64,000 nucleotides of DNA from Bacteroidota bacterium (GTDB taxonomy: Bacteria; Bacteroidota; Ignavibacteria; Tepidaquicellales; Tepidaquicellaceae). Below, piece by piece: positions 1 through 64,000 of the stretch. The stretch is taken from NCBI GenBank assembly GCA_018266835.1, contig JAFDZP010000004.1, positions 248,001-312,000 of the forward strand. The letters run 5' to 3'. The position numbers were made by a program, and so were the translations under genes. Position 1 is the first letter of the stretch. The number at the start of each line of letters is the position of its first letter. Under the pieces are notes generated by a model. It searched no databases. It saw only the letters and a program-made list of their open reading frames with translations, and was not told the DNA's origin.

Positions 1-429
1 CCCATGGTAGATGTAATTATGCTTCTCCTCACATTTTTTATGTTAACGACAACACTTGCAATGCCTCAGGCAATGCAGATAAATCTTCCGAAGGGAGATG
101 AACATGTTGCAGTAAATATGGGAAACATTGCAACTATAAGAGTATCTGAGAAAGGAAATATTTTTTTATCGCAAGGACTTGAAAGCGGAAGGGAGCTTCC
201 TCCCGAGAAAGTGAGCTTTGCAGATATCGGCAGCAGGTTAACGCAGCTTTCAAAATCTAACAGTAACTTACTTTTGTTTTTGAAGTTTGACAGGAATATG
301 AAATATAAAACCATGGTGGATATTCTTGATGAAATAAACATGTCAGTTGAAAAAGATAATAGAAGATTTTCTATTAAAAAAATGGAAGCTGCTGATTTGG
401 AGATAGTAAAAGAAGCAGAAGGTTCATAA
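1..429 (+). CDS. exbD: ExbD/TolR-type biopolymer transport protein (5' truncated)
   Basis: Energy-transducing subunit that works with ExbB/TonB (or TolQ/TolA) at the inner membrane. The reading frame is open from base 1 (first codon CCC), so the true start is upstream and the ATG at 4 is internal. Visible are the end of the single membrane segment with its conserved Asp (PMVDVIMLLLTFFML) and the periplasmic domain typical of the family (DIGSRLTQL... LFLKFDRNMKYKTMVDILD). The missing part is probably only the short N-terminus. A terminator at 512-545 closes this operon. The family call is firm; the exact paralogue (ExbD or TolR) is not decidable. Confidence 0.9.
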   Translation, partial: PMVDVIMLLLTFFMLTTTLAMPQAMQINLPKGDEHVAVNMGNIATIRVSEKGNIFLSQGLESGRELPPEKVSFADIGSRLTQLSKSNSNLLLFLKFDRNMKYKTMVDILDEINMSVEKDNRRFSIKKMEAADLEIVKEAEGS

Positions 430-497
430 TTTTCTTATTCTGATTTTCTTATACTGATTTTCTTATTCCGTTTTCTTATTCTGATTTTATTCTTCTC
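429..497. repeat. Short tandem repeat, 14-bp unit, about five copies
   Basis: Directly after the exbD stop lies ATTTTCTTATTCTG, repeated at 429, 443, 457, 471 (13 bp) and in degenerate form at 484. It is intergenic and pyrimidine-rich and probably arose by slippage. Confidence 0.8.
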
Positions 498-511
498 AAA
501 CATATAATTCA

Positions 512-545
512 AAGCGAGTCCGAAACCACAGGATTCGCTTTTTTG
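512..545 (+). terminator. Rho-independent terminator after exbD
   Basis: Stem 512-521 with 531-540 (AAGCGAGTCC against GGATTCGCTT, one G-U pair), loop of 9 nt, followed by a T-run on the plus strand. Confidence 0.8.
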
Positions 546-602
546 TTTTAAACCGAATATAACGTATATTTTAAGTATATTTGTTATGTATAAATACAGA
601 AA

Positions 603-974
603 TTGAGAAAAATATTTTTAATATTAGTTCTTTTAGTAAGCGGAATTTGTTATGCGCAGAGTGACAGCGTTACAAAATCTCTTAATGAAACTTCACCTTC
701 ATTTAGCAGATACAAACAATATGAATATGAAGGTATATGGCCTGAACAAAGTCCGGGTATGACAATATTTATTGTGTCAATATTAAGCGCAATTATTATC
801 GGTCTGATAATTCTTGTTATCAGAAAATCAAAAGGATATGGCAGTACTGTTATTGTCGGAGGATTTCCAAGAGGTTCGATACGCAGGCATTACATAAGCA
901 GTTCAAGTATATACAGCAAACGTAAAAAAAGAGGAAGCGGACCTGTTGGCGGAGCATTTATGGGCGGCTGGTAG
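603..974 (+). CDS. Small secreted/membrane protein, TPM-protein paralogue lacking the TPM domain
   Basis: 123 aa from a TTG start; there is no in-frame ATG upstream and no clear Shine-Dalgarno site. It has a signal peptide ending near CYAQ, a short linker, one membrane segment at about residues 52-75 and a basic, Gly-rich tail ending GGAFMGGW. The linker (SDSVTKSLNETSPSFSRYK) resembles the start of mature protein in the next gene (DDGPSKSLTDAPPTIKKY), and the C-terminal membrane segment plus Gly tail match its layout. It looks like that protein with the catalytic-type TPM domain removed. Function unknown; it probably acts with the adjacent TPM proteins in the envelope. Confidence 0.7.
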   Translation: MRKIFLILVLLVSGICYAQSDSVTKSLNETSPSFSRYKQYEYEGIWPEQSPGMTIFIVSILSAIIIGLIILVIRKSKGYGSTVIVGGFPRGSIRRHYISSSSIYSKRKKRGSGPVGGAFMGGW

Positions 975-1057
975 TTTTTTCAATTAAAAATTTACAATTT
1001 GTAATTAACAGGATATATTTTTATTAAATGATTTAAGATTAAAGCAGACAGTAATAA

Positions 1058-1882
1058 ATGAAAAAATTATTTTTAATATTAACGTTATTATTCATTGGTT
1101 CATTAACCAGATTGAGTTATGCCCAAGATGACGGTCCGTCTAAATCACTTACCGATGCACCACCTACAATAAAAAAATACGTTGTAGATGAAACGGGAAC
1201 GTTAAGCTCATCGCAGATAAATTCTCTGATGACAAAGCTTGTTGAATTTGAAAAGACAACTTCAAATCAGATAATTGTTTACATCATCAACAGTCTTAAT
1301 GGTGAACCGATTGAAAATGTATCTGTAGAAATTGCGCGCAAAAATAAAATAGGAAAGAAGGATAAGAATAACGGAGTATTGATTCTTGTAGCGTTAAAGG
1401 ACAGGAAGATGCGGATTGAAGTCGGTTACGGACTAGAAGGCGCGCTTACAGATGCAATATCATCACAGATAATCCGCAACGATATGCAGCCTGAATTTAA
1501 AGCAGGACGTTATTATGAAGGACTGAACAAAGCAGTAGATGATATTATAGCAGTTACAAAAGGTGAATATAAAGCAGACCAAAAATCAAGCAAGTCTACA
1601 GTTAAAATAATTTTTGTTGTTGTCATTTTTCTTTTCATTTTTCTGATGATAATAATAAGTATCATCAGAAGAATTTTCGGATTCGGAAGAGGAATGATAA
1701 CAGGAAGAAGAGGCAGCAGGTTCGGCGGATTCGGCACGGGATTTATGGCAGGCTCATTATTCAGCGGAAGCGACTGGGGGAGCTCAGGTTCTGATAGCGG
1801 CAGCAGCAGCGGCAGTGACTTCGGAAGCTTTTCCGGCGGCGGCGGTGATTTTGGCGGTGGCGGCTCAAGCGGTAGCTGGTAA
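1058..1882 (+). CDS. TPM-domain membrane protein (YgcG family)
   Basis: 274 aa: signal peptide (cleavage near SYAQ), TPM domain at about residues 35-170 (YVVDETGTLSS, then GVLILVALKDRKMRIEVGYG), a membrane segment near 183-203, and a C-terminal tail very rich in Gly and Ser. This is the standard layout of the YgcG/TPM_phosphatase family, whose members face the periplasm; TPM domains have been linked to photosystem repair in plants, but the bacterial role is poorly defined. It sits between two related genes and follows in the same direction, so the three may be co-transcribed. Family certain, role unknown. Confidence 0.9.
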   Translation: MKKLFLILTLLFIGSLTRLSYAQDDGPSKSLTDAPPTIKKYVVDETGTLSSSQINSLMTKLVEFEKTTSNQIIVYIINSLNGEPIENVSVEIARKNKIGKKDKNNGVLILVALKDRKMRIEVGYGLEGALTDAISSQIIRNDMQPEFKAGRYYEGLNKAVDDIIAVTKGEYKADQKSSKSTVKIIFVVVIFLFIFLMIIISIIRRIFGFGRGMITGRRGSRFGGFGTGFMAGSLFSGSDWGSSGSDSGSSSGSDFGSFSGGGGDFGGGGSSGSW

Positions 1883-1952
1883 TTCTCTCAATTAATAATT
1901 AGTAATGAATAATTAATAATTCCGGTTTGAGTGAGTTAATAAAATTAAATTT

Positions 1953-2411
1953 ATGAGTAAGAAGATAATAGAACAATATTTCAGTGATGCGGATTTAAAA
2001 GAAATCTCCAAAGGTATCAGTGAAGTTGAAAGTAATACTTCAGGTGAAATACGGTTGTGCGTTCATATTAAGAAAGGATTTTTTGACAAGAATAAATCAC
2101 CCAGAGAAATTGCAGTTCAGCAATTTTTAAAACTGGGAATGCATAAAACAAAAAACAGAACAGGCGTACTTCTATACATATTACTCGATGAAAAGAAATT
2201 TGAAATCCTTGCCGATGAAGGAATAAACAAACTGATTGAAACAAATGCATGGAATGAAATTACAACCGGAATAAGTAATGAGTTCAAAGCAGGCAATTAT
2301 CTGCAGGGAGTGCTCCATTGTGTAAATCATATCGGAGCAAAATTAAAGCAGCATTTCCCGAGGCAAAGCGATGATACTGATGAGCTTTCCAATGATGTTG
2401 TAATAAAATAA
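1953..2411 (+). CDS. TPM-domain protein without signal peptide
   Basis: 152 aa. The TPM core is recognisable (SNTSGEIRLCVHIKK, then NRTGVLLYILLDEKKFEILAD, then a late FKAGNYLQGVLHCVNHIG motif equivalent to the FKAGRYYEGLNKAV of the preceding gene). No signal peptide or membrane segment, so it is predicted to be cytoplasmic or membrane-peripheral. Pairs of a secreted and a soluble TPM protein next to each other are common in Bacteroidetes-like genomes, often near LemA, which is not seen here. Role unknown. Confidence 0.85.
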   Translation: MSKKIIEQYFSDADLKEISKGISEVESNTSGEIRLCVHIKKGFFDKNKSPREIAVQQFLKLGMHKTKNRTGVLLYILLDEKKFEILADEGINKLIETNAWNEITTGISNEFKAGNYLQGVLHCVNHIGAKLKQHFPRQSDDTDELSNDVVIK

Positions 2412-2463
2412 AATATTCTGATTTTGAAATAATCTTTTAGAATTTTTCATATGTAACTTTAGA

Positions 2464-2483
2464 CCCCATCTAAAAAGATGGGG
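2464..2483. repeat. Palindromic dispersed repeat (CCCCATC / GATGGGG)
   Basis: Arms CCCCATC 2464-2470 and GATGGGG 2477-2483 around a 6-nt loop, extended by GTAA (2453-2456) and TTAC (2484-2487). The same palindrome occurs at 11715-11740. The right arm contains the ATG that would be the first possible start of the next gene. Confidence 0.7.
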
Positions 2484-5039
2484 TTACTTTTAAGTACCAA
2501 AAGTAAACGAAGAAAAAAAAAGTTTGTAAACACCTTTTTGAAAAAATTTTTCCCATACATATTATTTCTTGTCATTATATCACAGGCAGCGGCACAAACA
2601 GATAGCCTGAAAATTGATTCAACTAAATCTTCTATTGATACCCTTAAACAGATAAAATCGGATATAACTGCGCCAATAAATTATTCGGCACGCGACTCTG
2701 CTATATTCGATGTAAAAGGAAAAAAACTTTATCTCTTCAATGATGCCGAGCTTACATATCAGGATTTGAAATTAAACTCCGGTATAATTTTATTGGATAA
2801 AGAAGACGAGACGCTTGAAGCATATGGAATACCCGACTCGATGAATACAGGCACGTTAGTCCAGACTCCTATAATGGTGCAGGGTGGAGAAAAACTTGAA
2901 GGCACTAAGCTGCTTTACAATTTTACAACTAAACAGGGAAACATTTCGATGGGATTCTCTGAGGCAGATGTTGGATATTACTTCGGAGATAAAATAAAAA
3001 AAGTTACCGATGAAATATTTTTTATAAAAGACGGATTGTACACCACTTCTACTGACAGAAAAGATCCCGAATATTATTTCCTATCACCAAAAATGAAGGT
3101 GATTAAAAATGACAGGGTAATAGCTCAGTCAGTGTTTATGTACATTGAAGGGGTACCTGTTTTCTGGATTCCGTTTGGAGTGTTTCCTAATAAATCGGGA
3201 AGATCGTCGGGATTAATTCCTCCCACTTACGGAGATGACGGTACTTACGGTACTTATGTATCGCGGCTCGGCTACTTTTGGGCAATGAGTGATTATTATG
3301 ACTTAGCTCTTACAGGAAGTATTTTTTCACGCGGAAGATATGACTTTAACGGAAGATTCCGTTACGCATTAAAATATAATTTTACGGGACAGGTTGAAGG
3401 CGGCTACTCACGAATAAGATTAGGTGAAGCAACTGACCTTGATAAATTCAGTTCAGATGAATGGGCGTTGACCGTGAATCATGCGCAGCAATTCAGCCCC
3501 ACTTCAAGTTTAAACGGAAATTTAACTTTTGCAAGCGGCAAAGCATATTACAATAATACGTCAAACAATCTGAATACATTGCTGAGGCAGAATATTATTT
3601 CGGATTTTACTTACTCAAAGTCATGGGAAGGAACGCCGTTTATTTTTAATGCAAATTATCATAGGGACCAGAATTTAATAACAGGAAGTATTAATGAAAA
3701 TATACCTTCGTTGAATTTTTCAATATCGCAGACATTTCCGTTTCAGTCGGAGACTTCTACGAATGATAACAGAGGTCTGATGGAATATTTTTCTTACAGT
3801 TATCGTGGTTCGTATCTGAATAACCGTTCAAAAACAGTTGTGCAGGGAGTAAGCGGGAATGACAGTCTGGAATTCCGCAATGACAGAATGGGAGCTTATC
3901 ACAATGTGGTTTTAAATTTATCTCCGCAGTCACAATTCATTTCAGTCAATCCTTATTTTAATTATAATGAATACTGGTATGATAAGACGATTACCAAAAG
4001 ATACGACCCTGTTACAAACACAGTTGTATCGGATAATCAAAATGGATTTAAGACTGCCCGGTCATTCAATATGGGAGTTACATTCGGAACGAAACTCATA
4101 GGAATTTTTACTCCGAACATATTAGGTATAAAAGGAATACGCCACACTATTACTCCGAACATTACTTATAACTACACTCCGGATTTCTCCAAAGATTTCT
4201 GGGGATACTACGGAACTTACATAGATGCAACGGGCAAACCACAGAAATATTCTTTTTTTGAGAACGGAATTTTCGGCGGACCTTCACAAGGAGAACAGCA
4301 GTCAATCGGACTTTCAATCGGCAACGTTTTTGAAATGAAGACAAGAGAGACGGATTCTACAGATAATAAATTCCAGCTTTTAAATTTAGACGCGTCGGTA
4401 GGTTATAATTTTGCCGCTGACTCATTAAGGTTTACAGATATATCTACAAGTTTCCGAACGCAGATAGGAAGTATCCTGAATATTTCCGGCGGTGCATCAT
4501 TCAATCTTTATCAGTTCGATGGTCTCACTGGAACTAGAATTAATAAATTTTTATGGAGCGAAGGCAAGCTTGCAGATTTAACAAACTTCAATATCAATTT
4601 ATCGACAAGTTATAATTTTCTTTTGTCCAATCAGGATACCGATGCAAAGAAAGACACAACAAAAAAATTATTGAGAGATACAACTGATGTTTTGAATTAT
4701 AACATTCCATTCACGGGAAGTCTGAATTATAATTATTCGGAAAGCAGAGCTAATCCTACACAGATATTCCGCACTTCGGGAATTTCGGGAAGTCTGGGAT
4801 TCAGTCCTACGGAAAAATGGAGATTCAATGTATCAGCTAATTACGATTTTACGAATCAACAAATAACTGCTCCGTACGTAACTGCATACAGGGACTTAAA
4901 TTCGTGGGAGATGAATTTTAACTGGTATCCACTGGGAGTTTATAAAGGATTTAATCTGGAAATAAAAATAAAAGCACCGCAATTGAAAGATATAAAAATA
5001 ACAAAGACTACAAATCCGGGAGGTCCGTTTGGATTCTAG
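2478..5039 (+). CDS. lptD: LptD/OstA-like outer-membrane protein
   Basis: 853 aa if the ATG at 2478 is used. That ATG lies inside a palindromic repeat, and a TTG at 2538 would give a cleaner signal peptide (MKKFFPYILFLVIISQAAAQ), so the shorter form is more likely. After the signal comes an OstA/LptA-like jellyroll (FDVKGKKLYLFNDAELTYQD), then a long beta-barrel with alternating aromatic and polar strands and the LptD-like segment VFWIPFGVFPNKSGRSSGLIPP. LptD inserts lipopolysaccharide into the outer leaflet. FCB bacteria often carry several LptD-like barrels, so a narrower export role is possible. Its 3' end overlaps the TTG just upstream of dapF. Confidence 0.85.
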   Translation: MGLLLSTKSKRRKKKFVNTFLKKFFPYILFLVIISQAAAQTDSLKIDSTKSSIDTLKQIKSDITAPINYSARDSAIFDVKGKKLYLFNDAELTYQDLKLNSGIILLDKEDETLEAYGIPDSMNTGTLVQTPIMVQGGEKLEGTKLLYNFTTKQGNISMGFSEADVGYYFGDKIKKVTDEIFFIKDGLYTTSTDRKDPEYYFLSPKMKVIKNDRVIAQSVFMYIEGVPVFWIPFGVFPNKSGRSSGLIPPTYGDDGTYGTYVSRLGYFWAMSDYYDLALTGSIFSRGRYDFNGRFRYALKYNFTGQVEGGYSRIRLGEATDLDKFSSDEWALTVNHAQQFSPTSSLNGNLTFASGKAYYNNTSNNLNTLLRQNIISDFTYSKSWEGTPFIFNANYHRDQNLITGSINENIPSLNFSISQTFPFQSETSTNDNRGLMEYFSYSYRGSYLNNRSKTVVQGVSGNDSLEFRNDRMGAYHNVVLNLSPQSQFISVNPYFNYNEYWYDKTITKRYDPVTNTVVSDNQNGFKTARSFNMGVTFGTKLIGIFTPNILGIKGIRHTITPNITYNYTPDFSKDFWGYYGTYIDATGKPQKYSFFENGIFGGPSQGEQQSIGLSIGNVFEMKTRETDSTDNKFQLLNLDASVGYNFAADSLRFTDISTSFRTQIGSILNISGGASFNLYQFDGLTGTRINKFLWSEGKLADLTNFNINLSTSYNFLLSNQDTDAKKDTTKKLLRDTTDVLNYNIPFTGSLNYNYSESRANPTQIFRTSGISGSLGFSPTEKWRFNVSANYDFTNQQITAPYVTAYRDLNSWEMNFNWYPLGVYKGFNLEIKIKAPQLKDIKITKTTNPGGPFGF

Positions 5040-5046
5040 AATAATA

Positions 5047-5856
5047 ATGAAATACACAGGCGCAGGTAATAATTTTATAATGATTAATAATCTTGACCTG
5101 AAGATTAGCAACAATGAACATATTGTTACTGACTTATGCTCTAAACCGGAAAATCAGGATGTTGACGGAGTGATATTTGTAGAGACAACCATGAAGGCGG
5201 ATCTGAAAATGAATTATTATAACAGAGACGGCAGCAGCGGTTCGTTATGCGGCAACGGATTAAGATGCACTGTGAAATATTCACTTGATGAAAAATTAAT
5301 TAAGAAGACTAAGCTTACTGTTGAAGCAGTTGATAAAATTTATAACTGCGAAGTTGTTGATGAAAAAAACATTAAGGTTGAAATGCCTGACCCTGCAATA
5401 ATAAATCCATCCATAAAACTAAAAGTTAATTTTGATGAGTGGTGGGAAGAGCTGGAATGCGCGTATGTTGATTGCGGCTCGCCGCACATAGTGGTTTTTA
5501 TTGATGACATTCAAAAACCTGTTGTAAATAATTTAGATGAAGTAAATATAGATGAGTGGGGAAGGAACATAAGAATGCACCGCGACCTGATGCCTGAAGG
5601 TGCGAATGTAAATTTTGTTAAAGTTGTGAATGAAAATGAAATCCATGCGAGGACGTTTGAAAGGGGAGTAGAACGTGAGACGCTTTCCAGCGGAACAGGC
5701 TCAATTTCAAATGCAATTATTTCTTATATAAAAAGAAATGTTAATACTCCCGTAAAGGTTTTACCCAAGTACGGGGAGTATATAACAATAAATTTCAGTG
5801 AAGATAATGGAAGGATAACAAACCTTTCAATGACAGGTCCTGCTAACAGAATATAG
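5047..5856 (+). CDS. dapF: Diaminopimelate epimerase family protein, second catalytic Cys replaced by Ser
   Basis: 269 aa from ATG 5047, chosen because the family starts with a MxFxxxxGxGNDF-like motif (here MKYTGAGNNFIMINN); a TTG at 5029 overlapping the previous gene is less likely. DapF interconverts LL- and meso-diaminopimelate in lysine and peptidoglycan synthesis with a two-cysteine mechanism. The first catalytic Cys is present (Cys68 in RDGSSGSLCGNGLRC). The second motif, normally ERGxxxETLxCGTG, reads ERGVERETLSSGTG: residue 215 is Ser (codon AGC, 5689-5691). The N-terminal Asp of GND is also Asn. The fold call is secure; normal epimerase activity is doubtful. Confidence 0.88.
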   Translation: MKYTGAGNNFIMINNLDLKISNNEHIVTDLCSKPENQDVDGVIFVETTMKADLKMNYYNRDGSSGSLCGNGLRCTVKYSLDEKLIKKTKLTVEAVDKIYNCEVVDEKNIKVEMPDPAIINPSIKLKVNFDEWWEELECAYVDCGSPHIVVFIDDIQKPVVNNLDEVNIDEWGRNIRMHRDLMPEGANVNFVKVVNENEIHARTFERGVERETLSSGTGSISNAIISYIKRNVNTPVKVLPKYGEYITINFSEDNGRITNLSMTGPANRI

Positions 5857-5858
5857 AA

Positions 5859-6995
5859 TTATTTTATTAGAAGCATTGATTTCGTTTCTCTGAAATCACC
5901 TTCTTCAAGAGTATAGAAGTAAACACCCGACGATAAATTTTTCGCATCAAGTTCCACTTCATATTTACCTTCCTGTAAATTTTTATTTACAAGCTCTTCT
6001 TTTTCCTCGCCAAGCTCGTTATACACTTTTAATGTTACCAATCCTGATTTAGGAATTTCAAAATCAATCTTTGTACTGGGATTAAAAGGATTCGGAAAAT
6101 TTTGCGATAGCGAATAATTCAATGCTTCTCCTGTTGATTGAACAGCAGTAGTATTATCAAAGCATGATGTAATTGCATGAGCAGTATCTGAATGCCCTGC
6201 ATAGGGAATACCGTACATGTCTTCAATTGTTCTCAGAATAGAATAATGAGAAAGATATTGATTGTAAGTTCCGTGAATGACTTTTTGTCCGACGAAAATT
6301 GTAGGAATCTGATTGGGAGTTGTTCCGTTATCTTCATCCCACGTTAAAATAAAAAGACTGTTATGAGTTTTGCACCAGGTTATATATGGTCCTAAGTTAT
6401 TCTGTATCCATGCATCGCCCTGCGGGATTGTACCATCGTGCATATCATTTATAATATTAGGAACAACAAAACATACAGTAGGTAAGCTGTCGAAGTTTGA
6501 CGGATAAGCTGTAAAAGGCTGATTAACTGTTATAGGGTATCCATTTGTAGGTGCAGTCTGCCAGTTACTCCATGGGTTGTGCTTGCGGTAATAGCTGCCT
6601 GAAACAGTTCCGTTGTAACCGACTGACGGCTGGTCTTCGCAGTAACCTTTGAACTTAAAGCCGGCGTTAATTAAGTACGCTCCGAGATTAGGTGTAAGAA
6701 ATGGAAAGTTTGACGGAGTGGCATCATCTATTACTCCCTGATTAGAACCTGAATAGAGCATTAAATAATTCGGCTGGCTTGGATGTGTAAGCCCGTGTGA
6801 GTTTGTAAGCAGTGCACCTTTACTATCTGCTGTTAAAGAATTTATAAAAGGAGCCTGAGAGCTGCCGATAATCTGATTATATCCTCTATTTTCCATCATG
6901 CAGATTACTATATGAGCGGGCCGGGTAATTTGAGCACTGAAAGAAAATGAAGAGTACATCAATGTAATAAATATAAACAAGAATTTTATTTTCAT
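5859..6995 (-). CDS. Secreted phosphoesterase (acid phosphatase/phospholipase C-like) with T9SS sorting domain
   Basis: 378 aa with signal peptide (ending near FSFSA). The central domain at about residues 20-270 carries the phosphoesterase family (AcpA/PLC-like) motifs: MMENRGYNQIIG near the N-terminus, HGLTHPSQPNY, and LTWDEDNGT near the end. These align with metal- and phosphate-binding positions in the family. The last 85 residues are a type A T9SS sorting domain beginning NFPNPFNPSTKI and ending in a Lys-Ser-Met-Leu-Leu-Ile-Lys strand, so the protein is exported across the outer membrane and probably surface-attached. Substrate not predictable. Its promoter must lie in the divergent region shared with the TrmB-type gene. 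Confidence 0.88.
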   Translation of the reverse strand: MKIKFLFIFITLMYSSFSFSAQITRPAHIVICMMENRGYNQIIGSSQAPFINSLTADSKGALLTNSHGLTHPSQPNYLMLYSGSNQGVIDDATPSNFPFLTPNLGAYLINAGFKFKGYCEDQPSVGYNGTVSGSYYRKHNPWSNWQTAPTNGYPITVNQPFTAYPSNFDSLPTVCFVVPNIINDMHDGTIPQGDAWIQNNLGPYITWCKTHNSLFILTWDEDNGTTPNQIPTIFVGQKVIHGTYNQYLSHYSILRTIEDMYGIPYAGHSDTAHAITSCFDNTTAVQSTGEALNYSLSQNFPNPFNPSTKIDFEIPKSGLVTLKVYNELGEEKEELVNKNLQEGKYEVELDAKNLSSGVYFYTLEEGDFRETKSMLLIK

Positions 6996-7247
6996 TGTTG
7001 CGGGTTCTGATTGAAACGAAAAATATGGATAAGGCTGTATATAAAAAAGATAAAAATATTTTTTGCAAGCCTAACTTTTTTGAAAAGCTTCCGTATTACA
7101 GATTTACATAAGGGCTTATGCAATACATGAAAAATTGTTCTTTTTAAGAAAACAACACTTTTACCAAAAAAAGGACTTGACAAAAAGATGAAAAAAACTC
7201 AAATTGCTGTTAAGGAAAAAATGTACTAAATCAAAAAGACAACAGAT

Positions 7248-8147
7248 TTGCAACAGGAACAATTAATAGAAAAACTTCAGAGCTTAGGATTCAAGGAATA
7301 TGAATCCAAAGTCTTCATGGTGCTTCTGATAAACTCCTCACTTAGCGCATCTGAAATCGCAGAGAAGGCTAAGATAAGAAGAACTGCTGTTTATGAAATT
7401 CTGAAAACTTTCGCTGAAAAAGGTTATTGCAACGTTATTGAAACAAATACTATTCTTAAATATGAGATTATAAATCCAAGAATTATTTTAGATAAAATAC
7501 AGGCAGACTTCAATATTGAAAACGAGCAGCGTTTAGGAAATCTGAAGGATACTTTTAAAAATTTAGTTCCACTATACAAATCTGAAACTGATGAAAGTGA
7601 TAATTCTGTTAACATAGAATTAATCAGAGGTTTTAACAAGCATAGAACAGCAAAATTTATTGAACTGCTCAACAGCGCTAAGCAGGAAATTCTTTTCATG
7701 GTAAGATTTGAGATGTTCGTATCAAAAGAACTTGACCAGACTGCGATGAATTTTATAAAAGGCGGCGGTTCTATAAAATCAATTTACGAAGCAAGTTACA
7801 ATTTTAAAATAGTTGACAGAAACGAGAACGTATCAATAGCAACAGTTGAAGGTTTTATTGACCTTTGCGAGTATTACGAAAAGAACGGTGAGAAATTAAA
7901 AATTTCTCAGTTAGAGTTACCAAACATCACAATTTTTGACAGAGAGATTGTATTCATAAACATCGACCCCAAAGACATTCCCAGACACAGCAGAGCCGAT
8001 ATAATAATAAGAAACAAAGATTTTGCAATGCGAATGATGGACTTATTTAATTATTATTGGAGCCAAGCCTACACAACGAAAGAATTTAAGAAAATTCATA
8101 AAAGTTTCGACCTTAAAGAAAGTATTAAAGAAGTTTTAGTAAAATAG
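7248..8147 (+). CDS. TrmB-family transcriptional regulator
   Basis: 299 aa from TTG 7248; no ATG is available near the natural N-terminus. Residues 5-75 form the TrmB winged helix (LGFKEYESKVFMVLLINSSLSASEIAEKA split across helices, then RTAVYEILKTFAEKGY as recognition helix). The C-terminal half resembles the PLD-like effector domain of TrmB proteins (IELLNSAKQEILFMVRFEMF), including the late D(I/A)xIRNKDFA segment. TrmB proteins bind sugars or other small ligands and regulate nearby transport or metabolic genes; here the neighbours are secreted proteins, so the regulon is unknown. An inverted repeat at 8152-8172 just after the stop could be an operator. Confidence 0.85.
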   Translation: MQQEQLIEKLQSLGFKEYESKVFMVLLINSSLSASEIAEKAKIRRTAVYEILKTFAEKGYCNVIETNTILKYEIINPRIILDKIQADFNIENEQRLGNLKDTFKNLVPLYKSETDESDNSVNIELIRGFNKHRTAKFIELLNSAKQEILFMVRFEMFVSKELDQTAMNFIKGGGSIKSIYEASYNFKIVDRNENVSIATVEGFIDLCEYYEKNGEKLKISQLELPNITIFDREIVFINIDPKDIPRHSRADIIIRNKDFAMRMMDLFNYYWSQAYTTKEFKKIHKSFDLKESIKEVLVK

Positions 8148-8151
8148 TTGT

Positions 8152-8172
8152 CACTGTGCAGATAAAACAGTG
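8152..8172. promoter_or_regulatory. Inverted repeat CACTGT-N9-ACAGTG ahead of a secreted-protein gene
   Basis: Perfect 6-bp arms at 8152-8157 and 8167-8172, between the regulator stop (8147) and the Shine-Dalgarno GGAGG of the gene at 8213. It could be an operator for the TrmB-type regulator or a small RNA hairpin; nothing here distinguishes these. Confidence 0.4.
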
Positions 8173-8212
8173 TCAAAGTTATAAAATTAATTTTATTTCT
8201 CTCGGAGGATTT

Positions 8213-9019
8213 ATGAAAAAATCGTTCACAATTTTAGCGCTTCTGATAGTCAATCTCGTTTTGTTTAACGGGCTATTAAAAGCAGGAGTTGAAAGTAATA
8301 ATCTTATTATTACAGGCAAAGTATTGTACAAGAATACAACAACACCTGTTCAGAATGCAGTTGTGAAGCTTTATCTGGTAAACTCCGATGAGGTTACTTA
8401 TAAGGTCCTGGAATCCGTTACTGTGAATGATAAGGGTGAGTACATGTTCAACAGTGCCCAGATCGGCAGCGGAGATAAAGTAAGAATAGGCGCATATGTA
8501 AATGATATCATTCAGAATGACAGAATTATAATTAATACAAACCAGAACAACACAGACGAAATTGTAGAACTCGGTGCATATGCAAACGATATTATAATGG
8601 ATAGAATTAATCCATTAAGTGAGATTTACGGTTCAACCATTCTTGTTGATTTAAATGCAGCCGCAGCAAATTCAAAATTCAATTTATACCTCAACGGAAA
8701 TGTTATTGAAAGCACTAACGATTTTATGGATGGCGGCGGAATAGGTACATATCCAAGAGAGCCGATATTAAATCAGAATTATCCGAATCCTTTTAATCCT
8801 ACTACAAATATTAAATACGGCATTCCGCAGCAGGCATTTGTAACATTAAAAGTTTATGATATGTCAGGCAAGCTGGTAGCTGACTTAGTAAATGAAATAA
8901 AAGAACAAGGATATTACACCATAAAGTTTGACGGAAGTAAATTAGCTTCAGGATTCTATCTGTACAGATTAACAGCAGGCGACTATACTACAATTAAGAA
9001 GATGAGCTTGATTAAGTAA
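8213..9019 (+). CDS. Secreted protein with carboxypeptidase-regulatory-like fold and T9SS sorting domain
   Basis: 268 aa from ATG 8213, which is preceded by a strong GGAGG and starts a good signal peptide (MKKSFTILALLIVNLVLF); an upstream in-frame GTG at 8156 lies in the inverted repeat and is rejected. The mature part begins NLIITGKVLYKNTTTPVQNA, a beta-sandwich signature of carboxypeptidase-regulatory or CNA-B-like domains (residues about 30-105). The C-terminal ~80 residues are a T9SS sorting domain (NQNYPNPFNPTTNIKYGIP). Surface or secreted protein of unknown function; not an enzyme as far as can be seen. Confidence 0.85.
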   Translation: MKKSFTILALLIVNLVLFNGLLKAGVESNNLIITGKVLYKNTTTPVQNAVVKLYLVNSDEVTYKVLESVTVNDKGEYMFNSAQIGSGDKVRIGAYVNDIIQNDRIIINTNQNNTDEIVELGAYANDIIMDRINPLSEIYGSTILVDLNAAAANSKFNLYLNGNVIESTNDFMDGGGIGTYPREPILNQNYPNPFNPTTNIKYGIPQQAFVTLKVYDMSGKLVADLVNEIKEQGYYTIKFDGSKLASGFYLYRLTAGDYTTIKKMSLIK

Positions 9020-9057
9020 TGAAACTAAGCTAAAAGAAAAGAGTACAAAAAAGAAAA

Positions 9058-9157
9058 GCCGGATGAGGGCATCCGGCAATTATTAAGAGAACAAAAAATT
9101 CTAACCCGGCAAGGTTAAATCTTTTAAGATGATGAGGCATCCTATTTTCTCTTAATA
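9058..9157 (+). ncRNA. Structured 3'-UTR element with UGAGGG hairpin loops
   Basis: Directly after the gene ending at 9019. A perfect 8-bp hairpin (GCCGGATG 9058-9065 with CATCCGGC 9070-9077) exposes UGAGGG. It is followed by a domain closed by a perfect 10-bp stem, TATTAAGAGA 9081-9090 with TCTCTTAATA 9148-9157. Inside are TAACC/GGTTA (9102-9106 with 9113-9117) and GATG/CATC (9131-9134 with 9138-9141). The sequence GATGAGG(G)CATCC appears in both parts, so alternative pairings are possible. The first hairpin may also end transcription, though no T-run follows. No known riboswitch class was recognised. Confidence 0.5.
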
Positions 9158-9250
9158 GCAAAATAGACAAAAATATTTGAAAATGTAAAGGACAAAACCA
9201 GGACACTCAGTTCTTTACAATACAAGATAAAGAGTTCTTTAAAAGTTTTT

Positions 9251-9700
9251 GGATTGCAGCTTATGAGGGGGCTGCGATTCTACAGGGAGAATAAAGCTAA
9301 CAAGTTTTACCGGAATTCACGGGTTGAGGGGCTTTGTAGTTTTCCATTAAAAGGAATTTCGACTTTGAGGGAAGTTGAAATATCCGAACAGTTAGCGGCT
9401 GTTCTCCCAAGAGTTTTATTAAGTTTTGATTTCACGGAGTTGAGGGGCTTTGTAGAAATCAGCTAAGAAGCGAAAGCTTCTGCACCTGCGTATCAGCTGT
9501 GAGGGGAGTTGATATGTTACGGGTTGGGAGAATCGAAGATTCTCCCACGAGTTTGATGCAGACTTTGTTAAATTCTCGTCTGCCTAACCCACCCGGAGAA
9601 TTTCCAAATCTCCGGGATAAGTTTAGTTGTAAAAATAATGTGTTTTAAACTTTGTTTCCTTTCTCCTTAAGCATCCTGACCTTGTCGGGATGCTTTTTTT
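9251..9700 (+). ncRNA. Putative large non-coding RNA with repeated UGAGGGG hairpin loops
   Basis: No convincing gene occupies this stretch, but stems are dense. Five hairpins expose the same loop: A 9251-9260/9271-9280, B 9312-9323/9332-9345, C 9353-9365/9372-9385, D 9428-9439/9448-9460, E 9489-9498/9507-9516, with loops containing TGAGGG(G) at 9264, 9325, 9366, 9441 and 9500. Stem sequences differ while loops are kept, as in a folded RNA. Others: 9386-9391/9399-9404; a GAAA tetraloop stem 9466-9471/9476-9481; 9526-9533/9539-9546; 9558-9563/9578-9583; 9592-9599/9609-9616; and GGGTT 9521-9525 with AACCC 9586-9590 enclosing two of them. A strong terminator ends it. A possible TTTACA/TTTAAA promoter (9214, 9238) would start transcription near hairpin A. 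It is not RNase P, tmRNA, SRP or 6S RNA. Confidence 0.7.
9669..9700 (+). terminator. Strong rho-independent terminator of the putative ncRNA
   Basis: Stem 9669-9680 with 9684-9695 (AAGCATCCTGAC against GTCGGGATGCTT, one T-G pair), 3-nt loop, followed by eight T residues. Confidence 0.9.
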
Positions 9701-9743
9701 ATTTGTATAAAAATTCAGTAGTATAATAATTAGAGTAAGAACT

Positions 9744-9769
9744 CGTTCCGATGCTCCAGCGTCGGAACG
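9744..9769. repeat. REP-like palindrome (CGTTCCGA ... TCGGAACG)
   Basis: Arms CGTTCCGA 9744-9751 and TCGGAACG 9762-9769, plus GCT/AGC inside, two-base loop. Palindromes of this CGTTCCGA/TCGGAACG kind are dispersed intergenic repeats in many bacteria. No RAYT transposase is in the window. Confidence 0.65.
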
Positions 9770-9796
9770 TAAACCTTAATCGATTCTACTATACCG

Positions 9797-9830
9797 CCCC
9801 CTCAGTCCCCCTCCTTGTAAAGGAGGGGGA
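9797..9830. repeat. Dispersed G/C-rich palindrome TCCCCCTCCTT / AAGGAGGGGGA
   Basis: 11-bp arms 9806-9816 and 9820-9830 with a 3-nt loop; a second copy is at 11795-11817. The flank CCCCCTCA (9797-9804) is complementary to loop A of the upstream RNA, which may be chance. Confidence 0.7.
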
Positions 9831-9924
9831 AGCAAAGTTTTTATTTTGTAAACTTCCATTTCGTTTTTCCTTTATAAGATAATTTATAAACATTAATTTT
9901 GTTTAACACATTAAAACAATTTTA

Positions 9925-10821
9925 ATGAACCTACTCAATAAAGCTTTAGTAAACACCATTCCCGTTCTACCCAGAGGCTTAGTCAGATTTTTTGCAAACA
10001 AATACATCGCAGGCGATAATATAAACGAAGCAGTGAATACCGTTAAGCATCTTAACGAAAAAAAATTCATGGCTACGATGGATGTACTTGGTGAAAGTAT
10101 CAGTTCAAAAGAAGAAGCAATAAAATCAAAAGATGAATCGATTGAAGTACTGGATGCAATAAAGAAAAATAATCTTGATTCCAATTTATCGGTAAAGCTT
10201 ACAATGCTTGGTTTAAAAAATGATTATGATTTATGCAGAAGTTTGTTTACTGAAATTCTTGAGCATGCAAAAAGCCTTAATACATTTGTAAGAATTGATA
10301 TGGAAGAATCTGCAGTGACGGATATAACTATCAAATTGTTCAATGAAATGCGTAAGAAATTTGATAACGTCGGAATTGTACTGCAGGCATATTTAAGAAG
10401 GACTGAAAGCGATATTATAAAACTTACCGAAGAAAAAGTAAACTTCAGAATCTGTAAAGGTATATATATTGAGCCTGAGGAAATTGCATTCAAAGGATAC
10501 GATGAAGTAAGACAGAATTATCTTAAAGTATTACGCCTTGCTCTTGAGCGCGGCGCATACGTAGGTATTGCAACACACGATGATTACTTAATAACCGGTG
10601 CGGAAAAAATTGTTAAAGATTTAAAACTTACAAGAGAGCAATATGAATTTCAGATGCTGCTTGGTGTAAGAGAAAATCTGCGCGATGAAGTTTTAAGCCA
10701 CGGTCATAGAATGAGAATCTATGTTCCGTTCGGTCAGAGATGGTATGAATATTCAATAAGAAGATTTCAGGAAAACCCAAACGTTGCAGGCCAGGTGCTT
10801 AAAAGTATTTTTTCCAATTAA
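9925..10821 (+). CDS. putA: Proline dehydrogenase (monofunctional)
   Basis: 298 aa, the usual length of a stand-alone PRODH. It oxidises proline to delta-1-pyrroline-5-carboxylate with FAD and feeds electrons to the membrane quinone pool. The beta/alpha barrel carries family motifs: VKLTMLGL, FVRIDMEES, a GIVLQAYLRRTESD strand, FRICKGIY, and the C-terminal signature RIYVPFGQRWYEYSIRRFQE with the paired Arg residues that bind the proline carboxylate. No aldehyde dehydrogenase domain is fused and no P5C dehydrogenase lies nearby. It is separated from the upstream RNA by a terminator and has its own 95-bp leader after the dispersed palindrome. Confidence 0.93.
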   Translation: MNLLNKALVNTIPVLPRGLVRFFANKYIAGDNINEAVNTVKHLNEKKFMATMDVLGESISSKEEAIKSKDESIEVLDAIKKNNLDSNLSVKLTMLGLKNDYDLCRSLFTEILEHAKSLNTFVRIDMEESAVTDITIKLFNEMRKKFDNVGIVLQAYLRRTESDIIKLTEEKVNFRICKGIYIEPEEIAFKGYDEVRQNYLKVLRLALERGAYVGIATHDDYLITGAEKIVKDLKLTREQYEFQMLLGVRENLRDEVLSHGHRMRIYVPFGQRWYEYSIRRFQENPNVAGQVLKSIFSN

Positions 10822-10905
10822 CAATTAGTAATTAACAATTAACAGAATTACCTGATAGCAAACCGAAAACAAACGCTTTAACTGTTAATTACTAATTGAT
10901 AATTG
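10822..10905. repeat. Inverted AT-rich spacer repeat between convergent genes
   Basis: Motifs of the type ATTAGTAATTAACAATTA (10829 onward) and their reverse complement (about 10879-10913) flank a short centre. Similar ATTAATAATTAGTAAT stretches occur at 1890-1920. They probably form a shared terminator hairpin for the proline dehydrogenase and thyX genes. Confidence 0.5.
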
Positions 10906-11601
10906 TTAATTGTGTGAATTATTCTCAAACCAGATTTTAGTTGTTTCAGGATAAAGTTCCATCATCATTTTTTTCATGGCGATTGCGTATTGCCTTATCT
11001 CCCACTGAGCAGTGGATTCGTCACGCAGCTCAATAAAATTCATAATAGCCTGGAAAGAAGCTGTCCAGTAGACTTCCGTGTACTGATTAAGAGGAAGAAT
11101 TAATCTTGCTTGTTCTTTGGCAACACCTAACTCCATAAGTTTTTCGTAGGAATCAACTATTGACTGCATGATGCCGTCGAAAATTTTTGTGGCTTCATCC
11201 TGTTTTTCAATGCTGCCTTCGGATGCCTGCTTATTGTTTTCTGATTGCGCTCTCCAGTTAGATGGTTTATAGAAATCAGAAACAGGTACGTATCTGCCGC
11301 TGATTTCATTCCACGCATGGTCTTTAGTCATCGAGCTTGAAGTTGTTTCAATACCGACTACATGCTTATACCATTGACGCATTACAAACTCAGGTGCTTT
11401 TATATGAAACTGTACGATGATGTGTCTGAATGGAGACCAGTGTTTGTTCTTTACAAGAAACTTAACAAGTTTTCTGTCGCCGTCTGTGTATTCGGTCTTT
11501 CTTTTTCCGAATGAAACGCGCGCAGAATTTACTACGGTTAAATCGTTACCGAGTTTATCGAGAATCTCGAGAAAACCCTGGTCGAGGACTTCTTCTTTCA
11601 A
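10906..11601 (-). CDS. thyX: Flavin-dependent thymidylate synthase ThyX, variant motif
   Basis: 231 aa. ThyX makes dTMP from dUMP using FAD, NADPH and methylene-tetrahydrofolate. Recognisable are the early SARVSFGKRKTEY and SPFRHIIVQFHIKAP segments, RQWYKH at residues 75-80, NEISGRYVPV at 98-107, and RLILPLNQYTEVYWTAS. In classical ThyX the signature RHRxxSxNExSxRY is continuous; here the second Arg is replaced and 17 residues separate KH from NE. Similar RQW(Y/F)KH forms exist in the family, so the enzyme may still be active. Its own promoter lies in the AT-rich region above 11601. Confidence 0.88.
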   Translation of the reverse strand: MKEEVLDQGFLEILDKLGNDLTVVNSARVSFGKRKTEYTDGDRKLVKFLVKNKHWSPFRHIIVQFHIKAPEFVMRQWYKHVVGIETTSSSMTKDHAWNEISGRYVPVSDFYKPSNWRAQSENNKQASEGSIEKQDEATKIFDGIMQSIVDSYEKLMELGVAKEQARLILPLNQYTEVYWTASFQAIMNFIELRDESTAQWEIRQYAIAMKKMMMELYPETTKIWFENNSHN

Positions 11602-11714
11602 TTTTTTGACTCCGTTCTTAAGTGATTTATGGTTAATTTAACGAAATTAATTTTGTATTAATATTAAAAAAATATTATTCTCGTTTCGAATTTAGTATAA
11701 AAAAAATTTCTAAG

Positions 11715-11860
11715 TAACCCCATACTTTAGGATGGGGTTATAGACATAAAAGAAAAACTCTTTAGGGTTAAACTTTATATATTAACCACCCCCTCCCCCT
11801 CCTTAGTAAGGAGGGGGTATATAGTCGAGTGTTAGTCCCCACCTAAAGGGTGGAGTTAAC
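11715..11860. repeat. Cluster of three dispersed palindromes
   Basis: In the 337-bp gap between the divergent thyX and kinase genes are TAACCCCAT/ATGGGGTTA (11715-11723 with 11732-11740, same family as 2464), CCCCCTCCTT/AAGGAGGGGG (11795-11804 with 11808-11817, same as 9806), and a GTTA..CCACC/GGTGG..TAAC hairpin (11831-11860). No gene is visible. Confidence 0.7.
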
Positions 11861-11938
11861 GTATTTTTTGGAGATTAAGGGATTACCTACTAAGTTCCGG
11901 CTTCGCAACGAGAGGTGAAGAAAAATTTACAATAAAAA

Positions 11939-12862
11939 ATGGAAATAAACAAAAAATATTTCATCGGAATTGACTCCGGTGGCACGAAATTTGATATTGT
12001 ACTAACTGATGCCCGAAAGAAAGTCCTTTACAAAGCTAAGTATCCGTCCTGTCACTACTCAGTTTTCGGAGCAGAAAAAACATCTGAAGTCCTTAGCGGC
12101 TATGTTGTTAAATCAATCAGAAAACAAAAATTAAAACTTGAGAATTGCGCCGGTATCTGTTTCGGAATTGCAGGGGCAAGGGAAGAATTCGACAGAAAAA
12201 AGCTTGAAAGACTGTTCAAATCCAGGCTGAAAGTTAAAAACGTAACTGTTGTAACGGATGCTAAGAACGCAATAACCGGAGCGTTTGATGGAGGTGACGG
12301 AATTATATTAATAGCCGGAACAGGTTCAGTACTTTACGGAAAATATAAAGGCAAGCTAAACAGAGTCGGCGGCTGGGGAAGAATTTTAGGTGACCAGGGC
12401 AGCGGATTTATAATCGGAAGAGAAGGACTAAGAGAACTTGTTAAAGAATATGATGAAAGAGCTCTTGGAAAAAAAGAAAGTATTTTTTCAAAATTAGTAA
12501 GTAAAAGATTTGGAATTACGTCTAAGAATATAGTGGATAAAGTTTTTGCAAAACATTTTGAACTGCAGAGAGTTTGTGAAACTGTAATTGAGGCAGCCGA
12601 GAAAAAAGATAAAGCCTGTCTGAAAATTGTAAAACAAGGGGCACAAGATTTATTGGGAAATATAGAGCTGTACCTTAAAATTTCTAAGGTAAAAGAAAAA
12701 ATCGAAATTGCGTTTATAGGAAGCGTAATTGAGAACGATAATATTTTATCACGTGCATTAAGAAGCGGAATAAAAAAGAAACTGAAGAACGTTGTAGTAG
12801 TCAGGAAAAAGAATGAGCCTACGATGGGAGCAATACAGATTGCTATGGGAGAGGCCTCGTGA
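11939..12862 (+). CDS. N-acetylglucosamine kinase-like protein (BadF/BcrA ATPase family)
   Basis: 307 aa of the actin-like ATPase fold. Visible: phosphate-1 loop GIDSGGTKFDIVLTD (residues about 9-23), the second lobe start ICFGIAGA, phosphate-2 loop GIILIAGTGSVLYG, and the following GGWGRILGDQGSGFIIG typical of N-acetylglucosamine kinases. It probably phosphorylates an amino sugar from cell-wall turnover; the BadF family also includes reductase activators, but the Cys ligands for a [4Fe-4S] cluster are not seen. The stop overlaps the guaA start (GTGA), so the genes are translationally coupled. Confidence 0.85.
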   Translation: MEINKKYFIGIDSGGTKFDIVLTDARKKVLYKAKYPSCHYSVFGAEKTSEVLSGYVVKSIRKQKLKLENCAGICFGIAGAREEFDRKKLERLFKSRLKVKNVTVVTDAKNAITGAFDGGDGIILIAGTGSVLYGKYKGKLNRVGGWGRILGDQGSGFIIGREGLRELVKEYDERALGKKESIFSKLVSKRFGITSKNIVDKVFAKHFELQRVCETVIEAAEKKDKACLKIVKQGAQDLLGNIELYLKISKVKEKIEIAFIGSVIENDNILSRALRSGIKKKLKNVVVVRKKNEPTMGAIQIAMGEAS

Positions 12863-14421
12863 AAAAATTAGAAATGATTCTCATTCTGGATTTCGGTTCG
12901 CAATACACTCAGTTAATCGCAAGAAGAATCCGCGAACAAAAAGTTTATTGTGAAATCCATCCGTTCAATATTGACGTTGTTGATTTTATAATTAAAAGTA
13001 AATTTAATTTAAAAGGAATTATTCTTTCGGGCGGACCATCAAGCGTACTTGATAAAGCTGCTCCAAAAATAAGTGAAACTTTATTAGAATATTTTACGAA
13101 TAATGAAATTCCTGTCCTTGGTGTCTGCTATGGCTTGCAGTTAATAAGCTATCTTGAAGGGGGAAAGATTCAAAAAAGCAGCCACAGGGAATACGGACAC
13201 TCCCAAATAGTTCTCGCAAAAAAATCTCCGCTATTTCAGAATGTGAAAAAAAATTCTGTTGTGTGGATGAGCCATGGTGATTCACTCGATAAAATCCCCA
13301 ATGGATTTACAGTTACATCAAAAAGTAAGAACGGAATAATAAGCAGCATAGAAAATGCGAAGAAAAATATTTTCTGCGTGCAGTTTCATCCGGAAGTAAA
13401 TCATACTGTAGAAGGAAAGAAGATATTGAAGAATTTTATTTTCAGTATCTGCAATGTCAGAAATAAATTTACTGCAAGTTCATTTGTTGAGGATAAGATA
13501 AAAGAAATAAAAAGTACAGTACAGAAGGATAATGTAATATGCGCATTAAGCGGAGGAGTTGATTCCTCAGTCGCTGCCGTTTTAGTTAGTAAAGCGATTG
13601 GAAAACAGTTACATTGCATTCACATAGATAACGGCTTGATGCGCAAAGATGAAAGCAGAAAAGTTGTTGAAATATTTGAAAAGAATTTTAAAATAAAAAT
13701 AAAATTAGTTAATGCTTCAGCATTATTTCTTCAGAGGTTAAAAAATGTTAAAGACCCCGAGAAGAAGAGAAAAATCATAGGTAAAACGTTCATTGACATA
13801 TTTGAAAAAGAAGCTAAGAAAATAAAAAATGCAAAGTACCTGGTGCAGGGAACTTTGTATCCTGATGTGATAGAATCGGTTTCGTTTAAAGGTCCTTCTG
13901 CCGTAATTAAAACGCATCACAATGTAGGAGGTCTTCCGAAGAATATGAATCTGAAATTGATCGAACCGTTCAGAGAATTATTCAAAGATGAAGTGAGAGA
14001 AATAGGATTGAAGCTTGGACTGCCGGAATATTTTATTAACCGTCATCCGTTCCCGGGACCCGGATTAGCGATAAGAATTTTAAGTGATGTAAGTAAAGCA
14101 AAGCTTGAGCTGCTAAGAGATGTAGATGAAATTTATATGGATGAGTTAAGAAAAAATAATTTGTATTCAAAAATATGGCAGGCATTTTCAGTGCTTATGC
14201 CGGTGCAGACGGTTGGTGTGATGGGAGATGAAAGAAGCTATGAGAACGTTATAGGGGTAAGAGCAGTAACTTCATCCGATGGTATGACAGCAGACTTTTA
14301 TCATTTTGAACATAATTTTTTAAGAGGTTTATCTAACAGAATAATAAACGAAGTGAAAGGCGTGAACAGAGTTGTGTACGATATCAGCACGAAGCCTCCT
14401 GCAACTATTGAGTGGGAGTAA
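12859..14421 (+). CDS. guaA: GMP synthase (glutamine-hydrolysing)
   Basis: 520 aa, complete. It converts XMP to GMP using glutamine and ATP. The class I amidotransferase domain has the Cys nucleophile in GVCYGLQL and the His/Glu pair in VQFHPEV; the ATP pyrophosphatase P-loop is ALSGGVDSSV near residue 230; the dimerisation domain has RHPFPGPGLAIRI and ends with the invariant DISTKPPATIEWE. The GTG at 12859 overlaps the upstream stop by the GTGA pattern; the ATG four codons on (MILILDFGSQYTQL) is an alternative start. Confidence 0.97.
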   Translation: MKKLEMILILDFGSQYTQLIARRIREQKVYCEIHPFNIDVVDFIIKSKFNLKGIILSGGPSSVLDKAAPKISETLLEYFTNNEIPVLGVCYGLQLISYLEGGKIQKSSHREYGHSQIVLAKKSPLFQNVKKNSVVWMSHGDSLDKIPNGFTVTSKSKNGIISSIENAKKNIFCVQFHPEVNHTVEGKKILKNFIFSICNVRNKFTASSFVEDKIKEIKSTVQKDNVICALSGGVDSSVAAVLVSKAIGKQLHCIHIDNGLMRKDESRKVVEIFEKNFKIKIKLVNASALFLQRLKNVKDPEKKRKIIGKTFIDIFEKEAKKIKNAKYLVQGTLYPDVIESVSFKGPSAVIKTHHNVGGLPKNMNLKLIEPFRELFKDEVREIGLKLGLPEYFINRHPFPGPGLAIRILSDVSKAKLELLRDVDEIYMDELRKNNLYSKIWQAFSVLMPVQTVGVMGDERSYENVIGVRAVTSSDGMTADFYHFEHNFLRGLSNRIINEVKGVNRVVYDISTKPPATIEWE

Positions 14422-14443
14422 TGCAAAAGTAAAAAATATTTGC

Positions 14444-14472
14444 TTGACAATAAAAAGCAAATAAATTAATTT
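14444..14472 (+). promoter_or_regulatory. Sigma-70-type promoter TTGACA-N17-TAATTT
   Basis: TTGACA at 14444-14449 and TAATTT at 14467-14472 with exact 17-bp spacing, upstream of the membrane-protein gene at 14629. It leaves a 5' leader of about 150 nt that includes a GTAG/CTAC inverted repeat near 14476-14495. Confidence 0.6.
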
Positions 14473-14628
14473 GTTGTAGCTCGAACTACGACATAATTTG
14501 TAGTCTTATTTCGCAAAATAAATATTGAATAATTTTTATTATTATTATTTAATAAAAATTCTATTTTATCTATATTATAAAAAATACTAAAATATTAAAT
14601 CAATTCATTAATTAAAACGAAAGCAGTA

Positions 14629-15651
14629 ATGGAATCAACACAAATCTATTCCGGAGAGTCAATGAGCGTTGAGGAGCGAATCAATACGCTTCAGAATTAT
14701 GACAAGGAACTGACTCAAATTAGGGAACACCTGATAGAGAAGAATATCAGCAGGATGAAATCGGAGGGGAGCAAAGCGATTTTATCGGCAGCGATACCGT
14801 CGTTTATTCTTTTAGTTTTATCTTTTTTCATTGACGTTGCTAACGTCCCGTTCCTGGGTAAGGTTGCAGTTAATTTTGCAAACTCTTTATTCCCCGGGTC
14901 ACAATTATTAAATAGCGGTGTTGAGCCATATCAGTTCTGGTGGCTTCCGATCTTAGTATATGTTATCTTCATCTTAACGGCAATACTTTGTAACATTGCT
15001 TTAAGAAAAGAGATTACAGAAAAAGGTTTGACCGAAGGAAGTATATCAAGAGTTATTGATAAATATTCGGGAACAGTTGATGCTGTGGCAACAGCTTTAC
15101 CGTTGTTAGGTGCAGCGTTCTTACTTGTCTCTATTAAAGAAGGTCCCACAATTTTCTTAGGATTTTCCGTTCCGTTCGAAATTAAATCAATTCTTATTCT
15201 TGCTATAGGTAAATTATTTGAATCTGTATTTGATGCTCAGGCAGTAAAATACAATGAGATTCAGGATGAAATAAAACAGGTAGAGACAGAATATTTTTAT
15301 GAAAAGGAAGAAAGATTACAAAGAGCAATTTTAGCTGAGCTGACAAGAGCAAAAGCTCCTGAAGTTCCTGCAGTACAACAGCTGAAAGGCTTTGATATGA
15401 AGAAAGAAGATGTTGAACAGATTTACAAAGTTATGGAAATCACCAATAAGATTTCTGAAACATTTGCTAAAAACATGGCAACTCTTGATGCAATATTAAA
15501 AGACCTCGGCAACTCAAAACTTACAGATGAAAAAGTACTGAACCAGTTACAGTCAACAGCTTCATACTTAAATGAAACAATAAAAGGAATTAAAGATACC
15601 AATGCATTAAAAGGATTAGATAACTTAGTATATCTCGCTGGTAAGAGATAA
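14629..15651 (+). CDS. Polytopic membrane protein with cytoplasmic coiled-coil tail (GldL-like topology)
   Basis: 340 aa, not matched to a named family. Residues 1-45 are charged and helical; hydrophobic segments lie near 48-70, 102-125, 150-169 and 186-204; the last ~130 residues are helical and rich in Glu/Lys with DVEQIYKVMEITNKISETFA and repeated Leu/Asn spacing. This membrane-then-helical-tail design, followed by a single-pass periplasmic protein, recalls the GldL/GldM motor pair of T9SS, but the GldL signature (YGxGAAVVIxGALFKI) is absent. First gene of the envelope block, with its own promoter. Role inferred only. Confidence 0.6.
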   Translation: MESTQIYSGESMSVEERINTLQNYDKELTQIREHLIEKNISRMKSEGSKAILSAAIPSFILLVLSFFIDVANVPFLGKVAVNFANSLFPGSQLLNSGVEPYQFWWLPILVYVIFILTAILCNIALRKEITEKGLTEGSISRVIDKYSGTVDAVATALPLLGAAFLLVSIKEGPTIFLGFSVPFEIKSILILAIGKLFESVFDAQAVKYNEIQDEIKQVETEYFYEKEERLQRAILAELTRAKAPEVPAVQQLKGFDMKKEDVEQIYKVMEITNKISETFAKNMATLDAILKDLGNSKLTDEKVLNQLQSTASYLNETIKGIKDTNALKGLDNLVYLAGKR

Positions 15652-15681
15652 CAATTTAACAAACACAAAAATTTTTTTAAA

Positions 15682-16605
15682 ATGGCACAGCGCAAAAAAA
15701 ATAGAGACGTAAAATTTATTATCTATCAGGTGCTTTACATATTTGTGATTTGTATTGTTGCTCTTAAAGGCGCTAATCTCGATTTAACGGAAGTAATAAA
15801 TAAGGATAAAGTAGTAGAAAAATCTTATGCAGATTCTTTGAAGGCTTATCTCGATTCGTTAATAGCATTAGGTTTAGTTCCTAAGATTCAATTCGACACC
15901 ACAAACATAAGCAAGATAGATCCAAATCTGATAGCCCAGCTGCAGCAAAAAATTCAAGTGATGCAGACACAGGTTACATCAGTCAATACTAATACTTCTA
16001 CTATAACTCAGCAGAATCCATTGGTTGAACAGCAGAAAAAACCCGATGAAGTTAAAAAAGATCCGGGTGAAATGCAGGAAATCAGGATTGGAAATATTGT
16101 ATTGTATCAGTACACTGAGAACAGTTTAAATAATCCTTACGACACACCACTTGAAATAGTGGGTATAACAACTATCCCTGCTAAAAGCACAAAATCATTT
16201 ACAACAGGGGGACAGAGTTCTGTAACAATTAAAGTAGGAAGCTCATCCAAAACTGTTGAACTGAAACCAAATGAGAAGCCGAAGATAAGTATCTCCCGTG
16301 TTACAAACATGGGTGAAGATGTTTCTATCAGAACGCTTCAAAGTGTTACCGGCTTCAGAGTTGTTATCAGTGATGACTTCCCGGGACAGCTTGATGTAAA
16401 ATTCAGCGGACCTGTTGAAGTTAAAAATGCAGGACAAAACACTTACGATATTACAATGAAGGCATTCGGAAGTAAGTCAGCTTTTGATAATTTCTCTTCA
16501 GGTAAAGATTCACCATATTCTGTCGGGTTTACAGTAACAGTTAAAGATAAAATCGCAGGTCACACTGTTACAGGTCAGCAGAGTTTTATTTTCGGCGATT
16601 GGTAA
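15682..16605 (+). CDS. Single-pass periplasmic protein (GldM-like)
   Basis: 307 aa. A short basic N-terminus (MAQRKKNRDVKF) precedes one uncleaved membrane segment at about residues 12-30 (IIYQVLYIFVICIVALKG), then a helical periplasmic stretch to about 110, a Gln/Lys-rich linker, and two beta-rich domains (about 125-210 and 215-307) ending in GQQSFIFGDW. GldM/PorM has the same order: one membrane helix, helical region, stacked beta domains. Sequence similarity visible by eye is weak, so the GldM link is inference supported mainly by topology and the upstream polytopic partner 30 bp away. Confidence 0.6.
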   Translation: MAQRKKNRDVKFIIYQVLYIFVICIVALKGANLDLTEVINKDKVVEKSYADSLKAYLDSLIALGLVPKIQFDTTNISKIDPNLIAQLQQKIQVMQTQVTSVNTNTSTITQQNPLVEQQKKPDEVKKDPGEMQEIRIGNIVLYQYTENSLNNPYDTPLEIVGITTIPAKSTKSFTTGGQSSVTIKVGSSSKTVELKPNEKPKISISRVTNMGEDVSIRTLQSVTGFRVVISDDFPGQLDVKFSGPVEVKNAGQNTYDITMKAFGSKSAFDNFSSGKDSPYSVGFTVTVKDKIAGHTVTGQQSFIFGDW

Positions 16606-16619
16606 AATTATAATTATAT

Positions 16620-16654
16620 GAAGATCTCTCCTTCCGGAGAGGTCTTCAAGTTTT
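16620..16654 (+). terminator. Rho-independent terminator or attenuator
   Basis: Perfect 12-bp stem 16620-16631 with 16636-16647 including one T-G pair, loop TTCC, followed by a short T-run. It separates the GldM-like gene from the outer-membrane gene, which may be a partial read-through point. Confidence 0.7.
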
Positions 16655-16695
16655 CCCCGATGTAACTTAAATTTTATACAAACAAAATTAAAATT

Positions 16696-17940
16696 ATGAA
16701 ACAAAACTTTATGGTAAAAATTTTTTTACTGATTTTTGGATTATGCGTTTTCTCTTTGACGGGCTTACAAAGCGCTAATGCTCAGGAGGAATCCGATAAT
16801 CCTGCAACCTGGAAATACTTCAGAATTCTGGCTAGAGCTCAGGATGATAGTGTATTTATAAAAGTTCAGGACCAGATGGGTATCAGCCCGTTACTTGAGT
16901 CTTATAACTTAATTGTTAACGTAATGGATCCTAACCCTAACAACCAATATGTTGTTATCGGTGATGAGACAGATCCTTCTGCAGTTCGTGCATCATGGTC
17001 ACAGATTACAAAAGATGTTCAGGCTAAATTATTAGGATGGACAGGAAGTAATAAAGAAAATTTAAATCAGAAAAAACTTAACTACGGTTCTGTATTTCTT
17101 GATGTATTTAAAAGCATAAAAGTAAAAGACGTAATTGCTCCGCCTAGAAGAAGCAGAGATATCAGAGGTACAACAGCTTATATCAATCCTTACTTCCAGT
17201 TCTTCGGAGGCGACCCTGTAGGTATTCCCCTAAAAGGTTCTTTAGGATTCTCATTCGGAACAGGTACACCATATTCATTCCCGTTGGAAACAGATTTAGT
17301 TGGTGCTGATTTTCATATCTTAGGTGCTTACGTAGGTATTAACACAAGAATTAAAGAATTAACAACAAGACAAAAAGCAGGTGAAAGCTCTTCATTAAGC
17401 GGAAACAGCTTCAATAATATTTATGCTCCTAACGTTATGTTGAACGTTGGTTATCATATTCCTTTCGGTAATTTCTTCGAAATCGGATATCATACAACAA
17501 TCGATACAGGAACACCTGACCTTCCTAAAAATTATATTAACGAAGTTACAGGTGAAGTAATGAAAAACAACGTGCTTTTAGGAAGCTACTTTGACTTTAT
17601 GTTCTCATATCCTTTCAGAACTTTCGGTTCCACAAGAGCTAAAGTTTATGCAGGAAAATACTTAGGTGAAACACACATCGGATTCACCGGCAGAGAAATG
17701 AGATTAGCAGGTTCAGTATTTGATACAAGAATTGATGCAACACTTGCAGGAGTCAGAAACTTCCAGATTGCGATGGATATAATGATATCGCAGATTGGTG
17801 AAGGATTTGCATTAAGTTCGTTTGCAATCGGACCATCGATACGGCTTTCTAAGCTGACAGATGACAGCTTCGGAGTATTGACAGTTGCCGCAAACATAAG
17901 ATTTAAACTCGGTGACTTCTTTGACGAAGTAAATAAATAA
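16696..17940 (+). CDS. Outer-membrane beta-barrel protein of the envelope block
   Basis: 414 aa with a signal peptide (cleavage near SANAQ). Residues about 30-140 form a soluble domain; the remainder is a predicted barrel with strands rich in Gly and aromatics (INPYFQFFGG, PLKGSLGFSFGTGTPYSFP, NVMLNVGYHIPFGNFFEIGYH) and a final strand AANIRFKLGDFFDEV. No named family was recognised. In order and direction it follows the GldL/GldM-like pair and may be the outer-membrane component of the same complex, analogous to PorP/SprF in T9SS clusters; that role is inference. Confidence 0.65.
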   Translation: MKQNFMVKIFLLIFGLCVFSLTGLQSANAQEESDNPATWKYFRILARAQDDSVFIKVQDQMGISPLLESYNLIVNVMDPNPNNQYVVIGDETDPSAVRASWSQITKDVQAKLLGWTGSNKENLNQKKLNYGSVFLDVFKSIKVKDVIAPPRRSRDIRGTTAYINPYFQFFGGDPVGIPLKGSLGFSFGTGTPYSFPLETDLVGADFHILGAYVGINTRIKELTTRQKAGESSSLSGNSFNNIYAPNVMLNVGYHIPFGNFFEIGYHTTIDTGTPDLPKNYINEVTGEVMKNNVLLGSYFDFMFSYPFRTFGSTRAKVYAGKYLGETHIGFTGREMRLAGSVFDTRIDATLAGVRNFQIAMDIMISQIGEGFALSSFAIGPSIRLSKLTDDSFGVLTVAANIRFKLGDFFDEVNK

Positions 17941-17964
17941 TTTATATTGTACTCTCTAAAAAAA

Positions 17965-17987
17965 AGCCGGTCTGACCGGCTTTTTTT
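17965..17987 (+). terminator. Rho-independent terminator
   Basis: AGCCGGT 17965-17971 pairs with ACCGGCT 17975-17981, followed by seven T residues, just after the outer-membrane protein gene. Confidence 0.85.
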
Positions 17988-18075
17988 GTTATATAAATGT
18001 TGCATACCTTATTCCGGGTTTATAAGTTAAGTAAGCTAAAATACGAAAAATTATCGTGTTTTTACATAAACTGAC

Positions 18076-18104
18076 TTGACATCTCATTTATATTAAGGTA
18101 TTTT
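18076..18104 (+). promoter_or_regulatory. Sigma-70-type promoter TTGACA-N17-TATTTT
   Basis: TTGACA 18076-18081 and TATTTT 18099-18104, spacing 17, with a leader of about 35 nt containing the Shine-Dalgarno GGAGGA near 18128. Drives the first lipoprotein/LysM pair. Confidence 0.7.
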
Positions 18105-18143
18105 GAAAAAAATTTTAATTTAAAATCGGAGGATTTTTTAAAT

Positions 18144-18410
18144 ATGCTCAAAATTAAAAGTTTGATTTTTACTCTTTTAGCTTTTTTGATTTTGACTACC
18201 TCAGCATTGCTTGCCGGATGCAGTTCATGTCCGACAGATGAGCAATTAGCTCAGTTAGAAAGTTTAAAAGCAGAAGTATCATCACTGATGGATGGAAATT
18301 CCAAAATGGATGCACAAATCAGCTCCTTACAGGGTGATATAAGTTCAATCGACAATTCAATGTCAAAGCTGCAATCTGATATGGATGCTGCTCGCAAAAG
18401 ATGTCCTTAA
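18144..18410 (+). CDS. Small coiled-coil lipoprotein (copy 1)
   Basis: 88 aa. Signal peptide with lipobox LLAGC, so Cys26 should be lipidated. The mature ~63 residues form a heptad-like helix (SLKAEVSSLMDGNSKMDAQI, then SSLQGDISSIDNSMSKL) and end MDAARKRCP. This resembles Braun-type Lpp in size and design, but it ends in Cys-Pro instead of Lys, so a covalent peptidoglycan link of the Lpp type is not expected. The C-terminal Cys is also in copy 2 at 19676. It is followed 48 bp later by a LysM protein, likely its functional partner. Confidence 0.75.
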   Translation: MLKIKSLIFTLLAFLILTTSALLAGCSSCPTDEQLAQLESLKAEVSSLMDGNSKMDAQISSLQGDISSIDNSMSKLQSDMDAARKRCP

Positions 18411-18458
18411 TAATTTTAAAACTTATTAATTAAAAAGTTATAGGAGTTTAAATTTAAT

Positions 18459-19436
18459 ATGAAATCAAACAAACTTTTTTTAGCAATTTTGTTGTTATCT
18501 ATAATTGCTTTGCTACATACTCCTCTTCCGGTGCGTGCACAGGATGATGAGGATTGCTGCGATGATCTGGACGACGAATGCGCCACTTATATGAGTGAGT
18601 GGGCGAAGTATTCCAAAATGAAAGATTCATTAACAGCAGCAATGAATTCCAAACAAGCCATGCTTAATGACTTAACCTCTCAAAAATCATCAAAGCAATC
18701 TGCTTATGATAAATTGAAAGGTGAATTCGATAGCTGGGCCGGCGGAGACTTAGACGGATTCAGAAAAAGATTCGCCGATGTTGAAAGCCAGATAAATTCA
18801 AGATCAGGAAATTGTGAAGACGCAAAGAAAAAACTGGATGCAATAACTTCTTCCAAAGCAAGATGTCTCAATGAATTCTGGGACAGATATAATGCAATGG
18901 TCAAGAAATATGCAGACTGGTGCTTAGGCGGACCTGTTGCAAAGAAATGTGACCAGGAATATAAAGTAGTTAAAGGCGATTGCTTATGGAAAATTGCAGG
19001 CAAGAGCAGCATTTATGGAAATCCGAGATTGTGGCCTAAGATTTGGGACGCAAATAAAAACGGTATAATTTCAGGAACACCTTCTACAATTCCAAACCCG
19101 AACAGAATTTATCCGGGTCAGGTATTGTGCATTCCTCCAATGACAGATGCTGAAAAGCAAATGATGCTGAACAAGTCAAAGGGAATGATGAAGACAAGAA
19201 AGAAAAAATACAAAGGTGACTGGAATTTTGACCACAAGAAAAAAGATACGAAGAAGGATGAAACAGATGTAAAGAAAGAGACACCTAAAGATTCAAAAGA
19301 TACAAAAAAAGATGCGCCTAAGGATACAAAAAAAGACGCACCAAAAGATACTAAGAAAGACGTAAAAAAAGATGCTCCTAAAGATGTAAAAAAGGATGCC
19401 CCTAAAGACGTAAAGAAAGACGATAAAAAGAAGTAA
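18459..19436 (+). CDS. LysM-domain periplasmic protein with Lys/Asp repeat tail (copy 1)
   Basis: 325 aa. Signal peptide (near VRAQ), an acidic Cys-containing start (DDEDCCDDLDDEC), a helical coiled-coil region to about 150 with the conserved RCLNEFWDRYNAM, then a LysM domain at about 168-228 (YKVVKGDCLWKIAGK, with YGNPRLWPKIWDANK and IYPGQVLCIPP), which binds peptidoglycan. The last ~80 residues are a Lys-rich repeat of the KKDAPKDTKKDAPKD type that could contact acidic wall or lipid components. Paralogous to the gene at 20010. Likely a structural link between wall and outer membrane. Confidence 0.8.
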   Translation: MKSNKLFLAILLLSIIALLHTPLPVRAQDDEDCCDDLDDECATYMSEWAKYSKMKDSLTAAMNSKQAMLNDLTSQKSSKQSAYDKLKGEFDSWAGGDLDGFRKRFADVESQINSRSGNCEDAKKKLDAITSSKARCLNEFWDRYNAMVKKYADWCLGGPVAKKCDQEYKVVKGDCLWKIAGKSSIYGNPRLWPKIWDANKNGIISGTPSTIPNPNRIYPGQVLCIPPMTDAEKQMMLNKSKGMMKTRKKKYKGDWNFDHKKKDTKKDETDVKKETPKDSKDTKKDAPKDTKKDAPKDTKKDVKKDAPKDVKKDAPKDVKKDDKKK

Positions 19437-19462
19437 TATCGTTTAATATAGATAATAAAAAG

Positions 19463-19495
19463 AAGCCCGTCAGAGAAATCCGGCGGGCTTTTTTG
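19463..19495 (+). terminator. Rho-independent terminator
   Basis: AAGCCCG 19463-19469 pairs with CGGGCTT 19484-19490, 14-nt loop, then a T-run. Confidence 0.85.
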
Positions 19496-19586
19496 TTTTA
19501 TGTTGCTTTTTTTATACAACAGGTATTTGTCTGCAAAATAGACAAATTTTAAAGCTTTTATGTGTCTACTTTTTGAGAATTATGAC

Positions 19587-19615
19587 TTGACAGTAGCAAA
19601 CAGGCATTGTATATT
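19587..19615 (+). promoter_or_regulatory. Sigma-70-type promoter TTGACA-N17-TATATT
   Basis: TTGACA 19587-19592 and TATATT 19610-19615 (followed by TG), spacing exactly 17. It sits over the TTG at 19607, which shows that the lipoprotein must start at the downstream ATG 19676. Confidence 0.75.
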
Positions 19616-19675
19616 TGTAAGCGAATTAACTTATTTTTTAACAGCCAAAATCCAATTACAGGAGGAATTTTAAAA

Positions 19676-19942
19676 ATGGCAAAAACAAAAAATCTTTTGT
19701 TTGTCCTATTGGCAGCTTTAATGATGACTGGTTCAGTTATTATTACAGGTTGTAGCTCAGGACCAAGCGAAGAGCAAATGCAACAGCTCAACGATTTAAA
19801 AGCTGAAGTAGAATCATTGAATTCACAAGTAAGCTCAAAGAATGATGAAAAATCATCCTTACAAAGACAAATTGCAGACAAAGACTCAAAAATTAAAGGT
19901 TACATGAATGACATGGACGCCGTTAAAAAGAGATGTCCGTAA
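19676..19942 (+). CDS. Small coiled-coil lipoprotein (copy 2)
   Basis: 88 aa from ATG 19676, chosen because GGAGGAA lies at 19661-19667 and the promoter overlaps the only earlier start. Signal peptide with lipobox VIITGC, then a heptad-rich helix (QLNDLKAEVESLNSQVSSKN, then DEKSSLQRQIADKDSKI) ending MDAVKKRCP. It is clearly paralogous to the gene at 18144, including the C-terminal Arg-Cys-Pro. Each copy precedes its own LysM gene, so the pair was duplicated as a unit. Expected location: inner leaflet of the outer membrane. Confidence 0.78.
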   Translation: MAKTKNLLFVLLAALMMTGSVIITGCSSGPSEEQMQQLNDLKAEVESLNSQVSSKNDEKSSLQRQIADKDSKIKGYMNDMDAVKKRCP

Positions 19943-20009
19943 TTCAACACAGTTTAAAAATTATTTTTACACAAAATTTTAAAAATTTTATTAAAGGAGA
20001 CATTCAAAA

Positions 20010-20957
20010 ATGAAATTACATAAATTATTAGTATTTATGTTAGTTTTCTCCTTAGCTGTAATGACATCACACAAAGTCTTTGCTCAGGATGAACCAACTG
20101 AGATGACCATGGAAGACTGGCAAAAAATGATGGACGAATACACAGCTAAGAAAGATCAGTTAACGATCCAACTTAACAACTTAAACACAGAAATAGACGG
20201 TTTAAAGAAATCAAATGCAGATAAAGATGCAGCTTTAACAAAAGCTGAATCAGATTTATATGCTGCAGTTGGTTCTACAAAATCAGGTGTTGCTGATTAC
20301 AGAAAAGATTTTGAAGCAACAGAAAAAATGATCAACAGCAAATCAGGTAACGTTGCTGATGCTCGTAAAAAATTCGATGCTTTAAAAGCTTCAAAAGTAC
20401 GTTGCTTACCAGAATTCTGGGATAGATTCAACGCAATGGAAAAGAAACTTCTTGATTGGGAAAAACCAGTTGAGCCACCAAAATCAAACAAATACACAGT
20501 TGTAAAAGGTGATTGTTTATGGAAAATTGCCGGTAAAAAAGAAATCTATGGTAACCCAAGAATGTGGCCTGTATTATGGGATGCTAACAAAACAGTTACT
20601 TTAGATCCTAAAGCTCCTAAAAATACAAAGACAAAAATCACCAACCCAAATCTTATTTATCCTGGACAACAGTTAGTAGTTCCTACATTAACTGACAAGA
20701 TGAAAAAAGATGCAATGATGATGAAGAACAAATGGATGAAGAAGAGAACAAAAAAATCTGACACAACCACAGATACAAAGAAAGATGAAAAGAAAGATAT
20801 GAAGAAAGATGAAAAGAAAGATATGAAGAAAGACACAAAGAAAGATGAAAAGAAAGATATGAAGAAAGATGAAAAGAAAGACGTTAAAAAAGATGCACCT
20901 AAAGATGTAAAAAAAGATGCACCTAAAGACGTTAAAAAAGATGAAAAGAAAAAATAA
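20010..20957 (+). CDS. LysM-domain periplasmic protein with Lys/Asp repeat tail (copy 2)
   Basis: 315 aa, paralogue of the gene at 18459. Signal peptide ending near VFAQ, a coiled-coil region to about 155 with RCLPEFWDRFNAMEKKLLDW, then a LysM domain (YTVVKGDCLWKIAGK, IYGNPRMWPVLWDANK, LIYPGQQLVVPTL), then a tail built from KKDEKKDMKKDEKKD and KKDAPKDV units. The Cys cluster at the mature N-terminus of copy 1 is missing. The tail is encoded by a near-perfect 9-30 bp DNA repeat, so its length probably varies between strains. A good Shine-Dalgarno (GGAG near 19996) precedes the ATG. Confidence 0.8.
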   Translation: MKLHKLLVFMLVFSLAVMTSHKVFAQDEPTEMTMEDWQKMMDEYTAKKDQLTIQLNNLNTEIDGLKKSNADKDAALTKAESDLYAAVGSTKSGVADYRKDFEATEKMINSKSGNVADARKKFDALKASKVRCLPEFWDRFNAMEKKLLDWEKPVEPPKSNKYTVVKGDCLWKIAGKKEIYGNPRMWPVLWDANKTVTLDPKAPKNTKTKITNPNLIYPGQQLVVPTLTDKMKKDAMMMKNKWMKKRTKKSDTTTDTKKDEKKDMKKDEKKDMKKDTKKDEKKDMKKDEKKDVKKDAPKDVKKDAPKDVKKDEKKK

Positions 20958-20991
20958 TTGATTAAATCAATTATTTGAATCATATTTTTTT

Positions 20992-21030
20992 AAACCCTTA
21001 TGCTGGAATTTAGCATAAGGGTTTTTTGTT
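20992..21030 (+). terminator. Rho-independent terminator
   Basis: 13-bp perfect stem 20992-21004 with 21012-21024, 7-nt loop, T-run. It ends the second lipoprotein/LysM unit. Confidence 0.9.
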
Positions 21031-21054
21031 TTAATTTAAAACATATTATTAAAT

Positions 21055-22032
21055 TTGGATATTATAGAAAAAAAAATTGATTTATCCGGAATTGACCTGC
21101 TCAATTTTTGCGGAGTGAATGATAAAAATATCGAACTGATAAAAGAAGCGTTCGATTCTACCATAGTTGTAAGAGGCGATTCCATATTTCTAAAAGGCGA
21201 GAAAAACGAAATTGAAAATATAGAGAGAGCTGTTGAAGAATTAAAATTTCTTCAGAAGAGACAGGGACATATTACACCTCACGATGTTGAGCTGGTTCTT
21301 GATTTGCTGGATAACACCAAAGAGTTTGAAGTCAGAAACAAAGTTAAGCCGGGTACTAATGAGCTTCAGGAAATTATTTTATTTAAGAAAAATGATTTCA
21401 TAAAGCCCAGAACGGCTACTCAGCTTGAATATGTTAAGAAAATAAAAGAGAACGATATAGTATTTGCTATAGGTCCTGCTGGAACAGGGAAGACATATCT
21501 TTCTGTTGCCTTTGCAGTTGCCGCATTGAAAAGCAAAGAGATTAATAAAATTGTTCTTGCAAGGCCGGCAGTTGAAGCTGGTGAAAGTTTAGGATTTCTT
21601 CCGGGAGATTTATCAGAGAAAATAGATCCATATCTTCGGCCATTATATGATGCCCTTGACGATATGCTGCCTACCGATAAATTAAAAAGCTACATGGAAA
21701 AGGGAACAATAGAAGTTGTGCCATTAGCCTATATGAGAGGGAGAACCTTAAATAATGCCTTCATCATCCTTGATGAGGCTCAGAACGCCACTACAACACA
21801 GATGAAGATGTTCCTGACACGTATTGGTGCTAATTCAAAGGCTATTGTAAACGGAGACGTTACGCAGATTGACTTGCCAAGAAAAGATATGTCGGGATTA
21901 ATACAGATTAATGAAATCCTTCAGGGAATAGATGGTATTGGATTTGTTTACTTTAATAAAACAGATGTTGTAAGACACAAGCTGGTGATGGATATTATTG
22001 ATGCATATGAGAAAATGAATGATAAGAAATAA
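21055..22032 (+). CDS. phoH: PhoH-family ATPase
   Basis: 325 aa from TTG 21055. Residues 1-80 are a small KH-like N-terminal region, residues about 120-320 the PhoH ATPase with Walker A GPAGTGKTYLSVAFAV, LARPAVEAGESLGFLPGD, and Walker B AFIILDEAQNAT, followed by KMFLTRIGANSKAIVNGD. PhoH proteins of this length are widespread RNA-linked ATPases, often next to ybeY; here no ybeY follows, and the next gene is convergent rsmB. ATP hydrolysis is secure, the cellular role is not. Confidence 0.93.
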   Translation: MDIIEKKIDLSGIDLLNFCGVNDKNIELIKEAFDSTIVVRGDSIFLKGEKNEIENIERAVEELKFLQKRQGHITPHDVELVLDLLDNTKEFEVRNKVKPGTNELQEIILFKKNDFIKPRTATQLEYVKKIKENDIVFAIGPAGTGKTYLSVAFAVAALKSKEINKIVLARPAVEAGESLGFLPGDLSEKIDPYLRPLYDALDDMLPTDKLKSYMEKGTIEVVPLAYMRGRTLNNAFIILDEAQNATTTQMKMFLTRIGANSKAIVNGDVTQIDLPRKDMSGLIQINEILQGIDGIGFVYFNKTDVVRHKLVMDIIDAYEKMNDKK

Positions 22033-22057
22033 TGTCATTTTACTTATAACTTATTAA

Positions 22058-22160
22058 ATGCAAAGAGCGCAAAGTCATACGCTAAGTTCGCTAAGATAAA
22101 ATAATAATTATTATCTTTGCGTGTTTTGCGAAAATCTTTGCGATCTCTGCGTTTATAAGA
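22058..22160. repeat. Intergenic CTTTGCG/CGCAAAG repeat between convergent genes
   Basis: The gap holds AAGAGCGCAAAG, GCTAAGTTCGCTAAGAT and, inverted, ATCTTTGCGTGTTTTGCG and ATCTTTGCGATCTCTGCG. This is the well-known type of dispersed intergenic repeat of Bacteroidetes-like genomes and may form a long hairpin at the convergent ends of phoH and rsmB. Confidence 0.65.
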
Positions 22161-22169
22161 ACTCTGATG

Positions 22170-23726
22170 TTAGCTATTCTTGACTAATCTTATCGAAAAC
22201 GAGCCGTCAATATAATTTCTGAACGGATACGTTTCTATATAACCTTCCTTCGTTACAATTTTTTTATTCTTTACAAATCTTTCGGCTGAATCAATTTTAA
22301 AGTCAGGATTTTTTTCGAGAAAATCTTTTACAACATCAAAATTTTCTTCCGGTTCAGTTGTACATGTAGAGTAAACCAATACTCCGCCCGGCTTTAAATA
22401 CTTTGCTGATTCATTTATCAGTTCCATCTGAAGCTTCTGAAGCTTTTGAATATCTTCAAGCTCTCTCTTCATTTTTATATCAGGCTTCTTTGTAATTACA
22501 CCAAGTCCTGAACAAGGAGCATCAAGTAAAATCTTATCGGCTTTGCCAAGCAACTCTGTTTTTAATAATTCTGTTTCAGGACTTAAGATGCTGTCATAAA
22601 CAACTTCAGTATTTGTTACATTAGTTCTTTTGATATTCACTTCAAGCGCTTTTGCCCTCGATGAGTATTTTTCAATCGCAATTATTCTGCCTTCGTTGTT
22701 CATCAGCTCTGCCATATGCATGGTTTTACCTCCGGGTGCTGCGCATAAGTCCATTACTATATCACCCGGCTTCGGATCAAGCAAGGTAGAGACAAGTCCT
22801 GCGCTTTCATCCTGAACAGAAAAATATCCGTTCTTAAAATACTCATCAGTATAAATTCTTCCCATGGATTTTATTGTCAGGAAGTAATCAAGGTTTGCAC
22901 CGCGGCGAGTTGCAATGCCTTTATTGTTAAGATATGTTTCAACTTCGTCAATATTAGATTTTAATTTATTGATGCGAAGCCCAAGGATAGGTCGTTTGTT
23001 ATTAAACTCGCAGAATTTTTCCGCATCATCAAATCCAAGTCTTTGAATCCATCTTTTTACCATCCAGTTAGGATGTGACTGAACCATTCCAAGGTAATTC
23101 ACTTCATCAACATCTCTTGTCGGCCAGACTAAATTTTCTAGTGTTCTTATAATCGTTCTCAGCAATCCGTTTACTACTCCGGCATGCTTGTCTCCGTGAA
23201 GTCTTTTTACAAACTCAACAGCTTCGTTTACTGCAGCAGAGTAAGGAATTTTATTGAGGAACATTATCTGATACAGCGCAACTCTCATTGCATTTCGGAC
23301 TTCAGGCTGACATTTTTCATAGCTTCCTCTGTAGAATCCATTAAGGAACCAGTCAAGCCTTCTCATCCATCTTATAACTCCGTGAGTAAGTTCGTTCAGT
23401 AAAGCTTTATCGAAATCGTTAAGGGTATCGTGTTTTAATTCTGTATCAATAAGTTTATCAAGATATGAATCAGTTCTTTCACAACGTGTAACAATTTTTA
23501 CAGCAAGTGAACGGGCATCAGCGTATAAAGGTTTTTTATGCTTCTCTTTAAATTGCTCGTTGAAATCGTAAGGAAGAACTTCAAAGCCGTGCGCAGCTTC
23601 CTGATGTGTTTCTTCGGGATTTGAGTTTTCAGAATTGTTTGCTTTCGGCTCGGCAGGTGCCTTTCCGTGATTGTTTTGCTTCGGTTCGGCAGAAGCCTTA
23701 CCGTTCGGATGTTTTTCTTTGTTCAT
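22170..23726 (-). CDS. rsmB: 16S rRNA m5C967 methyltransferase RsmB, with extended N-terminus
   Basis: 518 aa. Residues 1-65 are an Asn/Pro/Lys-rich extension with a repeated GKA(S/P)AEPKxNN unit, not part of the family. Then a NusB-like RNA-binding domain (about 70-200) and the SAM-dependent Rossmann domain: MDLCAAPGGKTMHMAELM for SAM binding, LLDAPCSGLGVITKKPD and VYSTCTTEPEEN providing the two Cys residues that take part in catalysis and release. The lengths of the two domains are normal. A start near residue 65 (KPLYADARSLAVKIV) would fit the family, but the upstream frame is open and begins with ATG. Confidence 0.93.
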   Translation of the reverse strand: MNKEKHPNGKASAEPKQNNHGKAPAEPKANNSENSNPEETHQEAAHGFEVLPYDFNEQFKEKHKKPLYADARSLAVKIVTRCERTDSYLDKLIDTELKHDTLNDFDKALLNELTHGVIRWMRRLDWFLNGFYRGSYEKCQPEVRNAMRVALYQIMFLNKIPYSAAVNEAVEFVKRLHGDKHAGVVNGLLRTIIRTLENLVWPTRDVDEVNYLGMVQSHPNWMVKRWIQRLGFDDAEKFCEFNNKRPILGLRINKLKSNIDEVETYLNNKGIATRRGANLDYFLTIKSMGRIYTDEYFKNGYFSVQDESAGLVSTLLDPKPGDIVMDLCAAPGGKTMHMAELMNNEGRIIAIEKYSSRAKALEVNIKRTNVTNTEVVYDSILSPETELLKTELLGKADKILLDAPCSGLGVITKKPDIKMKRELEDIQKLQKLQMELINESAKYLKPGGVLVYSTCTTEPEENFDVVKDFLEKNPDFKIDSAERFVKNKKIVTKEGYIETYPFRNYIDGSFSIRLVKNS

Positions 23727-23903
23727 ATTTTAGGTGCTATCGGTAACTTTTAAAAATATAAATTAACTAAACCCTTATTGAAAAAATATCCAAATGCCAA
23801 TATATGCATCCTCAAAACTATATTCAGAGTTGATAAGATAGTCATTTAACTTCCATATATTTTTACAGACATCATAAATAAGCCATAATTACGACTTTTA
23901 ATT

Positions 23904-23919
23904 AGGCATAGTAATTGCA
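23904..23919 (+). promoter_or_regulatory. Sigma-54-like promoter AGGCAT-N5-TTGCA
   Basis: GG at 23905-23906 and GC at 23917-23918 have the required spacing, with TTGCA matching the -12 element and GGCA the -24 element. Transcription would start near 23930, about 58 nt before the ATG of the next gene. No enhancer-binding protein is encoded in the window. Confidence 0.5.
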
Positions 23920-23987
23920 CTATGATTTTGAAGGTTATTTTGTTTTAATTATTATTTTATTAACTTTAAATAACAAATATTCTGCTC

Positions 23988-26201
23988 ATGAAACCTCTAA
24001 AACTTACCCCGGTTTTAATTCTTTTTTTATCTCTACTACTTACAAATCTTTCCTATCCCCAGACGGGATGGGTATCAATAAATGATTACCGGTCATATTA
24101 TTATTTGGATGGTCAATTCGTCAATAATAATACTATATATTTATGCGGCGGATTTAATGGTATAGCTAAAAGTACCGATAAAGGTGTCAGCTGGGTTTGG
24201 AAATCTAATATTGTTGATACATACAACGGTTTCTCAGATTTACAGTTTTTCAATGAACAAAACGGTGTTATGTGCGGTGAATATATTGGAGTTTATAAAA
24301 CTTCTAATGCGGGCGATACATGGCAAAAAATCTATTCGACCGGCGATCAAAGTTATGTAGGTTCAGTTTCTTTTATAAATGCAAACACCGGTTTTTTGCT
24401 AACGAAAGGTCAGACAAAACTTTTAAAAACAACTGACGCAGGAGAGAGCTGGAACGAAATTTATTCCTTTTCCTCTATGACTAATAAAATCTTTTTTATT
24501 AATGCTGAAACAGGATTTAGAAATGATTACATGGGAAATAACCAGTCCAGCCAGATTCTGAAGACGACTGACGGCGGAGCTTCATGGACTTATTCATACT
24601 CCGTTCCTTTTGATATAAAACAATTTGAAAAATTGAACGATGGAAGTATTCTTGCAATGACATATTCTGCCGGATTAATAAAATCAACAGATTTTGGCAG
24701 CACATGGGTTACACTTTTAGATGCAAATGCTTCTGCCGGAAATCTTTCGGTAATAAATCAAAATAATTTTATAGTTACTCATTACGGAAATAAAGCAAAA
24801 TATACAACTGATGGCGGTTTGACTTGGTCTGAAAAAGACCTTCCTGCAAATGGTAATATTTTTACCAATACATCAGGAGATATTATTTTTTCAGCCGGCG
24901 ATTTTCAAAGAGGGCTTTACAAAATAAACAATAACTGGAATCAAATAGAGGATGTATTCAAAAACTCTATAAGACAAAATCTTACCGATATAAAAATATT
25001 TGATTATAATAACTTTTATATTTTTGCAGACAGTAATTATGTAATAAAAAGCACTAATGGAGGAGTAAGTTTATCAAAAGAAAACTGGGGAGCTTCTACA
25101 GCAGCCGTCTATTTTAAAGATATGAATAACGGTTATGCAGCTATTGGAAAAAAAATATGCAGAACACAAAATGCAGGAGCTTCCTGGGATACAATCAGTA
25201 ATTTATCTCCTTACTATCAGGGACAATATTTTGAAATTTCAAATATGCATTTTCTTACTGATAATTTTGCATATTTAACTATAGCTAATTCCGGAATGCA
25301 GTGGAGCAGCAGACAAATTTTGTTCACAACAGATGGAGGATATAACTGGCATTCTTCGGGAGTTTCATCCTATAGTTCAGGCTCGGGCACATATTATAGT
25401 TCTCAAAGCATTGTCGATTTTAAAATGACATCACAAAGTACAGGTTATTATATTTTGGCCGCATCAACCAGCTCACAATTCGGACAAACTACTTATAGTT
25501 ATGAATTAAGAAAAACATCAAACGGCGGAAATAACTGGATAAGCTTGAACACAAATATAAATACACAAAAGATATACCATATAGATTTTATTAACGATAA
25601 TACCGGATATGCATCCATAGACTCTAACAGGTTTATGAAAACAATAGACGGCGGTGCAACATGGATACTAAAAAATTATCTGAGCAGTTCTCCGGAACAA
25701 ATTTACATGATTGATGAGATGAATATATATAATGTATCAGTCGAGAAATTTTATAGAACGAGAAACGGAGGAATTACCTGGGAGGTTCAAAATCCGGGAA
25801 TTAATATGACATCCGGCTATAATAAAATTTCTTTCTTGAATTCCGATATTGGATATATTATTGGAAGAGACGGCACAATTTTAAAAACCACAACCGGCGG
25901 AACAGTCTTAATAGGTAATAATAATTCATTAACAGCCGATAAATATTTTCTCTCTCAAAATTACCCTAACCCGTTCAATCCTGAAACAAAAATTCAGTTC
26001 TCAATTCCTAAAAACGGACTTGTAAAAATTGTAGTATATGATATGCTTGGCAGAGAAGTAAAAGAATTAGTAAATGAATTTAAGCAGCAGGGAAGTTATA
26101 ATGTTTCATTCAACGGAGCATCGCTTTCAAGCGGAATATATTTCTATAAATTAATTACTGATGATTTTGTTGAAACAAAGAAAATGATTTTAGTAAAATA
26201 A
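23988..26201 (+). CDS. Secreted YCF48/BNR-repeat beta-propeller protein with T9SS sorting domain
   Basis: 737 aa with signal peptide (near LSYPQ). At least eleven Asp-box motifs (S/T-x-D/N-x-G-x-x-W), for example STDKGVSW, TTDAGESW, TTDGGASW, TTDGGLTW, TIDGGATW and TRNGGITW, and one degenerate STNGGVSL, spaced about 40-60 residues, indicating one or two propellers of the YCF48/sortilin type. The last ~85 residues are a T9SS domain (SQNYPNPFNPETKIQFSIP). Extracellular; such proteins often bind or process polymers, but no catalytic site is evident. A sigma-54-like site lies 70 bp upstream and a strong terminator follows. Confidence 0.88.
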   Translation: MKPLKLTPVLILFLSLLLTNLSYPQTGWVSINDYRSYYYLDGQFVNNNTIYLCGGFNGIAKSTDKGVSWVWKSNIVDTYNGFSDLQFFNEQNGVMCGEYIGVYKTSNAGDTWQKIYSTGDQSYVGSVSFINANTGFLLTKGQTKLLKTTDAGESWNEIYSFSSMTNKIFFINAETGFRNDYMGNNQSSQILKTTDGGASWTYSYSVPFDIKQFEKLNDGSILAMTYSAGLIKSTDFGSTWVTLLDANASAGNLSVINQNNFIVTHYGNKAKYTTDGGLTWSEKDLPANGNIFTNTSGDIIFSAGDFQRGLYKINNNWNQIEDVFKNSIRQNLTDIKIFDYNNFYIFADSNYVIKSTNGGVSLSKENWGASTAAVYFKDMNNGYAAIGKKICRTQNAGASWDTISNLSPYYQGQYFEISNMHFLTDNFAYLTIANSGMQWSSRQILFTTDGGYNWHSSGVSSYSSGSGTYYSSQSIVDFKMTSQSTGYYILAASTSSQFGQTTYSYELRKTSNGGNNWISLNTNINTQKIYHIDFINDNTGYASIDSNRFMKTIDGGATWILKNYLSSSPEQIYMIDEMNIYNVSVEKFYRTRNGGITWEVQNPGINMTSGYNKISFLNSDIGYIIGRDGTILKTTTGGTVLIGNNNSLTADKYFLSQNYPNPFNPETKIQFSIPKNGLVKIVVYDMLGREVKELVNEFKQQGSYNVSFNGASLSSGIYFYKLITDDFVETKKMILVK

Positions 26202-26208
26202 TTTTTAA

Positions 26209-26256
26209 ATCATATTCTCCCTTATAATGAATAAGGGGGAATATGATTATTTTTTC
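26209..26256 (+). terminator. Long rho-independent terminator
   Basis: A 17-bp stem, 26209-26225 with 26231-26247, loop AATGA, followed by TATTTTTT. One T-G pair only. Confidence 0.9.
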
Positions 26257-26294
26257 ATAATTCATAATTCATAATTCATAATTCATAATTTATA
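26255..26294. repeat. Tandem 7-bp repeat ATAATTC
   Basis: Five copies of ATAATTC (last one ATAATTT) lie between the convergent genes, directly after the terminator. Confidence 0.8.
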
Positions 26295-26302
26295 ACTCAT
26301 CC

Positions 26303-27139
26303 CTATCCTTCCCAGTTGTAAAGCCAGTTAACCCTTTTAGTATCCACGTCAGGTCTGTACTTCTCAACCAATTTTACAGTTTCTTTAACCAGTTTATTAA
26401 CTTCTTTAACTGCTTTTTCCTGCGGGATTTTAAAAATACTATTAACGCAATATTTTAAATTTTTCGGCTTATGCTTTAAATTTTTAATTGTATAATTCAT
26501 CCCTTTCAATTTTCCGGGATGATATTCATTGTTAAGTCCGCACAAAACTTTCACAGAATTTTCAAGCGATTTTAGAATTGTCTCTGTTACAAAAACAGAT
26601 TCATTCCTTTCAAGTCCCATTTTTTCCAACACCCATTTAGAATGAAATCTTAAATTTTCTTTTATCATCAGGTCTTCAAGTTTCTCCGGATAGTTTGAAT
26701 ACCATTTCTTCCATTTGTTTATAAACTGTTTTCCATAAAGCGGAATTGCAAATAAAGTCCCTGATGCAATTATCTGATGGTTGTAATCAAGTGTAGGATT
26801 TTTTAAAAAAGCCTTTATCATTTTTTCATGGTTTGTTATTGTACCGTGTCCGGTATCAACTTTTACACCATCGATAATATGGTAAACTGCGAAACCGTTT
26901 TTGTGGTCACCGTGATAAAATCCGCCGCCGGAATCAATCGCGCTCTTTTTTATTTCTTCAAAATGTTTTTTTGAAATAGGTTTTTTATAAAAGATGCTCA
27001 TGTCAACATCGGAATTCATATCGGAAATTCCTTTTGCAGAAGAGCCTGTTACCATTGAAGCTGCAAAATCAGGATTTGATTTATAACTATCAGAAACTTT
27101 TTTTGCGAGGGAGATAAGGTACTTTGAACGTTTATTCAT
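26303..27139 (-). CDS. Nucleotidyltransferase-fold protein
   Basis: 278 aa. The N-terminal pol-beta-type nucleotidyltransferase motif is clear: TGSSAKGISDMNSDVDMSIF, i.e. GS-x(n)-DxD with Asp residues for metal binding. The rest (about 100-278) is helical and could be a substrate or HEPN-like partner domain, similar in plan to aminoglycoside or lincosamide nucleotidyltransferases. No substrate can be named. It faces the ECF sigma factor operon in the same direction with 37 bp between them, so co-transcription is possible. Confidence 0.75.
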   Translation of the reverse strand: MNKRSKYLISLAKKVSDSYKSNPDFAASMVTGSSAKGISDMNSDVDMSIFYKKPISKKHFEEIKKSAIDSGGGFYHGDHKNGFAVYHIIDGVKVDTGHGTITNHEKMIKAFLKNPTLDYNHQIIASGTLFAIPLYGKQFINKWKKWYSNYPEKLEDLMIKENLRFHSKWVLEKMGLERNESVFVTETILKSLENSVKVLCGLNNEYHPGKLKGMNYTIKNLKHKPKNLKYCVNSIFKIPQEKAVKEVNKLVKETVKLVEKYRPDVDTKRVNWLYNWEG

Positions 27140-27176
27140 AAATATTAAAACGAAGGGAAAAGAAAATTGTTACGGA

Positions 27177-27872
27177 TTATTCTTTAGTGTAATAATCTTT
27201 CAAAATTTTTTTAAGACTGGTCTTCGCTCGGAAGATCAATGATTCAACTGATGAGACAGAAAGCTTCATTACTTCGGAAATTTCTTTGTAGCTTAAGTTT
27301 TCTATCTGGCTTAGTGTAAATGCGATTCTCTGGTTCTCTGAAAGTTTGTTCAATGCCTTAAACAAAATTTTTGCTCTTTCTTCATTTTCAATTATTACTC
27401 CCGGATGATTAAAGTCACTTATCTCCATTTCCTCATCTTCATTGGAAAAAATTGATGTGACAAATGCAAAACGCTTTTTAGCTTTGCGTTTACGGAGTAA
27501 GTCAAGAGCTTTAGTTGTTGCTATTCTATAAATCCAGGTGTATAACTGTGAGTCGCCTTTGAACTTTGAAATGGAATTATAAATTTCCACAAATACTTCC
27601 TGAGTCAGATCTTCAGCATCTTCCTTACTTTGTATTATTGAAAGGATGGTGTTATGGACACGGTCTCCGTAAGTATCTATAAGAAATCTGAAAGCAGATT
27701 CATTTTTATCAAGAAGACCTTTTATTAGCTCGGACTCTGTCAAATCGGGGATTAAATTTCCTAGAGGTTTATAATTACATAAAATACAAAATAATTTTAT
27801 GATTTTAAAAGGTAATGAAATGCTTTGATAAGTTAACGTATTCATTAAATAGTATGACAAATTTTCCGACAT
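27177..27872 (-). CDS. ECF-type RNA polymerase sigma factor
   Basis: 231 aa to the first ATG, but family members begin near residue 42; the true start may be the TTG that gives MTESELIKGLLDKNESAF (about 187 aa). Region 2 is seen at ESAFRFLIDTYGDRV and SKEDAEDLTQEVFVEIY with YTWIYRIATTKALDLLRKR for -10 recognition; region 4 is KLSENQRIAFTLSQIE and LSYKEISEVMKLSVSSVESL for the -35. No anti-sigma factor is adjacent. It could drive the ECF-like promoter seen at 49841, which is speculation. Confidence 0.9.
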   Translation of the reverse strand: MSENLSYYLMNTLTYQSISLPFKIIKLFCILCNYKPLGNLIPDLTESELIKGLLDKNESAFRFLIDTYGDRVHNTILSIIQSKEDAEDLTQEVFVEIYNSISKFKGDSQLYTWIYRIATTKALDLLRKRKAKKRFAFVTSIFSNEDEEMEISDFNHPGVIIENEERAKILFKALNKLSENQRIAFTLSQIENLSYKEISEVMKLSVSSVESLIFRAKTSLKKILKDYYTKE

Positions 27873-27997
27873 CTTTGTCGTATTTTGTACAGTAAAGCCG
27901 TGAGGAGAAAATAGTTAATCTATTTTTAGTGTAAAATTGAACTGTAATTGTGGAATTATAAAATTTACAGCGGTATAAAAATTGGAATAGAGAAGGT

Positions 27998-29128
27998 ATG
28001 AACAAACCCTTACAAATTCCTTTTTACCTGAAAATATCTCAGATTATTCTGGGAATAATCGCTTTTATATTTGTATTGTACATAGGTCAGGCAATAATTC
28101 TGCCTCTTATTTATTCTCTTATACTTGCAATCCTGATGAACCCGGCAGTGAATTATCTTTTAAGTAAAAAAGTAAATAAGATAGTTGCTATTTCAATTGT
28201 ACTTCTTGTAACAACACTGTTACTGCTTGCATTGATTTATTTTATTTCTGCTCAGATAGTAAGCTTCGGAGAAGTACTGCCACAGCTGAAATCAAAATTC
28301 AATATGCTGGTTGGTCAATCAACTGATTTTATTTCAAGGACTTTCCATGTTGATCACAAAACAATTAATGGATGGATTGATAAAGGTAAAACAGAACTAG
28401 GCTCGAGTTCATCAGTACTGATAGGTCAGACACTCAGCACTTTTACAGATGTCGTACTTGTTATCACATTATTGCCTGTTTATATTTTTATGTTCTTGTA
28501 TTATAAACCTCTCCTGCTTGAATTCATTTCAAAGCTTTCTCCCCCCGAAAACAGGGAATCCGTTGGTGAGGTTTTGGTGGAAACCAGATTGTTAGTTCAA
28601 AGTTATCTTAGCGGACTTTTGCTTGAAGCAGTTATTGTTTCTGCGTTAAATGCTCTGGGACTTTTTGTGCTTGGAGTAGATTATGCTCTGCTAATCGGAA
28701 TTATCGGTGGAATATTAAATATTATTCCTTATCTGGGGGGTATTATTGCGACAGCTATTCCTATGCTTCTTGCACTGGCTACAAAGTCACCAACAACTGC
28801 ATTACTTGTACTTGGTGTTTATCTGCTTGTTCAGTTTATAGATAATAATTATCTGATGCCGGTAATTGTGGCATCACGCGTAAAAATTAATGCACTTTTT
28901 TCAGTAATAGTTGTTTTAATAGGAGGAGCCCTATGGGGAATTGCAGGTATGTTCCTTGCTATTCCGCTTACAGCTCTGGTAAAAGTAATTTTTGACAGAG
29001 TAGATTCGCTTGAGCCGTTTGGATTTTTATTGGGAGATTCGATGCCGAAAAATCAGAACAGTTTTTTAAGACTGCTTAAGAAAAAATCAAAAGATAAAAA
29101 AGTTGAAACTAAAGCAAAAACTGCTTAG
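27998..29128 (+). CDS. AI-2E family transporter (PerM/TqsA-like)
   Basis: 376 aa, with hydrophobic pairs at the N-terminus (residues 8-75), a soluble central stretch (about 80-150), and a C-terminal group of membrane helices with GGILNIIPYLGGIIATAIPM and the late ALWGIAGMFLAIPLTALVK signature of the family. Such proteins export small molecules or, in some cases, act in sodium/proton exchange; the name comes from E. coli TqsA, and autoinducer transport should not be assumed. First gene of a tight operon ending at 31338. Confidence 0.9.
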   Translation: MNKPLQIPFYLKISQIILGIIAFIFVLYIGQAIILPLIYSLILAILMNPAVNYLLSKKVNKIVAISIVLLVTTLLLLALIYFISAQIVSFGEVLPQLKSKFNMLVGQSTDFISRTFHVDHKTINGWIDKGKTELGSSSSVLIGQTLSTFTDVVLVITLLPVYIFMFLYYKPLLLEFISKLSPPENRESVGEVLVETRLLVQSYLSGLLLEAVIVSALNALGLFVLGVDYALLIGIIGGILNIIPYLGGIIATAIPMLLALATKSPTTALLVLGVYLLVQFIDNNYLMPVIVASRVKINALFSVIVVLIGGALWGIAGMFLAIPLTALVKVIFDRVDSLEPFGFLLGDSMPKNQNSFLRLLKKKSKDKKVETKAKTA

Positions 29129-29157
29129 TAATTTATTAACATTTAAATTATAATATT

Positions 29158-29490
29158 ATGAAGGACGAAAAGAAAAAAACAGTAACCACTGATGAAGATG
29201 CTTTACCGGGATACCCTGCATATCCAAAAGATGAAGATATATACAAACAGTTTAAAGAAGAGGAAGAACTTGATCCGGATGATTTAACTTCAGGTAAAGA
29301 ACCGAACCTTAAACCCAATGAAAGAAATGCAAAGGACTTCAACGAAGATGTTTCCGGAAGTGATTTAGACGTACCGGGCTCAGAACTGGATGACGACCTT
29401 GAAAACGTAGGCGATGAAGATGAAGAAAATAATTATTATAGTCTTGGGGGCGATAATCATAACGACCTTGAAGAAGATAAGGGAGACTAA
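29158..29490 (+). CDS. Small acidic protein, unknown
   Basis: 110 aa, very rich in Asp and Glu (for example FKEEEELDPDDLTSGKEPN and ENVGDEDEENNYY), with no membrane segment, no Cys and little hydrophobic core, so it is probably disordered. The ATG is 30 bp after the transporter and another acidic protein follows, so it is a genuine operon member rather than a spurious frame. No family was recognised. Confidence 0.65.
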   Translation: MKDEKKKTVTTDEDALPGYPAYPKDEDIYKQFKEEEELDPDDLTSGKEPNLKPNERNAKDFNEDVSGSDLDVPGSELDDDLENVGDEDEENNYYSLGGDNHNDLEEDKGD

Positions 29491-29525
29491 AAATTTTTAT
29501 TATATATTAAATAAAGTTAATTATT

Positions 29526-29861
29526 ATGGACGAGAAAAAAAGAAATCCTCCTATGGAAGATATATTAAAATCAGATAGAACTTTTGAAGACGAAAATGCA
29601 CCTGACACCATGCAGGATAACATGAAATCAGACCGCTTCATTGAGAAAGAAAAAGCCGATGATACAATGGAAGAAAACATGACGAGTGACAGACACCTTG
29701 AAGAAAGCGATAACTATCCTACAACAATGGAAGACGTTATGAAAAGCGACAGATATATCGATGAGAACGAATTGACTAAGGATAATGCAATGAATGAAGT
29801 AAAAAATGATGCAAATGATAAGAGTGACCAGGCAACTTTAGATAACGAGGAAAATGCCTGA
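29526..29861 (+). CDS. Small acidic repeat protein, unknown
   Basis: 111 aa made of four copies of a ~23-residue unit: MEDILKSDRTFEDENAPD, MQDNMKSDRFIEKEKADD, MEENMTSDRHLEESDNYP and MEDVMKSDRYIDENELTK. The core M-x-(D/N)-x-(M/L)-x-S-D-R is kept in each. No signal or membrane segment. The repeat suggests a multivalent binding protein or a spacer. It overlaps the glycosylase start by 8 bp, which ties it to that gene translationally. No function can be assigned. Confidence 0.68.
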   Translation: MDEKKRNPPMEDILKSDRTFEDENAPDTMQDNMKSDRFIEKEKADDTMEENMTSDRHLEESDNYPTTMEDVMKSDRYIDENELTKDNAMNEVKNDANDKSDQATLDNEENA

Positions 29862-30609
29862 GGGTCCTTCAATAGTTTTACTGAAGGAAGCGGTTAAACC
29901 TTTTGAAGGCAAAAAAATTATTTCTGTTTACGGAGATACAAAAATAGATAAGGAAAGGCTTTTGAATAAAAAGGTTTTGGAGTTTAAAACCTGGGGAAAG
30001 CATTTCCTTATTTGTTTTAAGGGCTTTACTGTAAGAATTCATTTGCTGATGTTCGGCTCGTATACCATCAATGAAAGAAAGCTCAGTAAAATTGAACAAG
30101 GTAAAGAAAGGCCCGTACGGTTAGGATTAGAATTTTCCAAGGGGGAAATTAATTTTTACTCTTGCGCAGTTAAGATGCTGGAAGGAGATGTAGACGATAT
30201 TTATGACTGGAGCGGAGATGTAATGAACGATGATTGGGATGCCAAACAAGCAAAGAAAAAGCTGAAGGAAATACCCGATACTTTAATAACCGATGGATTA
30301 CTTGACCAGAATATTTTTGCCGGAGTTGGAAATATAATAAAGAACGAAGTTTTATATAGGGTGAAGGTGCATCCGCAAAGTAAAATAGGTGAGATCCCCG
30401 CAAGGAAAATTTCTGAGATAATTAAAGAAGCGAGAAATTATAGCTTTCAGTTTCTTGAATGGAAAAGAAAGTATGAGCTTAAAAAGCACTGGCTTGTACA
30501 TACAAAAAAGACCTGCCTTAGATGTAATCTTCCTATCATAAAAAAATATCTCGGCAAAACTAAACGAAGAACTTTCTACTGTGATAACTGCCAGGTGTTA
30601 TATAAATAA
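29854..30609 (+). CDS. nei: Fpg/Nei-family DNA glycosylase (endonuclease VIII-like)
   Basis: 251 aa. It begins MPEGPS, giving the catalytic Pro2 and Glu3 after Met removal; the Ser after Pro favours the Nei (endonuclease VIII) branch, which removes oxidised pyrimidines. Lys in TWGKHFLI corresponds to the conserved DNA-binding Lys. The H2TH region (LLDQNIFAGVGNIIKNEVLY) and a C-terminal zinc finger (CLRC ... RRTFYCDNC) with the conserved Arg complete the fold. The ATG lies inside the end of the preceding gene. Confidence 0.92.
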   Translation: MPEGPSIVLLKEAVKPFEGKKIISVYGDTKIDKERLLNKKVLEFKTWGKHFLICFKGFTVRIHLLMFGSYTINERKLSKIEQGKERPVRLGLEFSKGEINFYSCAVKMLEGDVDDIYDWSGDVMNDDWDAKQAKKKLKEIPDTLITDGLLDQNIFAGVGNIIKNEVLYRVKVHPQSKIGEIPARKISEIIKEARNYSFQFLEWKRKYELKKHWLVHTKKTCLRCNLPIIKKYLGKTKRRTFYCDNCQVLYK

Positions 30610-30612
30610 ATT

Positions 30613-31338
30613 ATGAGTAAAGAATGGAGAATCGGCTGCTCGGGATTTTACAACAGGAATTGGAAAGGGGTTTTTTATCCTGAAGATTTCCCGCAAAGCA
30701 AATTTTTCAATTATTATTCGGAAAAATTTAATTCACTGGAGTTGAATGTAACTTTCTATCGCTTCCCGAAAACAGAAACGCTGAAGAAGTGGCATGATAA
30801 AAGTCCCGGCGGTTTTGACTTCGCCGTAAAAGCTCCCAAGCTTATTACTCACATGAAAAAGCTAAATGATTGCGATAGATTACTGGATGATTTTTATTCA
30901 GCTTGTGAAGATGGACTAAAAGAGAAATTAGGATGCACGCTGTTTCAGTTTCCGCCGAGTTATAAATATACTGAGGAAAGACTTGAACAGGTGATAAAAA
31001 GTCTCAGATCCGAATTTAAAAATGTAATTGAATTCAGAGATGCAGGGTGGTGGAATAAAAAAGTTTACGATACTCTTGCTGAAAATAAAATTATCTTCTG
31101 CACTGTTAACCATCCGAAGCTTCCTGAAGATATTGTTATAAACTCAGATACAGCGTACATAAGGCTGCACGGAAATCCGGATATATTTTATTCAAAGTAC
31201 TCTTATGAAGAGCTTCAGAAACTCTACGCAGCTGTTAACAAAAAACGGAAAGTAAAAACTATTTATATTTTCTTCAACAATACTGCAAGTACTGCCGGAG
31301 TTCTAAATGCTTTGGAAATGAAAACTTTAACCGCTTAA
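30613..31338 (+). CDS. DUF72 family protein (YecE-like)
   Basis: 241 aa of TIM-barrel type. Recognisable family features are the opening WRIGCSGFYNRNWKGVFYPE, the EKFNSLELNVTFYRFP motif, FDFAVKAPKLITHMKKL, an internal LFQFPPSYKY, VIEFRDAGWW, and the late TAYIRLHGNPDIFYSKYS and IYIFFNNTASTAG. The biochemical role of DUF72/YecE proteins is not settled. It follows the glycosylase by 3 bp, so it is the last gene of the operon. Confidence 0.88.
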   Translation: MSKEWRIGCSGFYNRNWKGVFYPEDFPQSKFFNYYSEKFNSLELNVTFYRFPKTETLKKWHDKSPGGFDFAVKAPKLITHMKKLNDCDRLLDDFYSACEDGLKEKLGCTLFQFPPSYKYTEERLEQVIKSLRSEFKNVIEFRDAGWWNKKVYDTLAENKIIFCTVNHPKLPEDIVINSDTAYIRLHGNPDIFYSKYSYEELQKLYAAVNKKRKVKTIYIFFNNTASTAGVLNALEMKTLTA

Positions 31339-31339
31339 T

Positions 31340-31528
31340 TTATTTTTTCTTTTTTGTACTGAAGCCAAAAAAATTATAAACGAAACACTTTGATGCCATG
31401 CCTGAAAAAAGAAAAAGTATTCCGATAAGAGCCCACCAGCTATGAAAAACCAGCCAGCCTGTAAGAATGACAATTAATCCTAAACTAATTCTTAAAATTT
31501 TATCTATACCGCCTACGTTTGCTTCCAT
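31340..31528 (-). CDS. DUF2892 small membrane protein (YgaP transmembrane-domain-like)
   Basis: 62 aa with two hydrophobic segments (ILRISLGLIVILTGWLVF and WALIGILFLFSGMAS), starting with the family-typical ANVGGIDKILR. In YgaP this domain follows a rhodanese domain that handles sulfane sulfur; here it stands alone. Last gene of the ArsR operon, 12 bp after OsmC. Confidence 0.82.
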   Translation of the reverse strand: MEANVGGIDKILRISLGLIVILTGWLVFHSWWALIGILFLFSGMASKCFVYNFFGFSTKKKK

Positions 31529-31539
31529 AAAATAAATTT

Positions 31540-31953
31540 TTAGTTTACTAAAATATTTTCATTTACTGAAGATGTTACTTCCAATGTTGGAGGATTTGCC
31601 AGGTGCTTTTTAACTGTACAAAGATTTGCTGATGCAATCACTGCGCTTCTGTATTTTTCAGGGAATTCCGGCGGAAGCTGAATATCTACATTAATTTTGC
31701 TTATCAGATGGGTATCAACGTTGAAATCCATCGTCTGTACTATTTTTATATTATCAGCAGGAATATTTCTCTGGTCGCAGAATGATTTTACATAAAATCC
31801 TGCACATGTGCCGATGGAAGATAAAAATAAATCGAATGGTGAAGGAGCCGTCCCGTCCCCGCCTGATTTCTCCGGCTGGTCAGTTTTTATTATATAGCCG
31901 TTAAAGCTTGCGTTAACTTTTTTGTTGCCTTCATAAAATATTTCCATTTTCAT
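31540..31953 (-). CDS. OsmC/Ohr-family protein
   Basis: 137 aa with the OsmC fold. Two conserved cysteines are present, in SSIGTCAGFYVKSFCDQRN and ASANLCTVKKHL; in OsmC and Ohr such a pair reduces organic hydroperoxides, and some relatives act on polysulfides. It is more like the YhfA/OsmC branch than Ohr because of the GGDGTAPSPFDLFLSSIGT segment. The gene's start overlaps the end of the upstream DUF6132-like gene by 23 bp. Confidence 0.88.
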   Translation of the reverse strand: MKMEIFYEGNKKVNASFNGYIIKTDQPEKSGGDGTAPSPFDLFLSSIGTCAGFYVKSFCDQRNIPADNIKIVQTMDFNVDTHLISKINVDIQLPPEFPEKYRSAVIASANLCTVKKHLANPPTLEVTSSVNENILVN

Positions 31954-32158
31954 TTTGTGATGTCCTTTCTTTGCTTGTTTTAAACATACTGAATAATAGC
32001 CCGCCCATTACTGCCCCGTATATTGTACTGTTTACAGGGTTGGAAGTTATTGCGCAAGTGCCCGATGCGCATCCTATATAAAAGTAATACAGGTATCCGC
32101 CTATTGCTCCGGCAGCAATACCTGTAATAGTTAAAAAATATTTCTTTACAAAATTCAT
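31931..32158 (-). CDS. DUF6132-like small membrane protein
   Basis: 75 aa from ATG at 32158; a longer version starting at 32203 would overlap the ArsR gene and adds a non-hydrophobic extension. Two membrane segments (YFLTITGIAAGAIGGYLYYF and TIYGAVMGGLLFSMF) flank the conserved loop GCASGTCAITSNP with two Cys residues. I associate this loop with the DUF6132 family, often found near rhodaneses and sulfur genes. The two cysteines could carry a thiol or persulfide. Confidence 0.7.
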   Translation of the reverse strand: MNFVKKYFLTITGIAAGAIGGYLYYFYIGCASGTCAITSNPVNSTIYGAVMGGLLFSMFKTSKERTSQNENGNIL

Positions 32159-32168
32159 TTTTGTTTTG

Positions 32169-32477
32169 CTAAATTTTTTTGCAGCAGTTTTCAACGCAGT
32201 CAATTATTTTCATAAAATCATTTTGCTTTAAATAGTAGTAGCTGAACTTTCCGCTTTTCTCAAAATCAATTATTCCTTTATCTCTCATTAATGTTAAATG
32301 CTGTGATAAAATCGGCTGCTCTATGTTCAGTTTGTTTTGAATATCCGTATTACTAAGCTTAGAGTTATTTCTGATAAGGTCAATTATGGAAAGCCTTACC
32401 GGATGCGCCATCGTCTTCAGCATTTCAGATGCGCGGGTAAGTTTTTCGGATGAAGTTCTCTCTATCAATGTTTTCAT
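32169..32477 (-). CDS. ArsR-family transcriptional regulator with C-terminal Cys cluster
   Basis: 102 aa winged-helix repressor: LKTMAHPVRLSIIDLI, NTDIQNKLNIEQPILSQHLT as the recognition helix region, then GIIDFEKSGKFSYYYLK as wing. Metal-site ArsR proteins carry CxC in the recognition helix, which is absent here; instead three Cys (94, 98, 99 in DCVENCC) lie at the C-terminus and could sense a metal, thiol or reactive sulfur. First gene of the operon, so it most likely represses itself and the three downstream genes. Confidence 0.9.
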   Translation of the reverse strand: MKTLIERTSSEKLTRASEMLKTMAHPVRLSIIDLIRNNSKLSNTDIQNKLNIEQPILSQHLTLMRDKGIIDFEKSGKFSYYYLKQNDFMKIIDCVENCCKKI

Positions 32478-32602
32478 ATAAACAAATATAGATATTACTA
32501 TGTATTATAAAAAGGCATTATTATTTCCCCGGTGCAGATAAACCCCCTTTATATTTAAGTTAAAATTATGGAAATTAATCATTTAACCCCAAAAAACATC
32601 CC

Positions 32603-34294
32603 GTGAAATTTTCCGAATTTCCTTTTTATATACCCGATATAAACATAGTCAGACAAAACTTCAGGACACTCTTTAGAAGATTTTCTGAAAGCAATTCTTT
32701 TGAAGAGCAGCATAAATATTTTCTGGAAATCAACGAAGGTTTTAAAGATTACAGCACGCTCTGGGGAATTGCACGGATAAGATATAGCCTGGATATGAAC
32801 AGTGAGGAAAATAAAAAAAATAATCTTCATTTTGATAATTCAGAACCGCAGTATTCAGCAATTGAAAAAGAGTTTGACGGTCTTTTTTTACAATCACAAT
32901 TTCGTTCTGAATATGATAAAATATACGGAAGCAACTTATCCCGGACTATGGAGAATGATTTCAAACTTTACACCGATGATGTTGCTGAAGATATAAAAGA
33001 AGAAAGTAGGATTGAAATAGCTTACTCGGAATTAAGAGGTAAGGCAATGGTGAAATTTGACGGGAAAGAAATAACATTCAGTGAGCTTGATGAATATTTA
33101 AGTTCTACGGATAGAGAAGTTAGGAAAAAAGCCAATGAAGTTTACTGGAAATTTTTTGAAGAAAATAATGATTCATTTTGTAAACTGCTTGATGATATTG
33201 TAAAAGTAAGGACAAGATTAGCAAAAAAATTAGGTTTTAAAAATTTTGTTGAGCTGGCTTATGCCAGGCTGGATAAGGAGTACTCTCCCCAGGATGCTTT
33301 AAAGTTTACTTCATATCTTCATAAACACGTTGTACCTTTATCTTTCAAATTATTGCAAAGGCAGTCTGCAAGAATCGGTATAGATAAGTTAAAGTATTAT
33401 GATACTGCTTTAAGATTTAAATCAGGTAATGCTAAGCCGGCAGGAAATCCGGAATGGATAACGGAGCAGGCAAAAAAGATGTATCATGAATTATCACCGG
33501 AGACAGGCGAGTTTATAAATTTTATGATTAATAATGAGCTGCTTAACATCTATCCTCAAAAAGGAAAAGAGGAAGGAGGGTTTTGCGCCTATCTGCAAAA
33601 ACATAAATCTCCTTTTATTTTTGCAAATATGAACGGCACTGACGGAGATGTAGATGTGCTTACACATGAAGCAGGTCATGCATTGCAAAAATATCTCTGC
33701 AGAAATTATGCAATTCCTGAACTCATAAACATTACTCCGGAAGTCGGCGAAATTCACTCTATGGCAATGGAGTTCTTAACATATGATTACATGCATATTT
33801 TTTTCGGCGAAGATGTCAATAAATATTTTTACAGCCACCAGGAAAGTTTTGTCAGAGGGTGTCTTACAACTGCGCTTGTAAACGAATTTCAGAATGAAAT
33901 ATATGAAAAACCTGAACTGACAATTGATGAGAGAAATATTCTTTGGAGAAATCTTCAGAAAAAATATAATCCTGTTATTGATTACGACGGAAATGAATAT
34001 CTTGAGAGCGGCCACACCTGGCAAAACCGAAGCCTGATTTTCGAAATTCCTTTCTATGATATTGATTATGCTCTTGCTCAGTTCTGTGCATATCAGTTTT
34101 TTTTCAGGAGTAAATTAAACTTTAAAAAAACATTCAGGGAGTATCTTGATTTTTGTAAGCTGGGTGGAAGATATACATTTTCTGAGAGCCTGAAAATTAC
34201 CGGATTGAAAAGTCCTTTTGAAGAAGAAACAATAATTGAGATGATCATGGAAGTAGAAAAGTTTATGGAAAGTATTGACGATAGTAAATTTTAA
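32603..34294 (+). CDS. M3-family oligoendopeptidase (copy 1)
   Basis: 563 aa from a GTG; the paralogue downstream starts at the same place with ATG (MKFSEIP against MKFSEFP), which supports it. Thimet/PepF-type zinc peptidase that trims short peptides in the cytoplasm. The zinc motif is LTHEAGHALQ (HEAGH), with the third ligand Glu in EIHSMAMEFLT about 25 residues later; the C-terminal FCAYQFFF and KLGGRYTFSESLKITGL segments are family-typical. No signal peptide. 30 bp before the second copy. Confidence 0.92.
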   Translation: MKFSEFPFYIPDINIVRQNFRTLFRRFSESNSFEEQHKYFLEINEGFKDYSTLWGIARIRYSLDMNSEENKKNNLHFDNSEPQYSAIEKEFDGLFLQSQFRSEYDKIYGSNLSRTMENDFKLYTDDVAEDIKEESRIEIAYSELRGKAMVKFDGKEITFSELDEYLSSTDREVRKKANEVYWKFFEENNDSFCKLLDDIVKVRTRLAKKLGFKNFVELAYARLDKEYSPQDALKFTSYLHKHVVPLSFKLLQRQSARIGIDKLKYYDTALRFKSGNAKPAGNPEWITEQAKKMYHELSPETGEFINFMINNELLNIYPQKGKEEGGFCAYLQKHKSPFIFANMNGTDGDVDVLTHEAGHALQKYLCRNYAIPELINITPEVGEIHSMAMEFLTYDYMHIFFGEDVNKYFYSHQESFVRGCLTTALVNEFQNEIYEKPELTIDERNILWRNLQKKYNPVIDYDGNEYLESGHTWQNRSLIFEIPFYDIDYALAQFCAYQFFFRSKLNFKKTFREYLDFCKLGGRYTFSESLKITGLKSPFEEETIIEMIMEVEKFMESIDDSKF

Positions 34295-34324
34295 TAAGAT
34301 AATTTTAAACAAAAAATTTAATAA

Positions 34325-36019
34325 ATGAAGTTTTCAGAAATACCATATAACAAGCCCGATATCAATGAGATCAAAATTGAGTTTGAAGAACTTTTAACTA
34401 AGTTTGCAGCATGTGATTCTTTTGAGGAGCAGGAAAAGTTATATTTTGAAATCAATAAAATAATTATGGATTTCTATAGTGATGAAAATGTTGCCGCCGT
34501 AAGATATAGCCTGGATGTAAATAATAAAGATTACGAAGAACTTAAAGAATATTTTGATAATATCCGGCCCGATTTTCAACAGCTGGTTATGCGCTTTGCT
34601 AAGCTTTTCACCTCTTCAAAATTTCTTAAAGAGTATTCAAAAAAATACGGCAATTTTATTATTGATAACGCTAAACGCGGGCTGCTTACTTTTTCCGATG
34701 CTATCGCAGAAGAATTCAGGCAGGAGGCTGCCCTTGAAACAGAGTATTATAAAATGAAGGCTGAAGGGACTTTAAATTATGCAGGTCAGGAAAGAACTGT
34801 CAATTCAATGAATAAATTTTTAATCTCTTCTGACAGAGCTGTACGAAAAGAAGCCAACGAAGCAGTTTTAAATTTTCAGGAAAGTAAAGTTGACCGCGTG
34901 AATAAAATATTCGATGATGTTATAAAAATAAGAACAAGTATGGCACGTGCGCTTGGATTCAAAAATTTTGTTGAACTTGCTTACCTGAGAATGGAAAAAT
35001 CATTTTCTCAGGAAGATGTAAAAAAGTTCAGGGATAATATTCATAAATACTTTGTGCCGTTATCAATAAAATTAAAAGAGAGAAAAAGAATAAGACTTGG
35101 CCTTGATGAAGTTTTATATTACGATTCACCGCTGAAATTCAAATCCGGAAATCCTAAACCAAAAGGAAACCCTGACTGGATTGTGCAGCAGGGAGTAAAA
35201 ATGTACTCTGAGCTGTCTCCGGAAACAAAAGAGTTTATAGAATTTATGACGGAATATGAGTTGTTTGATCTGGATTCAAGGAAAGGTAAAGGCGGCAGCG
35301 GCGGATATGCAACTTATTTTTATAAATACAAGTATCCGTTTATAAATGGGAATATGAACGGCAGTTCATTTGATGTTTATCTTTTTACACATGAAGCAGG
35401 TCATGCATTGCAAAGTTACCTTTGCAGGAATTTTTCTTTGATGGATGAAATAAATACATCTTCAGATTTATCAGAGATACATTCCATGAGTATGGAATTT
35501 TTAACTCATGATTATATGAATTTATTTTTTGAAGAGGATACAGAAAAATATATTTTTGGACATTTTGAGTCATCTGTGAATATGCTTCCTCATCTTGCGA
35601 AGGCAGATGAATTTCAGGAGATGATTTATTCTTATCCTGAATTGACATTTGAGCAGCGATGCAGCGAATGGAAAATGTTACAAAAAAAATATGGAACTGA
35701 ATTTAAAGGAAGTGATAATAAATATCTGAACGAAGGAATGTCCTGGCTCAACAGAGAATTGTTTGTATCGCATCCTATGTATTCTATCGAGTATGCGCTG
35801 GCGCAGATGGTAGCTTACCAGTTTTTATTTTTGAAAAAAGAAAATCATGAAAGCGCAATGAGGAAGTATATTGATTTCTGTAAGCTTGGAGGGAAGTATA
35901 ATTTTTCGCAATCGTTGAAAATTGCCGGATTAAAAAATCCGTTCGAAGAAGAGACAGTAAAAGAAATGGCTGAGAAGATGGAAGAATTGATAGATAGTAT
36001 AGACGACTCGAAATTTTAA
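34325..36019 (+). CDS. M3-family oligoendopeptidase (copy 2)
   Basis: 564 aa, paralogue of the preceding gene over its full length. Active-site motif FTHEAGHALQ and third zinc ligand in EIHSMSMEFLT are intact, so both copies should be active. It shares the end KLGGKYNFSQSLKIAGL and the last residues SIDDSKF with copy 1. The two differ most in the central substrate-channel region, which suggests different peptide preferences. Probably one transcript with copy 1. Confidence 0.92.
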   Translation: MKFSEIPYNKPDINEIKIEFEELLTKFAACDSFEEQEKLYFEINKIIMDFYSDENVAAVRYSLDVNNKDYEELKEYFDNIRPDFQQLVMRFAKLFTSSKFLKEYSKKYGNFIIDNAKRGLLTFSDAIAEEFRQEAALETEYYKMKAEGTLNYAGQERTVNSMNKFLISSDRAVRKEANEAVLNFQESKVDRVNKIFDDVIKIRTSMARALGFKNFVELAYLRMEKSFSQEDVKKFRDNIHKYFVPLSIKLKERKRIRLGLDEVLYYDSPLKFKSGNPKPKGNPDWIVQQGVKMYSELSPETKEFIEFMTEYELFDLDSRKGKGGSGGYATYFYKYKYPFINGNMNGSSFDVYLFTHEAGHALQSYLCRNFSLMDEINTSSDLSEIHSMSMEFLTHDYMNLFFEEDTEKYIFGHFESSVNMLPHLAKADEFQEMIYSYPELTFEQRCSEWKMLQKKYGTEFKGSDNKYLNEGMSWLNRELFVSHPMYSIEYALAQMVAYQFLFLKKENHESAMRKYIDFCKLGGKYNFSQSLKIAGLKNPFEEETVKEMAEKMEELIDSIDDSKF

Positions 36020-36161
36020 ATTGGTGAAAAAAATTGCAGGATTGCGTTCAAATAATTATATAATAAAACAAGAAGATAAAATCAACTTTACATAATGTGG
36101 AAATAAGTATCAGAATTAACATAAATTTATTTCGCCGTAAAAAATATTCGCGAAACTTTTG

Positions 36162-36704
36162 CTATTCCGGCTCAAAATTCCACTTTTTCACCATTTCATA
36201 AACGGCTACACCATAGGCGACAGAAACGTTCAGACTCTGCTTCATTCCGAGCATAGGCAGCTCAAAAGAGAGGTCAGCCATATCTATAATCTCTTTGGAT
36301 ACGCCGGTAATCTCATTGCCGAGGACGAGGCATAGAGGAAAGTCATCTAGTTTTACATTCCAGAAATAATTTTTGGAATCGGTCAGTTCAAGCACGGCAA
36401 TCTTAATGCCTTCAGCCTTAAGATTCTTTACGATTTCAACAGGGTCCTTATGATATTCCCATGGAACAGTAAGCGTAGCGCCAAGCGCAACCTTTTCGAT
36501 TTCTTTTCTCGGAGGATAAGGAGTATATCCTGTAAGGTAAAGCTTCTCAATGAAGGCGCCGTCGGAAGTCCTGAATATAGCTCCTACATTAAAGATGCTT
36601 CGTATATTATCGCAAACTACATAGATTGGCGCGCGTTTGTACTCGTGAATATTGGAAAGTTCTTTACGCTCTTTTTTAATTTCTTCGTGGGAAAGTTTTC
36701 TCAT
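36162..36704 (-). CDS. SpoU/TrmH-family RNA methyltransferase
   Basis: 180 aa SPOUT methyltransferase. Motifs: NIRSIFNVGAIFRTSDGAF (motif 1 with the conserved Asn and Arg), LVLGNEITGVSKEII (motif 2), and LPMLGMKQSLNVSVAYGVAVYE (motif 3 with the SLNVSVA signature) forming the SAM-binding knot. It methylates a ribose 2'-OH in tRNA or rRNA; substrate unknown. It lies 24 bp after hypE and on the same strand, perhaps reading through from the hydrogenase operon. Confidence 0.9.
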   Translation of the reverse strand: MRKLSHEEIKKERKELSNIHEYKRAPIYVVCDNIRSIFNVGAIFRTSDGAFIEKLYLTGYTPYPPRKEIEKVALGATLTVPWEYHKDPVEIVKNLKAEGIKIAVLELTDSKNYFWNVKLDDFPLCLVLGNEITGVSKEIIDMADLSFELPMLGMKQSLNVSVAYGVAVYEMVKKWNFEPE

Positions 36705-36727
36705 TTAATAATAGTGTGTAAAATTTT

Positions 36728-37771
36728 TTAACAAATTCTGGGAAGCTGTTCCCCTGAAATCATATCAAGAATTCTTTTTGTACCTATGCGGCTAATTAAA
36801 GTAACCCCTTCATTATTTTTTTTCTCAACTCTTCCGATAATTTTTCCTTCCCCGTGCTTGTTTAAAATTTGTAAAGCTGCATCAGCATATTTCTCAGGTA
36901 TAAAAGAAATAAATCTGCCTTCATTAGCTACGAACATAGGGTCAAAGCCCATTAGCTCGCAAGCCCCGTTTACATCCTCTCTGACAGGAACATCTTTCTC
37001 GTTTACAACAAATTCATACCCGCTTGAGTTGGAAAGTTCTACAAGTCCGCTTACAAGTCCTCCGCGAGTTAAATCACGCATACAATGAATTTCTATACCA
37101 CTGCTAAGCAAATCTTGAACAACATGATTTAACGGAGCGCAATCACTTTCTATAACTGTTTCAAATTCTAAATTCTCCCTGGTTGCCATTATTGCAATTC
37201 CGTGCCTGCCTATATCGCCATTGATAAAAATTAAATCCCCTTCATGGATTGATGAAGGAGCAATCGTAAAATCGTGCTCGATAATCCCTATACCACTGGT
37301 GTTAATAAATATTCCGTCGCCTTTTCCTTTATCCACAACTTTTGTATCACCGGTTACAATATTTACTCCGGCTAAATCACAATTTATTTTTAATGAGTTA
37401 ACAATTTGCCAAAGAGTTTCCATTGGTAAACCCTCTTCAATTATCATTCCAAGACTTATATACATAGGCTTAGCTCCCGACATAGATAAATCATTCACTG
37501 TTCCGTTTACTGCAAGACTTCCTATATCACCTCCGGGAAAAAACAACGGCTTTACTACATATGAATCAGTGGTAAAAGCAATTTTATTTTTATCAAGATT
37601 TAATAATACCGAATCGGTTCTCTGCTCTAAGAATGAATTTCCAAAAGCAGTTATAAACATCTTTTCTATCAGCTGTTGCATAAGTTTTCCGCCGCCGCCA
37701 TGAGCCATCATAACATTAGGGTAGTTTGTTATTGGAATCGGGCACGACAATGAAAACTCTTGTTCGTTCAT
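36728..37771 (-). CDS. hypE: Hydrogenase maturation factor HypE
   Basis: 347 aa. HypE turns the carbamoyl group on its C-terminal Cys into thiocyanate, source of the cyanide ligands of the [NiFe] centre. It starts with [18 protein letters not shown], has the [17 protein letters not shown] and [17 protein letters not shown] motifs of the AIR-synthase fold, and ends in the required PRIC. Last hyp gene of the cluster, one base after hypD. Confidence 0.95.
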
Positions 37772-37772
37772 G

Positions 37773-38867
37773 TTAAACTTTCATTTTATTTCTATATTTA
37801 TAATATGCAGCACATGCTCCTTCAGACGAAACCATCGTAGCTCCAAGCGGATGCTCAGGTGTGCAGATTTTTCCAAACACTTCACACTCGAATGGTTTTC
37901 TTATTCCCTGAAGAATCAACCCGCTGATACACTCTGAAGGTTCATCAACAATAATATCATTTAAATTAAATTTAATTTCTGCATCGTACTCAGAGTAATT
38001 ATCATTTAATCCCAATCCGCTTTGAGAAATCTCCCCTATACCTCTCCACTTTCTGTTTCTTATTTTAAAAACTTCTTTAATAATATTTTGTGCATGGAGA
38101 TTACCAGCTTTATCAACGACTCTTGAATACTGATTCTCAACTTCTGCTCTTCCTTCTTCAAGCTGCTTAATACATATATAAATTCCGTTGAGAATATCCA
38201 CAGGTTCAAATCCGGTCACAACAATTGGAACATGATACTTTTCGGCTATCGGATAATATTCTTCATAACCCATTATTGTGCAGACATGTCCTGCAGCTAA
38301 AAATCCGTTCACCCTGTTATTTGGGGATGACAATATCGCTTCTATTGCAGGAGGAACGAGAACATGAGAAATTAAAATTGAAAAGTTTTTTATTCCCTGC
38401 TGCTTTGCCTGATATACAGCCATTGCATTTGCAGGTGCAGTGGTTTCAAAACCTACAGCGAAAAATATTACTTCCTTATCAGGATTTTCTTTAGCAATTT
38501 TTAAGGCATCAATAGGAGAGTATAAAATTCTTACACCACCTCCTTCTGCTTTTACCGATAGCAAATCTTTTTTAGAGCCTGGTACTCTGAGCATATCACC
38601 AAACGAACAAAATACAACATTCTTATTAGATGCAAGCTCTATTGCCTTATCAATTTGTTCTAAAGGAGTAACACAAACCGGGCAGCCGGGACCGTGAATC
38701 AGCGTAATTTCTTTTGGCAGTAATTCATCAATTCCGAACTTGACAATAGAATGTGTCTGGCCGCCGCAGACTTCCATTATATTCCATGGCTTAGTTGTGA
38801 TTTTTTTTATCATCGCAGCATACTTCATAACTGCATCCGCTTCTCTATATTCATCCAGATATTTCAC
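37773..38867 (-). CDS. hypD: Hydrogenase maturation factor HypD
   Basis: 364 aa iron-sulfur protein that, with HypC, assembles Fe(CN)2CO. Conserved Cys motifs: [33 protein letters not shown], and [17 protein letters not shown] with FVVTGFEP-type segment; the C-terminal iron-sulfur ligands lie in [20 protein letters not shown]. Overlaps hypC by 4 bp, as usual for these partners. Confidence 0.96.
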
Positions 38868-39121
38868 TCTTCACCTTCTTTTAATTCGTCAAGATCTTCC
38901 ATTTCTTTCAGATAATCAAAAACTTTATTCGCTTCCGATTCATCCAATTTTTTTAGAGCAAAACCAACATGCACGATAACGTAATCATTGAGGTTTGCTT
39001 CAGGAGTATAAGATAGATTCACTTCTTTTACAATTCCGCCAAAGCTAACTCTTCCCGTTCTCATTATCGGATTTTCACTTTTATCTACACTTATTATTTT
39101 ACCGGGTATCGCTAAACACAT
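38864..39121 (-). CDS. hypC: Hydrogenase maturation chaperone HypC
   Basis: 85 aa. The essential N-terminal Cys is in MCLAIPGKI, the motif that carries iron between HypD and the large subunit. The beta-barrel core ([20 protein letters not shown] and [16 protein letters not shown]) is normal, and the C-terminus is short and acidic. Only one HypC is encoded, matching the single hydrogenase here. Confidence 0.96.
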
Positions 39122-39124
39122 AAT

Positions 39125-41377
39125 TTAATTTTTATTTTTATTCACAAAACTTAAATACTTCATCTGACCTAAACTTATTCCAGCATCATTCGTTGGTATT
39201 GCAGATTGCCAGAAAACTTTAAATCCTTCTTCTCTCAGTCTGTCAATTGTTCGTTCAATTAAATACTTGTTTTGAAAACATCCGCCGGATAATGCTATTT
39301 GATTTGTTCCTGAAATCTTACTTATTTCAATAATTACTTCTACTAATGCATTGTGAAACTTCGTTGAAATAATTTGATTTGAAATATTTTTTTTCATGTC
39401 ATGAAAAATATCAAGCACAACATTTCTCCAGTCAACAATATAATTATTTTCTTTCGTTTTTATAATTTCAAACTTATAGCTTTCATCAGTTATTCTTTCA
39501 TCTGAAATGTTTTCCAATTCCATTGCTGCCTGTCCTTCATAAGAAACGTTTTGCTTTAAATTAATAATTGACGAAATTCCATCAAAAAGTCTTCCCACAC
39601 TTGAACATAACGGTGAATTAATTTTTTTTTCGATTAAATTTAATATTACTTCTGTATCAAAATCTTTATAATGATTCTTGACTAATTCTTTGTCATTAGT
39701 TGCCTTGTATAATAAACTTGCTCCGATTCTCCGGACTTCCTTTATTGCTTTTTCTCCTCCGGGTAATGGGAAGTAATCAAAATGTGCAAGCCTCTCAAAT
39801 TTATCTCGGTTTACTTTTAGAAATTCTCCTCCCCATATGTTTCCATCAGTTCCATAGCCAGTGCCATCCCATGATATTCCTAAAACTTCGCCTTCAATTT
39901 TGTTTTCAGCAATGCATGAAAGAATGTGTGCATAATGATGCTGAACCTGAATGAGTTTTAATCCTGTGTTCTGCGCAAACTTTGTTGAAATATAATCGGG
40001 ATGTAAATCTGAAATAATATATTCCGGATTTACGTCATACAAATCTTTAAAATCGGATATTATTTTTTTAAATGCATTAAATGCTTCTTTGGAATCTAAA
40101 TCTCCTATATGCTGGCTTATAAAAACATTTTTTCCTTTTGAAATTGCTACAGTATTCTTTAACTGCCCTCCGACAGCTATTGCCGGCGGAATCTCGTCAT
40201 TTAAAATTACCGGATAAGGAGCATAACCTCGCGCCCTTCTTATCATAAAAGGTTTGTTTTTTATAACCCTGACAACAGAATCATCAACCTGCCTTACTAT
40301 TTTTCTGTTATGAATTAGAAAGTAATCAGCTATACCGTTTAGCTTTTCAAACGCCAGTTCATTTGAAATACAGATGGGTTCATCAGTAATATTTCCGCTG
40401 GTTGCAACAATAGGGATATTTAATTCCTTCATTAAGATGTGGTGCAGCGGAGTATATGGCAGCATAACTCCGTAATAGTTATTTCCATAAGAAACACCCT
40501 CTGCAATAAAACTGTTTTCTTTTTTCATTAAAAGAACAATAGGTGATTGCGCCGATAACAATAAATTTTCTTCCTCTTCCGATACCTCACAATATTCTTT
40601 AATCATTTCCATGCAAGGAAACATCATTGCAAATGGTTTTTCTTCCCTGTGTTTTCTCTCACGCAATCTTTTCACTGCTTCATTATTCTTTGCATCGACA
40701 ATTAACTGGTAGCCGCCAAGTCCTTTTAAAGCAATAATTTTACCCTCTAAAATAAATTCAGCTGCTTTTTTTATTACGTCATTTCCTTCGATTAATTCTT
40801 CTTCAGCATTGTATAATTTTATCTGCGGTCCGCATTTGGGACATGCTATAGGCTCTGCATGAAATCTTCTGTCTAATGGATTTTCGTATTCCTTTCGGCA
40901 ATCGTCACACATCTCAAACTCTTTCATTGTCGTATTTACTCTGTCGTAAGGGATTGATTCTATAATAGAAAATCTTGGTCCGCAGTTGGTGCAGTTTGTG
41001 AACGGATATAAATATCTTCTTTCTTTAGGATTAAATATTTCTTTTAAACAATCGGGACATGTAGCTAAGTCAGGTAATATTAATGCAGTCTTTATTGCAG
41101 AGTTGTTACTTTCCTTAATTTCAAAAGTTTTGAAATTATTTATTGCTGAACTTATATATTTGAAATTATTTATTGTTGAATTAGCCGGCTTATCATTTTT
41201 TAATCTGATAAGAAAATTTTCAACATCAGTATCATCACCTTCCGCTTCTATTTCTACTCCTGCAGAAGAATTTATAATCCATCCTTTAATATTTAATTCG
41301 TGAGCAAGCCGGTAAACAAACGGTCTGAAACCTACTCCCTGAACAGTGCCTTGTATATTTATCAGTAAGTTCTTCAA
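39125..41377 (-). CDS. hypF: Carbamoyltransferase HypF
   Basis: 750 aa, full length. Domains in order: acylphosphatase (residues 1-90, GTVQGVGFRPFVYRLA), two zinc fingers (CPDC ... CTNCGPR and CDDC ... CPKCGP), YrdC-like domain (about 200-380, IIALKGLGGYQLIVDA), and Kae1-like carbamoyltransferase (about 390-750, HHYAHILSCIAEN and WDGTGYGTDGNIWGGEF). It transfers carbamoyl from carbamoyl phosphate to HypE. Followed by a 143-bp gap that separates the hypFCDE part from hypAB. Confidence 0.97.
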   Translation of the reverse strand: MKNLLINIQGTVQGVGFRPFVYRLAHELNIKGWIINSSAGVEIEAEGDDTDVENFLIRLKNDKPANSTINNFKYISSAINNFKTFEIKESNNSAIKTALILPDLATCPDCLKEIFNPKERRYLYPFTNCTNCGPRFSIIESIPYDRVNTTMKEFEMCDDCRKEYENPLDRRFHAEPIACPKCGPQIKLYNAEEELIEGNDVIKKAAEFILEGKIIALKGLGGYQLIVDAKNNEAVKRLRERKHREEKPFAMMFPCMEMIKEYCEVSEEEENLLLSAQSPIVLLMKKENSFIAEGVSYGNNYYGVMLPYTPLHHILMKELNIPIVATSGNITDEPICISNELAFEKLNGIADYFLIHNRKIVRQVDDSVVRVIKNKPFMIRRARGYAPYPVILNDEIPPAIAVGGQLKNTVAISKGKNVFISQHIGDLDSKEAFNAFKKIISDFKDLYDVNPEYIISDLHPDYISTKFAQNTGLKLIQVQHHYAHILSCIAENKIEGEVLGISWDGTGYGTDGNIWGGEFLKVNRDKFERLAHFDYFPLPGGEKAIKEVRRIGASLLYKATNDKELVKNHYKDFDTEVILNLIEKKINSPLCSSVGRLFDGISSIINLKQNVSYEGQAAMELENISDERITDESYKFEIIKTKENNYIVDWRNVVLDIFHDMKKNISNQIISTKFHNALVEVIIEISKISGTNQIALSGGCFQNKYLIERTIDRLREEGFKVFWQSAIPTNDAGISLGQMKYLSFVNKNKN

Positions 41378-41447
41378 AACAATAAATGTATTTTACAGAA
41401 AATTAGAAATTCAGGCGAGAAAATTTAAGGCGATTTTGCTACCATTA

Positions 41448-41463
41448 CCTCCCTTGCGGGAGG
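41448..41463. other. Small hairpin in the hypB-hypF gap
   Basis: CCTCCC 41448-41453 pairs with GGGAGG 41458-41463 around TTGC. A second short palindrome (AGT..ATAG / CTAT..ACT, about 41469-41489) follows. These could reduce read-through between the hydrogenase part and hypFCDE; no T-run is present on the minus strand. Confidence 0.4.
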
Positions 41464-41520
41464 CTGATAGTGTCTATAGTCCTATGACTAATAACATTAA
41501 GGAGAAATGAATGAAACAAA

Positions 41521-42201
41521 TCAATACATCAATTGCTTTTCATGACTATGTTTAGTTCTCACATTCTCAACTAACCAGTTACACCACTCTTTTATTCCTG
41601 CACCTGATGTGCAGCTTACTTCAAAAATTTTTAATCCGGGATTAACATTTAATGCATTATTTTTTAAAGTTTCAATGTTGCAATTTACATATGGTATCAA
41701 ATCTGTTTTGTTGATTATCATCGCTTCGGAATTTCTGAACATCTTAGGATACTTCAACGGCTTATCGTCACCTTCTGTTGTGCTTACTAAAACTATTTTC
41801 ATATTCTCTCCCAGATCAAATCCTGCGGGACAGACTAAATTACCTACGTTCTCGATGAAGAGCAGTTCAGTTTTTTCCAGATCAAGATTACTTAAAGCAT
41901 CCTGCACTAACTTTGCCTCAAGATGGCATGCGCCGTTAGTTACAATTGAAACGACAGGAACATTGTAATTAGCAACCCGCTCTGCATCAAGGCTTGTCTG
42001 CACATCACCTTCTATAACTGAAATATCAACTTTGCTTCCCAGTGTTTCGAAAGTTTTTTCAAGCAGACTTGTTTTACCTGAACCCGGTGAACTTACTAAG
42101 TTAATCGTAAAAATTTCATTCTGCTTCAATAAGTTTCTGTTATGCTCAGCAAGTTCATCATTTTTAGCCAGAATTTTTCTTTCTACAGTTATTACGCTCA
42201 T
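41521..42201 (-). CDS. hypB: Hydrogenase nickel incorporation GTPase HypB
   Basis: 226 aa. G-domain with P-loop SSPGSGKTSLLE, the metal-site region TNGACHLEAKLVQDAL (Cys and His ligands of the GTPase metal site), ENVGNLVCPAGFDLGE, and the NKTD guanine motif. No His-rich or CxxCGC nickel-storage N-terminus is seen, so it is the minimal form. It delivers nickel together with HypA, encoded 9 bp upstream. Confidence 0.96.
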   Translation of the reverse strand: MSVITVERKILAKNDELAEHNRNLLKQNEIFTINLVSSPGSGKTSLLEKTFETLGSKVDISVIEGDVQTSLDAERVANYNVPVVSIVTNGACHLEAKLVQDALSNLDLEKTELLFIENVGNLVCPAGFDLGENMKIVLVSTTEGDDKPLKYPKMFRNSEAMIINKTDLIPYVNCNIETLKNNALNVNPGLKIFEVSCTSGAGIKEWCNWLVENVRTKHSHEKQLMY

Positions 42202-42210
42202 ATAAAAATT

Positions 42211-42555
42211 TTAATTTTTTAAGATTATTTCTGAAATCAAAAGTTCATTGCCTGATACAACTTCAGTATCTTTGCTGCCGCATACAGGACATTTTACAAT
42301 TCCAAGTTCATTATCGGATACGTTCCCGCATACTTTGCATTTTATCGTAAACGGAATACGTTTCATTTCATATTTTGCACTTTCAAGTTCAGTTCCTGTT
42401 GAGATTGCCTCCAGTGAAAACTGTAATGAATCCGGCACAACTCCCGATAACTCACCGACTTTCAGAACAACTCTTTCTATACTTCTTAAATCATTTTCTT
42501 CAACTGATTCCTTTATAATCTCAACAATATTTTTAGCGATTGAGAGTTCGTGCAT
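42211..42555 (-). CDS. hypA: Hydrogenase nickel metallochaperone HypA
   Basis: 114 aa. It begins MHELSIAKNIVEII, with His2 needed for nickel binding, and has the zinc site CKVCGN ... CPVCGS. Same operon as hypB and the maturation protease (spacing 4 and 9 bp). Confidence 0.96.
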   Translation of the reverse strand: MHELSIAKNIVEIIKESVEENDLRSIERVVLKVGELSGVVPDSLQFSLEAISTGTELESAKYEMKRIPFTIKCKVCGNVSDNELGIVKCPVCGSKDTEVVSGNELLISEIILKN

Positions 42556-42559
42556 AGAA

Positions 42560-43021
42560 TTACTTTCCGTATTTTTCTTTTATCAGTGCTGCAGTTTTAT
42601 TGACAGCTTTTTCTATCTTAGCGGATAGTTTAGTGTCAAAATTAAAATGCTGTCCTTCTATTCCGTATACGATTAAAAGCTTGGGAAGTTTATTAATCAC
42701 TCTTGAAACATTTATTGCCTCAGCGAGTCCGAATGCATGGGAAGAATAATTAAAAAAGTCAGATTGAAGCTCTTCCTCACATGCATTGATCTCATAGATT
42801 TTACCGAAACTTCCGTTTTTTTGTACAGCATCTATGATGATAACGTTATCATATCCCTTCCATGATTCCATTATATCTGTACCTTCACCGTCAATAATCT
42901 TTACATCGAATTTATCTATTTCGAATTTTTTTATTTTTTCAGCAACAGCAACCCCTGCTCCGTCATCGCTCCGGAATCTATTCCCGATTCCCAATATTAA
43001 GAATTTATTTTTATCCATCAA
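42560..43021 (-). CDS. hycI: [NiFe]-hydrogenase maturation protease
   Basis: 153 aa of the HyaD/HycI type. Motif LGIGNRFRSDDGAGVAVAEK carries the nickel-contact acidic residue, DAVQKNGSFG the second, and SSHAFGLAEAINVS the conserved His. It trims the C-terminus of the large subunit after nickel insertion, and lies 3 bp after that gene. Confidence 0.92.
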   Translation of the reverse strand: MMDKNKFLILGIGNRFRSDDGAGVAVAEKIKKFEIDKFDVKIIDGEGTDIMESWKGYDNVIIIDAVQKNGSFGKIYEINACEEELQSDFFNYSSHAFGLAEAINVSRVINKLPKLLIVYGIEGQHFNFDTKLSAKIEKAVNKTAALIKEKYGK

Positions 43022-43024
43022 TTA

Positions 43025-44317
43025 TTAATTTTCCTTTTCTACATGGAGCTTTAAAAAGTGTGTGGCGCACGAAATACACGGGTCGTAATTTCTAACTGCC
43101 TGTTCGCATTGCAGCACAAGCTCTTTTTCAGGTAAATTTACTCTTGAGGGGATAAAATGTTTTAAGTCTTTCTCAATCGTTTTTTGATTCTGTGATGTTG
43201 GCGGCACTATCTTGGCATCCATTATCAGTCCCTCTTCATTTATTCTGTATCTGTGGTATAACATTCCTCTTGGTGCTTCAGATGCGCCGTTTCCGGTTGC
43301 TTCAATTGGATTAATTTGAATGCTCGGCTCATCAGGTTTTTCATACTGGTCAATAATTCTTATTGCCTCATCACAGGCGTAGAGAGTTTCAAGTCCTCTG
43401 ACAATAATACTCTTGAACGGATTGTTTATTTCTCTTGGTAATTTCAGATCGCTTGCAACTTGTTTTACAATAGGAGATAGTTTATCGTAATTCAAATTAT
43501 ATCTTGCAATAGGTCCTAAGAAATAATTATCTCTCGCTCTTAATCTTGAATGTAATGCATGAGAATATTCTACATGCTCTTCAATGAAATTAAAATCATA
43601 TTCTTCAACGGAAATATCCAATCCTTTATTCGATTTTATTCTTCCTTCATTAAAAGGATATTCAATATCATGGCAAAGAGAAACAAATTCATAGTCCTGT
43701 TCAAAGTCGGGGAATGTCAATGTAGAAGTAAACTTTACAGTATCAATTGCGGCATCTCTTGCCCAGAGCAGATCTTCTCTCAGTTGTTTCAGGTCTTTTT
43801 TCTGCGGGACCTTATAAAATCCGCCGACCTTTACATTAATTGGATGGATTTCTCTTCCGCCGATTGTCTTTACAATATCATTACCGATTCTCTTCAGCTT
43901 CAATGCTTTTTCAACAACTTCCGGAAAATCTTTTGCCATGTGAACTACATCAGGATATCCGAGAAAATCAGGAGCATGAAGCATATAAAGATGAAGCGTA
44001 TGGCTTTCAATCCACTCACCGCAATATATCAGTCTGCGAAGTTCTCTTATCTGTCCGCCGGGTACTTGCCCGAATGCATTCTCAATAGCATTTACTGCCG
44101 ACATCTGATAAGCAATAGGACATATTCCGCAAATTCTTGCAGTGATATCGGGTGCTTCAGAATATTTTCTGTCTCTTAAAAAAGCTTCAAAAAATCTAGG
44201 AGGTTCAAATATTTTCAGCTTAACATCATCAACTTCACCGTTCTTAATTTTTATGTATAAAGCGCCTTCGCCTTCAACGCGGGCGAGGTAATCAACTTTT
44301 ATTGTTCTATTTTTCAT
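43025..44317 (-). CDS. hydA: [NiFe]-hydrogenase large (alpha) subunit, group 3b type
   Basis: 430 aa from the ATG at 44317 ([20 protein letters not shown]), the natural start; a longer frame to 44356 overlaps the small-subunit gene further. The nickel ligands are in [10 protein letters not shown] (L1) and DPCISCATH (L2). Ten residues follow that His and are the piece removed by the maturation protease. Sequence and partner genes place it with the cytoplasmic NADP-linked or sulfhydrogenase group 3b, which makes or oxidises H2 and can reduce sulfur. Confidence 0.95.
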
Positions 44318-45083
44318 ATACTTCGCTTTCCTTTCTGAATGGTTCTGAGTAAGCATTAAATCCTCTGAACGCTAACATTATATCATATTTTGTTTCTCCT
44401 CTTGCTTCGATGTTTCTTGCAAGTGAAGATGTGTTAGGTGAATCCATCGGACCAAAACAACCGTAGCATCCTCTGTCATAAGAAGGGCAAATCGAACCGC
44501 AGCCTGTCTGAGTTACAGGACCTAAGCACGGAGTGCCATGCGCAACCATTACGCATACATTTCCTTTTTGTTTACACTCCATACAAACCGAGTGTGAGGT
44601 AATGTTAGGTTTTTTGTTGTTGAGATATGCAACTATCACATCTATCAACTGATATTTATTGACGGGGCATCCGCGCAATTCAAAATCAACATGTATAAAT
44701 GATGCCACAGGCATTGACCTGTCTAAAGTAGAAATATATTGCGGATGCGCATAAACAATCTTTGTAAATTCCTTTACATCCTTCCAGTTTCTTAATGCCT
44801 GAATTCCTCCTGCAGTTGCGCAGGCGCCGATTGTAATTAATACTTTACAATCTTTTCTTATCTGTCTTGCAAGCTCTACATCGTGCGGAGTAGTAACGCT
44901 TCCTTCAATCAAACCGATATCATAAGGTCCGGGCAGCATTCTGCTGCTTGCTTCAGGGAAATATGCAATATCAACAGCACCAAGCACAGCTAATAATTCA
45001 TCTTCTGCATCAAGGATGGATAGCTGGCATCCGTCACAAGATGATAATTTAAATACTGCTAATTTTGGTTTTTTATTTTTCAT
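44307..45083 (-). CDS. hydD: [NiFe]-hydrogenase small (delta) subunit
   Basis: 258 aa without a Tat signal, so the enzyme is cytoplasmic. Iron-sulfur ligands: [15 protein letters not shown] for the proximal cluster, [25 protein letters not shown], then the Cys-rich end [11 protein letters not shown] ... [18 protein letters not shown] ... GCYGCFGP for further clusters. Overlaps the large subunit by 11 bp and follows the gamma subunit by 5 bp. Confidence 0.95.
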
Positions 45084-45088
45084 ATTTG

Positions 45089-45967
45089 CTAGACCTCGTA
45101 AAGATTAAAAATATCTTTTACCTGTGAATAATTAAATACCGGACCGTCTTTACAAATAAATTTAGATGTGTACTGACAATGTCCGCAGAATCCTATTGCG
45201 CACTTCATGTTTCTTTCAAGAGAAAGATAAATATTTTTTTCTTCAACACCGAGCTTCAATAATTCTTCAATGGAAAACTTCATCATAATTTCAGGACCGC
45301 AGACCATTGAGTAAGTGTTAAGCGCATCAAGCTTAATGTAGTTGAAGAGATTTGTAACTACTCCGATATTTCCGCGCCAAGAGCTGTCACCTCTGTCAAT
45401 TGTAGTGAGTATCTCTACATTTTTTGTTTTTGACCAGTGTTCAAGCTCTACTCTGTAAAGCAGGTCAAGCGCTGTTCTTGCTCCATACAGAATTATTACT
45501 CTGTTGAATTTTTTTCTTTCTTTGAAAATTGAATATATTGCCGGGCGTAACGGAGCAAGGCCTATACCTCCTACTACTATTACTACATCCTTGCCGTAAA
45601 ATTTTGTTACATCCCAGTTACTTCCGAAAGGACCACGTACTCCAATTGTATCACCTTTTTTAAGCTGTGATAATTTAGAAGTAACGTTTCCTACCCTATG
45701 AATTGTATGAAGAATTGTTTTGTTTTTAGACGGGTCAGAGCAGATTGAAATAGCAGATTCGCCCATGCCGAAAACATAAAGCATATTGAACTGACCGGGT
45801 TTGAAATTGAAACTGCTTTTATCTTGTGATTCTATTTCAATTGTAAATGTATCATCGGTTTCCCAGAATATTTTTTTGATCGTGAATAAGTTTGGAATCA
45901 TCGGGTCTGTAATAATTGTGTTCGTCTCAGCGGTTAACAGTGAATTATTTCCTTCGATGAATGTCAT
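45089..45967 (-). CDS. hydG: Hydrogenase gamma subunit, FAD/NAD(P)-binding
   Basis: 292 aa ferredoxin-NADP reductase-like: [20 protein letters not shown] for [38 protein letters not shown] for the nicotinamide nucleotide, [10 protein letters not shown], and a [2Fe-2S]-type end [16 protein letters not shown]. It links the H2-site to NAD(P). The acidic or basic selectivity residues cannot be read with certainty, so NADP versus NAD is not decided. Confidence 0.94.
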
Positions 45968-45976
45968 AATGTTAAA

Positions 45977-46447
45977 TCATTTAATTTCTTTCGTGTAAAC
46001 ATCTAATAGTTGTATTCTTGTAGCTTTTAATCTTGCTTCAAGAATTCCTGAAAATCTTTTTATCAGTTCATATCCAAGATCGTGATTTTCTTCGCATTTG
46101 TTTCTTAAACATTCTCCGTCAAGAGCAACTGCTCTTACATCGTCAGTTGCATAGGCATCAAAATGCCATTTGTAAGGAGATACAAGCCAGGACCAGCCAA
46201 GCACTTGTCCGGGACCAAGAGTCAGAATTCTTATCGAACCTTTTTCTCTTCCATTTACTTCAATTGCTACTTTTCCCGTTCTTATCAAATAAAACTTTTT
46301 AGCTTCCTCGCCCTCGCTAAAAATTTTTGTTCCGTCAGGGAAATAGGTGTTGGATGCGCATGATAAAATTGTATCAATGTATTCCGGCTTTAAATCTTCC
46401 AGGAAGGAATGATTTCTTAACAGGATTGATATATCTTCCGTATGCAT
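45977..46447 (-). CDS. Cyclic-nucleotide-binding-domain protein without HTH, inside the hydrogenase operon
   Basis: 156 aa with a single Crp/FNR-type sensor domain (DGTKIFSEGEEAKKFYLIRT, GKVAIEVNGREKGSIRILTL, GPGQVLGWSWLVSPYKWHFD). No winged-helix DNA-binding domain follows; the remaining helix (GILEARLKATRIQLLDVYT) is the dimer helix. The typical phosphate-binding Arg-Thr/Ser of CRP is not evident. It lies 9 bp from hydG and 32 bp from hydB, so it is made with the enzyme and could modulate it directly. Confidence 0.88.
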   Translation of the reverse strand: MHTEDISILLRNHSFLEDLKPEYIDTILSCASNTYFPDGTKIFSEGEEAKKFYLIRTGKVAIEVNGREKGSIRILTLGPGQVLGWSWLVSPYKWHFDAYATDDVRAVALDGECLRNKCEENHDLGYELIKRFSGILEARLKATRIQLLDVYTKEIK

Positions 46448-46479
46448 TTGTTGAGTTCCTTTATTTAATTTTTAAAAAA

Positions 46480-47604
46480 TTAATTAACAGGATTATCTTG
46501 TATAGCTTTTACTTCTTTTGTAATATCTATTCCGACAGGACACCATGTGATACACCTTCCGCATCCTACACAGCCTGATGTTCCGAACTGGTCAATCCAT
46601 GATGCAAATTTATGTGTCATCCACTGGCGGTACCGCGCCTTAGGAGATGTTCTGAAGTTACCGCCGGCAACTTTTGAAAAATCCAGACTGAAACATGAAT
46701 CCCACTTTCTCCAGCGTTCAGTATGATTACCGCTGATGTCATTTACGTCTTCAACGTTGTTGCAGAAGCACGTAGGGCACACCATTGTGCAGTTGGCGCA
46801 TGTAAGGCATCGTGTAGCAACGTCATTCCATTGCTGATGCTCCATGTTGTTCAGAAGTAAATCTTTTACTCCTTCAGTATTAATTGTGCGTCCCATATTT
46901 CTGGCAGTGTTATCGATCTCTGCGTCAGCTTTGAAAATCTGTTCTTCAGTTGCTGAATCATTTTCTACTTTGCTTAAAATATCTTCGCCTTTTTCAGTAC
47001 CGGATTCAACAATGAAATAATGTTCGTTTGGATTTATTACTTCAGTGATTGAGAGGTCAAATCCTTTTTTTGCGCGCGGACCTGTATTCATTGAAACGCA
47101 GAAACATGTTTTTCCTGCCTGAGTGCAGTTAACGGCAACAATAAAAATTTTATCTCTCAGTGAAACGTAGTTAGGGTCTTTATACTGCCAGTTGTTAAAG
47201 ACTTTATCCTGAATTTGTATTGCGTTTAGCTCGCATGAGCGGACACCTATGAATGCATACTTAGTACTATCGGTAAGAATGGTTTTGATTTCGAAAGATT
47301 TTCCGTTTTTATTTGCTTCAAATAATTCAAGCTTAGGTGGGAAGAGATATTTTTTCCAGGAGTGGGGACCGACATTGTAACCGAACAATGCTTCATCATT
47401 TCTTCTTTTTATTCTGTAGTGACCTGCTTCCTGTTCATCTGTCCATCCGATTGGCAGCTCGGAGGTATTTTCAATTTCATCGTAAATAATGGTTTTATCT
47501 CTAAGCGTGGGTGCGACGGTAATGAATCCTTCACTTTTAAGGAGTGATAAAATGCCATCAATAGCATTTCTATCAACAACCTTTATGCTATTTTTATCGT
47601 TCAT
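46480..47604 (-). CDS. hydB: Hydrogenase beta subunit, 4Fe-4S electron-transfer protein
   Basis: 374 aa. N-terminal domain (about 1-250) with GHYRIKRRNDEALFGYNVGP, FIGVRSCELNAIQIQDKVF and the Cys motif CTQAGKTCFCVSMN of the HydB family, then two ferredoxin-type cluster motifs: CLTCANCTMVCPTCFC and SGCVGCGRCITWCPVGID. It carries electrons between the flavin subunit and the [NiFe] part and in sulfhydrogenases is linked to sulfur reduction. First gene of the operon. Confidence 0.94.
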   Translation of the reverse strand: MNDKNSIKVVDRNAIDGILSLLKSEGFITVAPTLRDKTIIYDEIENTSELPIGWTDEQEAGHYRIKRRNDEALFGYNVGPHSWKKYLFPPKLELFEANKNGKSFEIKTILTDSTKYAFIGVRSCELNAIQIQDKVFNNWQYKDPNYVSLRDKIFIVAVNCTQAGKTCFCVSMNTGPRAKKGFDLSITEVINPNEHYFIVESGTEKGEDILSKVENDSATEEQIFKADAEIDNTARNMGRTINTEGVKDLLLNNMEHQQWNDVATRCLTCANCTMVCPTCFCNNVEDVNDISGNHTERWRKWDSCFSLDFSKVAGGNFRTSPKARYRQWMTHKFASWIDQFGTSGCVGCGRCITWCPVGIDITKEVKAIQDNPVN

Positions 47605-47717
47605 ATTGTTTATTACTTGCTTATATTTATTGCAGTAACAAATTTATTTTTGTAGATTACTACTGTATTTCTCGCCTGATTTCTATGTAAAATTACGGAA
47701 AATTCGGGAATTCAAAA

Positions 47718-47731
47718 ATGATTCATATCAT
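47718..47731. promoter_or_regulatory. Crp/FNR-like palindrome ATGAT-N4-ATCAT
   Basis: Perfect 5-bp arms 47718-47722 and 47727-47731; the core TGAT-N4-ATCA is that of FNR/CRP-family sites. It lies about 115 bp upstream of hydB and 72 bp upstream of the divergent helicase gene, so it could serve either. A wider TTAAC/GTTAA palindrome is at 47746-47766. Confidence 0.45.
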
Positions 47732-47802
47732 GTTTTCAAAATATTTTAACAATTATTAAGTGTTAATTATATTAAGTTTAAAAAGTTGAGTTAATTTATC
47801 TG

Positions 47803-49803
47803 ATGAATATAACTACTGAAATTAAGAATTTTTTTAAAGACGGCGGACTTCTTTCTTCACAATTCGAAAATTACGAATACAGAAACGGACAGCTTGAAAT
47901 GTCTATCAAAATATTAGATACTCTTGAAGAGAAGCGGCATATATTTATAGAAGCGCCGACAGGAATCGGAAAAAGCTTCGCTTATCTTATTCCTGCAATT
48001 TATTATGCAAAGGAAAATGAAAAGAAAGCGATTATTTCAACTCATACAATAAATCTGCAGGAACAGCTGATTGAAAAAGATATTCCGTTTCTTCAGAAAA
48101 TCCTTCCGATAGAATTCAAAGCATCGTTATTAAAAGGACGTTCAAATTATCTATGCCCTAACAGACTTGCGAAGGCAATGTCGAACTCGTATTCGTTATT
48201 TGATGAAGAAGAGAGAAGTATAGTTGACAGAATTTATCAGTGGTATTTAACAACAACTGACGGAACGCTTTCAGATATAAATTTTAAAATTCCACCTGCA
48301 GTCTGGGCAACGGTCTGCTCTGAGATGGGAATTTGTACGGCAAAAACATGCGGTGGTGAGAACACGAAGTGTTTTTACCATAAGGCAAAAAAAGAGCTGG
48401 CGGACTCAGACATAATTATTGTAAACCATCACTTATTCTTTACACTGTATGACGGAGTAAATCCTCCCGAAGGTGAAGAAGATATCGAAGGATATTTATA
48501 TCATAATGATTTTATCGTCTTCGATGAAGCACATACCGTTGAGCAGGTCGCAGCAGAGCATATCGCTCCGCATGTTACAAGAGAAATGATAAGATTTCAT
48601 CTGATGCGATTATATAATCCCAATAAGAAGACGGGAATATTAACCGCGCTTCCTGCAATGCATATCTTCCCGACGATTACGAATCTTTTAGATTTAAATA
48701 ATCTTTTCTTCCATAAAATACGTGCAAAACTTACTGAGCATCAGAGGGAGTATCACAAACTTACATACCGCATTTATGAAAAGCACTTTGAAGAGAATAT
48801 TATGGAAGATGAATTTGAAAATCTTGTAAAGAACTTACGAATGCTTGTACCAACATGCAAAGATGAAAACCAGGCGAACGAGCTGATTGAATTTGTGAAT
48901 AAATTTAATGCGTTTAAAAATACAATCAATGAATTTCTTGAGCAGAGAAATAACACCAAGGGCAAAGATTTTGTGTACTGGGTTGAGTTTGCAAATAAAA
49001 GACCTGACTCGAATATAACTTTATCGTCTTCTTCAATAGATTTATCGGAGTATTTCAGAAAAAATATTTTCAGACCGAATAACTCAACCATTTTTACAAG
49101 CGCAACTCTCACAATAAATAATAGCTTCGGTTATTTCAAAAAACGTCTGGGTGCTGAAGCTGTTGAAGAGCTAAAATTAGAATCTCCGTTTGATTATTAC
49201 CGGCAGGTTAAAATTTACATTCCTAAGGAATTAAATTCTCCGGGAAATAAAATCACTCCCGAATACGAACATGACTTGCAATACTGGATTGACCACTTTA
49301 TAGATATGACCGGCGGAAAAGCTTTAGTTCTTTTTACAAATTTTTCTTTGCTGAAAAAAACTTCTGAAAATATGCGTTTCGGTCTGGCGGAGAAAAGCAT
49401 TAATCTATTTACTCAAGGAGACGGAACTCCACGCACGAAACTTCTTGAGCAGTTCAAGCAGGATACGCATTCTGTTTTATTTGGATTAGATAGCTTCTGG
49501 ATGGGAGTAGATGTGCCGGGTGAATCGCTCAGCAATTTAATTATTACCAAGCTGCCTTTTCAGGTGCCTGACCATCCCGTTGTTGAAGCAAGAATGGAAT
49601 TTATCGAGTCCAAAGGCGGAAACAGCTTTATGGAGTACTCATTGCCGGAAGCGATTTTGAAATTCAGGCAGGGATTCGGGCGGCTTATCAGAAATAAAAA
49701 TGATGAGGGCATTGTGGCAATACTGGATAACAGAGTACTTACAAAGCCTTACGGAAAGTACTTTTTAAGCTCAATTGAAGAGTGTGAAGTAAATGTGATT
49801 TAA
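47803..49803 (+). CDS. dinG: DinG/XPD-like ATP-dependent DNA helicase
   Basis: 666 aa superfamily 2 helicase. Walker A in EAPTGIGKSFAYLIPA, the iron-sulfur Cys set (CPNRLAKAM, then VCSEMGICTAKTCGGENTKC), Walker B FDEAHTVEQVAAEHIAP, and C-terminal motifs TSATLTINN and LFGLDSFWMGVDVPGESL with FRQGFGRLIRN. DinG unwinds DNA 5' to 3' and resolves R-loops and other blocked forks. Divergent from the hydrogenase operon, with its own AT-rich leader. Confidence 0.93.
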   Translation: MNITTEIKNFFKDGGLLSSQFENYEYRNGQLEMSIKILDTLEEKRHIFIEAPTGIGKSFAYLIPAIYYAKENEKKAIISTHTINLQEQLIEKDIPFLQKILPIEFKASLLKGRSNYLCPNRLAKAMSNSYSLFDEEERSIVDRIYQWYLTTTDGTLSDINFKIPPAVWATVCSEMGICTAKTCGGENTKCFYHKAKKELADSDIIIVNHHLFFTLYDGVNPPEGEEDIEGYLYHNDFIVFDEAHTVEQVAAEHIAPHVTREMIRFHLMRLYNPNKKTGILTALPAMHIFPTITNLLDLNNLFFHKIRAKLTEHQREYHKLTYRIYEKHFEENIMEDEFENLVKNLRMLVPTCKDENQANELIEFVNKFNAFKNTINEFLEQRNNTKGKDFVYWVEFANKRPDSNITLSSSSIDLSEYFRKNIFRPNNSTIFTSATLTINNSFGYFKKRLGAEAVEELKLESPFDYYRQVKIYIPKELNSPGNKITPEYEHDLQYWIDHFIDMTGGKALVLFTNFSLLKKTSENMRFGLAEKSINLFTQGDGTPRTKLLEQFKQDTHSVLFGLDSFWMGVDVPGESLSNLIITKLPFQVPDHPVVEARMEFIESKGGNSFMEYSLPEAILKFRQGFGRLIRNKNDEGIVAILDNRVLTKPYGKYFLSSIEECEVNVI

Positions 49804-49840
49804 TTTTATTAATTTACATCAAATTTTGTAAATAACTCAC

Positions 49841-49869
49841 CGCAAGTTTTTCTTTTTTAATGCGTCTAA
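49841..49869 (+). promoter_or_regulatory. ECF-type promoter candidate (CGCAAGTTTTT ... CGTCTAA)
   Basis: CGCAAGTTTTT at 49841-49851 and CGTCTAA at 49863-49869, in the arrangement seen at promoters of ECF sigma factors in Bacteroidetes-like bacteria. The ATG at 49881 follows after 11 nt, so the message would be nearly leaderless. Confidence 0.5.
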
Positions 49870-49880
49870 ACATTTAAGCG

Positions 49881-50255
49881 ATGGAAAACAAAAATATAAA
49901 AGACGGCAAAATCGAAGAGCAGATAAATCTGACAATGCAGAGTATAGAGGGAATGCAGCGCGCGAAGGCAAATCCTTTTCTGTACGAAAAAGTAATGTCC
50001 CGATTGAATCAGCAGCCTGTTCAGACTAATATCCCGGGATGGAATTACAACACAGGTATTAAATATGCTTTGGTGATGCTTCTTTTTATTGTGCTTAACA
50101 TTGCGACCATTCTGCAGATTACCAATGAAACGAATTTAGTTAAAGTAACCCAGGATACTTCAGTTGAAAACTCTAAGAAAAAAGAAACAACCAATAAAAA
50201 GCAATCCAAAGGTTACTTTGACGATTTTATAAACAACGACAGTTACAATTTTTAA
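49881..50255 (+). CDS. Small membrane protein, unknown, upstream of a Spy-like protein
   Basis: 124 aa. A charged N-terminus (about 1-60, QINLTMQSIEGMQRAKANPF) is followed by one membrane segment near 62-82 (YALVMLLFIVLNIATILQI) and a Lys/Asn-rich tail. A short cytoplasmic region before a single helix is the layout of anti-sigma or sigma-regulating proteins in this group, yet no zinc-binding HxxxCxxC motif is present. It is 12 bp from the Spy-like gene. Confidence 0.7.
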   Translation: MENKNIKDGKIEEQINLTMQSIEGMQRAKANPFLYEKVMSRLNQQPVQTNIPGWNYNTGIKYALVMLLFIVLNIATILQITNETNLVKVTQDTSVENSKKKETTNKKQSKGYFDDFINNDSYNF

Positions 50256-50267
50256 TTCACTGAAACA

Positions 50268-50894
50268 ATGGAAACAATTTCAAAGAACAAACTGCTGTTT
50301 ACGATTATTTTTATTCTGATTCTGATTAACGTAGGCACGCTATCTTTTATGTGGTATGGAAGATTCAAGGGGCCGCATCCACCGCCACCGCCTCCTCCGG
50401 GAGATGAACGGCAGCAAGGACCTCCTCCTGAAGCAAAAATGTATTTGAAGGAGCAGCTAAAGCTTACTGATTCTCAGATGGAAGCGATTGATAAAATCCG
50501 CGAGACGCATATTTCCCAGATAGATAAATTAAGAGAAGAAACACACGGGCTCAAGGATAAACTTTTTTCAAATCTTTCAAATCCTGATATAGATTCAAAT
50601 AAGCTGAAAGAAATAACAACACAAATAGGAAATAACGAAGCAAGGGTAGACCAGATTGCATATGATAATTTCCGTGAGGTAAGAAAACTCTGCACTGACG
50701 AACAGAAAAAGAAATTTGATGAAATAATTTTAGATGTGATGAGGATGAACGCCCCGGAAGGAAGACCGGGCGGCGATAGAAGAGGACCTCCTCCTCCTGA
50801 CGGAAGACGGGGACCGCCACCTGAATACAAGCAGAGAGACGGCGACGGACATATAAATCCTCCGGGAATACCCGAACAGAAAGATAAAAAATAA
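50268..50894 (+). CDS. Spy/CpxP-like periplasmic heavy-metal/stress protein
   Basis: 208 aa. One N-terminal membrane anchor (about 8-28), a Pro-rich linker (GPHPPPPPPPGDERQQGPP), then a helical LTxxQ-type domain: KEQLKLTDSQMEAIDKIR with FREVRKLCTDEQKKKFDEII, the repeat hallmark of Spy/CpxP (here LTDSQ and CTDEQ). C-terminus again Pro/Gly/Arg-rich. Such proteins act as chaperones or metal-stress sensors in the periplasm. Ends at a terminator. Confidence 0.85.
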   Translation: METISKNKLLFTIIFILILINVGTLSFMWYGRFKGPHPPPPPPPGDERQQGPPPEAKMYLKEQLKLTDSQMEAIDKIRETHISQIDKLREETHGLKDKLFSNLSNPDIDSNKLKEITTQIGNNEARVDQIAYDNFREVRKLCTDEQKKKFDEIILDVMRMNAPEGRPGGDRRGPPPPDGRRGPPPEYKQRDGDGHINPPGIPEQKDKK

Positions 50895-50905
50895 CTAAAA
50901 ACATC

Positions 50906-50935
50906 AAAAGGGAGCTAAAAACTCCCTTTTTGTTT
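50906..50935 (+). terminator. Rho-independent terminator
   Basis: AAAAGGGAG 50906-50914 pairs with CTCCCTTTT 50922-50930, 7-nt loop, T-run. Confidence 0.85.
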
Positions 50936-51114
50936 TAAATTAGCACTCACAACTCGACGAAATAATTCCGCCACAAACTGGCTGTTTGACTCAAAAATTC
51001 ATTGATTTTTTCGTCTCAAATCGGTTTATTTAAACATCATTCAGGAAAAACTCCAACATTTTTCCTACAAGTTTATAGGACAAAATTTATTTTATTTAAT
51101 CTAATTAACCTCTA

Positions 51115-52818
51115 ATGAAGAAACTATTACTTCTCATAGTTTTTTTCGGTTTATCTTCTTCTATTTTCTCCCAATGGTCAACCGACCCAAACGTTAACAA
51201 TTCAGTAACGACTTCAAGCGGAAATCAACAAAATGTTGCTACGTGCCCTGACGGCGCAGGTGGTTTAATTATGGCATGGGTTGACGTTCCGACAGCAAAA
51301 ATTTACGCACAAAGAATTAATGCATTCGGCCAGGCTCAATGGCCCGCCGGCGGTATTAATATAAGCGGAAATACAGGTGACCATTCAATGCCATGTATTT
51401 GTTCAGATGCAGGCGGCGGAGCGATTATCGGTTGGAGAGATACCCGAAACGGAAGTCATGACGTTTATGCTCAAAGAGTAAGAGTTGACGGTTTACTTAT
51501 GTGGACTGCCGGTGGAGTAAGAGTTTCTGCTGTTCCTTATCCTAACATGACTCAATTAAGATGTATGGGTGCTGAAGCAGGTTATGCAATTTTCGGATGG
51601 CTTAATTCTGCAAACGGATTATATTCACAAAAATTAGATGCAACCGGCGCAAGATTATGGAACGCAAACGATTTAAGAATTTCTTTCTTTAGTACAAATT
51701 CATTTGATATGTGCAAAGATGCAGCAAAAGGTGTTTATTTTTCTTATTCAATGCCGGATACAACTTCTGACGGATGGGAAGAAGATATTTTTGCACAGCA
51801 CGTTACTTTAGGAGGTGATACTTTATGGGATATTCACTATTGCATAAATCACGATACACTTACCCAATACAGACCTTCCATGTGCGAAGACCAGGATTAC
51901 GGCTTCATAGTTTCATGGGAAGATTTCAGACATGATTCACACAGCGACATCTATGTTCAGCGTGTAGATTCAGCCCGCAATAAATACTGGGGTTCACACG
52001 GAAAAGCAATATGCACAACTTCAGATAATCAGACAAGACCTTATTGTATTTCAGATGCGCACAGCGGCGCGCATATAGTATGGCTTGATGACAGAAGTCA
52101 GCCTGCAGCCGGTCATGGTTTATACGGACAAAATGTAAATCACAACGGGCAATCCCAATGGACCAATAACGGAAAAAGAATTTCATACAGAGTTGACGGC
52201 ACAGTTACTGCCGACGGAAGATTTAATCCTCAGGTTGCTGCAGTAGATGCTCTTGGCGGACTTATTGCATGCTGGATTGGTTACAGCGATGACGCTCTAA
52301 CAAACTACGGTTTGCTTGCGCAAAGAATAGATTATTACGGCAATACAATGTGGAGCTCAAACGGTGTGTTTGTAACTACAACTGATTTAGTAAAAGGACC
52401 GTCAATGGTATTTGACGGCGGCATGAGCGGTTGTAACATTGCTTGGGCAGACGGCAGAAGCTTCGGTTCAAGCGGTTATGATATTTATGCTCAGCATGTT
52501 AAATCAGGCTCAGACTTAGGTAACAGACCTGCGCCAAATAATAATAACGTTTCAAAAGGTTCCACGGTAAAGCAAAATTATCCTAATCCTTTCAATCCTG
52601 TAACGAATATCTCTTTTGATATTTCTTCACAAGGTTTTGTATCATTAAAAATTTATGATATGACGGGAAGAGAAGTTGCAGTACTTGCCAACGGAGTTTA
52701 TTCTCCGGGACAGTATGCGGTAACATGGGACGCATCAAATTTTGCTACAGGCGCTTATCTCTATAAATTCATTACAAATGAAAAGACAGAAATAAGAACC
52801 ATGATGCTTGTAAAATAA
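51115..52818 (+). CDS. Secreted beta-propeller-like protein with T9SS sorting domain
   Basis: 567 aa with signal peptide (near SIFSQ). The mature part repeats a ~50-residue unit containing D(A/G)xGGxIxxW-D-R/xxxxD-IYAQRV-x-G-x-x-W-x-GG-x-x-(I/V)S, e.g. DAGGGAIIGWRDTRNGSHDV and DIYVQRVDSARNKYWGSHGK, about seven times, which suggests a propeller. The last 80 residues are a T9SS domain (KQNYPNPFNPVTNISFDIS). No catalytic residues recognised; it may be an adhesin or binding protein. Confidence 0.85.
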   Translation: MKKLLLLIVFFGLSSSIFSQWSTDPNVNNSVTTSSGNQQNVATCPDGAGGLIMAWVDVPTAKIYAQRINAFGQAQWPAGGINISGNTGDHSMPCICSDAGGGAIIGWRDTRNGSHDVYAQRVRVDGLLMWTAGGVRVSAVPYPNMTQLRCMGAEAGYAIFGWLNSANGLYSQKLDATGARLWNANDLRISFFSTNSFDMCKDAAKGVYFSYSMPDTTSDGWEEDIFAQHVTLGGDTLWDIHYCINHDTLTQYRPSMCEDQDYGFIVSWEDFRHDSHSDIYVQRVDSARNKYWGSHGKAICTTSDNQTRPYCISDAHSGAHIVWLDDRSQPAAGHGLYGQNVNHNGQSQWTNNGKRISYRVDGTVTADGRFNPQVAAVDALGGLIACWIGYSDDALTNYGLLAQRIDYYGNTMWSSNGVFVTTTDLVKGPSMVFDGGMSGCNIAWADGRSFGSSGYDIYAQHVKSGSDLGNRPAPNNNNVSKGSTVKQNYPNPFNPVTNISFDISSQGFVSLKIYDMTGREVAVLANGVYSPGQYAVTWDASNFATGAYLYKFITNEKTEIRTMMLVK

Positions 52819-52856
52819 AAAGTATAAGGTTTAAAGTATAAAGAAATTATATAGAA

Positions 52857-52882
52857 GGGGAGCTTATAGCTCCCTTTTTTTT
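52857..52882 (+). terminator. Rho-independent terminator
   Basis: GGGAGC 52858-52863 pairs with GCTCCC 52869-52874, 5-nt loop, run of eight T. Confidence 0.85.
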
Positions 52883-52897
52883 AGCTGCATCCCAATT

Positions 52898-53824
52898 TTG
52901 CCTATGAAAAAAATATTTTACATTTTTATATTTATAATTTTATCTCATAATGTATTCGCCCAGCCGAGATATATCCAGACATTCGATGCAGTTAGTCCAG
53001 GTTCTCTACCAGGAGGATGGCAGGCAATCAATAATTCGGGATTCACAATCCGCCCAAGCGCGCAATGGCAGGTAAGAGATTCGGGGCAGTATATTTCATA
53101 CTTATCACCATTCACCAGTACCCGTTCACGAAGCGGTAAAAGGGCTATAAGTGTAAATTATTATTCTGCACTCATAGATTCAGTTGCTAATATGTTTGGT
53201 ACTTCAGATGCATGGCTTATCTCTCCCGCGCTCAGCACTATTGCAGGTGATTCGTTAAGATTTTTTGCAACAGGTTGCTACAATAACAATCAGGATAGCT
53301 TACAGATATGGGTCTCAACAACGAACGGTTCAATATCAAGTTTTACAAGAAGGCTTGGAACTATTAAATGGCTGCCGGGAAGCCAGTATGGAAAATTTAC
53401 GCGATATGCATATTCACTTAACGGTTTAACGCCGGGCACGGTTTATATCGGCTTCAGATATTTTATGGACTGCACAGGCGGCGACGGATATATGGTACAG
53501 ATAGATGACTTTGCGCTGGGAATAAACGTTGGCGTAGAAAATAACACTACCGGCATACCTTCAAAATATGATTTAGGGCAGAACTATCCTAACCCATTTA
53601 ATCCCAATACTACAATAAGATTTGATTTACCTGAAAAATCTTCTTATGAATTTTCAGTTTATAATATTTTAGGGATGAAAGTTTATGAAACGGGCGAAGA
53701 GAATTTATCACCGGGCTCATACAACTTAAATTTAAACATGAGTACTTTTGCCAGCGGAGTATATTTTTATACTCTCAGAGCCGGAGATTTTTTTGAAAGA
53801 AAACAAATGGTGCTTGTGAAATAA
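52898..53824 (+). CDS. Secreted choice-of-anchor/cleaved-adhesin-like protein with T9SS sorting domain
   Basis: 308 aa with signal peptide (near NVFAQ). The mature domain (about 22-215) has the pattern of cleaved-adhesin or MAM-like jellyrolls: TFDAVSPGSLPGGWQAINN at the start, SDAWLISPALSTIAGDSLRF, SLQIWVSTTNG, and YIGFRYFMDCTGGDGYMVQI ending in D-D-F-A-L-G. The C-terminal T9SS domain begins GQNYPNPFNPNTTIRFDLP. Probably a surface adhesion or carbohydrate-binding protein. Confidence 0.87.
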   Translation: MPMKKIFYIFIFIILSHNVFAQPRYIQTFDAVSPGSLPGGWQAINNSGFTIRPSAQWQVRDSGQYISYLSPFTSTRSRSGKRAISVNYYSALIDSVANMFGTSDAWLISPALSTIAGDSLRFFATGCYNNNQDSLQIWVSTTNGSISSFTRRLGTIKWLPGSQYGKFTRYAYSLNGLTPGTVYIGFRYFMDCTGGDGYMVQIDDFALGINVGVENNTTGIPSKYDLGQNYPNPFNPNTTIRFDLPEKSSYEFSVYNILGMKVYETGEENLSPGSYNLNLNMSTFASGVYFYTLRAGDFFERKQMVLVK

Positions 53825-53876
53825 ATCCTGTAATAAGAATTAATTTTTAATCAATAAATAAACCCCCAAACCCCAA

Positions 53877-54935
53877 ATGAACAAAACAAAAACTCTGTTA
53901 TTCGTTCTTCTATTCTTTCTGTTATTTTCATCGGTAAAGTTATCAGCTCAAAACAATTATTCAATTCCTGCGCAGTCACCTTTCACACATCAGGCAGGCA
54001 TAGCATTTAACGTACTGTTTACAAACTGGCTTCAGGACCCCAGCATAATGTATGATGCCGATAAAAAGAACAAATGCGCTACGGATAGATTAACTGCAAT
54101 CACAAAAAGATTTAAGCTTGTAAGAATTTACTCATTTCTCATCGGCGGATTTGAGAATACCGGAACGCTTGACCCGGACGCAGCAGCACTGATGAATGTA
54201 ATGAAAGCCGATAAGGATGTGGAAGGAGTTATCGGTACATCAAATGATAAAGGATGGTTTTTAAATTCTGATAACGTAGATACATGGGTATCAAAATTAA
54301 AAGATGAGCTGGGTGATAATATTTCTCAGGTAAAGTGTATTCTTATAGGTAATGAAGTAAACGCTAACGGCTTCAGTCCCGATGATATAAAAACAATAAT
54401 GGATAATTATAAAAGCGCTTTAGGAGATCTGAATATACCTGTTACTTTTTCAGTTACAAATTTAGCTCCGCAAGCAGGCGGAACTACTGAAGAGGCTTTA
54501 GTTGAAGTCCTTGTAAATAACTGGGATGCAAAATGGAACGGCGGATTTCCGTTTGTGTTTATTGACCCGTATCCGGATGCGCCCGGTATCGGAAATCCCG
54601 CAGGAGTATTTGACTGGCAGTCGAGAGTAACAAAATATTATCAGACAAAATATCCAAAGCTTCAGATTTTCATAGGAGAAACAGGCGCTGAAGGTTCTAC
54701 AAGTGATGCTGTTGAGCTTCCTGTAATAAACGGTCTTCTATCGCAGCTGGATATTCAGTATAAAGCTCATGGAAAAACCGTGCCTACATTTTTAATGGAA
54801 GCGCTGGATGAGCCGCGCAAATCAGGCTCGCCGCCTCAGGGCAATATGGGAATATTTAAGGATAATAATGACCCGATGCAGGGCAGCACGATTTCCATCA
54901 AGAGCGGAATATCGGTACCTGACTGGATAAAATAA
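53877..54935 (+). CDS. GH17-like beta-1,3-glucanase (secreted)
   Basis: 352 aa with signal peptide (near LSAQ). TIM-barrel features of glycoside hydrolase family 17: FKLVRIYSFLIGGFENTG, CILIGNEVNANGF with the acid/base Glu, and IFIGETGAEGSTS with the nucleophile Glu about 120 residues later; FVFIDPYPDAPG precedes it. It would cleave laminarin-like beta-1,3-glucan. Unlike its two upstream neighbours it lacks a T9SS domain, so it should remain periplasmic or leave by another route. Confidence 0.78.
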   Translation: MNKTKTLLFVLLFFLLFSSVKLSAQNNYSIPAQSPFTHQAGIAFNVLFTNWLQDPSIMYDADKKNKCATDRLTAITKRFKLVRIYSFLIGGFENTGTLDPDAAALMNVMKADKDVEGVIGTSNDKGWFLNSDNVDTWVSKLKDELGDNISQVKCILIGNEVNANGFSPDDIKTIMDNYKSALGDLNIPVTFSVTNLAPQAGGTTEEALVEVLVNNWDAKWNGGFPFVFIDPYPDAPGIGNPAGVFDWQSRVTKYYQTKYPKLQIFIGETGAEGSTSDAVELPVINGLLSQLDIQYKAHGKTVPTFLMEALDEPRKSGSPPQGNMGIFKDNNDPMQGSTISIKSGISVPDWIK

Positions 54936-54960
54936 ATTAACTGAGTTGAGTTAAGTTATA

Positions 54961-55000
54961 GGCGGCTTCGGAATGAAAAACTTCCGCAGCCGTTTTTTTT
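54961..55000 (+). terminator. Rho-independent terminator
   Basis: CGGC/GCCG (54963-54966 with 54989-54992) and CGGAA/TTCCG (54969-54973 with 54982-54986), followed by eight T. The rest of the 389-bp gap to 55324 holds only the hairpins listed next and no gene. Confidence 0.85.
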
Positions 55001-55205
55001 ATGCTGCCATCAGGCTTTGTTTAAAATAAAAATCAGGTCAAGACCATTCCGAAATTCTCACCCGCTAATAGGTAAAAAAATTATTCTACGTTTGAAATTA
55101 TTTTTGTGATTATTATTTTCATAGCTGCTGTTCTCATGCTTGATTTAAGAAACGAATGTTAACATATGCTTTGTTCTTTAATAAAAAATTTCTCCGGCAA
55201 TACAA

Positions 55206-55239
55206 TAAAAAACGCACTCTTTAATATAAAAAGGTGCGT
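55206..55239 (-). terminator. Minus-strand rho-independent terminator
   Basis: ACGCAC 55212-55217 with GTGCGT 55234-55239, extended by CTTT/AAAG, and a T-run on the minus strand (A-run 55206-55212). It would end the patatin gene(s). Confidence 0.65.
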
Positions 55240-55265
55240 CACTGATAAAACTACAATTTAGATGA

Positions 55266-55289
55266 AAACTTACGAAGGGGCGTAAGTTT
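55266..55289. other. Perfect hairpin AAACTTACG / CGTAAGTTT
   Basis: 9-bp perfect arms at 55266-55274 and 55281-55289 around AAGGGG, 36 bp beyond the stop of the minus-strand patatin gene. Possibly a processing or stability hairpin in its 3'-UTR. Confidence 0.5.
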
Positions 55290-55324
55290 CGCTATATGTT
55301 TTTATAATAGTTTAAAAGGCAGTT

Positions 55325-56239
55325 TTACTCCTTAACTTTTCTTTTGATGATAGCCTTAATTGAGTCAATATTTTCCATAGCGACGGTATATCCCGCATCG
55401 TAAACTTGTTTATCGAACGCATCGCTCAGCAGAGGGAATTGTGAAAGTTTTGGCTCCAGCAAAATATCGGCTCCCGGAACAATTGTTTCTTTTACTCTGT
55501 AAGCTGCTATCTGATAAGATCTCGCTAACACATCTATAAAGTTTTTAACTTCAGGAGTTGTGTTTAGTATGCTCATCAAATCAATTGCAATTATTACATC
55601 AGGGTTATAAGTTTTGGCAATATCTACTGCCACACCGTCAAGCACTCCTCCGTCCACTAAAATCATTCCATACATTTTCACGGGTTCAAATATCATTGGG
55701 ATTGCGCAGGAAGAATTTACAGATGGAGCAAGAGGTCCGGATGAGAGTGCAATAGTTTTGCCGCTTATCAAATCAGTTGTAACAGCAACGAATGGAATTT
55801 GCGTATCTTCTATGTTTTTTACTTTAACATGGTCTGTAATATATTGCTGAAGATTTTCTCCGGTTACAAAGCCGGTAATTGAATTGAACAAAGAAGCATT
55901 AAAAATCTCTTTTGATTTTATACTCATTCCGATTTTCTTTACGGTATCGCTGTTTGGATAGCTTGCGTACATTGCGCCCACGAAGCTGCCTGCACTGGTA
56001 CCGACAATTAAATCAATTGGAATATTATTTTCTTCAAGCACTTTAAGAACTCCAACGTGCGCCATTCCCAGAAATGCTCCTCCGCCCAGCACAACGGCAA
56101 CTCTTGGTTTTGATTTTAATACTCTCGGGGGAGGCATAGTTTTCGGAGTATCAATCTCCATGAAAGAAGATGAACAGGAAGAAAGAATAAATGCGAACAT
56201 CGAACAGTAAATGAGAAAAAGATGTTTTTGGAGTTTCAT
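55325..56239 (-). CDS. Patatin-like phospholipase lipoprotein (copy A)
   Basis: 304 aa from ATG 56239, which gives a proper lipoprotein signal (FAFILSSC lipobox); a longer frame from 56284 adds a non-signal stretch. Patatin hydrolase: oxyanion loop VVLGGGAFLGMAHVG, nucleophile in IVGTSAGSFVGAMYAS, catalytic Asp in LVDGGVLDGVAVDIA. Predicted location is the periplasmic face of a membrane, acting on phospholipids or lipid esters. Tandem with copy B. Confidence 0.9.
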   Translation of the reverse strand: MKLQKHLFLIYCSMFAFILSSCSSSFMEIDTPKTMPPPRVLKSKPRVAVVLGGGAFLGMAHVGVLKVLEENNIPIDLIVGTSAGSFVGAMYASYPNSDTVKKIGMSIKSKEIFNASLFNSITGFVTGENLQQYITDHVKVKNIEDTQIPFVAVTTDLISGKTIALSSGPLAPSVNSSCAIPMIFEPVKMYGMILVDGGVLDGVAVDIAKTYNPDVIIAIDLMSILNTTPEVKNFIDVLARSYQIAAYRVKETIVPGADILLEPKLSQFPLLSDAFDKQVYDAGYTVAMENIDSIKAIIKRKVKE

Positions 56240-56287
56240 AAATTTATCAGAGATTAAGGAGTAAATTAATTTATTCTCTTGCATAAA

Positions 56288-56314
56288 AAAAGCCCGTTTA
56301 AATGACGGGCTTTT
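56288..56314 (-). terminator. Rho-independent terminator between the patatin genes
   Basis: AAAAGCCCGT 56288-56297 pairs with ACGGGCTTTT 56305-56314, 7-nt loop; runs of A and T on both sides make it work in either direction. It would end transcription from copy B before copy A. Confidence 0.85.
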
Positions 56315-56343
56315 AAAATTTGATTTTGGAATTTTTAGAATTT

Positions 56344-57261
56344 CTATTTTACTTTTTCAGATATGATTCTCTTTATTTCTTCAATTTTATCTTTCGCTGC
56401 TTTATATCCTGCATCATATATTTGTTTATCGTACTGGTCACTTAATGGAGGAAACTGGTCAACCTTTGGATTTAAAACAACATCGGCCAGACTTGCGTTA
56501 TGATTACCGATATTGATGGCATTTACCTGTCCGCCTCTTCTTAAAACATCGATGAAAGTTTTTATTTCGCTTGCTTTACCGGGGGGAAGAACTGACATCA
56601 GGTTAATTGCAATTACAACATCGGGGTTGTACTCTTTTGCAATATCTACTGCAACGTTATTCCATACTCCGCCGTCAACTAAAACCATTCCATACATTTT
56701 TACCGGTTCAAAAACCATAGGAATAGCGCATGAGGAATTTACGGATGGTGCAATGGGTCCCGACGAAAGAGGAATAGTTTTACCGCTAATTAAATCTGAA
56801 GTTATCGCCACAAAAGGAATTTTTAAATCTTCTATATTTTTAATTTTGATATGTTCATTTATGTACTCCTGGAGGTTTTCTCCGGTTACAAAACCAACCA
56901 TTGAATTAAAAATAGATGCGTTAAAAATTTCTTCTGCTTTTACTTTAGATGCTAAAACTCTCAGCGAATCACTATTAGGATTATTTGCATACATTGCGCC
57001 TACAAAACTTCCGACGCTTGTGCCTACGATTAAATCAATGGGAATATTATTTTCTTCAAAAACTTTCAAAGCGCCAAGATGTGCCATTCCTAAAAAAGCT
57101 CCTCCGCCAAGTACCAAAGCAACACGGGGTTTTTTATCCAGCTTTCTGGGCGGCGGCATAGTTTTAGGAGAATCAATTACCATGAAGGAAGACGAGCAGG
57201 AAGAAAGGACAAATGAGAATACTAAAAAAATACTGATAATGAAATATTTAGGGGTTTTCAT
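56344..57261 (-). CDS. Patatin-like phospholipase lipoprotein (copy B)
   Basis: 305 aa from ATG 57261 (MKTPKYFIISIFLVFSFVLS, then SCSSS lipobox). Same motifs as copy A: VLGGGAFLGMAHLGALK, IVGTSVGSFVGAMYAN with the nucleophile Ser (Ala replaced by Val beside it), and LVDGGVWNNVAVDIA for the Asp. The shared beginning SSSFMxIDxPKTMPPPR of the mature chains shows a recent duplication. Both copies have their own transcription signals. Confidence 0.9.
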   Translation of the reverse strand: MKTPKYFIISIFLVFSFVLSSCSSSFMVIDSPKTMPPPRKLDKKPRVALVLGGGAFLGMAHLGALKVFEENNIPIDLIVGTSVGSFVGAMYANNPNSDSLRVLASKVKAEEIFNASIFNSMVGFVTGENLQEYINEHIKIKNIEDLKIPFVAITSDLISGKTIPLSSGPIAPSVNSSCAIPMVFEPVKMYGMVLVDGGVWNNVAVDIAKEYNPDVVIAINLMSVLPPGKASEIKTFIDVLRRGGQVNAINIGNHNASLADVVLNPKVDQFPPLSDQYDKQIYDAGYKAAKDKIEEIKRIISEKVK

Positions 57262-57439
57262 TTTTTGATAAATTTGGGGTTTGAAGTGCAATAAAATAAC
57301 TAACTTTTTCTAAAATCTAACTGATAATTTTTATAAATATTTTTATTAATTTTTTTGAGATTTTAAACAACTTAGTAACTGATTCTCAGAAAAGTACAAT
57401 TTAAAGCTAAAAACAATCAAATAGCAGTTTGTAAATTTT

Positions 57440-57455
57440 TGGCACGGGGTTTGAA
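57440..57455 (+). promoter_or_regulatory. Sigma-54-like promoter TGGCAC-N5-TTGAA
   Basis: TGGCAC matches the -24 element fully; the -12 element reads TTGAA, so the GC is GA. The spacing is right, and the ATG at 57481 follows after 25 bp. Less certain than the site at 23904. Confidence 0.45.
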
Positions 57456-57480
57456 TAAGTGTAATATAGAATATAAAAAA

Positions 57481-57744
57481 ATGAACTCACTCTCTTACAT
57501 AATACTGACATCCGGAGTACAAATAATGGGGCTTATTGCCTTCTATTTTGTACATATCAACTACAGGAAGAGACAGCAATTGAAGTTCACTGCAGTTGTG
57601 AAAAGAATAATGAACGTAAGAACTAAAGAAGAATTTCAGCAGATATTTAAAAGATTTGCAAATAATGAAATTCGCACACTCTCATACGGACAGAAAAATG
57701 AGTTATTAGAACTTGCAGATATTTTGAATAACAACCTTATATAA
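57481..57744 (+). CDS. Small single-pass membrane protein, unknown
   Basis: 87 aa from ATG 57481, the first start after the promoter-like site; a TTG-containing longer frame from 57439 overlaps that site. One membrane helix (residues about 4-23, YIILTSGVQIMGLIAFYFV), then a basic, helical cytoplasmic part (KRQQLKFTAVVKRIMNVRTK and QQIFKRFANNEIRTL). No family recognised. Followed by a terminator at 57779-57810. Confidence 0.6.
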   Translation: MNSLSYIILTSGVQIMGLIAFYFVHINYRKRQQLKFTAVVKRIMNVRTKEEFQQIFKRFANNEIRTLSYGQKNELLELADILNNNLI

Positions 57745-57778
57745 AAATAAATTTTCCTTTCGTAAAAATAATGATAAT

Positions 57779-57810
57779 ACCGCTTTCGGGGGAGTTGAGA
57801 GCGGTGTTTT
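57779..57810 (+). terminator. Probable terminator, ACCGCT / AGCGGT
   Basis: ACCGCT 57779-57784 pairs with AGCGGT 57800-57805, followed by GTTTTATTTT. Confidence 0.65.
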
Positions 57811-57820
57811 ATTTTCTGTC

Positions 57821-59266
57821 TCAAATCATTTTTTCCATTTTATCCAATATATAGTATCTGTAGAAATATTGAGTATTCTTCTTTGCTTCTTTGTAAACTG
57901 CTATATCAAGCTTAGTATTACTCATAAGGCTTTTTATAATTTCGTTAAAGTATTTAAGCGAGTTTTCTGTTGCATCTGATTCCACCTTCACTCTTTCTTT
58001 CCCTTCACGCTCAAGCTGCTTTATTGATTTCACCATTGATGCCGCTGATTCGTACATTCCCAATTCAATGTAGTTCATCATATAATAAAATCTTACATTC
58101 ACTTTTTCGACTAATTCAGAATATTTTATTTTATTGAGATGCTCAAGTGATTTTTCATATTTCTTTAGTCTCAAATTTAAAAGAGCCATGCTGTAGTTGT
58201 ATTCATTAACTTTCAGGTCTTCATCAATATAATTTATATATTCTTCCAGAAAATTTTCTGCCCACTCGTATTCACCTAAGCCCATAGCATTTACAAAAGT
58301 ATTCTGTAACGTTGCCGCTGAAAAATTGGGGATAGTATTGTTAGGATAAATCTTTAACTCACAAAATTTTTTGCGAAGGTCGAAAATTTCTTCAAGAGGA
58401 ATTGACCTCAATCCTCCTAAATCAGTCAGCTCTTTAAAATGAATACAAATATCTTCAGCAGAAAAATTATTTATATTACTTAGCAGTAATTCTTTTACTT
58501 CAAAGTATTCTTCATCGGTAAAATTTTCTTTAACAAATTTATTTAACATGTACTGCATTTTTACTATAGTGCCAAATTTATCCTCTGTAGAGTTTATATA
58601 TTTTAAAAAATTTTCAGGCTTAACCGTGTTTAAAAAGTAATTAATTATTTTATTATTTTCTTCCTCCGGTCTTACAACTTTAATAATAGATAAGTAGTAT
58701 GCAAGGGATGAGTACTTATTCAGAAAATCCAGCATAAGAGCAGATGCAGCTGAATTCAAAGCATCGTTTATTCTCTTTTTATTTAGAGGACGAATATTAA
58801 CAAGATTCCTGTGTATCAGTCTTTCCATTTTATAAAAGTAATGGAAATGGTCTTCATGAAATTTATCATCTCCCGTCTTTCTTTTTTTGAAATCACTTAT
58901 TGTTTTGAGTGATTGCTCGTAACATCTTCTTTCCGATAATGATTTAGCAAGGTTCAGATCAATTGAATCATTCTGTTGCGCAAATTTTTCATAAGATAAA
59001 AATTTCTTCAGGATGTTACCAAAATCTGAAAAGAGATTTAATATAGATTTTTGCTTAAACTCTTTACCGGGATACAATTTCTTATGAATTGCTTCATCCT
59101 CAAGTTTTTTGCCCGTAAAATCGGGATAAGTCTTTACTATTTCAGTGTACAATTCTTTTAACTTTTCAATAGAATTGAAATATGGGGAATTGATGAAATC
59201 TCCTAAGGATTTTAACTCAGGCTTACTTAGTGTTTTTAATATTTCTACAGTGTTTTGTGGCAGCAT
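57821..59266 (-). CDS. Helical-repeat (TPR-like) protein of unknown function
   Basis: 481 aa, almost all helical. The N-terminus (KTLSKPELKSLGDFINSPYF, then KLYPGKEFKQKSILNLFSDF) is typical of a family of large uncharacterised proteins in Bacteroidetes-like genomes; TPR-like helix pairs follow (YEWAENFLEEYINYID, YSMALLNLRLKKYEKSLEHL). No signal peptide or catalytic motif. A scaffold or regulator is the most that can be said. Confidence 0.75.
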   Translation of the reverse strand: MLPQNTVEILKTLSKPELKSLGDFINSPYFNSIEKLKELYTEIVKTYPDFTGKKLEDEAIHKKLYPGKEFKQKSILNLFSDFGNILKKFLSYEKFAQQNDSIDLNLAKSLSERRCYEQSLKTISDFKKRKTGDDKFHEDHFHYFYKMERLIHRNLVNIRPLNKKRINDALNSAASALMLDFLNKYSSLAYYLSIIKVVRPEEENNKIINYFLNTVKPENFLKYINSTEDKFGTIVKMQYMLNKFVKENFTDEEYFEVKELLLSNINNFSAEDICIHFKELTDLGGLRSIPLEEIFDLRKKFCELKIYPNNTIPNFSAATLQNTFVNAMGLGEYEWAENFLEEYINYIDEDLKVNEYNYSMALLNLRLKKYEKSLEHLNKIKYSELVEKVNVRFYYMMNYIELGMYESAASMVKSIKQLEREGKERVKVESDATENSLKYFNEIIKSLMSNTKLDIAVYKEAKKNTQYFYRYYILDKMEKMI

Positions 59267-59710
59267 AAATTCGGGAAAATTGTTAAAGGTTATTTAACTG
59301 ATAATTCATATAATAACATCTTTGCAACGAATTTAATCAATGGGGATTTTTCAGGAAAAATAAGGATTAATCTTCCTGCACGTAATATATAGAATTTTTA
59401 ATTTGCTTCAACTGAAAATCACAATAACGAATTCTTAAAAATGTTAGTTCCTGAAGTTCAAATTTCCTTGCATAGAATTAGAAAAGAAATTCTTTCAATT
59501 ATTCTTGGAGAAGTCTGGTGGTGGGATTTTTATGAAAAGGAAATTCTACTTTTAAGACTGTTAACTAATTGCAACATCTCTGCATTCAAACTCTTAAAGA
59601 AAGTTTTAAAATATTCCTGTTGGTTTTCGTTTCTGATTTAACTCTGAAATTTTTTGTAACTCGTTTTAAAAAAATATTATTTGTAAAATGATTCACATTA
59701 AATTTTATTT
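59267..59710. other. 444-bp intergenic region, no supported gene
   Basis: It contains one 66-codon frame (59441-59641, MLVPEVQISLHRIRKEILSI) without Shine-Dalgarno or recognisable homology; it may be a gene remnant. Otherwise only AT-rich sequence that should include the promoters of the flanking divergent genes. Confidence 0.5.
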
Positions 59711-60355
59711 ATGCTTAAAGCAAAAAATGAAAATCAGAAAAGAATTTTATGCTATGGCGATTCGTTAACATGGGGTTACAATCCCGCTGACGGAACACGA
59801 TTTGCTTATCACGAAACCTGGCCAGGAGTTATGGAAAGATCTCTGGGAGAAAGCTATAAAGTAATTGTGGAAGCGCTTACAGCCCGCACAACTTGCTGGG
59901 ACTTGCCTTACGCTCCCGATAGAAACGGAAGTAAATTTTTACCGATGCTGCTGGAATCTCACGCTCCGCTTGATATGGTAATAATAATGCTCGGCATAAA
60001 TGATTTAATGCATCTAAGCGGAAAAACGGCTGATGAATCTGCGTGGGGACTGCTTTCACTTATTCGTATTGCTTATACACCGTTGTTCGGAGGAACTCCT
60101 CCCAAGATATTGATAATTGCTCCTCCTGTTCCCGGTAAAATGTCTGATTTCAGTCGTGAAGGATTTGGCGTCGCGGAAGAAGAAATTAAAAAATTACCCG
60201 CTGCCCAAAAGATTGTAGCAGAGACTGCTCTGTGTGATTTTATGGATTCAAATGATTTTATAAAAGTGGATAGTGTGGACGGCTTGCATCCGATGCCTGA
60301 CCAATATAAGATTTTGGGAGAAGCAGTTGCGGAGAGAGTGAGGAAGATTCTATGA
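59711..60355 (+). CDS. SGNH/GDSL-family hydrolase (arylesterase-like)
   Basis: 214 aa, no signal peptide. Block I LCYGDSLTWGYNPADGTRFA with the Ser nucleophile, block III MLGINDLMH with the oxyanion Asn, and block V VDGLHPMPDQYKILGEAVAE with the Asp-x-x-His pair. The GDSLTWG + GT(R) form is like cytoplasmic arylesterases and acyl-CoA thioesterase-related SGNH enzymes. Its stop overlaps the start of the next gene (ATGA). Confidence 0.9.
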   Translation: MLKAKNENQKRILCYGDSLTWGYNPADGTRFAYHETWPGVMERSLGESYKVIVEALTARTTCWDLPYAPDRNGSKFLPMLLESHAPLDMVIIMLGINDLMHLSGKTADESAWGLLSLIRIAYTPLFGGTPPKILIIAPPVPGKMSDFSREGFGVAEEEIKKLPAAQKIVAETALCDFMDSNDFIKVDSVDGLHPMPDQYKILGEAVAERVRKIL

Positions 60356-61278
60356 AGAACACAAAATATACTAAAGAGTTTTTATCAGATTTAACTTTGA
60401 GGGAAACTCAAAAGCTTTTAAAAACAGATGAAGATTTTAAAGTTTTCTTTGCAGAATACTTAGAAAAAGAATTCCCCAACTTAGAAGAAAATATAAACAA
60501 TTTTGCAAAAATTGTTAAACATGCTGTTGAGATTGTTTCAGAATCTATCAGAACATTCAATAGCAAGTTAACTGAATTAGGAAGTGAATTATATGAGGCA
60601 TTTAAGCCAAATCTAGAAATAATTGATTTAAATAAATCCCTTTACAAGAAGGGTTGGGTTTTGTCACCATATTTACTTAACGAAAAAAATCAGAAGTATT
60701 TTAGCATAAAGTTTTTAAGTGAAATAGATAACACAAAGAAACTTGATAGACATTATCAAGATTTCTTAACGAAGAAAAGTTTTTATCACTTAGAAAAAAT
60801 GGTGATATCATGGAATTCAAATAAGTTTTTTAAACGAAGGAGTAAATCTTTAATTGATTCAGTAAATATTTTAAGATTAGTCATTTCAAATAAACAAGAA
60901 AAGATAAATATTAGCAATTTTGTCCTTCCATTTTTAATTGCACAAATAGATGGGATTGTTTATGATTTTTTAGAAAAAAAAGGATATACTTTTGATAGAA
61001 CTAGAATTCATAAAAACAATAGATCGGTAAAGAAATTTGAATGGATACAAGAGGAAGAAACTAACTTGCAATATTATTCTATAGTTGATTTTATTGAAAA
61101 TGTTCTTTTTGGTGTTTCTTTTCCTAAACAGAATATAAAAAACAAAGTATTTTACAATAGAAATAAAATCATGCATGGCGAAAATTTAAAATATGGAACA
61201 ATGAAAAATGTTTTAAGAACATACTTAATTCTTGATTATTTGTCTAAGGTTACGGATAAAGATAATACTACGAAATAA
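60352..61278 (+). CDS. HEPN-like protein, possible RNase/defence protein
   Basis: 308 aa, not matched to a named family over its length. Helical throughout with a late FYNRNKIMHGENLKYGTMKN segment; RNKIMH has the R-N-x3-H form of the HEPN RNase site, and the following HG is as in ApeA-like abortive-infection HEPN domains. Base composition is visibly more AT-rich than the flanking genes, and it is translationally coupled to the SGNH gene. Could also be a non-enzymatic helical protein. Confidence 0.6.
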   Translation: MKNTKYTKEFLSDLTLRETQKLLKTDEDFKVFFAEYLEKEFPNLEENINNFAKIVKHAVEIVSESIRTFNSKLTELGSELYEAFKPNLEIIDLNKSLYKKGWVLSPYLLNEKNQKYFSIKFLSEIDNTKKLDRHYQDFLTKKSFYHLEKMVISWNSNKFFKRRSKSLIDSVNILRLVISNKQEKINISNFVLPFLIAQIDGIVYDFLEKKGYTFDRTRIHKNNRSVKKFEWIQEEETNLQYYSIVDFIENVLFGVSFPKQNIKNKVFYNRNKIMHGENLKYGTMKNVLRTYLILDYLSKVTDKDNTTK

Positions 61279-61280
61279 AA

Positions 61281-61706
61281 CTATATTGATTTAATTTTTT
61301 CAGTAAAAGCATATTTAGGCAAAAGCAGGGCTGTGATATAACACTCTATAGCTTTTCTTTTTATAAATTCATCTTCTAAAATCCACTTCACAGAGCATTT
61401 ATCTTTTAAAAATTTCTTAGCTGTATTATTACATATTACTTCCATTAAAGTGTTATCGTTAACTAACTTTTTTTTGAAATTAGCACTTGATTTGTTTCCC
61501 ATAAGATGATTTCTATATAATCTTTCAGATAAATTATTTGATTCTCCAATATATAAAATTTCTTTTCTTTCTTTTTCAACTATCATATATACTCCTGGGC
61601 ATTTAGGAGTTGTAGAAATTTGCAATGTATTATACGGAATTTCTTTGGCTTTTGATAGGTTGACTAATGAAGTTTCTAATTCAGCTTTCCATTTTTTAAT
61701 TTCCAT
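61281..61706 (-). CDS. GIY-YIG nuclease-domain protein
   Basis: 141 aa. The domain spans about residues 35-125: PGVYMIVEKERKEILYIGES gives the GIY (here GVY) and YIG strands, NNLSERLYRNH the catalytic Arg region, and the Glu of KAIECYITALLLPKYAF the metal ligand. The N-terminal 30 residues are helical. No second domain, so it resembles small stand-alone GIY-YIG proteins found in mobile and defence loci. It faces the HEPN-like gene tail to tail with 2 bp between stops and shares its AT-richness. Confidence 0.82.
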   Translation of the reverse strand: MEIKKWKAELETSLVNLSKAKEIPYNTLQISTTPKCPGVYMIVEKERKEILYIGESNNLSERLYRNHLMGNKSSANFKKKLVNDNTLMEVICNNTAKKFLKDKCSVKWILEDEFIKRKAIECYITALLLPKYAFTEKIKSI

Positions 61707-61752
61707 ACACTTTTTCTATTGAATTTTAATTAACTTACTATTGTAATTTTCT

Positions 61753-62934
61753 TCACAATCCTATCACATAATTATACATACCTGAAGAGATAATCGGATA
61801 CTGCTCATGCATGTGGTCAACCCATAGCTGAACAGGTAACGGATTATTTGCGCCCCCGCCTGTTAGTAATGCAGAATCTTCCGATACAAGTCCGTCATTA
61901 TCTTTATTCGGATAATAAAGCTTCATTACATAGTATGCAATTTTTACAAATTGAGAATAATAACTTTCTTTCCAGACCCATTTAACTCCTGAAATACTTC
62001 CACCCATTCTGCCTGCGAGTAAATAATACTTGCTCCTGTTTGCAATATCAACCGGGTCATTATTTAGCGCAGTTAAGAACGGAGAATTTGGAACGATATC
62101 CTGGGGTCCGTCTAAACCAAGCCAAGGAACAAAATTCTTAAGTTTAGCAAGTGGTGAACCGTAATGCGGAGTGCCGAACGTAACCAACTTTGTTATTGCT
62201 CCGCCATTTTTAACATATGCTCTGCATACAAGTCCTCCCATGGAGTGACCAACGATAATAGGATTTACAAGTCCGCGGGCTAAAACTGAATCTCTTAATA
62301 CTATTCCGTTTACTTCTATATGTTTTTGCCAGTCATATTGATAGCGATATACATTATGTCGTAATTTAAAGTCAGCAGGAAGCGATGCCATGGCAGAATC
62401 CCATTCACGTATTGTGCCTCCCATTCCGTGTACAAAGATAACGGGCGGACCAGTTGGATTTGGAGTTGTAAAGACTGATTCGAACATGTAAGGATTTGGA
62501 GGAATTGAAGTATCTACTGCAACTGTTTCTACAAATTCAACCGGAATAGGCTCGGCATCACCGGTAGAAAATACAAGATTACCTGAAATTTTCTTTGGTG
62601 AAGTTGAAATTAATGAGCCGGTAAAAGTAAAATCATAATTAGTACCGGTAATATCTCCTGTTACTGAAACACTTGCTCCGTCAAATGTACCCGTAAGCAC
62701 ACCTTTATGGGTATCAGAGGAATCATAAGACTGGACGTCGCCCGATAGAGTAGAACCTGAATGTTTTAAGTTAACTGAAAAGAAATGAGTTAGTGCTGTA
62801 GTTGAACTTACTGGGCATTCATAAGAAGCTGTCAGATTTTCGGGATTTCCGCTTGTAACGGTGTTATCACTGCAGCTATTGAAAATAAAAGAACTTAAAA
62901 ATATCAAAGATATTATTACAATTTTGCTGTTCAT
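61753..62934 (-). CDS. Lipase-like alpha/beta-hydrolase lipoprotein
   Basis: 393 aa. Lipoprotein signal (FIFNSCSDN), a beta-sandwich-like N-terminal domain (about 30-140, ASYECPVSSTTALTHFFSVN), then the hydrolase: VIFVHGMGGTIREWDSAM for the oxyanion region, GHSMGGLVCRAYVKNG with the nucleophile Ser, DNDGLVSEDSALL with a candidate Asp, and VDHMHEQYPI with a candidate His. Like triacylglycerol lipases of the GHSMGG type. Membrane-anchored on the periplasmic or outer side. Confidence 0.85.
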   Translation of the reverse strand: MNSKIVIISLIFLSSFIFNSCSDNTVTSGNPENLTASYECPVSSTTALTHFFSVNLKHSGSTLSGDVQSYDSSDTHKGVLTGTFDGASVSVTGDITGTNYDFTFTGSLISTSPKKISGNLVFSTGDAEPIPVEFVETVAVDTSIPPNPYMFESVFTTPNPTGPPVIFVHGMGGTIREWDSAMASLPADFKLRHNVYRYQYDWQKHIEVNGIVLRDSVLARGLVNPIIVGHSMGGLVCRAYVKNGGAITKLVTFGTPHYGSPLAKLKNFVPWLGLDGPQDIVPNSPFLTALNNDPVDIANRSKYYLLAGRMGGSISGVKWVWKESYYSQFVKIAYYVMKLYYPNKDNDGLVSEDSALLTGGGANNPLPVQLWVDHMHEQYPIISSGMYNYVIGL

Positions 62935-63100
62935 TTGGGGTAGAATGAAATTAAATTTGAGCAGAATATAAATCAGAATGGAATAAATTTAAACTCTTAT
63001 TCTTATCTCTGATTTTAGGATTTTCCCACTCTTTTTACTTTGTAATTCACTGTTAAATAGAGTAATTTTATTGTTTACACATTCTATTCTTTGACAATAT

Positions 63101-64000
63101 TTGAACACGAAATTAATCTTTGAGGAATTCTCTCTCCCCAATAAATTACACTGCGTCCTTCACAAAAATACAAGTAATCCGCTGGTAAATGTTACACTCG
63201 GTTATAAAGTCGGTGCAAAGGACGAAGAGCCCGGACAGTTCGGCGTTGCTCATTTATTTGAGCATCTGATGTTTGAAGGCTCACAGCATATTCCTAAATC
63301 ACAACATCAGCAGATAGTAATGGATTGCGGCGGCAGAACAAATGCGTTCACAATGCAGGATGCAACAGTTTATTACGAAGATGTACCTGCGAATTTTCTG
63401 GAAACAGCATTGTGGCTGGAATCCGACAGAATGAATGCAATTGATTTGACTGAAGAAAATCTTGATAACCAGAAAAAAGTTGTGCTTGAAGAAAAGCTTC
63501 AGAGGTATGATAACGCACCATATGGAACGTTCCTTGCAATGACTATGAAGAATATATTCCCCGGTTCGCTTTATGAACATACTACAATCGGTGAAGCCGA
63601 ACATATCAGAAATTTTTCGAGACAGGATGCAATAGATTTTCATCATAAATTTTATTCACCTGCCAATGCAGAGCTTCTTATTTCAGGTGATATTGATATT
63701 GACCAGTCGAAGAAACTGATTGAAAAATACTTCGGAGATATTACGAAAGCTAATGGAATTATTAGAAAGGAAAATAAGTTCAAAGAACTAACGGAAGATG
63801 TAACGGAAACAATAGAAGATAATGTAATGCTTGAAAAGTTTTATATGTCTTTTAAAATTCCTAAAGCTGGCAGCGATGAAGAATTTGTAATGGAGTACTT
63901 TACAAAACTCTTGTTCAACAATAAAAGCAGCAGACTTTATAAAAAACTTGTATATGAAAAAATGCTCTTGAAGAATATTTCTTCATTCAAATTTTCAATA
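63101..64000 (+). CDS. M16 (pitrilysin-family) zinc peptidase, 3' truncated by the window end
   Basis: 300 codons open to the last base. The only in-frame start is TTG 63101, since a TGA lies at 63092. The inverted zinc motif HLFEH (HxxEH) is at about residue 47, and the third ligand Glu comes about 75 residues later in KKVVLEEKLQRYDN, as the family requires; DCGGRTNAFTMQDATVYYED and NAELLISGDIDIDQ are further landmarks. Processing protease, with a second domain expected beyond the window. Confidence 0.9.
   Translation, partial: MNTKLIFEEFSLPNKLHCVLHKNTSNPLVNVTLGYKVGAKDEEPGQFGVAHLFEHLMFEGSQHIPKSQHQQIVMDCGGRTNAFTMQDATVYYEDVPANFLETALWLESDRMNAIDLTEENLDNQKKVVLEEKLQRYDNAPYGTFLAMTMKNIFPGSLYEHTTIGEAEHIRNFSRQDAIDFHHKFYSPANAELLISGDIDIDQSKKLIEKYFGDITKANGIIRKENKFKELTEDVTETIEDNVMLEKFYMSFKIPKAGSDEEFVMEYFTKLLFNNKSSRLYKKLVYEKMLLKNISSFKFSI

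Follow-up and report, generated by a model that had tools for sequence, protein, structure and literature searches.

Six hairpins with a common UGAGGG(G) loop in a probable noncoding RNA gene upstream of proline dehydrogenase in a genus of Tepidaquicellaceae

The locus and its hairpins

The region described here lies at positions 9020–9705 of the window, the 64-kb stretch of DNA that was analysed and to which all coordinates refer. It separates the gene for a secreted protein from that for proline dehydrogenase (proDH), with everything on the + strand, and is present as a single copy in the genome. Its features are listed below; the sister species is the only other species of the genus compared (G001).

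Upstream of the RNA region with the secreted-protein gene, + strand: TrmB-type regulator gene
8156–9019, + strand: gene for a secreted protein with a C-terminal sorting tail (PF18962), upstream of the RNA region
9058–9077, + strand: hairpin F, GCCGGAUG-AGGG-CAUCCGGC (in full GCCGGATGAGGGCATCCGGC, perfect), with the sixth TGAGGG (at 9064); identical in the sister species
9082–9156, + strand: upstream domain closed by AUUAAGAGAA/UUCUCUUAAU
9102–9117, + strand: hairpin UAACC/GGUUA within the upstream domain
9128–9141, + strand: mini-hairpin GAUG-AUGAGG-CAUC, a seventh, shorter relative; AAUG-ACGAGG-CAUU in the sister species
9184–9219, + strand: hairpin UGUAAAGG/UCUUUACA with a large variable loop and TTTACA within its 3′ side
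9214–9243, + strand: candidate promoter, TTTACA-18 nt-TTTAAA, conserved in both species
9251–9280, + strand: hairpin A, loop AUGAGGGGG, TGAGGG at 9264; loop and upper stem identical in the sister species
9285–9408, + strand: long-range stem GGGAGAA (9285–9291)/UUCUCCC (9402–9408), enclosing hairpins B and C
9296–9301/9391–9396, + strand: inner stem GCUAAC/GUUAGC inside the 9285–9408 stem, enclosing B and C
9312–9345, + strand: hairpin B, CACGGG-UUGAGGGG-CUUUGUAG, TGAGGG at 9325; identical in the sister species
9353–9385, + strand: hairpin C, CGACUU-UGAGGG-AAGUUG, TGAGGG at 9366
9427–9461, + strand: hairpin D, UGAUUUCACGGAG-UUGAGGGG-CUUUGUAGAAAUCA, TGAGGG at 9441; paralogue of B
9466–9481, + strand: hairpin AGAAGC-GAAA-GCUUCU, stem conserved
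9491–9514, + strand: hairpin E, UAUCAGCU-GUGAGGGG-AGUUGAUA, TGAGGG at 9500; paralogue of C
9486–9523, + strand: hairpin E including its lower CCUG/CGGG stem
9526–9546, + strand: hairpin GGGAGAAUC-GAA-GAUUCUCCC
9558–9583, + strand: stem GCAGAC/GUCUGC
9592–9616, + strand: hairpin CCCGGAGA/UCUCCGGG
9669–9701, + strand: intrinsic terminator, conserved in both species
9925–10821, + strand: proDH (PF01619), downstream of the RNA region

The hexamer TGAGGG occurs six times on the + strand between 9064 and 9505; the + strand of the whole window holds 10 copies, and six of these fall within 442 bases. Six well-spaced copies of any 6-mer were seen in none of 1000 dinucleotide shuffles of the region. When a copy was counted as apical if at least four of its six bases lay in the apical loop of a local fold, all six copies qualified both in the window and in the sister species, against a background of 23% for the 6-mers of the region and 0/4 for the other TGAGGG copies of the window. 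The five hairpins A–E with a nearly common loop that had been read from the sequence alone all exist, at the coordinates listed above. In the full-length ensemble, the mean unpaired probability is 0.65 for the motif G residues and 0.22 for other G residues; the loop of hairpin B is less surely open. In most cases the UGAGGG(G) motif forms a GAGG loop closed by a U-G pair; the loops of the six hairpins read AGGG, AUGAGG(GGG), UUGAGGGG, UGAGGG(A), UUGAGGGG and GUGAGGGG(A).

The sequence-only reading had the region begin at 9251; conservation starts about 200 bases earlier and takes in hairpin F, which lies outside the span first delimited and resembles a terminator on the minus strand. The candidate promoter at 9214–9243 is a weak one, which the consensus promoter scan did not call, and would start the RNA at about 9251. 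At the other end, the strong terminator claimed for the region was found. The predicted fold is better on the + strand (−214 kcal/mol) than on the minus strand (−179 kcal/mol), and the G-U pairs beside the loops of hairpins B and D are possible on the + strand only.

Other repeats were seen in the window. Its strongest 6-mer repeat is AAAGAT, densely repeated at 20451–20900 with up to 12 copies per 450 bases. Just 3′ of the RNA terminator, the stretch 9740–9835 contains a GTTCCGATGCTCCAGCGTCGGAAC hairpin together with a REP/MITE-like element, CGCCCCCTCAGTCCCCCTCC...GGAGGGGG; this stretch is absent or badly aligned in the sister species.

Folding, conservation and internal duplication

Comparison with shuffled sequences bears out the claim of a structured RNA, the folding z-score being about −6 to −7 in both species (−6.8 for 9251–9640, −7.1 for 9040–9705 and −6.2 for the sister species). 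One homologous locus was found, that of the sister species (SZAS-86; JAFDZO010000019.1), which has the same two neighbours and about 80% identity. Identity between the species is 75–88% per 100-base step over 9001–9600 and 46–49% at 9701–9900, in the spacer 3′ of the terminator; the flanking genes align at about 77%. All six TGAGGG copies are conserved in place. Hairpins B and D, which are alike near the loop, are each nearly identical between the species in stem and loop. A GAAA tetraloop had also been pointed out, and it is present in the window at 9466–9481; it is not conserved, the sister species having a different loop on this stem.

Covariation could be checked in two species only. RNAalifold, which is fitted to both sequences at once, gave 165 pairs for the species pair, of which 144 are unchanged, 14 changed on one side and 7 changed on both sides. 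About four stem pairs with both-side changes fall in well-supported helices. In hairpin C of the sister species, G-C is replaced by A-U and U-A by A-U, together with a G-U to A-U change; adjacent pairs of the inner stem 9296–9301/9391–9396 change from U-A to A-U and from A-U to G-C, and one A-U becomes G-U. When the structure was taken from a single species, 6 and 4 pairs changed on both sides, above null means of 2.4 and 2.0 but within the null maximum of 7. Broken pairs in this test number 39 and 29 (null means, 45 and 34), many of the predicted long-range pairs among them. The covariation is modest and, as two sequences cannot yield statistical covariation, we regard it as suggestive. Overall, the local hairpins are well supported; the global fold is tentative.

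The region also contains an internal repeat, in which two segments align with each other:

9310–9416, + strand: module 1, hairpins B and C followed by UUCUCCCAAGAGUUU
9427–9554, + strand: module 2, hairpin D, the GAAGC insert and hairpin E, followed by UUCUCCCACGAGUUU

Module 2 has the extra GAAGC hairpin relative to module 1. Hairpins B and D share TTCACGG(A)GTTGAGGGGCTTTGTAG, and UUCUCCCAmrAGUUU is found in two copies, at 9402–9416 and 9540–9554. A covariance model of the module recovered both copies in both species with scores of 108–138 bits; the next matches, at ≤30 bits (G057, G004, G021 and G001), appear to sit in protein-coding sequence and were set aside. The alignment of the modules indicates that the RNA grew partly by tandem duplication of one two-hairpin module, of which B-C and D-E are the two copies. 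The stems had been described as unlike one another. This is true between the groups A, C/E, B/D and F but not of B versus D, whose upper stems are the same because the module was duplicated.

Coding potential, known RNA classes and distribution

The only sizeable ORF on the + strand, 9254–9466, has a TTG start and is open in both species. Its substitutions are spread over codon positions 1/2/3 as 7/8/10, as against 51/24/150 in proDH, and it has no Pfam match. Lacking both an excess of third-position substitutions and a Pfam match, it was rejected as a small peptide. The region is probably noncoding on this comparison, as the sequence-only reading had held.

That reading had also recognised no known class, and an Rfam 15 search at the gathering threshold gave no match in the 64-kb window; at permissive thresholds nothing credible appeared, the best matches being far below threshold. 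The CsrB/CsrC and RsmX/Y/Z RNAs are among the closest in design: several hairpins present one short purine-rich loop motif in a long noncoding RNA that ends in a terminator, and here 6/6 hairpins carry the same loop motif in both species. The loops differ. In the known family they are ANGGA, and most of the 22 GGA of CsrB are sites for CsrA (PMC7652899); here they are UGAGGG(G), with no GGA in or beside the loop in 4/6 hairpins, C and E alone having a GGA, at the loop edge. CsrA itself (PF02599) was detected in 0/20 genomes, the own genome and 19 relatives, with the Escherichia coli, Bacillus subtilis and Thermotoga maritima controls matched, in agreement with the earlier expectation that the partner would differ from CsrA. 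Membership of the CsrB/RsmZ family fails on these grounds, there being no detected CsrA and no repeated loop GGA. The own genome likewise gave no Hfq (PF17209; five controls matched), which places the RNA outside the Hfq-dependent sRNAs, and no RRM_1 protein was detected in it.

The long RNAs OLE, GOLLD, ROOL, HEARO and raiA of Rfam are also highly structured and intergenic; the present RNA differs in giving no covariance-model match, in its much narrower distribution and in its repeated loops. A CRISPR array was rejected, the stems differing between copies and the spacing being irregular at 41–200 nt. An intramolecular G-quadruplex formed from GGGG loops was also considered; the last G residues mostly pair in the stems.

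Searches for relatives led repeatedly to the same place. Only the sister species was found by blastn in 59 relatives, by the pattern of hairpins B and D in 29 genomes of the family, and by the same pattern in 84,980 species plus viral contigs, where the other matches had no comparable loop cluster. A triple TGAGGG cluster, sought in 294 genomes of the class, and the module covariance model, run against 119 genomes, gave believable matches in the genus's two species only; the other triple-cluster matches listed resemble, as judged by eye, scattered coding sequence, REP-like elements, tandem repeats or CRISPR repeats. No loop cluster lies around proDH in other genera, and plasmid and phage sequences gave no match to the RNA. 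The RNA appears restricted to one genus, as far as these searches can see; homologues that have diverged could have escaped them. We also noticed CRISPR-like arrays in several genomes belonging to one genus of the class, with a repeat that ends in ...GAACCTGTGAGGGATTGAAAC or ...GCACCTGTGAGGGATTGAAAC.

Overall, the locus is probably a noncoding RNA gene of about 450–650 bases, new to description and genus-restricted as far as seen.

Possible functions of the RNA

The best explanation, which we put forward tentatively and at somewhat less than an even chance, is that the RNA acts, in the manner of CsrB, as a multivalent decoy for an RNA-binding protein. It would be read on the + strand and end at the terminator at 9669–9701. 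With a 5′ end at about 9251 its length would be about 450 nt; alternatively, it may be processed from the 3′ part of the secreted-protein transcript, with a more upstream start and a length of about 650 nt. Its six hairpins, including the four (B, C, D and E) of the duplicated module, would display the common UGAGGG(G) loop to several copies of one loop-recognising protein, and the bound protein would be kept from its mRNA targets, as CsrA is by CsrB/RsmZ, the protein here being another one. Transcription, a protein partner and titration are all inferred. Six equal loops on conserved stems, together with a terminator of its own, suggest multivalent binding of one partner, and the earlier proposal of a sponge for a protein is plausible from the anatomy of the RNA. 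Its restricted distribution would be unusual for the titrator of a conserved regulator and counts against the decoy, as do the modest covariation, the tentative global fold and the less surely open loop of hairpin B.

The main rival, which we consider unlikely though by no means fanciful, is a regulator that acts by base pairing, its G-rich loops contacting C-rich CCCCUCA sequences in mRNAs or anti-Shine-Dalgarno sRNAs. Such an RNA would be the mirror image of sRNAs with C-rich loops (sX13, RNAIII and 6C RNA) or resemble the CrfA sponge. Open G-rich loops of 6–7 nt in several copies are suited to kissing contacts, and GAGGGG could pair with the anti-Shine-Dalgarno sequence of 16S rRNA with two G-U pairs. 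The Xanthomonas RNA sX13 acts through three C-rich loops and does not need Hfq (PMC3771888); like the RNAIII-type sRNAs, it repeats one homopolymer-rich motif in several apical loops, as the present RNA does. Those loops are C-rich where the present ones are G-rich, and sX13, at 115 nt, is about four times shorter. CrfA, a sponge of Caulobacter, sequesters four sRNAs with a common anti-Shine-Dalgarno 10-mer (PMC12559287), and the present RNA would be like it if it sequestered C-rich sRNAs of the anti-Shine-Dalgarno type; the likeness would be one of design. The genome here has no detected Hfq, which speaks against the base-pairing reading. Also against it, neither of the two genomes is enriched in the loop complement CCCCTCAA, with 129 sites (52 + 77) against 190 (108 + 82) for the reversed control. 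Moreover, the conservation of hairpins B and D spans their whole stems and exceeds what loop-only base pairing needs. Because of this conservation and the lack of enrichment of the complement, we lean slightly towards a protein rather than an RNA partner.

Among the sites of the complement, an inverted pair CCCCTCAA/TTGAGGGG at G000:C2:4841 was rejected as a candidate, being a terminator after a tRNA 3′ end. This terminator reads CCCCTCAAGAATTAACATCTTGAGGGG-TTTTTTTTTT, and its stem contains the TTGAGGGG word; the word pair recurs at the same distance on contig C5 and in the sister species.

The RNA might instead be a structured 3′ UTR of the secreted-protein gene that protects its mRNA or sets its level and has no function in trans. 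We think this improbable. Gene and RNA are on the same strand and end at one terminator, conservation starts soon after the stop codon, and no strong promoter was found between the two. Protection of an mRNA, however, needs no repeated identical loop, the candidate promoter just before hairpin A is conserved, and secreted proteins with such a sorting tail are common whereas the RNA is not.

Very unlikely, in our estimation, is a functionless remnant or repeat product, such as tandem hairpins of a decayed mobile element or a CRISPR-like array. The duplicate modules B-C and D-E could be read in this way, and other genera of the class have TGAGGG within CRISPR repeats; against this, the RNA is single-copy, has no regular repeat-spacer layout and no plasmid or phage match, changes more slowly than the neighbouring coding genes and conserves all its loops. 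A divergent housekeeping RNA missed by Rfam (RNase P RNA, tmRNA or 6S), similar though it would be in length and complexity, is largely refuted, RNase P RNA (C2:428712–429103) and tmRNA (C1:371847–372202) being encoded elsewhere in the genome, the Rfam searches at gathering and permissive thresholds giving no credible match, and the relatives lacking the present RNA.

A further-reaching form of the decoy reading, in which CsrB-like titration arose on its own in a genus where CsrA, Hfq and RRM proteins are not detectable and the titrated protein recognises the UGAGGG(G) loop, is more doubtful. If the RNA is a decoy, the CsrB design would have come into use a second time, independently and with a different loop code, and the RNA would provide a lead to a global regulator that binds RNA, in bacteria whose known hubs went undetected. 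The RNA also offers a view of growth by duplication of a two-hairpin module within a single genus.
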